This document shows positions 1 to 38,251 of a stretch of 38,251 nt of DNA, piece by piece. Under the pieces are notes generated by a model. That model made no database searches. It had not been told where the DNA came from and saw only the letters and a list, made by a program, of their open reading frames with translations. The stretch lies in NCBI GenBank assembly GCA_001773775.1, contig MEXR01000048.1:1-38251 (forward strand), given 5' to 3'. This stretch comes from Candidatus Amesbacteria bacterium RIFOXYB1_FULL_44_23. GTDB taxonomy: Bacteria; Patescibacteriota; Microgenomatia; CAZETR01; Amesbacteraceae. The translations under genes and the position numbers were made by a program. Within the stretch, counting starts at the first letter, position 1; each line of letters starts with the position of its first letter.

Positions 1-249
1 TTGAAGGTAAAAGAGATTAAAGTGTTAGGATTCCAGGAACATCTGTTTCATCGGATGAGTCAGTGTTTGTTTATTTTAGAAGTATAGGTGGTGGATAAAC
101 ACAATTTTTTACGCCAGAAGTTTTTCCTGTGACACGTAATAAATTTAGTCTTGGATGTCTAAACTTGAGCCGTGATTAAACTGTTAAAAAAATACAGGTG
201 TTGTAAGAAAATCAAAAAAGATTCGTCAATCTGTAGAAAACACTAAGGT
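1..249. other. Intergenic stretch, nothing recognised
   Basis: AT-rich sequence at the window edge. I see no convincing reading frame, RNA gene or strong hairpin here. It may contain the end of a feature that lies outside the window. Confidence 0.5.
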
Positions 250-513
250 TTATTGCTTACTCAAACATGCATGTGACCCACTCGGGACGTTGACCCCCGC
301 ATTCCTTAAGGCCTGAAGAATGCAAGTTCCGCGTAATTCGCCATTATGTTCAAATCCATCGCAGGAGAGGCGAACTGCAAATCCACCATCAGGGGTATCT
401 CTTCTGACCACCATAGCTCTTGTTAAAATTGCCAGCATTTCCATGAGCTCCTCTTTCCGATTAGCCTGATCAGGGCCAAATTTCATCACCACGACTTCAT
501 TACATGAACTCAT
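250..513 (-). CDS. Small hypothetical protein (87 aa)
   Basis: I do not recognise this family. The product is soluble and of mixed charge, with a middle part rich in beta-prone residues (GGFAVRLSCDGF) and four cysteines spread along the chain. No signal peptide or membrane segment is visible. The ATG at 511-513 has no Shine-Dalgarno but sits six bases behind a TAGAAT hexamer, an arrangement shared with many other genes in this window, which supports both the start and that the gene is expressed. It stands alone, with the next minus-strand gene starting upstream at 1264. It could be an orphan gene of the accessory strip; a chance ORF cannot be excluded. Confidence 0.5.
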   Translation of the reverse strand: MSSCNEVVVMKFGPDQANRKEELMEMLAILTRAMVVRRDTPDGGFAVRLSCDGFEHNGELRGTCILQALRNAGVNVPSGSHACLSKQ

Positions 514-519
514 GGCCGC

Positions 520-525
520 ATTCTA
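520..525 (-). promoter_or_regulatory. -10 hexamer for the 87-aa gene (leaderless type)
   Basis: On the minus strand TAGAAT lies six bases before the ATG at 513, so transcription would begin at or next to the start codon. No clear -35 is seen. Confidence 0.45.
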
Positions 526-583
526 CTCTCCCAAAAAAATGAAGTCAAATTGTTATAGGCTTCCGAGTTCAATGTCAATTACT

Positions 584-1264
584 TCAGGATAAATTCGGTC
601 TCATGGCCATAACTTCAAAGCCGCCACCACTTGCCGTATCTCTTAAATTAAGGTTCAAATCTTCTCTTAATTTTCGTTGTATTCTTGTACTGGTTGCTGC
701 AAAAAAAGCCAACTCATCCAGATTCACTGTTGCCGATGGACTTTCATAAATTCCGAAAGGTCCCAGTCCCCCAGCAATAGTAACCACATGATCGCTGCGG
801 CAATCAGTTACAGTCACATAATGTCCAAACAACTTATCTCCAAACATTGGATACGCACACGCCATCTGCACCAAGCAAATAGCTCCAGCTTCCAATGATG
901 ATGGAAAGCTCAAAAAGGATACCAATTGACCCGCTGTTGTAAATTCATAATCTTCTACAATCAAACTCTCTCTCACCTTACCGGCAAAAGCTGTCGACGG
1001 ATCGATGTCTTGATTAGGGTCAGTCTTTTTGCAAGCAAAGTCCTGTGATATCTTATAATGATTGGTCCATGAAAACTGAAATGGTAGGCAAGTTCTCCCG
1101 GTTTTGTTCAAAAGGCCGAAAATAACCGCGGCCGGATAACAAAGAAAAAAAGCTTCCCCATCTGTATATCTTTGTAAAACCTCAAACTGCCTCCATTCAT
1201 CACTTGAAACATCTTCGGATACTACCGGCGTCAGTGACGGCATCAATCGAGTGTTAAATCTCAC
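584..1264 (-). CDS. Hypothetical protein, possibly cysteine-peptidase-like fold (226 aa)
   Basis: Family not recognised with confidence. Around residues 41-55 there is FFLCYPAAVIFGLLN, a cysteine followed by a small-residue helix. Near residues 147-165 there is GHYVTVTDCRSDHVVTI, a histidine in a strand followed by a turn and another strand. This order (Cys helix, then His strand) resembles C39/papain-like peptidases such as bacteriocin-processing and C39_2 domains, but the sequence match is weak and this is inference. No signal peptide or membrane segment is seen. The frame opens with GTG at 1264; a downstream ATG gives a product seven residues shorter. It shares orientation with the two membrane-protein genes upstream but is separated from them by about 180 bases with no visible gene. 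Confidence 0.5.
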   Translation of the reverse strand: MRFNTRLMPSLTPVVSEDVSSDEWRQFEVLQRYTDGEAFFLCYPAAVIFGLLNKTGRTCLPFQFSWTNHYKISQDFACKKTDPNQDIDPSTAFAGKVRESLIVEDYEFTTAGQLVSFLSFPSSLEAGAICLVQMACAYPMFGDKLFGHYVTVTDCRSDHVVTIAGGLGPFGIYESPSATVNLDELAFFAATSTRIQRKLREDLNLNLRDTASGGGFEVMAMRPNLS

Positions 1265-1441
1265 GCAATACTGCCCATCGCCCTGTCTTTGTTCGATACG
1301 CGGAATCTAACTAACTTCTTTGGTAATGAATCGGCAATTTTTGAGGAATATCTCTCTGTATCTAGCACAATAGGCAGGTATTATAGAATGGTGCGCTTCT
1401 TTGTCCAATTCAGTCTGGTCGTGGGATAGTTGGCTACAAAA

Positions 1442-1759
1442 CTAATCTCTGCTTTCAGACGGGCAATGCACTTCATATACACTAAACCACAACTGACCTC
1501 TTGTTAAAGGTGAGTATCTAGTTCTAAATACTCTTAATCCGAGCAAACTGTTGAGAATGATCATTAATACAGCAAAACCAATAAGTAGTAAACTTGTGAA
1601 CATCAGACTTTTCTTTTTAGACTTGTCCCTAACTAGAAGGTAGTTACATAGAATTAAAACTGAGACAGAAATTAAAATTACCGGTAGGTTAGTAAGTAAT
1701 GTCCCTTGCAAATCAAATCTTCCCAAAACACACCCCAGACTTTGGAAGTATGGATCCAT
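1442..1759 (-). CDS. Small membrane protein, two TM helices (105 aa)
   Basis: Hypothetical. Two hydrophobic helices are clear, at about residues 22-44 (NLPVILISVSVLILCNYLLV) and 52-75 (MFTSLLLIGFAVLMIILNSLL), joined by a short lysine-rich loop (RDKSKKKS). This suggests a hairpin with a cytoplasmic positive loop. The open frame runs two codons further upstream to a TTG at 1765. I choose the ATG at 1759 because a TATATT hexamer lies exactly six bases before it. No recognised domain follows the helices. Neighbouring minus-strand gene 1959-2360 also encodes a two-helix membrane protein, but the two do not look homologous. Confidence 0.5.
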   Translation of the reverse strand: MDPYFQSLGCVLGRFDLQGTLLTNLPVILISVSVLILCNYLLVRDKSKKKSLMFTSLLLIGFAVLMIILNSLLGLRVFRTRYSPLTRGQLWFSVYEVHCPSESRD

Positions 1760-1765
1760 GATCAA

Positions 1766-1771
1766 AATATA
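1766..1771 (-). promoter_or_regulatory. -10 hexamer (leaderless type) before the ATG at 1759
   Basis: TATATT on the minus strand, six bases before the chosen ATG. This spacing places the transcript start at or beside the initiation codon. Confidence 0.45.
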
Positions 1772-1958
1772 CTCTTTTTTTACCAGTGAGTCATCCGATC
1801 CCAGGTTAGAACAATTTAATCTCCATTTTAAGATCTCCCAAGAAAATCTTTATTGCTGAGGATATCGCCTATTTATTTTGAGATCCAGGAGCTTGGTATC
1901 CAAAGACTATGGGAAAGTTGACGTTTGGATATTATTGGAGTTGAACAATGTGCAAAAA

Positions 1959-2360
1959 TTACTTCGTGCTTTTACCATTTAATGTCAGAAGAGCAAAATA
2001 AACGGAATTTAAGATCATAATCAGAATCACAAAGCTTAATGTGTTTACAAACGCTCTCGTGGGAAGTTCTTGCATGGTCAATAGTCTTCTTCCGTCACAA
2101 AAATAATCCAATATTGTTTCACCTGTCATAGAAGAGTAAGGGCAAGAACTTTTTGATGCAAGTAAGGCAAGATTAGCTACGAACAAAACACTTGAACCAA
2201 TAACGCCCATGATAAGGCTACCTTTTAGGCCAACGAGATAAAATGCGACTTTTTGTTTTGCGTTTAGCTCCCTTAATAGTTTACTTTTTTGGGAAAAGGA
2301 TAAACGTGTATTAAAAAATTCTAAATTATTAAATAGTTCTCTGTAGACAACTTTTGCCAT
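1959..2360 (-). CDS. Small membrane protein, two TM helices (133 aa)
   Basis: Hypothetical. An N-terminal basic, probably cytoplasmic segment (MAKVVYRELFNN) leads to a hydrophobic helix around residues 45-68 (GLKGSLIMGVIGSSVLFVAN) and a second near residues 105-127 (FVNTLSFVILIMILNSVYFA). Two cysteines (SSCPYSS and YFCDGRR) lie in the loop between the helices, which would be outside the membrane and could form a disulfide. The frame is open 18 codons further upstream to 2414, but that extension enters the 126-bp repeat that begins at 2398. I therefore prefer the ATG at 2360. Confidence 0.5.
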   Translation of the reverse strand: MAKVVYRELFNNLEFFNTRLSFSQKSKLLRELNAKQKVAFYLVGLKGSLIMGVIGSSVLFVANLALLASKSSCPYSSMTGETILDYFCDGRRLLTMQELPTRAFVNTLSFVILIMILNSVYFALLTLNGKSTK

Positions 2361-2397
2361 GTTCAGTATTGATTCAACAATTACTATACATTTATTT

Positions 2398-2523
2398 GTG
2401 ATCCAAATGGTCATAGTTCGGAATCATATAATTCCAGAACTCATTCAATATTATAAACTGTTTGCTTCCCAGATCTCTAACTTCGGCCTCCAGCCTCAGT
2501 ATAACTACGCTTCGGGATTAGAA
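2398..2523 (+). repeat. 126-bp dispersed repeat, copy 1 (gene-tail remnant)
   Basis: Aligns without gaps to 6106-6231 with about 16 mismatches by hand count, roughly 87 % identity. Read on the plus strand, both copies stay open and encode a shared peptide (IIPELIQYYKLFASQIS, then QPQYNYA). Within the first 114 comparable bases most differences fall at third codon positions, so the source was probably the 3' end of a plus-strand coding gene. In copy 1 the stop seen in copy 2 (TAG) is TCG. The right end overlaps the last codons of the DHH gene on the other strand. Confidence 0.75.
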
Positions 2524-3443
2524 TCACTTAGAATCGCTTCTAATTTCGGCCAAATTTGTTTCCGCATTATTATCGAATCGGTTTTAAATCCTGATTTCAA
2601 TTTTGGGTAATTTAAGGCTTTAGAAAACGTGTTTGTGGATTCCGTATCAATTGTATGGAAAATATTGAACCCCTCTAATATGTCAATTCCGGTAAAGAAA
2701 ACGTAATCCAGATTATTTTCTTCTTTTAGTCTGCCTAGAACCATACTTAATTGGTCATTTAATTTTGTAAGAGTATTTTCTAAATCAGCAATTTCAATTT
2801 GAGCGATTCCAATCCTTTTACCACCTAAACTTTTTACGGCAAAATCCTGAGCTATTAACTGATACAGGTTATCAGCATTTATTGAAGACTTGGAAATAAA
2901 CATTTGTTTAATATAATCTTCAGGCAAAGATATTAAAGTTCTTAACCATTTAGCAGCGTCGATATCTCTTTGGGTTGTAACTGAGTTCTTGAAGTTAACG
3001 GTATTTGAAACAATTGCTGAGTAAAGATAAATAGCCGCATTGTTGGAAGGCTTGAGATTGTTTTTGATAAATTCTTCGGTAATCAGGGTAGCGCAGGAAC
3101 CTACCAGTTCGATATGATTTTTTGAATTAATAAATTTATCCAGAAACACTAATTGCCTATGGTCAAATATCTCAATTACTTTTTTTGAATCGATAGTCGG
3201 TTCAATGGCGTCCGGATCGGCAGTATCCACCAGTACAAACTTATCGTCGGTAGAATAGTTACCGGAATGTACTTCGAGTGGGAAGTAGTTAGTAAATCTC
3301 CTCACAAAATCTACTTCTAATCCCAAATTTCCAAAGCATGTTGCTTTAGCCTTTTTCCCTAAGCCGTTTAGGACTTCAGAATAGCCTATTGCACATGCAA
3401 TACCGTCAAGATCGGGGCCATTGTATGAAGTAACAATTATCAT
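2505..3443 (-). CDS. ppaC: DHH-family phosphoesterase, probable family II inorganic pyrophosphatase
   Basis: A manganese-dependent DHH/DHHA2 phosphoesterase; the likely reaction is hydrolysis of pyrophosphate to two phosphates in the cytoplasm. Seen in sequence: the N-terminal metal motif as DLDGIA at residues 11-16 (DPDSDA-like in classic PpaC), an acidic DTADPD near residue 73, the DHH signature in the form DHR near residue 93, and a C-terminal DHHA2 lysine/arginine motif RKQIWPKLE equivalent to the RKKQVVPPL substrate-binding motif. At 312 aa it has the normal family length. DLDG and DHR differ from the classic PPase motifs, so exopolyphosphatase or oligonucleotide phosphodiesterase activity remains possible. 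Its ATG overlaps the stop of a decayed HAD phosphatase (TAATG), showing a former two-gene operon. Its last codons lie inside a dispersed repeat. Confidence 0.8.
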   Translation of the reverse strand: MIIVTSYNGPDLDGIACAIGYSEVLNGLGKKAKATCFGNLGLEVDFVRRFTNYFPLEVHSGNYSTDDKFVLVDTADPDAIEPTIDSKKVIEIFDHRQLVFLDKFINSKNHIELVGSCATLITEEFIKNNLKPSNNAAIYLYSAIVSNTVNFKNSVTTQRDIDAAKWLRTLISLPEDYIKQMFISKSSINADNLYQLIAQDFAVKSLGGKRIGIAQIEIADLENTLTKLNDQLSMVLGRLKEENNLDYVFFTGIDILEGFNIFHTIDTESTNTFSKALNYPKLKSGFKTDSIIMRKQIWPKLEAILSDSNPEA

Positions 3444-3678
3444 TATTTTCGCATTGTGGCGTTAAACACGTCCGGGTTGATTAACAGATCGAGAGCATTA
3501 TTGATCGAGGGGACAAGGATATCAATATGAGGAATTATTCCGGCGTGAATACCTTTAATTTATTTAGTCTCTCCTTAACTCCCTCAACCAATTCACCGTT
3601 TACTGCTAAGGTTCCATTCAAATCAAGAATTATATTAGTTAGTTCAATTTCGCCAACCCCGGTAGGTTTGTAAAGCAT
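3443..3678 (-). pseudogene. HAD-superfamily (soluble P-type-ATPase-like) phosphatase, decayed
   Basis: On the minus strand an ATG at 3678 opens a typical start: GEIELTNIILDLNGTLA, with the HAD nucleophile motif DLNGT, continuing to GVKERLNKL before a stop near 3536. In another frame the C-terminal end of the same family follows: NNALDLLINPDVFNATMRK and a stop at 3443-3445. Together the pieces cover about 70 codons, whereas the family (COG4087-like) has roughly 150. The middle, with the motif II and III residues, is gone and the frame is shifted. The stop overlaps the ATG of the DHH gene. The product cannot be functional. Confidence 0.75.
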
Positions 3679-3715
3679 ACAACCCCTAGATTCTACTAAA
3701 AAATATCAAAACAGT

Positions 3716-3799
3716 GAACTCACCGCTCCACATGTGGAACTCTTAATTGATGGTACACTCAAAATTTACGAGGAACTAACAATACCAGACTTAATTTAA
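3716..3799 (+). pseudogene. Gene-tail remnant, copy 1 of a three-copy family
   Basis: The plus-strand frame reads ELTAPHVELLIDGTLKIYEE and then a stop. Related fragments occur at 4373-4476 and 7112-7246, with the shared pattern ELt.pqVE.Ll...lktY..L. It has no start of its own and looks like the last 27 or so codons of a coding gene. The source family is not identified; the pattern is helix-turn-helix-like. Confidence 0.55.
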
Positions 3800-3826
3800 C
3801 AACCGCGATAAGATCGCGGTTGTTAA
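3796..3826 (-). terminator. Strong hairpin, terminator of the 4331-3828 gene
   Basis: A perfect 14-bp inverted repeat, TTAACAACCGCGAT and its complement, with a three-base loop. It begins two bases after the stop codon of the minus-strand gene. The T-tract is weak (AAATTAAG), so it may act mainly as a transcript-end stabiliser or a bidirectional terminator. Confidence 0.7.
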
Positions 3827-3827
3827 T

Positions 3828-4331
3828 TCACGATAACTCAATTCTTGGATGAAGAGTCTTAAGGTGCCGTAACAGTTTATTTATTGTATCGGTATCCCAA
3901 ATGTTAAGGGAAAGGTCAAGATATGTACTGTCGTTATAATAAAAGCTCAGATAACGAACACTTTGGAACCCACGCCAGGTCCTCACAGGAAATCCTGCAT
4001 GCCACGGAACTTGTCTGACGTGACTGACGATCCGTTTCAGATTTGGTAAGTCAACGTTCACAACGTCCCTTTTACCTACACGCCCAAGACTATAAAATGT
4101 CAATATTCCACTATCAACAACCGCCTTTGACTGCATCCAGCCGAATATATAGATTAGTGTCAGGTACACGATCAGACTTCCAGAAACTAGGGTTGCAACT
4201 AACAAAATAGGATTGGTTGAATTATCACCGCCGATTAACTGAAAAAATCCCAGACCGACCGGAAAAATAGAAAGCCAAGCGACCATTCCGCCAAGTAATT
4301 TAATTGAAAACTTAGGCTTAAATACAACCAC
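3828..4331 (-). CDS. Membrane protein, two TM helices plus PH-like domain (167 aa)
   Basis: Hypothetical. Two N-terminal hydrophobic helices are visible, at about residues 12-33 (LGGMVAWLSIFPVGLGFFQL) and 42-65 (LLVATLVSGSLIVYLTLIYIFG). They are followed by about 100 soluble residues of alternating beta character: VVDSGILTFYSLGRVGKRDV, then VDLPNLKRIV, then RYLSFYYNDSTYLDLSL. This layout (TM pair, then a small beta sandwich) resembles bacterial PH-domain membrane proteins (bPH2/YdbT-like); that is inference. The start is a GTG at 4331 with CATAAT six bases upstream, again without Shine-Dalgarno. A strong terminator follows the stop. Confidence 0.55.
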   Translation of the reverse strand: MVVFKPKFSIKLLGGMVAWLSIFPVGLGFFQLIGGDNSTNPILLVATLVSGSLIVYLTLIYIFGWMQSKAVVDSGILTFYSLGRVGKRDVVNVDLPNLKRIVSHVRQVPWHAGFPVRTWRGFQSVRYLSFYYNDSTYLDLSLNIWDTDTINKLLRHLKTLHPRIELS

Positions 4332-4337
4332 TGCTTA

Positions 4338-4343
4338 ATTATG
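4338..4343 (-). promoter_or_regulatory. -10 hexamer (leaderless type) before the GTG at 4331
   Basis: CATAAT on the minus strand, six bases before the GTG start codon. Confidence 0.4.
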
Positions 4344-4372
4344 AAACTCTAATGTATCTTTTCAAAAAAGGT

Positions 4373-4476
4373 GAGCTCGCAGGACTACAGGTGGAGCCCT
4401 GATCTCAGCTATCCTTACAACCTATTATAAACTCCGGGAACTCGGGTTTAAAGAAGATGATGAAAAAGTATTTTAA
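4373..4476 (+). pseudogene. Gene-tail remnant, copy 2, frameshifted
   Basis: Begins ELAGLQVE in one frame, then needs a one-base shift near 4400 to continue LISAILTTYYKLRELGF followed by acidic residues and a TAA at 4474. It is similar to 7112-7246, where the same pattern runs without a frameshift. The fragment lacks a start and is clearly decayed. Confidence 0.6.
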
Positions 4477-4574
4477 AATAACGGAACCATATCACACATT
4501 TCTTACATGATGACTTTCTGAATTTATATACAACATGAAAAAGGATTGAGACAGCATTTGATCTGGCGGTCAAA

Positions 4575-4593
4575 GTGCCTGCGGTGCAGGCAC
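4575..4593 (+). promoter_or_regulatory. 19-bp palindrome over the -35 region of the kinase gene
   Basis: GTGCCTGC, GGT, GCAGGCAC: an 8-bp perfect dyad whose centre lies about 17-20 bases before the TATAAT at 4604, exactly where a -35 element would sit. It could be an operator, or a terminator hairpin from upstream without a T-tract. Confidence 0.35.
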
Positions 4594-4603
4594 AAGGGGA
4601 CTG

Positions 4604-4609
4604 TATAAT
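4604..4609 (+). promoter_or_regulatory. -10 TATAAT (leaderless type) for the 4617 gene
   Basis: A consensus -10, seven bases before the ATG at 4617. No Shine-Dalgarno lies between them. Confidence 0.55.
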
Positions 4610-4616
4610 TTAGTAA

Positions 4617-5111
4617 ATGAAAATAGTTCTGTTGGGAATCACTGGATCCGGAAAATCGACAATTGCCCAAAAGTTAGCTGATCGCTTCGGCATAGATGTT
4701 GTTGAGGCAGACGACGAGGTCATTAGGTTAAATAATGACCTTTGGCCAAAGGATGAAAAAATAATAGATAAGTATTTTCAAGTCACAAGCGACAAAGTGT
4801 TTACCATGGACAACGTCCTATATGTCATTTCCTGGTTAAGTAAAAAAAGAATCAAACAATTTGCTAGCAATGGCTTCAAAATTATCGAGCTCCACGCAGA
4901 CATCAAAGAACTCCTAAAGAGAAAAATCCAACGCGATAATCCGACCAAAAATGAAATCAGCCGCTTCAAAGAAAATTCCAATGGCTACTATGAGGTTGTA
5001 TTCGATGATGAAATTAAGCCATTGATTAGCTTAAGTCTAGATACCACCACCATAAATCCGGAAGATGTTTTCAAAAAGATTACAAAAGCTCTAAATCAAA
5101 ATGGCCACTGA
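4617..5111 (+). CDS. P-loop nucleotide kinase (AAA_18/shikimate-kinase-like)
   Basis: A small cytoplasmic phosphotransferase of the P-loop kinase superfamily. A Walker A motif GITGSGKST occupies residues 7-15, right after the first beta strand (MKIVLLG). The following helix (IAQKLADRFG) and an acidic pair EADDE near residue 31 fit the substrate/metal region of adenylate-, shikimate- or cytidylate-type kinases. A helix with a lysine/arginine lid-like run (LLKRKIQRDNPTKNE) follows near residue 100. At 164 aa it is single-domain, and the substrate cannot be told from sequence. The next gene starts at 5101 inside its last codons, so the two are translationally coupled, probably as a small kinase operon. 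Confidence 0.75.
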   Translation: MKIVLLGITGSGKSTIAQKLADRFGIDVVEADDEVIRLNNDLWPKDEKIIDKYFQVTSDKVFTMDNVLYVISWLSKKRIKQFASNGFKIIELHADIKELLKRKIQRDNPTKNEISRFKENSNGYYEVVFDDEIKPLISLSLDTTTINPEDVFKKITKALNQNGH

Positions 5112-6027
5112 GACAAAATCAGTCGAAAGTATTCTTAGAATTGTGGACTTCGTTTCCCATCTTCCAGATTTTCGCGGCTCTGTCGTTGAAATTGTCGACG
5201 GCGGTGTTTCCACTGCGGTATATCGCCTTAAGCGTGATAACGAGGTGTTCTATTTGAGATTGGGTGACATTGGCGGCAATATGTCCTGTGAAGCGCTAGC
5301 CCATAAATTAATGCTGGAAAAAGGGGTATCGGTCCCAAAGGTGATTCAATTCGAAGACGCAAACCCGTTCTTAGGCAGGTCTTTTATGATTACCTCCGAA
5401 ATTCAGGGAGTAAGAACCGATAAAGACGTACATTCCTCAACTGGGATTATTGTCGAAGCGGGTAGGCAATTAGCCTTAATTAATTCCATATCAGTCGAGA
5501 GATTCGGTTGGATTGACAGAAGCGAGATGAATGTCAAAAAGCTATCTGGTACTTTTGGGACATGGGAAGAATTTGCTCTAGACTTAAATAATATTCATTC
5601 CCAATTGAGTAGTCTGGCAAAGACAAACGCGATTACACCTGATATGGTCAAAAAAGTGATAACCTACATCGAAGCCAATAGGGGTCTTATCTCCTGTCCT
5701 CAAGCGTTTCTCTCTCACGGGGATTTTGATGTTACTCACATTTTTTCTGTTAACGGCAAGTATAGCGGCATAATTGATTTCGGAGATATTAGATGTTGCA
5801 GTCCCTATCATGATTTAGCTCATTTTTATACATATAGTCGGAAACAATTTGACAATTTACTTAAAGGCTTCCTAGAGGTATCAAAACTGGAGGATCATCT
5901 GCCGGAGAAAATCAAATTCGAGGCTTTACTGTTTGGGATTGGCAAGCTCTGGTATACGATTGAACATTTTCCGGAAAAGTTCAACTCAAATCACCCGGCC
6001 ATGAGTCTCATTACTAATATAGTGTGA
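5101..6027 (+). CDS. Aminoglycoside-phosphotransferase (APH/choline kinase) family protein
   Basis: A protein-kinase-like fold phosphotransferase of about normal length (308 aa). The N-lobe shows the nucleotide strands (VVEIVDGGVSTAVYRL, EVFYLRLGD). The C-lobe carries the Brenner-type catalytic loop LSHGDFDVTHIF (about residues 203-214) and the metal-binding GIIDFGD (about residues 222-228), then the usual DLAHF helix. Substrates in the family range from aminoglycosides to homoserine, choline and fructosamine; nothing here identifies one, and antibiotic resistance should not be assumed. It overlaps the preceding P-loop kinase by 11 bases in a different frame, so the two are almost certainly co-translated. 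A hairpin (6051-6070) follows the stop. Confidence 0.85.
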   Translation: MATETKSVESILRIVDFVSHLPDFRGSVVEIVDGGVSTAVYRLKRDNEVFYLRLGDIGGNMSCEALAHKLMLEKGVSVPKVIQFEDANPFLGRSFMITSEIQGVRTDKDVHSSTGIIVEAGRQLALINSISVERFGWIDRSEMNVKKLSGTFGTWEEFALDLNNIHSQLSSLAKTNAITPDMVKKVITYIEANRGLISCPQAFLSHGDFDVTHIFSVNGKYSGIIDFGDIRCCSPYHDLAHFYTYSRKQFDNLLKGFLEVSKLEDHLPEKIKFEALLFGIGKLWYTIEHFPEKFNSNHPAMSLITNIV

Positions 6028-6050
6028 GTTAAAAAAGCCCTTCGCATCGC

Positions 6051-6070
6051 TCCGTGCGTAGGCGCACGGA
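6051..6070 (+). terminator. Hairpin after the APH-like gene
   Basis: TCCGTGCG, four-base loop, CGCACGGA: an 8-bp perfect stem 24 bases after the stop. There is no clear T-tract, so termination efficiency is uncertain. Confidence 0.45.
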
Positions 6071-6105
6071 CGATATCCCAGAAATCTGAGCGAAACTTCT
6101 TTGAA

Positions 6106-6231
6106 GTGACCCCAAGGGTCGTAGTTCAGAACCAGATAATCCCCGAACTCATTCAATATTATAAACTGTTTGCCTCTCAGATCTCTAGCTTCGACTTCCA
6201 GCCTCAATATAACTACGCTTAGGGATTAGAA
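6106..6231 (+). repeat. 126-bp dispersed repeat, copy 2 (gene-tail remnant)
   Basis: A gap-free partner of 2398-2523. The plus-strand frame reads VVVQNQIIPELIQYYKLF, then SFDFQPQYNYA and a TAG stop. The last 19 bases match the region that forms the end of the DHH gene in copy 1. It has no start codon context and sits between the APH-like gene and the promoter of the phosphorylase gene. Confidence 0.75.
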
Positions 6232-6243
6232 CCAAGATAATAG

Positions 6244-6249
6244 TATAAT
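6244..6249 (+). promoter_or_regulatory. -10 TATAAT (leaderless type) for the phosphorylase gene
   Basis: A consensus -10, six bases before the ATG at 6256, without Shine-Dalgarno. It lies 13 bases after the end of repeat copy 2. Confidence 0.55.
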
Positions 6250-6255
6250 TAATCA

Positions 6256-7029
6256 ATGTATAAACAGCTTAAGGTCGAGGATTTTCGAAAAATACTTAAG
6301 CTTCCGGAAGATTATCGAGTAGACGGGGTTCTGATTCATGGAGCAATGCGAAAGAAAAAGCATAAACAGGAGCTTGAGGAAACTATTGCTAAACTTGGAT
6401 ATAAAGCTAACTACAGCGTGATATATGAAAGTGGATTTTATGAAAACATTACCGTAATTGAAATCGACGGTAAAAGAATTTGGTTTGATTCCTCATATGG
6501 TGGTGCCTATTTATGTGAGGTATTACATATAGCTAGTCAATTAGGATCGAAGAAAAATATTTTGGTGGGATCATGTGGTGGATTAGCACCTTTGGGGCTG
6601 GCAGGTGATATTATTATTCCTTCTTCCAGTTATGGTAACGAAAGCACTACTAGAATGTATCAACCAGATAATGAGGAATTTACGTATTTTCCGGATACAC
6701 AATTAAACGAGAATATAAAAGCAAAGGTCAATCCGAAGTTTAAAATAATTGAAGGTAAACTATTGACTTGTCAGGGAGCTTTGCAGGAATCGTGGGAAGA
6801 TATTGAAAGGTGGTCCAATGAAGGCTACGTAGGCGTAGAAATGGAAAGCTCCACCATGTTTGCCGTATCTAGTTTTTTTAATATCCCCAGCACTGCCATT
6901 TTATTTATTGCAGATAATCTGATTAAAAAAGAAACGCTTTTCGGAGAGAATTTTGAACAATTAATGGAAAAATTTAAAGAATCAAAATTCGAAACCTTTA
7001 AAGTTGCTTTTGAAGAATTGCTCACCTAG
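6256..7029 (+). CDS. Nucleoside phosphorylase family protein (PNP/UDP type)
   Basis: A cytoplasmic enzyme of the purine/uridine phosphorylase family (PNP_UDP_1), which splits nucleosides with phosphate for base and ribose-phosphate salvage. Seen: the phosphate/ribose-binding glycine segment ILVGSCGGL near residues 100-108, the GDIIIPSS strand, and the family's late motif VEMESSTMFAVSS near residues 193-205, whose Met-Glu pair binds ribose. The family acid/asparagine near the C-terminus appears as IADN. Length (257 aa) is normal. Base preference cannot be read safely. Start at ATG 6256 is supported by the -10 six bases upstream. It appears to be a single-gene transcript. Confidence 0.85.
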   Translation: MYKQLKVEDFRKILKLPEDYRVDGVLIHGAMRKKKHKQELEETIAKLGYKANYSVIYESGFYENITVIEIDGKRIWFDSSYGGAYLCEVLHIASQLGSKKNILVGSCGGLAPLGLAGDIIIPSSSYGNESTTRMYQPDNEEFTYFPDTQLNENIKAKVNPKFKIIEGKLLTCQGALQESWEDIERWSNEGYVGVEMESSTMFAVSSFFNIPSTAILFIADNLIKKETLFGENFEQLMEKFKESKFETFKVAFEELLT

Positions 7030-7111
7030 CCTGACTATAAGTGAGTGGCACAAATAAGGGTATATAAGATCCTATCGATTGTGTTTCCTTTTAGGAAAAT
7101 ACCGAATTTGT

Positions 7112-7246
7112 GAGCTCACTGTACCACAGGTGGAACACCTACTCGAGAGCATTTTCAAAACCTACGAACGATTGAAAGAGCTTGGTTTTACCTACTATAA
7201 CGGCAAAATTGTAGTAATTGACGTTGAGGAGGTGGCTCATGAATAG
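7112..7246 (+). pseudogene. Gene-tail remnant, copy 3 (longest), overlapping the radical-SAM start
   Basis: An open frame without a start reads ELTVPQVEHLLESIFKTYER, LKELGF, then NGKIVVIDVEEVAHE and a TAG at 7244. It is homologous to 3716-3799 and 4373-4476. Its last codons supply the Shine-Dalgarno (GGAGG) and overlap the ATG of the downstream radical-SAM gene at 7239. The pattern looks like a winged-helix C-terminus, but I cannot name the parent gene. Confidence 0.6.
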
Positions 7247-8384
7247 TGATAATTCCTCACTTCAAATAGAAAAACGATGTGAATATGGTTATCATCCTAG
7301 AGGTAATACAATAAATAATATGTTAAAGGAATTAGCCAGTTATTCAGAATCAATTAAAGGTGCAATATTTCCAAGTAATGAACTAAGGTTTGTAAACTGG
7401 TATCTTCAGCATGGATGTGACTTAGATTGTTCCTATTGTAAAGTCCCGAAGCAAAAAATTGGGATTATGTCTCAAGGGGATCGAGATAGCGTTTTATTAA
7501 AAATTCGAAGTTTAAGTTCAAAACAGCCAATTATCAGTCTTTTGGGTGGAGAACTTACACTTCGACCAGATTTTTTAGTTGAAGCAGTTACTGATGCTGC
7601 AAACGTTGGATTTCTTGTTAATGTTGTCAGCAATGGTTGGGGATTAACACCTGATTTAATAAAAAAATTGAGTGCAGCTGGATTGCATTACCTAGGAATA
7701 TCCGTTGATAGTGATGAAAATTCTCTCAAACAAAATTTAGAAAAAGCATTATCACTTCATCGAACCACTCGAGAGATAGGTATTTTACCAGTAATAAATA
7801 CTGTTATCACAAAAGAAACAGATCCGGATACATTTATAAATTTTGCCACTAGGGTGATTAATACTGGTTGTTTTATTAGCCCACTGGCATGTTCCCCCGA
7901 AGTCCCTGGGGGTGTATTTTCCAGTGCATCAATCGACTCTGTGCCTACTCAAGAACAATTAAAAGAAATTGTCCCTTGGCTGGCAATGAAAAAACTCACA
8001 ACAGGTCTTGTTACTTCCAATCTAGGATACCTCTGGACACTTTATAATACCGGCGTATCGGGAGATAACGTTAAATTATGGCATTGCTCGCCACATTTTA
8101 GGTCAAAAAGTGAAACGAACGGAAGAGGGTCATTAACAATAGATTCAGACGGTCATATTGGTCCTTGCCAGGAATTTCCAAGAACTATTAATTTGTTAAA
8201 TTTGCCGCAAAGTCAGCTCTCACTTCAATTGTTAGATACCGCATTTGCACCAGTTACACAAAAATGTCCTGGATGTCTTTACAACTGTTACGTAATGGAA
8301 GAAGGAATTGGTGGTCCTCAACTTCTTGGAGAAATACCCACATTAATCCAAATGGCTAATATTAAGTCCAATAATCACAAATAA
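7239..8384 (+). CDS. Radical SAM protein with SPASM-like C-terminal cysteines
   Basis: A radical S-adenosylmethionine enzyme. The 4Fe-4S motif CDLDCSYC (CxxxCxxC) lies near residue 64, followed by the SAM-binding GGE segment LLGGELTLRPDF and the NVVSNGWG strand. The C-terminal 90 residues contain further cysteines (LWHCSPHF, GPCQEF, CPGCLYNC), which suggest a SPASM or twitch domain holding an auxiliary cluster, as in peptide-modifying and sulfatase-maturing enzymes. The ATG at 7239 is chosen over a TTG at 7218 because an AGGAGG lies seven bases before it, one of few good Shine-Dalgarno sites in the window. No precursor peptide or partner gene is recognised nearby, so the substrate is unknown. 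Confidence 0.85.
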   Translation: MNSDNSSLQIEKRCEYGYHPRGNTINNMLKELASYSESIKGAIFPSNELRFVNWYLQHGCDLDCSYCKVPKQKIGIMSQGDRDSVLLKIRSLSSKQPIISLLGGELTLRPDFLVEAVTDAANVGFLVNVVSNGWGLTPDLIKKLSAAGLHYLGISVDSDENSLKQNLEKALSLHRTTREIGILPVINTVITKETDPDTFINFATRVINTGCFISPLACSPEVPGGVFSSASIDSVPTQEQLKEIVPWLAMKKLTTGLVTSNLGYLWTLYNTGVSGDNVKLWHCSPHFRSKSETNGRGSLTIDSDGHIGPCQEFPRTINLLNLPQSQLSLQLLDTAFAPVTQKCPGCLYNCYVMEEGIGGPQLLGEIPTLIQMANIKSNNHK

Positions 8385-8409
8385 TTGCCGCCATCTGGGT
8401 ATGGAACTT

Positions 8410-8462
8410 TTTAGCCTTGAATTTTACGAACATAATTTATGACTAAAATATTTAGCCTTGAA
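8410..8462 (+). repeat. 12-bp direct repeat pair at the left junction of the element
   Basis: TTTAGCCTTGAA occurs at 8410-8421 and again at 8451-8462. The core ATTTAGCC recurs at 14021 and around 16519. The second copy ends where a truncated reading frame of the recombinase element begins (8465). Candidate attachment or junction sequence; speculative. Confidence 0.4.
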
Positions 8463-8464
8463 AA

Positions 8465-8617
8465 GTTGATTTGTGGGACAGCATTTCTGACATCGAACTA
8501 AAGCGTCAAGAAATCCTTCCTCTGCAATTTTACTACGACGACATAGATATTAAAATCCTCCACTACGCGACGAGTGCCAACGTATTTAAGCCTAGTTATC
8601 AAACTTTACAGGTATGA
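8465..8617 (+). pseudogene. Truncated C-terminal fragment upstream of the terminase-like gene
   Basis: An open frame with no start codon reads VDLWDSISDIELKRQEILPL, then QFYYDDIDIKILHYATSANV and ends TLQV. Its TGA overlaps the ATG of the next gene (ATGA at 8614-8617), a classic translational coupling. It therefore looks like the end of a gene of the same element whose front was lost when the left junction formed. Family not recognised. Confidence 0.5.
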
Positions 8618-9213
8618 GTAATAGTCTTGCAATTAAAACTACCAACGACGATTTTATAGAAAGGCACGTAACTGATAAGGTTTACCGTAAAATCGTTAAG
8701 GAACTATCGGCGGCCGAGGACACCAAAGGGCGAGGCAGGAAGCTAGAACTAACCGCCGAAAAACTTCACAACTTTTTATATTATTTATCCATCGGTGCAA
8801 ACTATAACTTAGCCTCGGAGGCGGCCCAAATCTCAGAAAGTACGCGCCAAAAATACATGGCAAGGTCAGAAGAATTTCGGCGGGTAGCCAGCCTGGCAAA
8901 AGAAAACCTTAAAATCATCGCTTTAGTGGCAATTTCGAAGGCTATGTTAGGAAGAAAACCAGGCTACTACCAATATATTCATCCTGTGACAAAAGAAGCG
9001 ATATACATTTTGGAAAAAGAAATCTCGCCCAACCTTAGAGCGTGCATGTGGTGGCTCGATAAAACGCGGTATTTCGAAGAGCGCCGAGAAGAAGGAAAGG
9101 AAAATAGAAGCCAACTAGGATACCCCCAGAACGAACGAGAGGCCGAACTACTGGAAATGGTATTAAATCGGCACTATGACTATGTGAGAAAAAGAGAGCA
9201 AGAAGATAAGTAG
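8614..9213 (+). CDS. Terminase-small-subunit-like HTH protein
   Basis: A soluble, charged protein of 199 aa. Residues 48-90 read as a helix-turn-helix (EKLHNFLYYLSIGANYNLAS, then EAAQISESTRQKYM), the phBC6A51/homeodomain-like arrangement of phage terminase small subunits and related transposon-borne DNA-binding proteins. The C-terminal half is helical and very rich in Arg/Glu/Lys. No large terminase, portal or capsid gene is present, so it may serve another DNA-recognition role in the element. The ATG overlaps the stop of an upstream truncated frame. Base style (CTA, TTA, CCA codons) matches the following genes to 16426 and differs from the housekeeping block. Confidence 0.55.
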   Translation: MSNSLAIKTTNDDFIERHVTDKVYRKIVKELSAAEDTKGRGRKLELTAEKLHNFLYYLSIGANYNLASEAAQISESTRQKYMARSEEFRRVASLAKENLKIIALVAISKAMLGRKPGYYQYIHPVTKEAIYILEKEISPNLRACMWWLDKTRYFEERREEGKENRSQLGYPQNEREAELLEMVLNRHYDYVRKREQEDK

Positions 9214-9218
9214 TCGAA

Positions 9219-9686
9219 TTATTCTAATTCTGCTTTTAGCTTAGTGACGTACTCTAGTCTTTCTTCGGGTTTAGATAGAATACTCTTTTTAGTCATATTT
9301 TCGTTGTATAAATCGCCGTCGTAACGGGGGAAGATATGAAGGTGGTAGTGAAAGGCGTGCTGGTTTCCTGCTGGTTCGTTATTTTGTCGTAAAGTTGTGC
9401 CGTCACATTTGTAAGCCTTTTTCATGGCAAGAGCGATTTTCTGCGAAACATCGAAAACCCTATTCCCCACTTCGGGCGGTAATTCGTATAAGTTCTCGAA
9501 ATGGTCGTTAGGAACCACAATTACATGCCCCTTAGCAGTATCTATCCAGAAAGAGTTTATGTATACACTCACAAGCTCATCTTTGTAGACTAAGTCGGCC
9601 TGCTTTAGTAGGGTGTCATCGTTTTCAATTCCTTTTACGCCTAAACAAATAGGACACTTGTAGTTGTTAGGCGCGTGATTATGCAT
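9219..9686 (-). CDS. HIT-family (histidine triad) nucleotide hydrolase
   Basis: A cytoplasmic HIT protein of 155 aa; members hydrolyse nucleotide phosphoramidates or dinucleotides. The catalytic triad motif is HYHLHIFPRY near residues 113-122 (HxHxH). The family's early strand GHVIVVPNDHFENLYEL is present. An N-terminal CPIC motif could form half of a zinc site as in some bacterial HIT proteins. Start at ATG 9686 is divergent from the phosphatase gene at 9732, with only 45 bases between start codons. A TAAACT hexamer lies six bases upstream of its ATG. Its stop lies five bases from the stop of the convergent terminase-like gene. Confidence 0.85.
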   Translation of the reverse strand: MHNHAPNNYKCPICLGVKGIENDDTLLKQADLVYKDELVSVYINSFWIDTAKGHVIVVPNDHFENLYELPPEVGNRVFDVSQKIALAMKKAYKCDGTTLRQNNEPAGNQHAFHYHLHIFPRYDGDLYNENMTKKSILSKPEERLEYVTKLKAELE

Positions 9687-9692
9687 ATTTCG

Positions 9693-9698
9693 AGTTTA
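9693..9698 (-). promoter_or_regulatory. -10 hexamer (leaderless type) for the HIT gene
   Basis: TAAACT on the minus strand, six bases before the ATG at 9686. Confidence 0.35.
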
Positions 9699-9716
9699 AC
9701 AATTTTAGTCGATAAT

Positions 9717-9725
9717 TGCTATAAT
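9717..9725 (+). promoter_or_regulatory. Extended -10 (TGCTATAAT) for the phosphatase gene
   Basis: TGnTATAAT, with the hexamer at 9720-9725, six bases before the ATG at 9732. An extended -10 can compensate for the weak -35. Confidence 0.5.
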
Positions 9726-9731
9726 TCTTTC

Positions 9732-10313
9732 ATGAGAATCTATCTTATAAGGCACGGGCAGACCACGGGCGATATAGAAGACCGATACGGTGGAGATTAC
9801 GAAGACCATTTAACCGAAGAAGGCAAAGAACAAGGAAAAAATTTAGCTAATAAATTAGTCGATAAGAATATAGAGGTTGTTTTTTGCAGTCCTAGAATCA
9901 GAGCGCAAGAAACAGCAGAATTTATTAAGCGAAAAACTGGTGTGCTAGTCGAAGTTGTGGAAGATATTCGAGAAAGAAACCACTACGGCGTGATGACTGG
10001 CATGGTTAAGGCCGAAGCGAAACTTAAATATCCCATCCTAGTAGAACTTCTTAAAGACACAAAAAAGACAGTAGATGGGGGTGAAGACTACGAAACCTTT
10101 AAGAGCAGAGTTGTAGGCGCGTGGAATAACCTTACAAGTTCAGACCATAAAACGATAGCAATCCTCTCTCACGGTGGCCCTATCAGGCTTATTTTTAGGG
10201 AAATTCTAAATAAAGGGGAAATTAAAATCGGCGACTGCGCCTATGCTGTCATAGATACGGACGGTGAAGTTTTAAGTATAGCCGAAACAGACGGAATAGA
10301 AGTGCAAGAATAA
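9732..10313 (+). CDS. Histidine phosphatase superfamily protein (phosphoglycerate-mutase-like)
   Basis: A 193-aa cytoplasmic phosphatase of the RHG family. The phospho-accepting motif LIRHGQT is at residues 5-11, the second arginine is in CSPRIRAQET, the proton-donor Glu is in EVVEDIRERNHYG, and the second catalytic histidine is in LSHGGPIRL near residue 145. The frame is open to 9675, but the ATG at 9732 fits the family N-terminus and the extended -10 six bases before it. Substrate unknown; relatives act on sugar phosphates, alpha-ribazole phosphate or phosphoserine. A terminator hairpin follows at once. Confidence 0.85.
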   Translation: MRIYLIRHGQTTGDIEDRYGGDYEDHLTEEGKEQGKNLANKLVDKNIEVVFCSPRIRAQETAEFIKRKTGVLVEVVEDIRERNHYGVMTGMVKAEAKLKYPILVELLKDTKKTVDGGEDYETFKSRVVGAWNNLTSSDHKTIAILSHGGPIRLIFREILNKGEIKIGDCAYAVIDTDGEVLSIAETDGIEVQE

Positions 10314-10314
10314 G

Positions 10315-10336
10315 TGCGCCATGTGGCGCATATTTT
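10315..10336 (+). terminator. Rho-independent terminator after the phosphatase gene
   Basis: TGCGCC, ATGT, GGCGCA, then TATTTT. The stem starts one base after the stop codon. Confidence 0.7.
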
Positions 10337-10357
10337 GTTAGAATATAGGTGTAAATT

Positions 10358-11335
10358 ATGAAGATAAAAATTGACGAATTAAAGCAACTAATGAAGACCG
10401 CTCTAACGAGTAAATACTACTCGCCAGAGGAAGCAGATTTAATGGTGGAAGTCTTTTTGCACGCCGAGCTTACTGGCAAAAATACGCAAGGGATTCTTAA
10501 ACTTCTAGGAACAGAGCCAGCGCAGGACATAAAACCCAAGCACCCGCCTAAAATAACAAAGGAAACTAATTTGTCTGTCCTAATTGACGGCGGCGGTGCG
10601 GCGGGGCCTCTTGTAGGGCAAATCGCCACAAATAAAGCGATAGAAATCGCCAAAAAGAACAACTTCGCAATCGTAGGCACGAACAATACCTTTTCCTCGG
10701 TAGGGGCAATCGGCTTTTATGCGCGTAAAATAGCTGATTCCGATTTAATTGGAATTGTCGCCGCGAGTTCGCCGCGTGGAGTACTTCACTTCGGCGGCAT
10801 TGACCCAGCTTACGGAACTAATCCGACAGCTTTCGGATTCCCCACAAACGAGTTTCCTATCGTTTTCGACATGGCCGCTTCTGCAATTACTTGGTATGGC
10901 CTAGTTAGAGCAAAAGCTTTAGGACAGAAACTTCCCGATAATGTCGCAGTAGATAAGGAAGGGAACCTTACCACTGACCCAGAAGAAGCCATGAAAGGCG
11001 CCATATTACCCTTCGACCGTTCGTATAAAGGTTCTGGCATGGCTATGGTGGTAGAGTTACTGGCTGGGCCTTTAGTAGGTGCCTCTTACGTACATGACAA
11101 TGGCGACTGGGGTACTGTTTTTATTGCTATTAACCCAGAATTACTTGTAGGCGTCGAGGACTTTAAGACTCATGCTTCCGACCTTGTTAAAAAGGTAAAA
11201 TCTGGCAGAACAAAAAATGGTGAGATAATTCACATTCCAGGGTACGATTCAGAGGCTACAAGGCAAACTATTTTAGATAGTGGCGAAATAGAAATGGAAG
11301 AAAAACTTATTAACGACTTAAAAGCAAAAATATAA
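10358..11335 (+). CDS. Malate/L-lactate dehydrogenase (Ldh_2) family oxidoreductase
   Basis: A member of the NAD(P)-dependent Ldh_2 family, distinct from the Rossmann-type LDH/MDH. Members oxidise 2-hydroxy acids such as malate, lactate, ureidoglycolate or sulfolactate. Seen in order: the N-terminal helical part with VEVFLHAELTGKNTQGI; VLIDGGGAAGPLVGQIATNK; NNFAIVGTNNTFSSVGAIGF; the family core YGTNPTAFGFPTNEFPIVFD followed by MAASAITWYGLVRAKALGQ; and the C-terminal GSGMAMVVELLAGPLVGA. Length (325 aa) is slightly short of the usual 330-350. Substrate cannot be assigned. It appears co-transcribed with the membrane protein gene 15 bases downstream, and is a metabolic cargo gene if the element model is right. 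Confidence 0.85.
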   Translation: MKIKIDELKQLMKTALTSKYYSPEEADLMVEVFLHAELTGKNTQGILKLLGTEPAQDIKPKHPPKITKETNLSVLIDGGGAAGPLVGQIATNKAIEIAKKNNFAIVGTNNTFSSVGAIGFYARKIADSDLIGIVAASSPRGVLHFGGIDPAYGTNPTAFGFPTNEFPIVFDMAASAITWYGLVRAKALGQKLPDNVAVDKEGNLTTDPEEAMKGAILPFDRSYKGSGMAMVVELLAGPLVGASYVHDNGDWGTVFIAINPELLVGVEDFKTHASDLVKKVKSGRTKNGEIIHIPGYDSEATRQTILDSGEIEMEEKLINDLKAKI

Positions 11336-11350
11336 AATCGGAGAATCTAT

Positions 11351-11968
11351 ATGTTAAATGAAAATTTCGTAATTGTAGGTACTTTAATAGGTGCGGTAGG
11401 TTCATTAGCCTATTTAATTGACACGGTAAAGGGAAAAGTGAAACCTAATAGGGTATCCTTTCTACTCTGGTCGATTGCGCCGTTTATAGCTTTTGCCGCA
11501 CAGATAAAACAGGGTGTAGGCTTAGAGTCGCTAATGACATTTAGCACGGGTTTTTTACCGTTTATTATCTTCTTAGCTTCATTCGTAAATAAAAAGGCTG
11601 AATGGAAACTAACGAGATTCGATATTATTTGCGGCGTTTTATCTATATTAGGCCTTATTTTATGGCTGGTAACTAGGGTCGGAAACATTGCGATAACATT
11701 TAGTATCCTGGCAGACGGACTTGCCGCAGTACCGACAATAATTAAAGCTTATAAATACCCAGATACAGAGATTGCCTGGCCCTGGATTGCTACCGCTTTC
11801 GGCGTAGTCCTCACCCTCCTAACGCTTGACGGTCTAACTTTCGCCAACTCTGGATTTATTATTTACATACTAATTGTAAACACCCTTATTTTCAGCCTAG
11901 TTCAGTTTAGAATCGGCGAAAAATTGGGATTTAAGTCAGAAGAAGAAGGCCCGTTAAGAGACAAGTAA
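11351..11968 (+). CDS. Multi-pass membrane protein, SemiSWEET/PQ-loop-like (205 aa)
   Basis: Six or seven hydrophobic helices are visible: about residues 5-25, 36-52, 60-79, 92-107, 112-129, 141-158 and 164-187. The N-terminal segment (GAVGSLAYLIDTVKGKVKPN, then RVSFLLWSIAP) resembles PQ-loop repeats of SWEET/SemiSWEET carriers: a helix, a short polar loop with Lys/Pro, then an aromatic helix. ADGLAAVPTIIKAYKYPDTE looks like a second such repeat. The transport role is inference; I recognise no exact family. An AATCGGAGAATCT stretch before the ATG may act as a weak Shine-Dalgarno. It follows the Ldh_2 gene closely, so a small carboxylate or sugar carrier linked to it is conceivable. Confidence 0.6.
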   Translation: MLNENFVIVGTLIGAVGSLAYLIDTVKGKVKPNRVSFLLWSIAPFIAFAAQIKQGVGLESLMTFSTGFLPFIIFLASFVNKKAEWKLTRFDIICGVLSILGLILWLVTRVGNIAITFSILADGLAAVPTIIKAYKYPDTEIAWPWIATAFGVVLTLLTLDGLTFANSGFIIYILIVNTLIFSLVQFRIGEKLGFKSEEEGPLRDK

Positions 11969-11974
11969 AATACG

Positions 11975-13447
11975 TTAGGCTTTAGAAGCAGACGGCTTAT
12001 TATCTTTCCTGGCGTCGATAAGTACGATGTTTTCTGCATCCGTTAAACCCAACCTTTTTAGAATATCCTGCACTCGCTTTAATTCCTTTAAGGTAAAGTA
12101 AATTATCACCTTAATGTTTTTATCGGTATCGTTGGCCTTTTCGTACACTCCTACCTGGTTTTGCAAATTTCTTTCTAATTGGGTATTAGTCGCAAGTTTT
12201 AGTTCGACCAAACTTTTATCGGCAGAGCCTTTAGAAACCTTTACGTCTACTGGGCCACGACCATTATTCACTTCGGTATTAAAGTCGAAGGTGGAACCGT
12301 ACCAGGTCAAGCGATAGGCTATTTTTAGGTCTTCCTCACGCCGTATAGGTTCTCCGTTAACGTAGAAGTACCTGTACCCGTCGTTATTTTCTATTACTGA
12401 CTTTAGGTACTGAACCCGCTGCATGGCTTCCTGGTAGGAGTCTGGGCTGGTTTTATAAAAGTCAGTCTTTTCGCCTAGAAGTAAGGCCAGAGCCTTAAAC
12501 TGCTCGGTATAGACCGTTTCAGAGAATGCCACTTTTTGCTCGCTAATGCTAGTCGCCCTATCGCCGTTATCCTCTTTACGCTTAATGTAATAATCAATTA
12601 GCTCTGGGAATTCGAGAATGGTCTTAATAGCCGCCTCTTTTTCATCCTTCCTTTTTGGCTCTTCGGGCAAGACGCTTTGGAAATAATTATTTACTTTCGC
12701 TCGTAATTCTTCGTTCGAAATTGCATAGGGAATGCTTGCAAATTCGTCTACCAGGTCGTCTTTATTTATCCAGGTTTCGTCCTTCGTAAGCATGTCTTTA
12801 GGAGTTAGAATTACAAAATCACCCTGGAAGCTAGGTAAATAATACCCGTCTTCTTCCCACGACTGGGTGTCATAGTTGAATCGTGCGCGGGGTACACGAA
12901 AATTACGGCAGAGCTTGGGGTCGAGATGTTTTTGTGCGAATACTTGGGTATATTGCAGTAGGTAGTCTTTTATGAGGTTTGTTGTAAAGTCGCTGATATT
13001 ATCTTTACCGACGCCATCTTTTATAAGGCACAACTTTTCTAAATGGGAACTTCTGGTAACTTTTTCCTGGCCGTAGTCGTTAAAAATTCTGGCGAAATTT
13101 TCATTTAATGCCCGCGCAAAATCATTACCTAGTGCGCTTCCCTTATTACCTTCTACCGAAAAGCCGAACCAGTTTTGCTCGACTTCCTTAAAACGATACC
13201 AGGCAGACAATAAGCCTTTGTTAATCGGTTGGGAAGTAGATTTATCACGCAAGAAACGCAGATAAGTAATTATCCCTTCGTGGAGTTGCTGGTACTCTGA
13301 TTTTTTGCTGTTAAAAAGCAGGAAGGGGTCAATAAAAAGAGGTAGGTCGGCGACCAGTGAAATATCGAACGCCCCGTAATCTTCTAGCGCCTTCTTACTG
13401 ATTCCGAAATAATCGGAAAATAATATCTTCGGCTGGTTATTTTCCAT
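11975..13447 (-). CDS. Large protein with C-terminal PD-(D/E)XK-like nuclease domain, candidate defence effector
   Basis: 490 aa, soluble, no signal or membrane segment. The last about 100 residues look like a restriction-endonuclease fold. A strand/turn GRGPVDVKVSKG near residues 395-406 provides the Asp, SLVELKLATN near residues 411-419 provides the E-x-K pair, and an amphipathic helix TQLERNLQNQVGVYEKAND is followed by the strand IKVIIYF. The first about 390 residues are unrecognised and rich in Phe/Tyr and charged residues; FSDYFGISKKALEDYGAFDI and PLFIDPFLLF are distinctive. Such long-N-terminus plus nuclease architectures are common among anti-phage proteins, but function is inference. 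It stands alone on the minus strand of the recombinase element; TATAAT lies 19 bases before its ATG. Confidence 0.6.
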   Translation of the reverse strand: MENNQPKILFSDYFGISKKALEDYGAFDISLVADLPLFIDPFLLFNSKKSEYQQLHEGIITYLRFLRDKSTSQPINKGLLSAWYRFKEVEQNWFGFSVEGNKGSALGNDFARALNENFARIFNDYGQEKVTRSSHLEKLCLIKDGVGKDNISDFTTNLIKDYLLQYTQVFAQKHLDPKLCRNFRVPRARFNYDTQSWEEDGYYLPSFQGDFVILTPKDMLTKDETWINKDDLVDEFASIPYAISNEELRAKVNNYFQSVLPEEPKRKDEKEAAIKTILEFPELIDYYIKRKEDNGDRATSISEQKVAFSETVYTEQFKALALLLGEKTDFYKTSPDSYQEAMQRVQYLKSVIENNDGYRYFYVNGEPIRREEDLKIAYRLTWYGSTFDFNTEVNNGRGPVDVKVSKGSADKSLVELKLATNTQLERNLQNQVGVYEKANDTDKNIKVIIYFTLKELKRVQDILKRLGLTDAENIVLIDARKDNKPSASKA

Positions 13448-13521
13448 AACATAGGACAGTTAAGTTATTATAACTCACCCAGGGTAACAATTTCATGCTA
13501 TTCTGCCGAAATTATTGCCAC

Positions 13522-13812
13522 CTACTGCGCTAATTTGCTTTCGATAAGTTCTCTAGCCTTCTTAGCGTCGTCGACTTTAATAAAGCCGCCTTCGAGTTTT
13601 TGGTCGCCAGTGCTATGGATGATAATTTTTGCCGCACCACCAGAGATAAACGGAATTTTTACCGCCTGAACTTTTAACTCTACCCCAGAAATGTTTTTAT
13701 AAAACAAGGTTTTAGAGTTATCTACGCCAAGCGCTTTAAGCTCTATAGCTACTCGGTCGTCATAAACGACTAAATGGCCGCCAGTACAGCGTGTCTTAAA
13801 TAATTGTTGCAT
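13522..13812 (-). CDS. Small PH-domain-like protein (96 aa)
   Basis: Residues run as a series of short beta strands (TGGHLVVYDDRVAIELK, KTLFYKNISGVELKV, AAKIIIHSTGD, EGGFIKV) ending in an amphipathic helix (DAKKARELIESKLAQ). This is the signature layout of bacterial PH (bPH/DUF4429-like) domains. I prefer the ATG at 13812 because an AAGGGGG Shine-Dalgarno lies about eight bases upstream; a GTG at 13821 would add three residues. No partner is evident beyond the minus-strand nuclease gene downstream. Confidence 0.6.
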   Translation of the reverse strand: MQQLFKTRCTGGHLVVYDDRVAIELKALGVDNSKTLFYKNISGVELKVQAVKIPFISGGAAKIIIHSTGDQKLEGGFIKVDDAKKARELIESKLAQ

Positions 13813-13885
13813 TAGATTCACCCCCTTTCATAATTTTTAACCTTTAACTTAGGATTCTTATTTTTGCTGGGGGCTTTTCCACAAA

Positions 13886-13975
13886 AAGCTCCCACCAGCG
13901 ATGGCTTGCGCCACCTGCTACCCTTTCGGATAACAGCCTCGACAGCGCTCTGGTAGGAGCTTGTTGCTGTCGAGG
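13886..13975 (-). other. Interleaved inverted repeats, possible pseudoknotted RNA or recombination site
   Basis: Arm A (13886-13898, AAGCTCCCACCAG) is complementary to 13950-13962 with one mismatch. Arm B (13937-13946, CCTCGACAGC) is perfectly complementary to 13966-13975. The order A-B-A'-B' means the helices cross, giving a pseudoknot or two exclusive structures. Smaller hairpins follow at 13989-14000 (CCCC/GGGG). A 64-codon minus-strand frame (14012-13818) spans the region; its TGA overlaps the GTG at 13821, but I doubt it is translated. Confidence 0.5.
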
Positions 13976-14028
13976 TCTTTGTGCCATGCCCCTTACGGGG
14001 TTTAGGCAACACTAGATTTTATTTAGCC

Positions 14029-14214
14029 TTACGGCTTAGTTGTACTATTCATTATTTTCTGTATGTCTGACAATTTGTATCGTCTATCCTTTCTCTTTCC
14101 TATTCTAACAGCGTTTAGACGGCCTTCGTTATCCCAACGTCGAAGCGTTTCGGGGTTTATCCCTAGTAGTTCGGCCGCTTCCCTAATTTTTATGAGTTTA
14201 CTATTATCATTCAT
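14029..14214 (-). CDS. MerR/excisionase-type small HTH protein
   Basis: 61 aa consisting almost only of a winged helix-turn-helix of the HTH_17/MerR N-terminal kind: IKIREAAELLGINPETLRRW, then DNEGRLNAVRIGKRKDRRY and LSDIQKIM. Such proteins are excisionases, directionality factors or the DNA-binding half of IS607-type recombinases. It is transcribed away from the recombinase operon, from a promoter placed back to back with it, so it is a good candidate for the control or directionality factor of the serine recombinase. That role is inference from size, fold and position. Confidence 0.75.
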   Translation of the reverse strand: MNDNSKLIKIREAAELLGINPETLRRWDNEGRLNAVRIGKRKDRRYKLSDIQKIMNSTTKP

Positions 14215-14226
14215 AACTTCTATTAA

Positions 14227-14239
14227 ATTATACTATAAT
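14227..14239. promoter_or_regulatory. Back-to-back divergent -10 boxes
   Basis: The minus-strand TATAAT (14232-14227, for the small HTH gene) and the plus-strand TATAAT (14234-14239, for the 134-aa/recombinase pair) are separated by one base. RNA polymerase should not be able to occupy both at once. Confidence 0.6.
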
Positions 14240-14262
14240 AAACATACGAAAAGTAAAGAACT

Positions 14263-14667
14263 ATGAAAAATAAATCGGATAAGTACAAACTTCCCACAGG
14301 TGACGAATACGAAGGGCTTTTCAACCCAGAAGATTTAATGACCGTGTATTTCGTTAGGAATGGCGTCGGCTATAGGTGGGGTATTCCTTATAAAATTTTC
14401 GCTTCTAGTCGCTTCCAGGATATGAAGGAACCGTACGCAGATAAGGATTTAGTGGCGCTAGGCGGTGTTTTATTCGACATTTTAGTTATCGACAAGTATG
14501 CAATCGACTTCAAGCAAAAGACAGGCGTACAGAAGTTAAGCGTGGTCGTGAGGTCGTCCGAAACCGAGGATAAACAATTACTTCATAAACTGACGGGTAA
14601 GTTTCGAGAAAAAAGCGAAGTACTGAATAGAGATAGCATACCAGGAACTAATAAAGACCATGAATAG
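14263..14667 (+). CDS. Hypothetical protein preceding the recombinase (134 aa)
   Basis: Not recognised. Mixed alpha/beta, no membrane segment. It begins MKNKSDKYKLPTGDEYEGLF and contains a hydrophobic stretch LVALGGVLFDILVIDKYAID, then a basic/acidic C-terminus. Its last codons overlap the recombinase start (ATG at 14660) by eight bases, so the two are translationally coupled and it probably belongs to the integration module. It may be an accessory factor for the recombinase; the evidence is context only. The promoter TATAAT at 14234-14239 lies 23 bases before its ATG. Confidence 0.6.
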   Translation: MKNKSDKYKLPTGDEYEGLFNPEDLMTVYFVRNGVGYRWGIPYKIFASSRFQDMKEPYADKDLVALGGVLFDILVIDKYAIDFKQKTGVQKLSVVVRSSETEDKQLLHKLTGKFREKSEVLNRDSIPGTNKDHE

Positions 14668-16426
14668 TAAGCAAACAGTACCACTTCGGGCGGCAGTTTA
14701 CCTTCGGGTATCGACTGACGACCAGATAGAAAAATACGGCATTCCGCTACAAAAAGCGGCTGTAGACGCTGTAATTAACTCTAAAGGAAAGCTGGACGAC
14801 GGCTCGCCCGCTATGGTGCTTGCAGGAGAGCAATATATTTATAAGGACGAGGGTGTGAGCGGCGCTGACCCACTAGACGAACGACCAGCCTTTCTACGCA
14901 TGAAGGAAGATATAGAAAATGCGCCAGAGGGCGAAAAACCGTTCGATATTGTAGCCGTTTATCGAATTGACAGGTTCGCACGTAAGCTAAAAATTTTACT
15001 AGAGGTAATCGAATACTACGAAGCCCATGACATTCAGTTCATATCTGCCAATGAAAGTATCGACACTTCCACCCCGTTTGGTAAGGCTATGCTAGGTATT
15101 ATCGGCGTAATTGCCGAGCTGGAAAGAGAAACTACAAAAGCCAGAACCCAAGCTGGCAAAGTGCAAGCCATAGAACGAGGGGTCTATATGGGCGCACAAG
15201 CGCCTTATGGCTACCTAAAAGATAAGGACAAGCACCTACAAGTTTTTGCACCAGAGTCTAAAGTTGTCGAAGAAATCTTCGAATTGTTCGTATCACAGAA
15301 AAAGAATACCCAACAAATAGCAGACTACCTAGCTAGTAAGAAAATCCTTACCCCACTTCCTTCGGCAGTTCATTATGGAAAAAGACGAAAGGGACGCACA
15401 AAAGTTAACGACGAATACTTCTGGCGGGATTCTACCGTAAGAGGCATTGTTAAGGATGAAATATATCTGGGAATTTACTACTACAATAAGCACGAAGGAA
15501 AAAAACGCTTAGATAAATCACTCTGGAAAAAATCACCGACAGAACATGATTCCATTATCGACTATGGCACCTTTAGCATGGCCCAACAGCGTATTAAAGA
15601 AGATGTGGCCTTACGTAATAGCGCTAAAGCGGTCGAAAACCACTTATACCTACTATCTGGCCTCTTAAAATGCCACGCATGTTACGACCCATATTCTGGT
15701 CGCGACCCACTAAACTGGTCTGGTACAAGTAAGGTTATAAAGAAAAACGGCAAACGTGCCTACTACTATCATTGTGGGGCTAAAAACTCTAAGAAATACT
15801 CGACTGTGTGTAAAGCAATTCCATTCCCAGCCGATGAAATAGAAGCATTCGTTACCCAGTTTATTAAAGACTTGCTAAGCGACCCAGAGAACGTCTACAG
15901 GCATATTAACACGTTGCAATCTACGAAAATGGATAAAAGGAAGCTCCTAAAAAGACAGGTAGATATAACAAAAATGTTAAATCGAATACCTGGTAGCCGC
16001 CAGAATATAAAGCGCATGTACGGCAAAGGAGACATTACCGACGCAGACTACGACGAAAGAATGGCTAATGTTAAAAAGCAGGAAGCTGATTTAAGGAAAG
16101 ATTTATTAGTAATACAGGGACAAATCGGCGAAGATAAAATCTCGGAAATTTATGCTAGTACCTTTAAGCTGTTCGCGAAAAAATACAAGCCTTTCCTAGA
16201 CGGCCTAATGACCGACAGGCAGGAAGTATCCGACCTAATTCACCTTATTGTCGACAGAGTTAACGTTTATACGCGAAAAGCAACGAAAAAAGACAAAATC
16301 GCAGGCCGAAAAAAGGAAGACCAGGTAATCCCATACCAGGTGAGGATAGATTTACGCTTGCCGCAAGACATTATGCAACGCCTAGCACGGCAAGGTAAGT
16401 TCGAAGTCAGAAACGATAACTTGTGA
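14660..16426 (+). CDS. Large serine recombinase (site-specific integrase/transposase)
   Basis: A 588-aa serine integrase. The catalytic resolvase domain opens RAAVYLRVSTDDQ with the nucleophile Ser18, followed by VAVYRIDRFAR and the helix-E region GIIGVIAELERETTKAR. A Recombinase domain follows (GAQAPYGYLKD; FWRDSTVRGIVKDEIYLG). Next is a zinc ribbon near residues 336-395 with cysteines in LKCHACYDP and YYYHCGAKN plus VCKAIPF, and then a coiled-coil region (KRKLLKRQVDITKMLN). This full set is typical of elements that integrate by recombining two short att sites. Its TGA stop lies within the 3' end of the tRNA-Glu gene on the other strand. It is coupled to the 134-aa gene and divergent from the small HTH protein. 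Confidence 0.92.
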   Translation: MNSKQTVPLRAAVYLRVSTDDQIEKYGIPLQKAAVDAVINSKGKLDDGSPAMVLAGEQYIYKDEGVSGADPLDERPAFLRMKEDIENAPEGEKPFDIVAVYRIDRFARKLKILLEVIEYYEAHDIQFISANESIDTSTPFGKAMLGIIGVIAELERETTKARTQAGKVQAIERGVYMGAQAPYGYLKDKDKHLQVFAPESKVVEEIFELFVSQKKNTQQIADYLASKKILTPLPSAVHYGKRRKGRTKVNDEYFWRDSTVRGIVKDEIYLGIYYYNKHEGKKRLDKSLWKKSPTEHDSIIDYGTFSMAQQRIKEDVALRNSAKAVENHLYLLSGLLKCHACYDPYSGRDPLNWSGTSKVIKKNGKRAYYYHCGAKNSKKYSTVCKAIPFPADEIEAFVTQFIKDLLSDPENVYRHINTLQSTKMDKRKLLKRQVDITKMLNRIPGSRQNIKRMYGKGDITDADYDERMANVKKQEADLRKDLLVIQGQIGEDKISEIYASTFKLFAKKYKPFLDGLMTDRQEVSDLIHLIVDRVNVYTRKATKKDKIAGRKKEDQVIPYQVRIDLRLPQDIMQRLARQGKFEVRNDNL

Positions 16427-16496
16427 CTCCACGGGGACTCGAACCCCGGTTACCAGGATGAGAACCTGGTGTCCTAGACCGCTAGACGATGGAGCC
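16424..16496 (-). tRNA. tRNA-Glu (anticodon CTC)
   Basis: Read on the minus strand from 16496: acceptor GGCTCCA, paired with TGGAGTC with one G-U. The anticodon stem ACCAGG/CCTGGT encloses the loop TTCTCAT, giving anticodon CTC (Glu). The T-arm CCGGGG TTCGAGT CCCCG is clear. The discriminator is A at 16424, and CCA is not encoded. The recombinase stop codon overlaps its 3' end. A TAAAAT hexamer (16512-16507) lies ten bases before its 5' end. Confidence 0.93.
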
Positions 16497-16519
16497 TGGT
16501 AGCTTAATTTTACCATTAT

Positions 16520-16534
16520 TTAGCCTGAGGCTAA
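16520..16534. promoter_or_regulatory. 15-bp palindrome between tRNA-Glu and greA
   Basis: TTAGCCTGAGGCTAA, a perfect 7-1-7 dyad four bases before the greA -35 and within the divergent tRNA promoter region. It shares TTAGCC with the repeats at 8411, 8452 and 14022. It may be an operator, a terminator stem or an attachment half-site. Confidence 0.35.
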
Positions 16535-16538
16535 TCAA

Positions 16539-16567
16539 TTGACAAACCTGTCTCGTTAGAGTAACAT
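16539..16567 (+). promoter_or_regulatory. Sigma-70-type promoter of greA
   Basis: TTGACA at 16539-16544, 17-base spacer, TAACAT at 16562-16567. This is the clearest full -35/-10 pair in the window. Confidence 0.7.
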
Positions 16568-16589
16568 TCTCCGTTGGTGTCTCTTTTTA

Positions 16590-16616
16590 TCCCCGCTTAA
16601 ACGGGGAATATTTTTT
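16590..16616 (+). terminator. Intrinsic terminator hairpin within the greA leader
   Basis: TCCCCG, six-base loop, CGGGGA, then ATATTTTTT. It lies between the greA promoter and the ATG at 16629, so it can end greA transcripts before the gene (attenuator). Confidence 0.6.
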
Positions 16617-16628
16617 AAAGCCGCATTC

Positions 16629-17090
16629 ATGCAAAGTAATCAAGTTTTAATTACTCAGGCTGGCCTCGACCACCTCAAGGCCGAATTGACGGATCTACAA
16701 AACGTCAAGCGTCCACTGTTAGTGGAGCGTCTTTCCGTGGCCAGAAGCATGGGGGATTTAGCCGAAAACAGCGATTATCAAAGCGCCAAAGAAGAATTGG
16801 CTTTTATGGATAGCCGCATCGACGAATTGGACGAATTGATCAAAAATGCCAAAGTAGCCATCCCTACCTCTTCCACTTCAGTTAACTTCGGTCACACCGT
16901 AACCGTCAAGGTTAACTCCAGCCAAACTGCTTTCCAGATTGTCGGAGAGCCTGAAGCCGATCCATCCAAAAGAAAAATTTCCCACTCTTCACCCTTGGGC
17001 CTGGCTTTAATGGGTAAAAAAGTCGGAGACCAGATTGAAGTTGATGCACCGGTAGGCAAAATATCTTATACTATCATCAGCATTTCTTAA
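16629..17090 (+). CDS. greA: Transcription elongation factor GreA
   Basis: 153 aa, the normal length for GreA. It binds the secondary channel of RNA polymerase and stimulates cleavage of backtracked transcripts. The N-terminal coiled coil spans about residues 8-75 and contains LTQAGLDHLKAEL-like sequence (here ITQAGLDHLKAEL) and the family tip motif ARSMGDLAENSDYQSAKEE, whose acidic residues coordinate the catalytic metal. The C-terminal FKBP-like domain has the expected VTVKVNS, SPLGLALMGKKVGDQIEVDA and ISYTIISI segments. The start at 16629 lacks a Shine-Dalgarno. It has its own promoter and a leader terminator, and is followed by a second terminator-like leader before the next gene. Confidence 0.95.
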   Translation: MQSNQVLITQAGLDHLKAELTDLQNVKRPLLVERLSVARSMGDLAENSDYQSAKEELAFMDSRIDELDELIKNAKVAIPTSSTSVNFGHTVTVKVNSSQTAFQIVGEPEADPSKRKISHSSPLGLALMGKKVGDQIEVDAPVGKISYTIISIS

Positions 17091-17121
17091 CTTATGAAAT
17101 TAGTAGTTAGCGCCAAGAAGC

Positions 17122-17182
17122 ACAACACTCCTTAAAGGGGGCGTTGTCTTTGTTGCACACACCCCCTTTAAGGGGGTTTTTT
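17122..17182 (+). terminator. Terminator with alternative pairing (attenuator-like) after greA
   Basis: A terminator hairpin CCCCC-TTTAA-GGGGG (17162-17176) is followed by TTTTTT. Its 5' arm is also perfectly complementary over 11 bases (CCCCCTTTAAG, 17162-17172) to 17131-17141 (CTTAAAGGGGG). That stretch in turn sits inside an upstream hairpin (17122-17147, ACAAC/GTTGT ends). Three mutually exclusive helices are therefore possible. It ends ten bases before the next start codon. Confidence 0.65.
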
Positions 17183-17192
17183 AGTGGAAAAA

Positions 17193-18029
17193 ATGTCAGA
17201 AAAATTATCACCATCATTCGAAAAAGAGAACATTATTTCTCAGGCTCATCACGTCTCAAGTATGGATCAGCTGGCTAGTTTGGGGGAAGCAGGTCGTCTG
17301 TTGTCAGAAATAGGGACCCAGGTTTCATCCCAGATTGATCAGTACAATTCCGGACATCCCGACGAAATGTTGCCCAAATCCCCGGATGAAATTATGGCTC
17401 AATTTGCGGATAACCGCTCATTTGTCATACTATCGGCAGAAAAAAATGCCCGGGTTTTATTTCACGGAACCGTGTATCGCAATTTCACTCCCGGCCAGCA
17501 GGACGCATGGGGTTTTCAGGTGGTCGAGTTTGGTTCGGTTATTACTCACCCCGACTTTCGTTCACTGGGCTTAGGTTCATATGGTTGTCGTTCAGTTGTC
17601 GACCATGTTAAAAAAGAAAATCACAACACCATCTGTCTATCTACAGTCAAACAGGAAAACACTTTAAGAGTTATGTCCCGGGCCGGACTAAGCCCGGTTT
17701 CGTACTGGAAATATCCCCACCTAAGCTTTCTGACTTGCACCTGTGACAATTGTTCAGAGCGTCACGGCTTTTCGGCTTGTCCGTTTCGCCGGACTCCAAA
17801 AGCCAGTACCCCTCCTCGACTATTGCAATTAATGGATAAATCCACTCCATTAGGAAAAATTCCCTGTACTCTCATGTTGTCCGACTTATATTTAGCGGAT
17901 CTTTTTGAGAATCGTTGCCGTGAGTTATCGCGCCGATTTCAACTGCCCCAACTGGAGCCTGGGGTCATTAGCCCAGGCTCCATGCTCATGGCCCAGGCTT
18001 TATTTGCTAAAGTAGAAGCATATGCTTAA
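17193..18029 (+). CDS. GNAT-family N-acetyltransferase with cysteine-rich C-terminus
   Basis: 278 aa. A central GNAT domain is visible: strands VILSAEKNARVLFHGTVYR and WGFQVVEFGSVITHPDFR, then the acetyl-CoA pyrophosphate loop RSLGLGSYG (R-x-x-G-x-G), then TICLSTVKQENTLRVMSRAG. After the domain comes an unusual cysteine cluster, LTCTCDNCSERHGFSACPF, which could bind zinc. The last about 70 residues are unassigned. Acetyl acceptor unknown. I choose the ATG at 17193 over a GTG at 17184 that directly abuts the terminator T-tract. Its end overlaps the M20 peptidase start by eight bases, so the two are coupled. Confidence 0.75.
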   Translation: MSEKLSPSFEKENIISQAHHVSSMDQLASLGEAGRLLSEIGTQVSSQIDQYNSGHPDEMLPKSPDEIMAQFADNRSFVILSAEKNARVLFHGTVYRNFTPGQQDAWGFQVVEFGSVITHPDFRSLGLGSYGCRSVVDHVKKENHNTICLSTVKQENTLRVMSRAGLSPVSYWKYPHLSFLTCTCDNCSERHGFSACPFRRTPKASTPPRLLQLMDKSTPLGKIPCTLMLSDLYLADLFENRCRELSRRFQLPQLEPGVISPGSMLMAQALFAKVEAYA

Positions 18030-19089
18030 TTCACCTGTAGTAGACACCTTTCTGGAACTGGTCCGAATTGACAGCCCTTCCGGTCAGGAAGCGGTGTTGG
18101 GACAGGCTATTCAAAACAAGCTGTCTGATCTGGGTATTTCATCTTCCATCGATGCTTTCGGAAATCTGTTTGCCAAAGTTGAAGGTCGAGGTCAGCCGGT
18201 TTTACTAAGCGCCCACTTAGACACCGTGGAACCAGGAAGAGGAGTCAAACCGACGGTTGAAGGCGGGATGATTAAAAGTGATGGCACTACCATCCTGGGG
18301 GCAGACAATAAAGCTGCTTTAGCGGCCATCCTGACTGCCATTTCTCAGGCGGATCGTTCAAAATTAAGACCCTTGGAAATAGTTTTTTCCGTTCGTGAAG
18401 AAACTGATGGTTGGATTTCAAAGTTTGATTTTTCTAATCTTACGGCCAAAACCGGTCTGATCGCCGATCGGGCCTCAGCTGTCGGTTCGGTTGTTTTATC
18501 ATCTCCCTGGATCATGAATTTAAACATTGCTGTTGTGGGAAAGCCGGCTCACTCCAGCCTCCCCGAGTTGGCCGTAAACGCGCTCACTGTTGCCGCCAAA
18601 GCAATTTCAGCTACCAAATGGGGCCGGATTGATTCCGTCACTACTGCCAACTTAGGTATCGTTTCCGGGGGCTCCGGTATGAACACTATTCCGGGCCGGG
18701 TGGATTTGGTGGGAGAAATCAGAAGTTTTTCCGAAACCAAGCTAAACGCGGTTCAGGCCAAAATAAAATCTGTTTTTTCTCAGGTTTGTTCAAAATATGG
18801 GGCCGAACTGATTTTCGACAACTCTCTGTATTGTCAGGGTTATTCTTACAAAAAATCCGACCCAGCTGTCAAACAGATCGTATCCGTTCTTCAAAGTTTA
18901 AACATCACTCCTTTTTACGAAGTAGTTTTCGGAGCCAGCGACGCCAATACTTTTGCCGCCAATAATTTCAAAGTGGTCACAATAGGTGACGGGTGTACCG
19001 ATCCGCACACCGTAAATGAAAGCATTTCAGAAGCCAGCTTAGAAAAGTTAACTCAGGTTTTTCTGGCATATATTACCAACTCCGGCTAA
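18022..19089 (+). CDS. M20-family metallopeptidase (PepT-like)
   Basis: 355 aa. A zinc aminopeptidase/dipeptidase of the M20 clan, closest in layout to peptidase T-like proteins. Metal ligands and catalytic residues are in the expected order: SAHLDTVEPG near residue 68 (His, Asp), GADNKAALAA near 98 (bridging Asp), FSVREETDGW near 129 (catalytic Glu pair), ADRASAVG, and the late DPHTVNESI histidine. The dimerisation (lid) domain insertion begins about GKPAHSSLPE. Cytoplasmic, no signal peptide. It is coupled by overlap to the GNAT gene and followed nine bases later by lysS, suggesting one transcript. Confidence 0.88.
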   Translation: MLNSPVVDTFLELVRIDSPSGQEAVLGQAIQNKLSDLGISSSIDAFGNLFAKVEGRGQPVLLSAHLDTVEPGRGVKPTVEGGMIKSDGTTILGADNKAALAAILTAISQADRSKLRPLEIVFSVREETDGWISKFDFSNLTAKTGLIADRASAVGSVVLSSPWIMNLNIAVVGKPAHSSLPELAVNALTVAAKAISATKWGRIDSVTTANLGIVSGGSGMNTIPGRVDLVGEIRSFSETKLNAVQAKIKSVFSQVCSKYGAELIFDNSLYCQGYSYKKSDPAVKQIVSVLQSLNITPFYEVVFGASDANTFAANNFKVVTIGDGCTDPHTVNESISEASLEKLTQVFLAYITNSG

Positions 19090-19098
19090 AATAGCCCT

Positions 19099-20979
19099 AT
19101 GAGCCTTTCCCGCTTAGAAGAAATCCGAAATATTCGCCTGGATAAACTGGCTAAATTAAAAAGCCTGGGGATTAATCCCTACCCATCCAAATTTTCCCGT
19201 GATTTTATTTCCATTTCCTCGGCCCGGGAAAAATTAGATCAACAGGTAAGTGTGGTCGGTCGTATTTGGCGCTGGCGGGAACACGGCAACGTCATTTTTG
19301 CCGATCTGCGAGATTCTTCAGGTCAGATCCAGCTTTTATTCCAAAAAAAGAATCTTCCGGACAATTTCTCCACCCTCAAACTTTTTGATGTGGGCGATTT
19401 TCTGGGGGTCACAGGAAAGGTTGTAACCACCCAGGCCGGGGAAGTTACCATCGATACAAATTATTTTGAGCTGTTGGGCAAATCACTGCGCCCACTTCCT
19501 GATGATTGGTATGGTCTCAAAGATACCGAGGAAAGATACCGTAAAAGATATCTTGAACTGTTACTGGATCCTGGCTCAAGACAAAGGTTTGGTCTTCGGA
19601 CCCAATTGATTAGGCAAGTGCGCAATTATTTGGACAATTTAGGTTTTGAGGAAGTCGAGACTCCTACTCTTCAAAGCCAATACGGCGGAGCCAACGCCAA
19701 ACCTTTCAAAACCCATCTTAATGCTCTGGATGTGGACATGTTCCTGCGCATCGCTGATGAGCTCTACCTAAAAAGACTGGTAGTGGGAGGTTACGAAAAA
19801 GTGTATGAAATTTGCAAGGATTTTCGAAATGAAGGTTTTGATCAAACCCACAATCCGGAATTTACCATGATTGAGTATTACGAAGCTTATGCCGATTACC
19901 ATCGGATTATGGATATTACCGAAGGTTTGTTTAAGCATTTGGCCAAAACGGTATTACAAAGTGACGTTCTAAAAGTGGGGGATCGGGAAATCAATATTCA
20001 AAAACCCTGGGCCAGAATAAAAATGGCCGACCTGTTAAAGGATAAATTAGAAATAGATGTTTCCACAATTACCCGACAGCAGTTGCTGGAATTTGCTAAA
20101 AATCATGCCGTTCCGGTTTTAGGAGAAGAAACCACAGGCCAGTTAATATTTACGATATTTGATCACCTGCTCACCGATTCACTGATTGAGCCTACCTGGA
20201 TACTGGATTACCCCAGTGACGTCTCGCCGCTTTCCAAAGGTAAACCCGACGCTCCGCAGTGGGTTGAGAGATTTGAAGGTTACATCGGAGGCAAAGAAAT
20301 TTGTGACGGTTGGTCGGAGTTAACCGATCCCTCCGTCCAAAGATCGCGTTTTGAAACGGATACCAAAGTGGCCAGGAAAGATAAAGAAGAGGCCCAGAAA
20401 GTTGACGAAGATTTTTTGGAAGCCATGGAATACGGCATGCCTCCCATTGGCGGCATCGGTATCGGTATTGACCGGCTGACCATGTTTTTTACCAACACCT
20501 GGTCGATTAAGGAAGTCATGCTCTATCCCACTCTGCGTCCAGAAAACCAGGTCAAAGTAAAACAGGATTTTGATCACAAGCTGGTCATTGTGATCGATTC
20601 AAAACTTCCGGCCTGGCAGGTCATGAACACTTCCGGTCATATTGCCGCATTTTTGGGCAATAAAATGGACCAGGCTTTTGACACCGGCAAATTTTTTGTT
20701 ACCAAAGACGGAAAAAATCTGCCCCGGAATACTCAGTTTGCCATCATTACTTTATCGGCTTCTCAGGCTGATTTAAAAGTCCTGATGGACAAAGTCAGAG
20801 ACAGCGGTTTGTTGCACATCGGTTATGTTCCGGAAATGATGGTTACCTCCAATGACAAAAAGCTTTCCCAAATGATTGGTGAAAAAACAGATGCTCAGAT
20901 TGAATACGCCGGTATTGGAATTTTTGGTCCAAAGGATAAAATAGATGCCTTAACTAAAAAATTCTCCCTGTGGGAGTGA
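19099..20979 (+). CDS. lysS: Lysyl-tRNA synthetase (class II) fused to a DUF2000-like C-terminal domain
   Basis: Charges tRNA-Lys. Residues 1-493 are a normal class II LysRS. The anticodon-binding OB fold has VVGRIWRWREHGNVIFADL near residue 50. Motif 2 is FRNEGFDQTHNPEFTMIEY, and motif 3 is GIGIGIDRLTMFF. Residues 494-626 are an extra domain beginning KLVIVIDSKLPAWQVMNTSG and ending in GIGIFGPKDKIDALTKKFSL. This matches the pattern of DUF2000, a family with a peptidyl-tRNA-hydrolase-2-like fold that normally stands alone. There is no frameshift or stop at the junction (about base 20578). TGA is the stop. The HD-domain gene starts five bases later. Confidence 0.93.
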   Translation: MSLSRLEEIRNIRLDKLAKLKSLGINPYPSKFSRDFISISSAREKLDQQVSVVGRIWRWREHGNVIFADLRDSSGQIQLLFQKKNLPDNFSTLKLFDVGDFLGVTGKVVTTQAGEVTIDTNYFELLGKSLRPLPDDWYGLKDTEERYRKRYLELLLDPGSRQRFGLRTQLIRQVRNYLDNLGFEEVETPTLQSQYGGANAKPFKTHLNALDVDMFLRIADELYLKRLVVGGYEKVYEICKDFRNEGFDQTHNPEFTMIEYYEAYADYHRIMDITEGLFKHLAKTVLQSDVLKVGDREINIQKPWARIKMADLLKDKLEIDVSTITRQQLLEFAKNHAVPVLGEETTGQLIFTIFDHLLTDSLIEPTWILDYPSDVSPLSKGKPDAPQWVERFEGYIGGKEICDGWSELTDPSVQRSRFETDTKVARKDKEEAQKVDEDFLEAMEYGMPPIGGIGIGIDRLTMFFTNTWSIKEVMLYPTLRPENQVKVKQDFDHKLVIVIDSKLPAWQVMNTSGHIAAFLGNKMDQAFDTGKFFVTKDGKNLPRNTQFAIITLSASQADLKVLMDKVRDSGLLHIGYVPEMMVTSNDKKLSQMIGEKTDAQIEYAGIGIFGPKDKIDALTKKFSLWE

Positions 20980-20983
20980 TCAG

Positions 20984-21559
20984 ATGATTACCAAAGACCA
21001 GGCCTTAGATTTAATTCGCGCCCATGTCAAAAACGAAAATATCGTCAAACACATGTTGGCCTTGGGGGCCGTTATGGCCGCTTTTTATGATCACCTTCAG
21101 CCGGGGGACGGCAGTACTAAAGACGAGTGGTATATCGCAGGCCTTTTGCACGACGGCGATTACTGTGAGGGCGTGCCGCACAACATGCAGGGAGTAACCA
21201 TTACTCAATGGGCCAAAGATGCCGGTTACCAAATTCCGGAAAATGTCGCCCACGCCATGGCCGCTCATAATTGGAGTAATACCGGAGTCGAACCGGTTTC
21301 CCAAATGGATTGGTCCATTTTTTGCGCCGATTCGCTTACCGGTTTAATTACTGCCTGTACCTTGGTTTTACCTACCAAAAAATTGGCCGATGTAAAACTT
21401 GAAAGTGTGCTTAAGAAATTTAAACAGCCTTCCTTTGCTTCGGGCACCCGAAGAGAAGACATTCAGATGTGTGAAACTAAACTAAACATTCCTCTCGATC
21501 AATTCATCTCTGTCTCTCTTTCCGCGATGCAATCCGCTTCCGATCAGCTCGGCCTCTGA
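20984..21559 (+). CDS. HD-domain hydrolase
   Basis: 191 aa. A metal-dependent HD phosphohydrolase-like protein. VKHMLALGAVMAAF supplies the first histidine, YIAGLLHDGDYCEG the HD pair, and AMAAHNWSN and FCADSLTGLI the later His and Asp of the HD fold. This resembles a widespread family of uncharacterised HD proteins (COG2316-like) in which the helix around HM and the LLHD motif are diagnostic. Substrate unknown; nucleotide-type substrates are usual for the superfamily. It follows lysS by five bases and is probably on the same transcript. Confidence 0.85.
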   Translation: MITKDQALDLIRAHVKNENIVKHMLALGAVMAAFYDHLQPGDGSTKDEWYIAGLLHDGDYCEGVPHNMQGVTITQWAKDAGYQIPENVAHAMAAHNWSNTGVEPVSQMDWSIFCADSLTGLITACTLVLPTKKLADVKLESVLKKFKQPSFASGTRREDIQMCETKLNIPLDQFISVSLSAMQSASDQLGL

Positions 21560-21607
21560 TCTTCTGATATCTTCCAATATCTTCCAATATATTCTAATAT
21601 ATCCCCA

Positions 21608-22558
21608 GTGGACATCTCAAAATATCATTGGCAGGAATCTGTCGCATCAAGACAGGTTTTAATTCAGATTGAAGCTTTAAAATTAACACTATTAAGCCTG
21701 CCTCGCCTTAAGACTAACTATGGTATCCTGCGTACAGCCTCACTTCTCAAAAGTGCAGTATATTCCGCTCGCATCGAAGGCTTTCCCGATACTGAGCAAA
21801 ATCCCCAAAAGGTCAGCCAAAACTTATTGAAAGCTTACAATTTCCTTATCTCTACACCTCAAAAAAAACTTTCAGTTGCACTTATTAAAAATCTCCACCG
21901 AAAAGTTTTAGACAATATTTCATCTTCCGCCGGTCATTTCCGCACTGAGCCCTGGGCTGTGTACGACCAATTTGGCTCGGCCATATACCTGGCTCCACTT
22001 CACATCCAAATTCCCGGTTTATTGTCAGATTATCTATCGTATCTGGAAAACAGCCAAAATCATCCGTTAATTAATGCCGCCATTGCCCAATTTATATTTG
22101 AAAAAATTCATCCCTTTGCTGACGGCAATGGCAGGGTAGGTCGACTTATTTCTGCATTCTTATTAAAGGTGTCAGGTTATCATTTTGATTATTTAATTCC
22201 CCTGGAAGAATATATCGAAAACCACAAAGACGTTTACTATTCATCTCTTATCCCCAGTCATGACCTGACCGAATTTATTAACTTTTTTTTAACCGCACTT
22301 ATTGAGCAGGGTAAAGCTGTCATATTAGCTGCCCAACAGGATACGCTACCTACAACAAATTTGCTTTCTCCCCGCCGTCAGGAAATATTAGCAATTCTTA
22401 AAGATCATCCACATGCTTCTTTTGATTTCATCCACCGTCGGTTTTTAAATTTAAATCCCAAAACTCTGCATTACGATTTAGGTCAACTCATTAAACGTGG
22501 TTTTATCCAAAAAGCTGGTATTACCCGCGGCGTTACCTATATAATAAAAAATAACTAA
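21608..22558 (+). CDS. Fic-domain protein with N-terminal autoinhibitory motif and C-terminal winged helix
   Basis: 316 aa, opening with GTG. Fic enzymes transfer AMP (or other phosphate-containing groups) to target hydroxyls. The active-site loop HPFADGNGRVGR (HxFx(D/E)GNGRxxR) lies near residues 175-186. Upstream, SARIEG near residue 53 fits the class II inhibitory motif (S/T)xxxE(G/N), whose Glu blocks productive ATP binding. The last about 60 residues (RRQEILAILKDHPHASFDFI, then HRRFLNLNPKTLHYDLGQLI) form a winged helix, so it may bind DNA or protein partners. No antitoxin gene accompanies it, as expected when inhibition is intramolecular. A short TTCCAATATC-type tandem repeat precedes the start. 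Confidence 0.9.
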   Translation: MDISKYHWQESVASRQVLIQIEALKLTLLSLPRLKTNYGILRTASLLKSAVYSARIEGFPDTEQNPQKVSQNLLKAYNFLISTPQKKLSVALIKNLHRKVLDNISSSAGHFRTEPWAVYDQFGSAIYLAPLHIQIPGLLSDYLSYLENSQNHPLINAAIAQFIFEKIHPFADGNGRVGRLISAFLLKVSGYHFDYLIPLEEYIENHKDVYYSSLIPSHDLTEFINFFLTALIEQGKAVILAAQQDTLPTTNLLSPRRQEILAILKDHPHASFDFIHRRFLNLNPKTLHYDLGQLIKRGFIQKAGITRGVTYIIKNN

Positions 22559-22560
22559 TA

Positions 22561-23184
22561 ATGGACACCGAATTCGAAGCCAAGTTTTATCCCGTCGACA
22601 AAAAAAGATTTTGCCAGAAACTGCTTCAAATTGGTGCCAAGTTAATCGTTCCCGAAAGGAAATTGCGTCGAGTGTTGGTCGACTCTCGTACTTACCCTCA
22701 AATTAAATGTACTTACATCAGAGTTAGGGATGAGGGTAATCATGTACGACTAAGTGCCAAAATTCATGCCGCCGCAGATGGCCGGGTTTCTGATCAAAAA
22801 GAATTAGACGTAATAGTTGATAGTTTTGAAAAGACAATCGAGATATTGCAAATCATGGGTTTTACCCCGGATCATTACCAGGAAAACTTACGAGAGACTT
22901 GGAAGTTGAATAATATTGAAATAGTCATTGATACCTGGCCGGGTCTTGAATCCTACTCGGAAATTGAAGCAAGTTCGGAGGATGAAGTAAAAAATACCGC
23001 ACAAAAATTAGGCTTTGATTGGGGCAAAAAAATTATTACCGGAGTAGGTAACATTATGAGCGAAAAATATCATTTGGATTTGGAGGTTGTCGATCAGATG
23101 CTAAGACATATCACTTTCGAACAAAATCCCTTTACTGATTTGCCTAGTTATCCGATAGCTAACACTCAAACTGCTTATTTGTAA
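22561..23184 (+). CDS. CYTH-domain protein (class IV adenylate cyclase/thiamine-triphosphatase-like)
   Basis: 207 aa. The defining ExExK motif is at the N-terminus as EFEAKF (Glu4, Glu6, Lys8). Basic residues of the tunnel follow: RKLRRVLVDS, YIRVRDEG, VRLSAKIH. Acidic metal-binding strands follow: DQKELDVIVD, EIVIDTWPGLESYSEIEA. The middle is a good match to CyaB-type CYTH proteins that act on triphosphate substrates. The C-terminal 40 residues are family-unspecific. It starts two bases after the Fic stop, so the two are probably cotranscribed. Substrate (ATP, thiamine triphosphate or tripolyphosphate) cannot be told. Confidence 0.85.
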   Translation: MDTEFEAKFYPVDKKRFCQKLLQIGAKLIVPERKLRRVLVDSRTYPQIKCTYIRVRDEGNHVRLSAKIHAAADGRVSDQKELDVIVDSFEKTIEILQIMGFTPDHYQENLRETWKLNNIEIVIDTWPGLESYSEIEASSEDEVKNTAQKLGFDWGKKIITGVGNIMSEKYHLDLEVVDQMLRHITFEQNPFTDLPSYPIANTQTAYL

Positions 23185-23193
23185 ATATTGCTT

Positions 23194-23475
23194 ATGAAAT
23201 ATCTTTTTAGCACCAATGCGGATTGCAAAGCTTGTTTTGATGAAATTCTTCTTGGTTTACTGGAGCTGGAAAAGACTAAGCAAATAAGTGAAATTTATTA
23301 TCAGCTTCCGAGTGCTATTTTACTTGATTCACCCATGGGTCCAGATCAGCTTATTGCCAAAATGACAGCTTCGACTCACGTGGCTCATGATTTTTCCAAA
23401 TATACTGATTTGACCGATTCGGAATATTTCCAAAAAAAGAAATCGTTTAAACTATATACTCAAGCCATAATCTGA
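23194..23475 (+). CDS. Small hypothetical protein (93 aa)
   Basis: Not recognised. Starts MKYLFSTNADCKACFDEILL, with two cysteines in the first 14 residues, then a mostly helical acidic sequence ending in SFKLYTQAII. No membrane segment. The frame is open two codons upstream to a TTG at 23188; the ATG at 23194 is preferred. It is tucked nine bases after the CYTH gene and four bases before the NTPase gene, so it is probably a genuine operon member. Confidence 0.55.
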   Translation: MKYLFSTNADCKACFDEILLGLLELEKTKQISEIYYQLPSAILLDSPMGPDQLIAKMTASTHVAHDFSKYTDLTDSEYFQKKKSFKLYTQAII

Positions 23476-23479
23476 ATTT

Positions 23480-24091
23480 ATGAAAATTGCCCGTTTGGTT
23501 ATCGGTACCACAAATGCAGGGAAACTCGCGGAATGGAAATCGTTTTTGCAGGACCAGGTTGAAATTCTCGGACTTTCTGATTTTCCTAAAATGGCCGACA
23601 TATCGGAAACCGGCTCCACTTTTGCTGAAAATGCCCGTATCAAAGCCGGTACTTACGCCAAAGCATTAAATGAATTTGTTTACAGTGAAGACGGAGGCAT
23701 GGAGATTGATGCCCTAAACGGTTGGCCGGGGGTCAGTAGTCACCGTCTTTTGCCTGACGGGTCGCAAGCCTCGGATGACCAAGTGATGTCCTACACTCTA
23801 GAAAGAATGAAAGACATTCCGGCCTCAAGCCGCCAAGCCAGATTGGCATTTAGCGCCGCCATCGCCGATCCGTCAGGCCAGATAATTTTCGAAGGCCAGG
23901 GCGCTCTTGAGGGAGTCATAACTGATTCAATCGGTCCGGTTGTAATTCCCGGATACCCGTTTCGTTCTATTTTCTTTCTGCCTCAGGTAAATAAAACTTA
24001 TGCCGAGTTAAGTGATAATGAACACGATCAGTACAACCACAAAAAACCGGTAGCCCAAAAAGTCATTGAGTTTTTAAAAGCTGCCCAATAG
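23480..24091 (+). CDS. HAM1/RdgB-like non-canonical purine NTP pyrophosphatase
   Basis: 203 aa. House-cleaning hydrolase that converts dITP/XTP-type nucleotides to monophosphates plus pyrophosphate. The nucleotide-binding N-terminus is IGTTNAGKLAEW (family TxNxxK). The metal/purine segment is FVYSEDGGMEIDALNGWPGV (family ADDSGLxVDAL..PGxxS). Later are FEGQGALEGVI and the IVPxGYP-like VIPGYPFRSIFF. The C-terminal serine/lysine region is modified (DNEHDQYNHKKPVAQKVIEF), as in the divergent RdgB relatives of CPR genomes. Confidence is high for the family, moderate for the exact substrate. Confidence 0.85.
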   Translation: MKIARLVIGTTNAGKLAEWKSFLQDQVEILGLSDFPKMADISETGSTFAENARIKAGTYAKALNEFVYSEDGGMEIDALNGWPGVSSHRLLPDGSQASDDQVMSYTLERMKDIPASSRQARLAFSAAIADPSGQIIFEGQGALEGVITDSIGPVVIPGYPFRSIFFLPQVNKTYAELSDNEHDQYNHKKPVAQKVIEFLKAAQ

Positions 24092-24094
24092 CTG

Positions 24095-24100
24095 TATAAT
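24095..24100 (+). promoter_or_regulatory. -10 TATAAT upstream of the serS leader
   Basis: TATAAT four bases after the stop of the NTPase gene. Transcription from here gives a leader of about 165 bases before serS. No good -35 is visible. Confidence 0.5.
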
Positions 24101-24106
24101 ACCCAC

Positions 24107-24269
24107 AAGGCGTTATCAGACAGCTTCCAACTGTTGAGCCGATTGGGGTAAAAAACCAATCCGGGATGGCCCGTAATAGCTTCAAATTAAGTATCCTCTC
24201 TCGCTGGCACCTCTCTTCCAGGGGCGAAAGAAAAGAATTTATAGTATTCTTATCTGGTATTTCACATCT
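24107..24269 (+). promoter_or_regulatory. Structured serS leader, T-box-like candidate
   Basis: Elements in order: a small hairpin ACAG/CTGT whose loop CTTCCAA contains the serine codon TCC followed by A; a strong hairpin GATTGG/CCAATC (24130-24150) closed further by GCC/GGC; then UCGC (24201-24204), UGGC (24205-24208) and, 15 bases on, GCGA (24224-24227). UCGC pairs with GCGA, leaving UGGC in a bulge. UGGC is complementary to GCCA, the 3' end expected of tRNA-Ser (discriminator G). This is the architecture of a T-box antiterminator or antisequestrator, but the canonical AGGGUGGNACCGCG flanks and a standard stem I are not present. Confidence 0.4.
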
Positions 24270-25508
24270 ATGATTGACCTTAAACTTATTCGCGAAAAAC
24301 CGGAACTGGTTAAATCCGGAATTTTAACCAAGGGCTACGATGCTACCGTTGTCGACCGGGTATTGGAGTTGGACAAAAAACACCGGGAACTACTTTCTGA
24401 AACCGAAAATCTCAGGGCCGCCAGAAACAAGCTGACTCCAAAACAGATCGACGAAGGCAAAAGTATCAAAGAGCAATTAAAAATCCTTACTCCCCAACTT
24501 GATACTTTAGAAGCCGAGCTTAATCAGGCTCTAAGTCTTGTCCCCAATTTACCATCACCTCTGGCTCCTATTGGAAAAGGCGAATCCGAAAACTTAGAGC
24601 TTCGAAAATGGGGGACACCCAGATCCTTTGAATTCACTCCCAAAGACCATCTCGAACTAGGTAAGCATTTAAATATTTTAGATTTCGAGACCGGAGCCAA
24701 AGTCGTCGGTTCACAGTTTTATTATCTTTACGGAGACGGAGCCTTACTGGAGTTGGCTTTGATTCAATACGCCTTCAACTTATTGCAAAAATCAGGCTTT
24801 GTTCCGGTTATTACTCCGGATTTGGCCAAACCCCGCTTCTATTTGGGCACCGGCTACATTCCCAAAGGCAATGAAGCCCAGACTTATACCATCGAGGGTC
24901 AGGATATGGGATTAATTGCCACAGCCGAAGTCACCTTGGCCGGAAAACATGCTGACGAAATAATTCCTGAAGACCAACTCCCCATCAAGTACATCGGTTA
25001 CTCGCATTGTTTTAGGCAAGAAGAGGGTGCTTACGGAAAATACTCCAAAGGTTTATATAGGGTGCATCAGTTTACCAAGGCCGAAATGTTTATTTATTGC
25101 ACGCCGGATGAATCAGAAAAAATGCATCAGTTGATTTTGTCGCTTGAAGAAAAAATATATCAGGAATTAGGTATTCCGTATCGGGTTTTGGAAATGTGTA
25201 CCGGCGATCTCGGTGCCATGGCCGCCAGAAAATTCGATATCGAAGCCTGGATGCCCGGTCGGGGAGATTATGGTGAAGTGACTTCTACTTCAAACTGTAC
25301 CGACTATCAGGCCCGAAATTTAAACATTCGTTACAAAAGAAAAAATGGAGTTATTGAGCATGTCCACATGTTAAACGGGACCGCCATCGCTACCTCCAGG
25401 ACCCCCCTGGCCATCATGGAAAATTACCAAAACGCTGATGGAACAATCACCATCCCCGAAGTACTCCGCCCCATTATGGGCAAAGACAAAATCACTCCCA
25501 GGATCTAA
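24270..25508 (+). CDS. serS: Seryl-tRNA synthetase
   Basis: 412 aa, a normal bacterial SerRS. The N-terminal arm is a long antiparallel coiled coil (about residues 25-100), starting MIDLKLIREKPELVK. The class II core shows motif 2, FRQEEGAYGKYSKGLYRVHQ, and motif 3 as TAIATSRTPLAIMENYQ, with the serine-specific TSNCTDYQARNLNIR segment near 350-364. It charges tRNA-Ser in the cytoplasm. The start ATG at 24270 has no Shine-Dalgarno and is preceded by a structured leader that may sense tRNA-Ser. Confidence 0.96.
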   Translation: MIDLKLIREKPELVKSGILTKGYDATVVDRVLELDKKHRELLSETENLRAARNKLTPKQIDEGKSIKEQLKILTPQLDTLEAELNQALSLVPNLPSPLAPIGKGESENLELRKWGTPRSFEFTPKDHLELGKHLNILDFETGAKVVGSQFYYLYGDGALLELALIQYAFNLLQKSGFVPVITPDLAKPRFYLGTGYIPKGNEAQTYTIEGQDMGLIATAEVTLAGKHADEIIPEDQLPIKYIGYSHCFRQEEGAYGKYSKGLYRVHQFTKAEMFIYCTPDESEKMHQLILSLEEKIYQELGIPYRVLEMCTGDLGAMAARKFDIEAWMPGRGDYGEVTSTSNCTDYQARNLNIRYKRKNGVIEHVHMLNGTAIATSRTPLAIMENYQNADGTITIPEVLRPIMGKDKITPRI

Positions 25509-25517
25509 AATTGATCC

Positions 25518-27350
25518 ATGGCCAAAAAACCTTCCTCAGCTTCTGCCTCCGCCTCCTCATTTGCCCAGATGTTTTTCATAATTAAATTTGCCTTAGCTTT
25601 TTTATGGAAAACCGACAAAAAAGCATTTCTTCTGGTGGTATTTTTAAATTCTGTCGCCAGCTTTATCATCATTCCCAATCTTTACCTGGATAAGATTTTT
25701 TTAGACACTTTAATCGGCAATATCGGCAGTCCGGACCCTTTTCGCATTCTGAATTTAATATTGTTAATAGTCGCCGCCCGTTTTGGCTTGGCCGCGGTCA
25801 GAACGTTATCAACCAGGGTCGCCGGCTACTTTAGCCGCATCATTTTTTGGAAAAATAATCAGCGCCTGGAAATTCTTATTGGCAAAAAATATGCCAGTAT
25901 CAGCGTTCCGGTCCTGGAGTCTCCGGAATTCAAAAACCGCTACAACCGTATCGAAAGGGAAAGCTTAAACCGGTTTCACCGTGTCACTGAAAACGTAGTC
26001 AGGATTCCTCAACATATCTCAGCCATTGTTTCTTCTTTATCGTTTTTTGTCATCACTCAGCCGTTTGTCATCGTTTTCTCTCTGGCTTCTCTTCTGCCAT
26101 CAGTGATCGTCGATCGCATTTTTATTAAAAAAGACTACCAGTTAGACACCCAGATAGCCGTATTACATCGTACCCGCGGATTTTATTACTCCCAGCTGGC
26201 CAGAAACCGTTCATACATGGAAATACGGCTTTTAGGAATAGCAGATTACTTAGCCGGTCACATCATCCGGATCTGGAATGACATTATTGCCAAACGCCTG
26301 GCCATGTTCAGGTCCTGGCGCACCTGGAGTTTTCTGGCCGGACTGGTTGATGATATTACCTCTTATTCATTTGATGCCCTGTTTGCGTATCAGGCCATTA
26401 TTCAGCAAATCACCATCGGTACCGCCCAGGCTTATATTCGGGCCATTTCCAGTTTCAAAAGAAGCGTTTCCGATTTAACCGCTGCCACCATGGAGTTGTA
26501 CGAAAATTATTTCTATCTCAATGACTTAGTTTGGTTTTTAAACCTGGATGAACCGTACTTTAACAGTAATGGCCATCTGGTTACAGCTCCGCTTAACCAG
26601 GGGTTTGAATTCAAAAACGTTTGGTTTAAATATCCCGAAACCGATAACTGGATTCTTAAGGGCATTTCTTTCAAAGTCGACTTTAATGAAAACATAGCCA
26701 TTGTCGGCAAAAACGGCGCCGGAAAAACAACTTTGGTTAAACTTTTGTGCGGCTTTTATTCTCCCACCAAAGGCCAGGTTTTAGTTGGCGGCCGGCCGGT
26801 GTCCGGGTTAAACAAACCCTCGTATTGGAAAAAGCTGTCCGTGTTATTCCAGGATTTTGATCAGTTCGGGCTGTCAGCAACCGAGCGCATCGGCATTTCT
26901 GATTTAAACCGGATGTCCGATCCGGATCAGATTATCCACTTTAGTAAATTGGTGGGTATTCATGATTGGATTAAAGGTTTGCCCAAAGGTTACGAAAATC
27001 CGCTTTCCCGGGATTTTGAACACGGGATTATGCCTTCAACCGGCCAGGCCCAAAGAGTCGGCATCGCCAGGACCTTATTCAGAAAAGATGCCGATTTGTT
27101 AATTCTGGATGAACCCACCAGCAACGTCGACCCTGAATCAGAAGAACAAATCTTTGAAGAGATCATCAAACTGGGATTAAAGAAAAACCTGATTTTCATT
27201 TCCCATCGTTTCAGCACCGTTCGAAAAGCCGATCGTATTTTACTGGTTGAAGACGGTCAAATAACCGAAAACGGATCGCATGAAAAATTGATGGCCGAAA
27301 ACGGCACCTATGCCCGGCTTTTCTCTCTCCAGGCCAAAAGTTATCAGTAG
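25518..27350 (+). CDS. ABC exporter half-transporter (degenerate signature motif)
   Basis: 610 aa: an N-terminal six-helix transmembrane domain (to about residue 340) fused to a nucleotide-binding domain. Walker A is GKNGAGKTTLVKL and Walker B LLILDEPTSNVDP with the catalytic Glu; the H-loop is FISHRF. The ABC signature, normally LSGGQ, is PSTGQ (in MPSTGQAQRVGIARTL), so one composite ATP site of the dimer may be impaired. An Ala/Ser-rich leader (KKPSSASASASSFAQ) precedes the first helix. It probably forms a heterodimer with the next gene, ten bases downstream; substrate unknown. The last 52 coding bases are identical to those of the neighbour. Confidence 0.9.
   Translation: MAKKPSSASASASSFAQMFFIIKFALAFLWKTDKKAFLLVVFLNSVASFIIIPNLYLDKIFLDTLIGNIGSPDPFRILNLILLIVAARFGLAAVRTLSTRVAGYFSRIIFWKNNQRLEILIGKKYASISVPVLESPEFKNRYNRIERESLNRFHRVTENVVRIPQHISAIVSSLSFFVITQPFVIVFSLASLLPSVIVDRIFIKKDYQLDTQIAVLHRTRGFYYSQLARNRSYMEIRLLGIADYLAGHIIRIWNDIIAKRLAMFRSWRTWSFLAGLVDDITSYSFDALFAYQAIIQQITIGTAQAYIRAISSFKRSVSDLTAATMELYENYFYLNDLVWFLNLDEPYFNSNGHLVTAPLNQGFEFKNVWFKYPETDNWILKGISFKVDFNENIAIVGKNGAGKTTLVKLLCGFYSPTKGQVLVGGRPVSGLNKPSYWKKLSVLFQDFDQFGLSATERIGISDLNRMSDPDQIIHFSKLVGIHDWIKGLPKGYENPLSRDFEHGIMPSTGQAQRVGIARTLFRKDADLLILDEPTSNVDPESEEQIFEEIIKLGLKKNLIFISHRFSTVRKADRILLVEDGQITENGSHEKLMAENGTYARLFSLQAKSYQ
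27298..27349 (+). repeat. 52-bp direct repeat at the ABC gene ends, copy 1
   Basis: Identical to 29098-29149, exactly 1800 bases away. It encodes the last residues NGTYARLFSLQAKSYQ in both genes, while the rest of the genes are clearly diverged. Suggests recent local gene conversion. Confidence 0.85.
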
Positions 27351-27359
27351 TCAAAATGT

Positions 27360-29150
27360 ATGTCCGAAAAAATTAAGTTGGTAAAAATCATTAAATACGT
27401 GTTTTCCTCGCTTTGGCGAATAGATAAGTGGCGCACAATTTTGTATTTGGTTGTAACAAATCTTCGCAGCCTGTTTTCCATTCCGGAATTATATTTAAAC
27501 AAATTATTCATCGAGACCTTATTGGCTGCCATCGCAGCTGGATCTTTTACTTCGTACTCTCAACCGCTTCTCCTGTTAGTTATTGTCAGATTTCTTGTGC
27601 AGCTGTCAGAATCCATCCTTAGTAGAATTGGCTATTTTCTTGGTTACCAGTTGCGACTTAAGTACCAGGCATCAACAGACGATTTTATTAGCGACAAACT
27701 TTATCAGCTGGAGATCCCGGTAATCGAATCTGCCGAGTTTACCACTCGTTTCTCCAGACTCAGATCAAACCGATATCGAGGTTTTAACTTGGCCAACTCC
27801 GTTATTTCAATTCCCAGCGAAATCGCCAGTATTTTTTCCTCTTTGGCCTTAATTTACATTCTCAAGCCTTGGATGGTTCTAATTTCACTGCTTTTTTCCC
27901 TGCCCAAACTGTTTATCAGACGCAAGCTGGCACATAACAGGTTTAAAAATGATGAAATCATTCAGCAAAAATATTCTACTCGAAATGAGGTGGAAAATTT
28001 ACTAAATCACCAGCAGGAAGAAGTCCGCACACTCGGAGCTTTTTCGTTCTTGAAAGAAAAGCGCAGACAGATACGCGATGAAATAAACAACTTAAATTTG
28101 TCATCAGACAAACGCATGTATTTACTCGGCATTTTTCAGGAATTCTTAGATCAGCTTTTTTCCCGCGGCTTCGAAATCTATTTGGTTATTAATGCAATAT
28201 TAGGCAGAATCACCTTTGGCGATTTTCAGGCAGCCAGTAGCGCTTTAAATCGCTTAACGGTAAGTTTGGGTAACGTGTTAAACGTCATAGGTGATAGCAT
28301 GGAGAATCAAATTTATCTTTCTGATTTGATGTGGTTTATCGATCATCCGGTAGAGCCCTTTTTCAGTCACAAAAACTCAGTCAATTTGTCTCCGAAAAAT
28401 TCGCTCATAAAATTTAATCACGTCAATTTCCATTACCCGGGCCACCAGAAATTCTCTTTAAAAAATCTTAATTTTGAGATAAAGCCCGCAGAAAAAATAG
28501 CTTTGGTTGGATTAAACGGTGCCGGAAAGTCAACCATTGTTAAACTCCTTTGCGGCTTTTATAAACCTACCAGTGGGCAGGTTTCATTCGGCAGTCACAA
28601 TATTTTTTCCTATCCCCCTGAAGTATACCGTTCTCATTTGGCGGTTCTTTATCAGAATTTCTGCTACTATTCTGTATCAGCCAAAGAAAGTATTGGCTTA
28701 GGTAACATTCTCAAACTCGAAGACTTTCAGGCTATTCAATCAGTCGCTAAATTGACCAAGATTGACTCCTGGATCAAAAGTTTGCCCCAACAGTATCAAA
28801 CTCCATTGGCCACCCATTATCCCAACGGAGTCCAGCCGTCTGGTGGCCAAAGACAGCGTATTGCTCTGGCTAGGATTATGCTCAAATCAGCCGAGGTTTA
28901 TATTTTAGACGAACCCACCAGTCAGGTCGACGCATTGGCTGAAGAAGAAATATTCTCTGAAGTGCTTGACCTTTTAAAAGACAAAACGGTTATTTTTATT
29001 TCCCACCGTTTTTGCACAGTTAGACGAGCCGATCGCATTCTTTTGATCGAAGACGGTCAAATCACCGAAAACGAATCTCATGAGAAATTGATGGCCCAAA
29101 ACGGCACCTATGCCCGGCTTTTCTCTCTCCAGGCCAAAAGTTATCAGTAA
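27360..29150 (+). CDS. ABC exporter half-transporter (canonical NBD)
   Basis: 596 aa. An exporter half-subunit with transmembrane domain then NBD. Walker A is GLNGAGKSTIVKL, the signature PSGGQRQRIALARI, Walker B VYILDEPTSQVDA, and the H-loop FISHRF. It is paralogous to the preceding gene but well diverged except at the extreme C-terminus. With the degenerate PSTGQ in its partner, the pair fits a heterodimeric exporter with one hydrolysis-competent site. Start at ATG 27360, ten bases after the partner. The following MBL hydrolase begins three bases after its stop, so the three genes are one unit. Confidence 0.9.
   Translation: MSEKIKLVKIIKYVFSSLWRIDKWRTILYLVVTNLRSLFSIPELYLNKLFIETLLAAIAAGSFTSYSQPLLLLVIVRFLVQLSESILSRIGYFLGYQLRLKYQASTDDFISDKLYQLEIPVIESAEFTTRFSRLRSNRYRGFNLANSVISIPSEIASIFSSLALIYILKPWMVLISLLFSLPKLFIRRKLAHNRFKNDEIIQQKYSTRNEVENLLNHQQEEVRTLGAFSFLKEKRRQIRDEINNLNLSSDKRMYLLGIFQEFLDQLFSRGFEIYLVINAILGRITFGDFQAASSALNRLTVSLGNVLNVIGDSMENQIYLSDLMWFIDHPVEPFFSHKNSVNLSPKNSLIKFNHVNFHYPGHQKFSLKNLNFEIKPAEKIALVGLNGAGKSTIVKLLCGFYKPTSGQVSFGSHNIFSYPPEVYRSHLAVLYQNFCYYSVSAKESIGLGNILKLEDFQAIQSVAKLTKIDSWIKSLPQQYQTPLATHYPNGVQPSGGQRQRIALARIMLKSAEVYILDEPTSQVDALAEEEIFSEVLDLLKDKTVIFISHRFCTVRRADRILLIEDGQITENESHEKLMAQNGTYARLFSLQAKSYQ
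29098..29149 (+). repeat. 52-bp direct repeat at the ABC gene ends, copy 2
   Basis: Identical partner of 27298-27349. Upstream of it the two genes show scattered differences, downstream only the stop codon differs (TAG versus TAA). Confidence 0.85.
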
Positions 29151-29152
29151 CT

Positions 29153-29833
29153 ATGAAATTATCTTCCCCTCCATTTGAAATCTTCGTGTATCCTTCTCTG
29201 GGTACCAGCCGTACCTACTTAATCAAAACTAAATCGGAAAAGATATTAATCGACCCCGGATGGCCTTCTTTTGTCCTCCCGATTTTAAAATCCCACCCCG
29301 ACATCTCTTTGATCGTTCTTACGCATCGCCACTACGATCACCATGGTGCGGCCCCCTTAGTAAATAAACTGACCCGGGCCCCCATCGTTGCCGCTGCTAC
29401 GGCTAACACTACAGCTATCGAAATTCCCCCAGTGCATACATTTATATTTAAACTCATTCGCTCTTGGGCCAGAGCCGGCTTCTTTTTTCCCAGACTCACC
29501 GACTTTGCAAATATCGCCCTCAAGCTTCAGTCAGTGGACGCCATCTTAAAAGACGGCGACTTTATCGATAAGTCGGGTTTATTTAAGGTGGTTTCCACTC
29601 CTGGTCACACTTCAGACAGTATTTGTATCTATAGTCCCAAATATCAAATCCTTTTTTCCGGAGACACCATCGTCAATCCGTTTAATAAGCCCAGATGGGT
29701 TCGCCTGATAACCAACCGTCAGCAATTTTCCGATACCCAGCACAAGATCGCTCGTTTGCAGATCAAAAAAGTGTATCCCGGCCACGGAGAGCCATTCTTA
29801 CTTACAGATGCTAAAATGCTTTATGAGCACTAA
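29153..29833 (+). CDS. Metallo-beta-lactamase-fold hydrolase
   Basis: 226 aa. MBL-superfamily hydrolase of the glyoxalase II type. Metal motif LTHRHYDHHGAAP (HxHxDH) near residue 57, then TPGHTSDSICIY, FSGDTIVNP and the C-terminal VYPGHGEPF histidine. No signal peptide, so probably cytoplasmic. Substrate unknown; it may be a thioester or ester hydrolase. It follows the ABC pair by three bases and its last codons overlap the next gene. Confidence 0.88.
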   Translation: MKLSSPPFEIFVYPSLGTSRTYLIKTKSEKILIDPGWPSFVLPILKSHPDISLIVLTHRHYDHHGAAPLVNKLTRAPIVAAATANTTAIEIPPVHTFIFKLIRSWARAGFFFPRLTDFANIALKLQSVDAILKDGDFIDKSGLFKVVSTPGHTSDSICIYSPKYQILFSGDTIVNPFNKPRWVRLITNRQQFSDTQHKIARLQIKKVYPGHGEPFLLTDAKMLYEH

Positions 29834-30290
29834 TTTGGTCACTTCCTCCCAAATTACTGACGAACTGATTCGTCAGTTAAATCAAAAAAATGAATCCCAG
29901 GTAGGCGATGCGGATGTTTTAGAAGGCGAGGTGGTGGGAGACTCTGCTTCTTCATCTTCCGTTCAATCTTCTGCCTCCACTTTTCCTGCTGACTCCAGTC
30001 CGGAAAAAGAACTTAGGTCCAGAATTGAATCTGGGGAATGGGACAACCTTGACGATCTGGAGGCTTTTAAAGCCAGAACCCCGGAAGGCCAACTCATGGC
30101 CAGAACCGAAGCTCTGGACTTTCGGGTCAGACAACTAGAGCTTCGTCTGCCGATGCTTTTAAATGAGCACCTGCACGACGCCTATATTCAGGTCCTAAAA
30201 AAGATTCACGCTTTAAGAAAAACCAAAGGCGCCATTTTTTATTATTTCTATAAAGATTCCGGTCAAAGGGATTTAGGAGACGGCAGGTAA
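29823..30290 (+). CDS. Hypothetical protein with Ser-rich linker and helical C-terminus (155 aa)
   Basis: Not recognised. It starts MSTNLVTSSQITDELIRQLN, continues through a low-complexity acidic/serine-rich linker (GDSASSSSVQSSASTFPADS), then a helical half (ELRSRIESGEWDNLDDLEAF; TEALDFRVRQLELRLPMLLN) and a short aromatic end GAIFYYFYKDSG. The frame extends five codons further up to 29808. I choose the ATG at 29823, which overlaps the MBL gene by 11 bases. It sits between the MBL gene and the spermidine-synthase-like gene, so it is part of the operon. Confidence 0.6.
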   Translation: MSTNLVTSSQITDELIRQLNQKNESQVGDADVLEGEVVGDSASSSSVQSSASTFPADSSPEKELRSRIESGEWDNLDDLEAFKARTPEGQLMARTEALDFRVRQLELRLPMLLNEHLHDAYIQVLKKIHALRKTKGAIFYYFYKDSGQRDLGDGR

Positions 30291-30302
30291 CCAGTCTAAA
30301 AA

Positions 30303-30944
30303 ATGTTTGATTTTTTAAAACCCAAGGTTTTGGAAGAGGCCCACTCCAAATATAGTGGCCTACTCAAAGTCATTTCCGGTTTTGGTTATAAGTACATTAG
30401 TACCGGCCCCCTGACTCAAACCGGAGGCATCGTCAAAGATGTATGGGAACCGGTCTTAAAAAAATACGGAAAAACCAGAAAATCCTGGTTAATTTTGGGA
30501 TTGGCCGGCGGCACTATCGCCAAAATCGTTTCCGAACGTTTTTCACCGATCGAAATTGTGGGTGTGGAAATTGATCCGGTCATGATCCAGCTGGGCCGCA
30601 AATACCTGGATTTGGACAAAATAGCCCATTTAAAAGTAGAGGTCACCGATGCCAAACAATACGTCCACAACTTAAGCCTTAAACCCACCCCTAAATCCGG
30701 CAGCCACTTTGATTACATCTTGGTAGATATGTATTTAGGAGACCAGTTGCCTTCGTTTGTTTACGATCCCAAATTTTTGCAAAAGCTTAAATCATCCGGC
30801 TCCATCGTTATTTTTAACCATCTTTTTTATGATGCTCCCAAAAAGACCCTGGCCCACTCGCTGATCGAACAACTAAAGACCGTCTTTTCTGACATTCAGC
30901 TGTCCCGCCAGCTGACTAATTTATTGATTGTTTGCAAAGCGTAA
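30303..30944 (+). CDS. Spermidine-synthase-like class I methyltransferase-fold protein
   Basis: 213 aa. Rossmann-type fold of the SpeE family: WLILGLAGGTIAKIV is the glycine-rich motif I, VGVEIDPVMIQLGRKYLD the acidic motif II, VTDAKQYVHNL and FDYILVDMYLGDQLPSFVYD the later motifs. In true spermidine synthases the equivalent gatekeeping residues bind putrescine and decarboxylated SAM. Here the N-terminal beta domain is reduced and length is about 70 residues short, so aminopropyl transfer is not assured; it may be a methyltransferase. Starts 12 bases after the preceding gene. Confidence 0.8.
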   Translation: MFDFLKPKVLEEAHSKYSGLLKVISGFGYKYISTGPLTQTGGIVKDVWEPVLKKYGKTRKSWLILGLAGGTIAKIVSERFSPIEIVGVEIDPVMIQLGRKYLDLDKIAHLKVEVTDAKQYVHNLSLKPTPKSGSHFDYILVDMYLGDQLPSFVYDPKFLQKLKSSGSIVIFNHLFYDAPKKTLAHSLIEQLKTVFSDIQLSRQLTNLLIVCKA

Positions 30945-30959
30945 CTGGGACAATTCAGG

Positions 30960-30965
30960 TATAAT
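30960..30965 (+). promoter_or_regulatory. -10 TATAAT upstream of secA
   Basis: TATAAT 17 bases before the secA ATG and 15 bases after the previous stop, giving secA its own short-leader promoter. No good -35 is seen. Confidence 0.55.
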
Positions 30966-30982
30966 AAACGCCGCATATATTT

Positions 30983-33781
30983 ATGGCTCTTTTTAACAAA
31001 CTTTTTTCTAAATTCTTAGACTTTAACCAAAAGGAAATCAATCGTTTGGTAGCGACTGTCGCCGAAGTAAATTTGCTTACCGCCAAATTTGCCAAGCTCA
31101 AAAAACCTGAGGATTTTAGTAGTTACACTGCCGACTTGAAAAATCGCCTGACTGAAGGTCAGACTCTCAACCAGGTTCTTCCCGAAGCCTTTGCTTTAGC
31201 TCGCGAAGCTTCCGAAAGAGCCATTGGTTTGCGTCCTTACGACGTTCAGCTGATGGCCGCTATGTGTTTTCATGAAGGAAAAGTCGCCGAACAGCGCACC
31301 GGTGAGGGAAAAACCCTCTCAGCCGTTCCTGCCTTGTACCTAAACGCCTTAACCGGCAAGGGAGCCCATTTGGTGACCGTTAACGATTACCTGGCCCGGC
31401 GTGACGCCGGCTGGAATGGTCCCACTTTCCACTTGCTGGGGCTTTCGGTGGGAGTCATCATGCACGAGAAGTCATTTTTGTACGATCCGCAGTATTTCGA
31501 TCCTGCTCACGGCGATGATCGGCTGGCCCATTTGCGGCCGTGTGACAGAAAAGTGGCCTACAGTGCCGACATCACTTATGGCACCAACAATGAATTCGGT
31601 TTTGATTATCTGCGAGACAATATGGTAGGCAGCCTTGAGGAAAAATCCCAACGCGGTCATCATTTTGCCATTGTCGACGAGGTCGATTCCATTCTCATCG
31701 ACGAAGCCCGCACTCCTCTGATCATTTCCATGCCCGATACCGAGCCCACGCAAAAATATTATGAATTTGCCAAATTAGTCGACCGTCTGTCAGCCGATAC
31801 CGATTACATTATCGACGAAAAACACAGAACCGCCAATCTTTCCGAACACGGACTGAAAAAAGTCGAAAAAATGCTCAATGTGGAAAATCTTTATGAAAAA
31901 GATTTCGATACCATTCATCATGTCGAAAATGCTCTCAAAGCCCGGGCCTTGTTCATCAAAGACAAAGACTACATCATCCGCGAAAACCAGGTGGTCATCG
32001 TTGATGAATTTACCGGTCGTCTGATGCCCGGTCGCCGTTGGTCGGAAGGAATTCATCAGGCGGTTGAAGCCAAGGAAAACGTTACCATTCAGCAGGAATC
32101 AAAAACTATGGCCACCATTTCTTTCCAAAATTACTTCCGTATGTACGAAAAACTATCCGGTATGACCGGAACTGCCGCTACCGAAGCCGAAGAGCTGAAC
32201 AAAATTTACAAATTAGAAGTAGTGATTATCCCTACTAACAAACCCATGGTCAGGGCCGACCATGCCGATATCATTTATAAAACTACTCGGGCCAAATACA
32301 CGGCTTTAGCCAATTTAATTGGCGAACTGCATAAAAAAGGCCAGCCGATTCTGGTTGGTACCACTTCAATTGAAAAAAACGAAATTGTTTCTGATCTGCT
32401 TCATCACAAAAAGATTCCTCACCAACTTCTTAATGCTAAAAACCATGAAAAGGAAGCTACCATTATTTCCGAAGCTGGTAGGCTTGGTGCAGTCACTATC
32501 GCCACCAACATTGCCGGTCGCGGTGTGGACATTATTCTGGGCGGAACTCCTCCGCCAAACCCTAAGTTTGTTTTAGGGGACGATCGCCTCACCGAAGCAG
32601 CTTACAAAAAAGAATTGGCCAAATGGCAAAAAGCCCACGACGACGTTGTGGCTGCCGGAGGCCTATATGTAATAGGTACCGAGCGTCATGAATCCAGACG
32701 CATCGACAACCAGCTTCGCGGCCGCTCCGGCCGTCAGGGAGACCCGGGCGCTACCAGATTTTATTTGTCTCTGGATGACGACATCATGCGCATTTTTGGC
32801 GGAGACCAGGTAGCTAAAATTATGGGTTTTCTGAAAATTCCCGAAGACGAACCGATTGAACACGGCATGGTCAGTAAAGCCATCGAACAGGCCCAGGTCA
32901 AAGTCGAAGGCTTCAATTTTGACGCCAGAAAGAGCGTCGTCGAATATGACGATGTCATGAATAAGCAAAGAGAAATTGTTTATGGCTTAAGAAACAGGGT
33001 CTTAAACGGAGAAGTTACCGATCAGGAAATATTGGAGAAGCTTCAGAAGAATCTTAAAAATGTCATCAACATGTATGCCCCGCGGGGAATTGTTGAATCT
33101 GAAGTTCTGCCGATAACTACCGCCCTGGTCGACATTATTCCTTTTGATGATGCTTCCCAACAAGCTTTATCCGATCAGTTTCAAAAATTAGGTACGGCTG
33201 ATGAAATTTCCAAAATGACCGACGGAATTGTCGCCGACACTTTAGAAAAACGTAAAGACCAGGTGGGGGAGCAAAATTGGCAGCAAATCAAAAAGTTTGC
33301 CTATCTCTCTTCAATCGACCATTTGTGGGTAGAGCATTTGGACGCAGTGGATGATCTGCGTTCCGGAATCAGTCTTCGTGGTTATGGTCAGCGTGATCCC
33401 TTGGTGGAATATAAAGGTGAAGCCTTTTCCATGTTTGAAAGATTGGTTACTCAGATTGATTCCGAATTTGGCAAAAGACTATTCAGAATCCAAATCGGAG
33501 ATCCGCGCCAGGCTCCTCCTCCAAAAGCCATCGAAATTAAACCCAACTTTGATATCTCCACCCAGGACTCTGTGCCTTCGACCCAAAATCAAGCTGATTC
33601 ACCAGCTAGAAAGCTGCCGTTTATGAAAGGAAAACCCAAAACAGTTTCTCCTGATTTTCTCTCAGCCATGCAGGGATTACAAAAAGGTGGTGTCGAAAAT
33701 AAAACCAAAAACTTAGGCAGAAACGATCCCTGCTGGTGTGGAAGTGGAAAAAAGTACAAACGTTGCCACTATCCAAATTAG
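30983..33781 (+). CDS. secA: Protein translocase ATPase SecA
   Basis: 932 aa, within the family range. Motor that drives preproteins through SecYEG. Seen: the Walker A region QRTGEGKTLSA near residue 105, the DEAD-type VDEVDSILIDEARTPLI near residue 233, the preprotein crosslinking domain between the motor halves, the second motor with TNIAGRGVDIILGG and RRIDNQLRGRSGRQGDPG, the scaffold helix, and a C-terminal SEC-C zinc motif NDPCWCGSGKKYKRCHYP (CxC...CH) preceded by a low-complexity linker. No Shine-Dalgarno. Similar tail codons recur three times downstream. Confidence 0.97.
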   Translation: MALFNKLFSKFLDFNQKEINRLVATVAEVNLLTAKFAKLKKPEDFSSYTADLKNRLTEGQTLNQVLPEAFALAREASERAIGLRPYDVQLMAAMCFHEGKVAEQRTGEGKTLSAVPALYLNALTGKGAHLVTVNDYLARRDAGWNGPTFHLLGLSVGVIMHEKSFLYDPQYFDPAHGDDRLAHLRPCDRKVAYSADITYGTNNEFGFDYLRDNMVGSLEEKSQRGHHFAIVDEVDSILIDEARTPLIISMPDTEPTQKYYEFAKLVDRLSADTDYIIDEKHRTANLSEHGLKKVEKMLNVENLYEKDFDTIHHVENALKARALFIKDKDYIIRENQVVIVDEFTGRLMPGRRWSEGIHQAVEAKENVTIQQESKTMATISFQNYFRMYEKLSGMTGTAATEAEELNKIYKLEVVIIPTNKPMVRADHADIIYKTTRAKYTALANLIGELHKKGQPILVGTTSIEKNEIVSDLLHHKKIPHQLLNAKNHEKEATIISEAGRLGAVTIATNIAGRGVDIILGGTPPPNPKFVLGDDRLTEAAYKKELAKWQKAHDDVVAAGGLYVIGTERHESRRIDNQLRGRSGRQGDPGATRFYLSLDDDIMRIFGGDQVAKIMGFLKIPEDEPIEHGMVSKAIEQAQVKVEGFNFDARKSVVEYDDVMNKQREIVYGLRNRVLNGEVTDQEILEKLQKNLKNVINMYAPRGIVESEVLPITTALVDIIPFDDASQQALSDQFQKLGTADEISKMTDGIVADTLEKRKDQVGEQNWQQIKKFAYLSSIDHLWVEHLDAVDDLRSGISLRGYGQRDPLVEYKGEAFSMFERLVTQIDSEFGKRLFRIQIGDPRQAPPPKAIEIKPNFDISTQDSVPSTQNQADSPARKLPFMKGKPKTVSPDFLSAMQGLQKGGVENKTKNLGRNDPCWCGSGKKYKRCHYPN

Positions 33782-33802
33782 GGCTATATATAGGAATATT
33801 AT
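33764..33802 (+). repeat. secA 3' end, parent copy of the tail repeats
   Basis: The codons TGC CAC TAT CCA AAT and the stop TAG, followed by GGGCTATATATAGG. This 3' segment is echoed at 34831, 35254 and 35888. Confidence 0.7.
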
Positions 33803-33980
33803 CGATACCAGGATTAACAGTTTTTAAGAATAAACTGCATCAAACCGAATTTCTAATCCCCAGCCTCAATGGTCTAGTTGTTGAAAATCATCCTTAACCA
33901 CATGGTATAAATTTCTTGTCTATAATCTGCGCTAATAATTTAATCCTTGAGTATAAATTATTAATTTGGGTACGAACTGT

Positions 33981-33986
33981 TAAAAT
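33981..33986 (+). promoter_or_regulatory. -10 TAAAAT (leaderless type) for the 33994 gene
   Basis: TAAAAT seven bases before the ATG at 33994, no Shine-Dalgarno. Confidence 0.45.
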
Positions 33987-33993
33987 GTAGAAT

Positions 33994-34761
33994 ATGGATG
34001 ACGGTTCTACAGAAAATACATCTTCTGAAGAACAGAGAATGATTCTGACTCCCTTAAGATTTGCGAAGGAATTTACAAACATTTGGCCACAAATAAGGAG
34101 AAACGGTCATTTTAATTATTTTTTTGCAGGGAGTCTTGCAACGAATATCCTAATGCACGCAAAAAATATCCAAGATGTTGGATCTTCCAAAGCTATACCA
34201 ATTACTCCTGAAATTAGAAGACTGTTTGTAACAAACAAAATAAAGGATATAGATATTGCATACAGCCCAGATCATGAAGTTTGGATGGACGATGTTTTCA
34301 GCAAAGAATTTGAGAAATTCGAGAGATGTATTCAAAAATACAGATCTATAAGTGCATCGCCAAAAGGTATGGGGCTTGACCTGGCTTTAGAAGAATCATC
34401 GATTAATACTAGATATAAAGTTGTTACCACTGATGGAAATGAGTTCTATATTGTAGGATTAGACGCTATGATTGCCCATAAATTGGTATCTTTGGTTCGA
34501 GTTCATCGGGCTTATCCTGAAACAGCAAATGCCCAAATCGAGAGTATTTACAAAGCAGCGACAAGTGTTTATGGAACAGAGCATATTAAAGGTGTTATTA
34601 TTGGATTGTTTAAATTTTATAGAAAATACCTAAAACACTATAATGATTTATTTGGGACGCTTGAAACAGTCGCGTCTGAACTGGATACCAACAAAAAGAT
34701 TTCCCCATTTGTTAAAAATTTGTTCTCTTTAGCTGTAAAATCTAGCCAAAGGGGCATATAA
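33994..34761 (+). CDS. Putative nucleotidyltransferase-fold protein (255 aa)
   Basis: An N-terminal half resembling minimal nucleotidyltransferases of the AbiEii/MNT kind. YFFAGSLATNILMHAKNI gives the family GS-helix, and NKIKDIDIAYSPDH gives a D-x-D pair on the next strand. Later, IVGLDAMIAHKLVSLVRVHR looks like the conserved helix that packs on the NTase core. The C-terminal about 90 residues are helical (GVIIGLFKFYRKYLKHYNDL). The assignment is moderate to weak: the spacing between GS and DxD is long (about 38 residues). No partner antitoxin gene lies next to it. The ATG at 33994 is supported by the -10 seven bases upstream. Confidence 0.5.
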   Translation: MDDGSTENTSSEEQRMILTPLRFAKEFTNIWPQIRRNGHFNYFFAGSLATNILMHAKNIQDVGSSKAIPITPEIRRLFVTNKIKDIDIAYSPDHEVWMDDVFSKEFEKFERCIQKYRSISASPKGMGLDLALEESSINTRYKVVTTDGNEFYIVGLDAMIAHKLVSLVRVHRAYPETANAQIESIYKAATSVYGTEHIKGVIIGLFKFYRKYLKHYNDLFGTLETVASELDTNKKISPFVKNLFSLAVKSSQRGI

Positions 34762-34830
34762 CTGGTTCGGTCTTCTTTTTATTCCGGATCCTACTTTCAT
34801 GAGGTACCCATTATGCTAGCATTTCAAAAA

Positions 34831-34848
34831 TGTCATTATCCAAACAAG
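34831..34848 (+). repeat. secA tail-like repeat, copy 2
   Basis: Preceded by CAAAAA, then TGT CAT TAT CCA AAC (Cys-His-Tyr-Pro-Asn). Compared with secA all differences in these five codons are synonymous. No upstream SecA sequence precedes it. Confidence 0.55.
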
Positions 34849-34877
34849 TATGTATTTGTCCCATCAAGCGCTTAATT

Positions 34878-35189
34878 TCAAACCGAGCGTTGTTCTTCTC
34901 TGCTTAGTTTAACTGCTTTTAGGAATCTTTCTGCTACTCTAATATCATTATATAGCTCAGATTTAGGATCTCTGTTTCCTGCGTAAAATTTCAATACGCC
35001 ATCCACACGATCAATAGGCATTGTAATAGCAACTGCAACTTGATTAAGTCTCTTCTCTTCGGAAATGTCCGGAAACTTAACAGAAAAATCATCAGCAACC
35101 AAAGCGTCCATTATTAGCATGCCAAGGGCTGCGTCCTGAGTTAATCTCTCCCTATCAGATAAACGCACTTCAGGACTGTTTGTATCCAT
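34878..35189 (-). CDS. Hypothetical protein (103 aa)
   Basis: Not recognised. Soluble, highly charged and mostly helical: VRLSDRERLTQDAALGMLIM, then DALVADDFSVKFPDISEEKR, VAVAITMPIDRVDGVLKFYA and RVAERFLKAVKLSREEQR. No motif or membrane segment. Minus-strand start at ATG 35189; a TATAAT lies about 30 bases upstream on that strand. The gene is enclosed by the tail repeats at 34831 and 35254, as if it formed a separate inserted segment. Confidence 0.5.
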   Translation of the reverse strand: MDTNSPEVRLSDRERLTQDAALGMLIMDALVADDFSVKFPDISEEKRLNQVAVAITMPIDRVDGVLKFYAGNRDPKSELYNDIRVAERFLKAVKLSREEQRSV

Positions 35190-35253
35190 ATTTATATGAA
35201 TGACTCTCTAACAACTGAAATTATACACTATCAAGCTAACACCTCAAAAAAAA

Positions 35254-35285
35254 TGCCACTATCCGAATTAAATCTAAATATATGG
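35254..35285 (+). repeat. secA tail-like repeat, copy 3
   Basis: TGC CAC TAT CCG AAT TAA then ATCTAAATATATGG. It keeps Cys-His-Tyr-Pro-Asn-stop, with a synonymous CCG and a TAA stop, and shows a similar AT-rich flank. Confidence 0.65.
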
Positions 35286-35405
35286 CCCTAGCAAATTAAG
35301 TATTCTAAGAACAAATTAAAGCGGATTATATATTATTTTTCAGCCTCACTTCTTCACTTCCCCACAACCGCCAGTGAGCATATAGTATTTTCTTGTAAGT
35401 ATTTC

Positions 35406-35411
35406 TATACT
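35406..35411 (+). promoter_or_regulatory. -10 TATACT (leaderless type) for the 35418 gene
   Basis: TATACT six bases before the ATG at 35418. Confidence 0.45.
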
Positions 35412-35417
35412 TAGAGT

Positions 35418-35858
35418 ATGAAACCTCTTCCGGTATTAATTAAAAACAATTATTTAAAAGTAGCCATTGTATTGGGTTTCATACTTCCTTTAGTCATTTT
35501 AGATTTTCTAGGCAGAAGAAGTGATATCGTTGATGACCGCTTGGCTTATCCTCTGCTGTTATATTTTTCTGGAAGTATGGTTTTGTTTCCGCTGACAGGT
35601 ATATTACGAGATTTAGTCAATATGCTTCCCAAAAACACTATTTTTAACATGTCACAACAAGTTGCTAAACATCCCATAGATCTTGAAAAGAGTCTGTCCA
35701 CAACGAACTTGAGCCCCCAAGAAGTTGAACAGAAAAAATCAGCTGTCTATAGTTTATTTAGTTTTAGTATTATCACCGGTTTAGAATTTATCTCGTTTAG
35801 TATGGGACTAGTAATTATCGCTGCTTTAATTTTGGGATTGATAAGTAAATTACTGTGA
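35418..35858 (+). CDS. Membrane protein with three TM helices (146 aa)
   Basis: Hypothetical. Hydrophobic helices at about residues 11-30 (YLKVAIVLGFILPLVILDFL), 44-66 (YPLLLYFSGSMVLFPLTGIL) and 117-144 (FISFSMGLVIIAALILGLIS). Between the second and third lies a polar, likely cytoplasmic loop of about 45 residues (MSQQVAKHPIDLEKSLSTTN). No family recognised. It is flanked by tail repeats 35254 and 35888 and has a -10 six bases before its ATG, so it forms its own single-gene unit. Confidence 0.55.
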   Translation: MKPLPVLIKNNYLKVAIVLGFILPLVILDFLGRRSDIVDDRLAYPLLLYFSGSMVLFPLTGILRDLVNMLPKNTIFNMSQQVAKHPIDLEKSLSTTNLSPQEVEQKKSAVYSLFSFSIITGLEFISFSMGLVIIAALILGLISKLL

Positions 35859-35887
35859 GGCACCGGTTTTGTTGGCACTTCAGGAAA

Positions 35888-35921
35888 TGTCACTATCCCA
35901 CTTAAGGTCTATATATAAGCC
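35888..35921 (+). repeat. secA tail-like repeat, copy 4
   Basis: TGT CAC TAT CCC ACT TAA then GGTCTATATATAAG. It closely resembles the secA 3' flank (CTATATATAGG), with one Asn-to-Thr codon and a one-base insertion. TGTTGG upstream is faintly reminiscent of the SEC-C codons. Confidence 0.7.
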
Positions 35922-35939
35922 TTATTCTGTAGTCTCCTT

Positions 35940-36527
35940 CTAAATAATATCAACCACAATTGGATCAACCAGCTTTCTGTAATCTTCGGATTTCATTGCT
36001 ATGGAAAATCTTCTATCTCCGGCATTAAAAATAATTTTTTCATTCTCAAACACAGACTTGTCTGCGAACACTTTTAGTCCGGTTAAATTGCCAAAAGGCG
36101 GTACTCCTCCCGGTTCTACCCCGTTTGTAAGTTGTGCTACTTCTTCAACTGTCGCAAACCTGATATCCTTTGCATTTAATATATTTTTAGCTTTAGCGTT
36201 ATCAAACCTTTTATCTCCTGGTATAACGATCATTACAAAGTATTTTCTACCATCATCTTCTTTAACTCTGACTATCATGGCTTTGGTCCCTTGTTTTAGT
36301 GTATATCCGGTTCTTATTTTTGCCGCCTCTTCACTGGTTCTAACAGCTTCATGCTCAAAAGTTTCAAACCACATTCCGGATTTTTTCAATAGATCCTTTA
36401 TGGTTGTAACTAGTGGATGATATTCCATAAACTGTTTACGAAGTCTATTATAAATTGGACGTAGATGTTGTGTATATTCAAAATAGTAAGCTGGGTCAAA
36501 TATCCAAACCACTCCTTTCAGGCACAA
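35940..36527 (-). CDS. YbaK/EbsC-type aminoacyl-tRNA deacylase-like protein
   Basis: YbaK/ProX-fold editing domain that hydrolyses mischarged aminoacyl-tRNA. Family landmarks: FETFEHEAVRTSEEAAKIR near residue 55, then GTKAMIVRV, YFVMIVIPGDKRFDNAKAKN, RFATVEEVAQLTNGVEPGGV and PPFGNLTGLKVFAD. The EPGGVPPFG loop with its lysine/glycine context is diagnostic. The frame opens at a TTG (36527), giving 195 aa. The first 33 residues (VVWIFDPAYYFEYTQHLRP) are not part of the core; an ATG at 36428 would give 162 aa, the usual single-domain length. Which tRNA it edits cannot be told. Confidence 0.85.
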   Translation of the reverse strand: MCLKGVVWIFDPAYYFEYTQHLRPIYNRLRKQFMEYHPLVTTIKDLLKKSGMWFETFEHEAVRTSEEAAKIRTGYTLKQGTKAMIVRVKEDDGRKYFVMIVIPGDKRFDNAKAKNILNAKDIRFATVEEVAQLTNGVEPGGVPPFGNLTGLKVFADKSVFENEKIIFNAGDRRFSIAMKSEDYRKLVDPIVVDII

Positions 36528-36612
36528 TTGTTCGGTTATCGTTTTTCTGTCAGGGATATAACTCCAATGATGTCACAATCAGTCGCACTTCAGTAAGAAT
36601 TTGACTCAAGAT

Positions 36613-36618
36613 TATAAT
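36613..36618 (+). promoter_or_regulatory. -10 TATAAT (leaderless type) for the 36625 gene
   Basis: TATAAT six bases before the ATG at 36625, no Shine-Dalgarno. Confidence 0.5.
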
Positions 36619-36624
36619 TGATTC

Positions 36625-37596
36625 ATGCCTTATACCTCTAAAGCACTGCCCTGGTTATTGGAAGAAGATGGTAGCGGGGTACGGTATTTGGCTTTAAAAG
36701 AACTGGTTGGCTTACCCAGGGATAATACTGAATTACTTCAGGCCAGACAAGTAGCCTACACCAAAGGACAGATTTCAAGAATCCTTAAGCATGTTGAACC
36801 TGAGGGCTTTTGGAATAAGCCCGGTGGAGGTTATTCACCCAAATATTTCTCGACTGTCTGGTCATTGATCTTGCTTTCGCAATTGGGGGCATCGGTCAAC
36901 GATGACAAACGCATTGCCCAGTCATGTCGGTATTATCTGGATCATGCTTACTCCAAAGATGGTTCAATTTCATACAACGGCACTCCGTCGGGCACCATTG
37001 ATTGTCTTCAGGGTAATATGTGTGCTGCACTAACTGATTTGGGATATCAGGATCAGCGGCTTACTGACACTTTTGAATGGATGGCCAGAAGTGTTACCGG
37101 AGGGGTGAAATATTATGCATACAAGTGTGGACCGAATTTTGCCTGCGGGGCCAACGGAAAAAAGCCATGCGCTTGGGGCGCCGCAAAAGTCCTATTGGCA
37201 CTGGGAAAAATTCCGAAGTCCAAAAGAAGTCAAACTGTCAATCGGGCAATTAAAGCCGGCGTGGATTTTTTGTTTTCCGTTGACCCGGTAACAGCAAAAT
37301 ATCCCACAACCAACGACGAGAAGCCCAATAGCAGTTGGTGGAAACTCGGGTTTCCCACCTTTTATTGTACCGACCTGCTCCAGCTGGCTGAAGCATTAAC
37401 GTCAGTCGGTTGCGGCCATGATCCCCGTTTAAAAAACGTTTTGGATTTTATTATGAGTAAACAGGATGACAGTGAGCGGTGGAAATTAGAACATGAATAT
37501 ACTAAAAAAACCTGGGGGGAGTTTGGTAAGAAAGGTGAACCCAGTAAGTGGGTGACTTATCGAGTCTTAAAATTACTGAAGATGCTCGAACAATAA
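36625..37596 (+). CDS. Alpha/alpha-toroid (prenyltransferase/squalene-cyclase-like repeat) protein
   Basis: 323 aa made of repeated helix pairs with aromatic/glycine motifs: GFWNKPGGGYSPKYFSTVWS, GSISYNGTPSGTIDCLQGNM, YAYKCGPNFACGANGKKPCA and SSWWKLGFPTFYCTDLLQLA. This is the pattern of the terpenoid cyclase/prenyltransferase alpha-alpha toroid. Related genes are common in soil and CPR genomes under names such as nitrogen-fixation protein, but no catalytic residue set of a known enzyme is recognisable here. Cysteines (CGPNFACGANGKKPCAWG) might bind metal. No signal peptide. It is a stand-alone gene with a -10 six bases before its ATG. Confidence 0.7.
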   Translation: MPYTSKALPWLLEEDGSGVRYLALKELVGLPRDNTELLQARQVAYTKGQISRILKHVEPEGFWNKPGGGYSPKYFSTVWSLILLSQLGASVNDDKRIAQSCRYYLDHAYSKDGSISYNGTPSGTIDCLQGNMCAALTDLGYQDQRLTDTFEWMARSVTGGVKYYAYKCGPNFACGANGKKPCAWGAAKVLLALGKIPKSKRSQTVNRAIKAGVDFLFSVDPVTAKYPTTNDEKPNSSWWKLGFPTFYCTDLLQLAEALTSVGCGHDPRLKNVLDFIMSKQDDSERWKLEHEYTKKTWGEFGKKGEPSKWVTYRVLKLLKMLEQ

Positions 37597-37796
37597 TTCA
37601 CTGAAAATTAATTGTTTCACGCCTTCGGTTTTCCTGGTTCGCCGACCATAAGCCGGGTTGGTCTTCTGGAAATCAGATTATTGTCGATAATGCAGTTTCA
37701 CCGGGTGATTCATGCATCGCCTTATTTCTAAAAAAAGCCAACTTTACATTGGCGCAATTGTTGACTCAGTGGTCTAATTGCTAAATACTATATTCA
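37597..37796. other. Intergenic stretch before the last gene
   Basis: About 200 bases without a credible reading frame. A weak stem CCGACC/GGTTGG (near 37659-37680) may terminate the toroid gene. The rest holds only the promoter of the next gene. Confidence 0.45.
37761..37789 (+). promoter_or_regulatory. Promoter of the last gene (leaderless type)
   Basis: TTGACT at 37761-37766, 17-base spacer, AATACT at 37784-37789, seven bases before the GTG at 37797. Supports that GTG as the real start. Confidence 0.5.
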
Positions 37797-38251
37797 GTGG
37801 ATTTAAATTCTGCCATTGAGTACATTAAATCCCAGCTTCAGGCAGGCAAAACTGCCGCTCAAATCACCTCGGACCTGGAAGCAGCTGGTTGGTCGCATGA
37901 ATCAGTTGTTCAGGCCTTAAGTCAGGCCCAATCGCCAGTAAGTGAGGCCAAGCCGCCAGTGGGTGATTACTTTTCTCGTGTACTCACCGGTCAAAAAAAG
38001 TTTCATGTCTTTTTGGCGGGTATCGTTTTAGGCCTGCTTATCACCATCAAGCCTTCTTTCTACTTAATCAAATACGGCTTGCCCTATATTAATAACTTAG
38101 AAAGCCAGGTTGTGTCGATTGTTGATGAAGTATTTCCCCAAGACTTGGAAATTACCATAAAAGATGGCATTGCTTCTACCAACGTAAAAGAACCGTACCA
38201 TATCGATGTCAACCGGGCTGCTATCGAAAGAATTTTTAATTTCCAAGACAG
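37797..38251 (+). CDS. Single-TM membrane protein, 3' truncated by the window edge
   Basis: A partial gene; at least 151 codons with no stop before the end of the window. The N-terminal segment IEYIKSQLQAGKTAAQITSD, then LEAAGWSHESVVQAL is a short helical motif common at the start of Patescibacteria membrane proteins. A proline-rich linker (SPVSEAKPPVG) follows, then a hydrophobic helix (FLAGIVLGLLITIKPSFYLI) near residue 85 and an extracytoplasmic part with VSIVDEVFPQDLEITIKDGI and ASTNVKEPYHIDV. The family is not named with certainty (DUF1189-like by pattern). The GTG at 37797 fits the promoter spacing. Confidence 0.65.
   Translation, partial: MDLNSAIEYIKSQLQAGKTAAQITSDLEAAGWSHESVVQALSQAQSPVSEAKPPVGDYFSRVLTGQKKFHVFLAGIVLGLLITIKPSFYLIKYGLPYINNLESQVVSIVDEVFPQDLEITIKDGIASTNVKEPYHIDVNRAAIERIFNFQD

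Follow-up and report, generated by a model that had tools for sequence, protein, structure and literature searches.

Orphan coding tails in a Candidatus Amesbacteria contig as probable C-termini of a serine integrase split by integration at tRNA genes

The SSV-type ('suicidal') integrases, such as those of SSV1, pTN3 and pT26-2, are tyrosine recombinases that have been described as exclusively archaeal (PMC8371274). Among bacteria, the serine recombinase gene dsiB of the Dehalococcoides ssrA islands was suggested by its authors to be fully functional only in the circular form, or next to an island that bears the 3' gene fragment (PMC3146451). Regarding the sites themselves, attP and attB of serine integrases differ in the position of the zinc-ribbon motif, by 5 bp (PMC3783163). 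In Patescibacteria, a survey of type IV secretion systems (T4SS) argues that most of them are not conjugative, and its text contains neither 'recombinase' nor 'tRNA' (PMC12102498).

The DNA analysed here (the window) is a stretch of 38,251 nucleotides from Candidatus Amesbacteria bacterium RIFOXYB1_FULL_44_23 (contig MEXR01000048.1), carrying three related plus-strand fragments, W1, W2 and W3. Very probably, they are the last ~45 codons of an integrase gene, each with an attP half-site, stranded by the integration of ICE-like elements at tRNA genes.

The three tail copies and their two parts

The features of the three copies, with their roles as proposed here, are the following:

3714-3799, plus strand: W1, the putative and most decayed left-end relic, with an attP half-site followed by a truncated integrase tail (profile without the window copies, E 6.6e-6)
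3714-3740, plus strand: predicted half-site of W1 (GTGAAC..GGAAC, spacing 22; DNA profile and spacing count)
4370-4476, plus strand: W2, a putative left-end relic, the tail with one further frameshift (profile without the window copies, E 3.4e-13; spacing 22)
4371-4397, plus strand: predicted half-site of W2 (spacing 22)
7108-7246, plus strand: W3, the putative and best kept left-end relic, with a complete integrase tail (profile without the window copies, E 1.1e-36)
7110-7136, plus strand: predicted half-site of W3 (spacing 22)
7244-7246, plus strand: natural stop TAG of W3, overlapping the nuclease start (start codon at 7239)
7239-7275, plus strand: putative remnant of a PLD-like nuclease gene, its first ~12 codons, now the N-terminus of the radical-SAM ORF 7218-8384 (left-end alignment, profile match to 7272, radical SAM Pfam hit)

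The original prediction described these fragments as related copies of one protein end, and they are indeed related both as DNA and as codons. A DNA profile built from 27 relatives, leaving out W1-W3, recovered all three in the 38 kb searched, which confirms the similarity (E 7e-6, 3e-13 and 1e-36, from W1 to W3). The matches extend over 3714-3779, 4370-4476 and 7108-7263, and besides them no further match was found in the window, even at E 10.

Two parts can be told apart in the fragment: its first 27 bp (GTGAGC..GGAAC) are conserved at the DNA level and show no codon pattern, while the remainder is codon-patterned. Past column 33 the variation by codon position is 0.15/0.58/0.37 in the relatives' copies beside a nuclease gene and 0.25/0.57/0.40 in their solo copies, indicating that the tail is or was protein-coding, in solo copies too. 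The conserved GTGAGCTC start that had been proposed is then a DNA site rather than a start codon, GTGAGC being the predicted attachment half-site, and the lack of a gene start in the fragments had been correctly noticed. There are two classes of tail, differing by one base between the two parts, so that the reading frame of the first part is not the same in both. A programmed frameshift in a leader peptide was considered because of these classes, but the two integrase frames correspond to these classes and account for them. Weak matches to aminoacyl-tRNA synthetases were put down to chance helix similarity, and a structured RNA or T-box leader was set aside, as the Rfam search was empty and a codon pattern was seen instead.

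When the tail was looked for in relatives, as had been proposed, 76 of the 374 sampled Microgenomatia genomes matched at E <= 0.01, some of them weakly. The homology starts sharply at the first part, as seen in two copies from genome G258 that are 93% identical and have unrelated DNA upstream. Solitary tails (loci L043, L047, L049, L063, L064, L070, L071, L072 and L074) often adjoin Fic and toxin-antitoxin-like ORFs, which suggests that such cargo outlives the element.

The element in relatives and its rejoined integrase

In complete copies from relatives, the tail stop overlaps the start of a gene for a single-HKD PLD-like nuclease (PF13091, E 2.2e-10). The gene order from there is fixed: the nuclease is followed on its 3' side by a small protein of ~72 residues and an HTH gene in the opposed direction, then at a variable distance, as seen on long contigs, by an M23 peptidase, a VirB4-type ATPase, PrgI, T4SS pilins, Replic_Relax (PF13814), a coupling protein and, at the far right end, a large serine recombinase whose gene runs into the 3' end of a tRNA gene. 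The distance between the recombinase end and the junction expected from the 3' end of the opposite-strand tRNA is at most 5 nt in 24 of the 30 cases, and at most 30 nt in 26 of them, the targets being tRNA-Lys, Glu, Gln, Ser and Arg. An integrase, a VirB4-type ATPase, a coupling protein and mating-pair genes, part of the gene set that marks an ICE, are thus found inside defined ends, with the Replic_Relax protein as a possible relaxase. The tail and the recombinase are read from this arrangement as marking both ends of a conjugation-type (ICE-like) element that is integrated in genomes of Microgenomatia (Patescibacteria). The named relatives with a linked nuclease are mostly Microgenomates (Levybacteria, Collierbacteria, Daviesbacteria, Roizmanbacteria and Shapirobacteria).

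A ~1-kb transposon carrying the PLD nuclease was dropped as an explanation once the conserved M23 gene, and later the full element, came to light on its right; likewise, a viral or plasmid origin was rejected, as searches of IMG/VR and PLSDB did not find the nuclease. In genome G222 (L061, 5381-7916), an additional serine recombinase gene has been inserted into the element, separating its nuclease gene from its small gene.

The right and left ends have a short core in common and, when they are joined there, as they would be in a circle, one open frame results, made of the integrase body, the core and the tail and closing at the start of the nuclease gene. A script joined 15 of 18 pairs in frame. 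For the remaining pairs its core was absent or wrong; G327 and G018 fit at an evident core, and G273 fits at a core homologous to that of other tRNA-Gln elements, so that 17 of the 18 genomes are in frame at a clear core and the 18th at a homologous one, the two ends of some pairs being on different contigs of one genome. Four integrases could be read at full length, with 562-580 residues when integrated, ending in codons from the tRNA antisense strand, and 598-605 when joined; in a fifth, from G207, the start is cut by the contig end. The rejoined G145 integrase, of 600 residues, matches the Resolvase N-terminal (PF00239, E 2.5e-7) and Recombinase (PF07508, E 2.4e-8) domains; it has no Pfam zinc-ribbon match, and its sequence shows a stretch rich in cysteine and histidine, of the kind expected. 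W3 aligns to its residues 553-600.

The rejoined frame indicates that attP is inside the integrase gene and that integration strands the last ~45 codons at the opposite end; judged from these sequences, the tail is the C-terminus of a large serine integrase whose target is the tRNA 3' end. The original prediction of one parent gene for all fragments agrees with this result, as the joined ends give a single in-frame integrase that ends in the tail. It had placed the parent, possibly as a core gene, elsewhere in the genome, and this part needs revision, because the candidate parent is the inserted element's own integrase gene, split by the recombination site within it. Fragments of a host core gene that insertions had copied or displaced, decaying since, would also have a codon pattern in solo copies and could occupy several gaps within one region, but this origin is extremely unlikely, given that the tail complements the integrase of the same element, in frame, in all usable pairs and that no other parent was found in the 374 genomes.

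The expected parent was therefore recovered in relatives by joining element ends (~600 residues), but not as an intact contiguous gene, since body and tail were found apart across the 374 genomes and neither these nor two further family searches contained an intact integrase-plus-tail gene. Contiguous candidates in G041, G105, G327, G286, G316 and G371 were inspected and none was an intact parent. The absence of a contiguous gene is expected if the integrated copies are split; no free circle was seen among the data. Recombinases outside the close family may not possess the tail.

The same joining bears on a regulatory role, in which the fragment would be a translated leader peptide or a structured RNA controlling the PLD nuclease operon wherever it lands. 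The overlap between the tail stop and the nuclease start and the DNA conservation of the first 27 bp would suit such a leader, but in several copies the conserved frame lacks a start codon, Rfam gave no match and the tail frame is that of the integrase, making this role very unlikely; a coupling of nuclease and integrase in the circle is, besides, compatible with the split integrase proposed here.

The attachment site imitates its target. In 15 of 15 pairs, 22 nt separate the GAAC motif from the core within the left half-site, as compared to 17 nt within the tRNA, so that the motif lies 5 bp farther out in the putative attP than in attB, in agreement with the shift described for serine integrases. 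In addition, the half-site matches its own tRNA at 7.0 of the first 10 bases, compared to 4.9 for other tRNAs, a value as high being reached in none of 20000 permutations. GTGAGC..GGAAC is thus predicted to be an attP half-site mimicking the 3' end of its target tRNA.

Integron-like cassette arrays, with the fragment as an attC-like site between cassettes, would fit the single orientation of all copies within a locus, seen in each of the nine multi-copy loci fetched, and toxin-antitoxin-like and Fic genes do occur between copies. Such arrays are nevertheless exceedingly improbable, as the site has the form of a half-site for a serine integrase, imitating the end of a tRNA at the attP spacing, the repeat is mostly coding and the linked enzyme is a serine recombinase (PF00239, PF07508) instead of a tyrosine integron integrase acting on attC. 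The common orientation is explained by tandem accretion at the tRNA.

The tRNA-Glu locus and the proposed mechanism

The other end of the locus is marked by two features:

14660-16426, plus strand: large serine recombinase of another lineage, the putative right end of the most recent insertion (PF00239, PF07508, PF13408)
16423-16496, minus strand: tRNA-Glu(ctc), the putative integration target, whose 3' end (GTGACTCC..CGAAC, spacing 17) faces the relics (ARAGORN, spacing count)

The recombinase stops against the 3' end of tRNA-Glu, its TGA stop being supplied by the GTGA core of the tRNA. W1-W3 all possess the GTGA core and a spacing of 22, like the Glu and Lys elements, and all face tRNA-Glu; they are most likely the fossils of at least three integrations at this gene. 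They could come from tRNA-Lys instead, because the GTGA core is present in both tRNAs. Each copy would thus be the left end of an ICE-like element with its own half-site, which favours the repeated insertions of the original prediction. In G003, of the same family, the same tRNA-Glu adjoins the same genes (greA first) and the relics are absent. Separately, G003 (L204, G003:C11) has a 19-bp copy of the tRNA-Glu 3' end (GTGACGCTACCCGGACTCG) as a direct repeat ~80 bp beyond the 3' end of that tRNA, which may be a scar left by another integration event.

The copies also differ in preservation, as W3, the nearest to tRNA-Glu, is the best kept and retains the nuclease start, and W1, the farthest, is the worst. 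This gradient fits successive insertions beside the tRNA, although one locus cannot prove the order, and preservation in other multi-copy arrays is not always graded. No integrase body matching W1-W3 is left in the window and, of the element's secretion and nuclease genes, only the ~12 nuclease codons after W3 can be recognised in it; the left host junction lies beyond the contig. As these codons of a lost PLD nuclease gene appear to open the radical-SAM ORF 7218-8384, its annotated N-terminus is probably chimeric.

Two further repeats were observed in the window. A second coding tail (VVILRLEVEARDLRGKQFIILNEFGDYL...) occurs twice between genes on the minus strand (2398-2526 and 6106-6234), its copies being 87% identical as DNA. 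No parent was found for it, the only match in 59 relatives being a weak one with a stop (G058, E 2e-4); it may be the tail of another element, and the parallel once drawn with 'secA tails' lacks support. Moreover, the adjacent genes 25518-27350 and 27360-29150 have 86% identical 167-bp ends (27183-27349 and 28983-29149) and match the same region in relatives, pointing to a tandem gene duplication.

As proposed here, the integrase ORF of the excised circle would cross attP into the tail and stop on the start codon of the PLD-family nuclease gene. The integrase would recombine attP with the 3' end of a tRNA gene, leaving on the right end the integrase body, with closing codons from the tRNA antisense strand, and on the left end the half-site, the tail and the nuclease gene, behind unrelated host DNA. 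Later decay would remove the body of the element while the left end stays. In the window, there would have been at least three rounds, most likely at tRNA-Glu, each newer element inserting itself between the tRNA and what was left of the earlier ones. Integration would also alter the integrase C-terminus and detach the nuclease gene from the operon of the integrase; both changes would be undone by excision. What the sequences themselves show is the tail's identity, the frame of the rejoined gene, the spacing of the half-sites and, in relatives, the tRNA that is targeted; we infer excision, the order of events in the window, a change of integrase activity on integration, and conjugation. For the idea of a bacterial 'suicidal' serine integrase, in which the tRNA-antisense C-terminus and the cutting off of the nuclease let integration itself switch the enzymes between a free and a settled state, the chances appear even.

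Comparison with known systems

No earlier report of a split serine integrase of this kind was found in the open-access literature searched, which includes few subscription journals. If the reading is correct, a mechanism described as exclusively archaeal and tyrosine-based would now extend to serine integrases of bacteria. For several tRNA targets, the attP and attB half-sites can be read straight from the sequence, which supplies tRNA-targeting serine integrases with predicted sites. The orphan tail would also be a marker of past integrations in Patescibacteria, a barely studied group, and the finding of their type IV secretion genes inside elements with an integrase and tRNA sites bears on whether these secretion systems are conjugative.

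As in the SSV-type integrases, the recombination site lies in the integrase gene, and integration would result in two gene parts flanking the element; in contrast, the enzyme here is a bacterial serine recombinase that would lose only its last ~45 residues, whereas the part lost by SSV-type integrases carries the catalytic domain (PMC8371274). With dsiB it shares the serine recombinase family and a 3' end overlapping the attachment site in an RNA gene. In dsiB the stop is unclear and the alignments diverge there (PMC3146451), while here the fragment, frame, half-site and target can be identified; the targets are tRNA genes instead of ssrA, and the elements carry T4SS genes. The 25-bp half-sites and the 5-bp shift of the zinc-ribbon motif between attP and attB resemble those of the Listeria A118-like integrase, in a study that deals with neither the imitation of a tRNA end nor a site within the integrase gene (PMC3783163). 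Lastly, VirB4, PrgI and VirB2-type genes are those found in the same bacteria by the Patescibacteria T4SS survey (PMC12102498), but in the elements described here they are located between an integrase and tRNA attachment sites.
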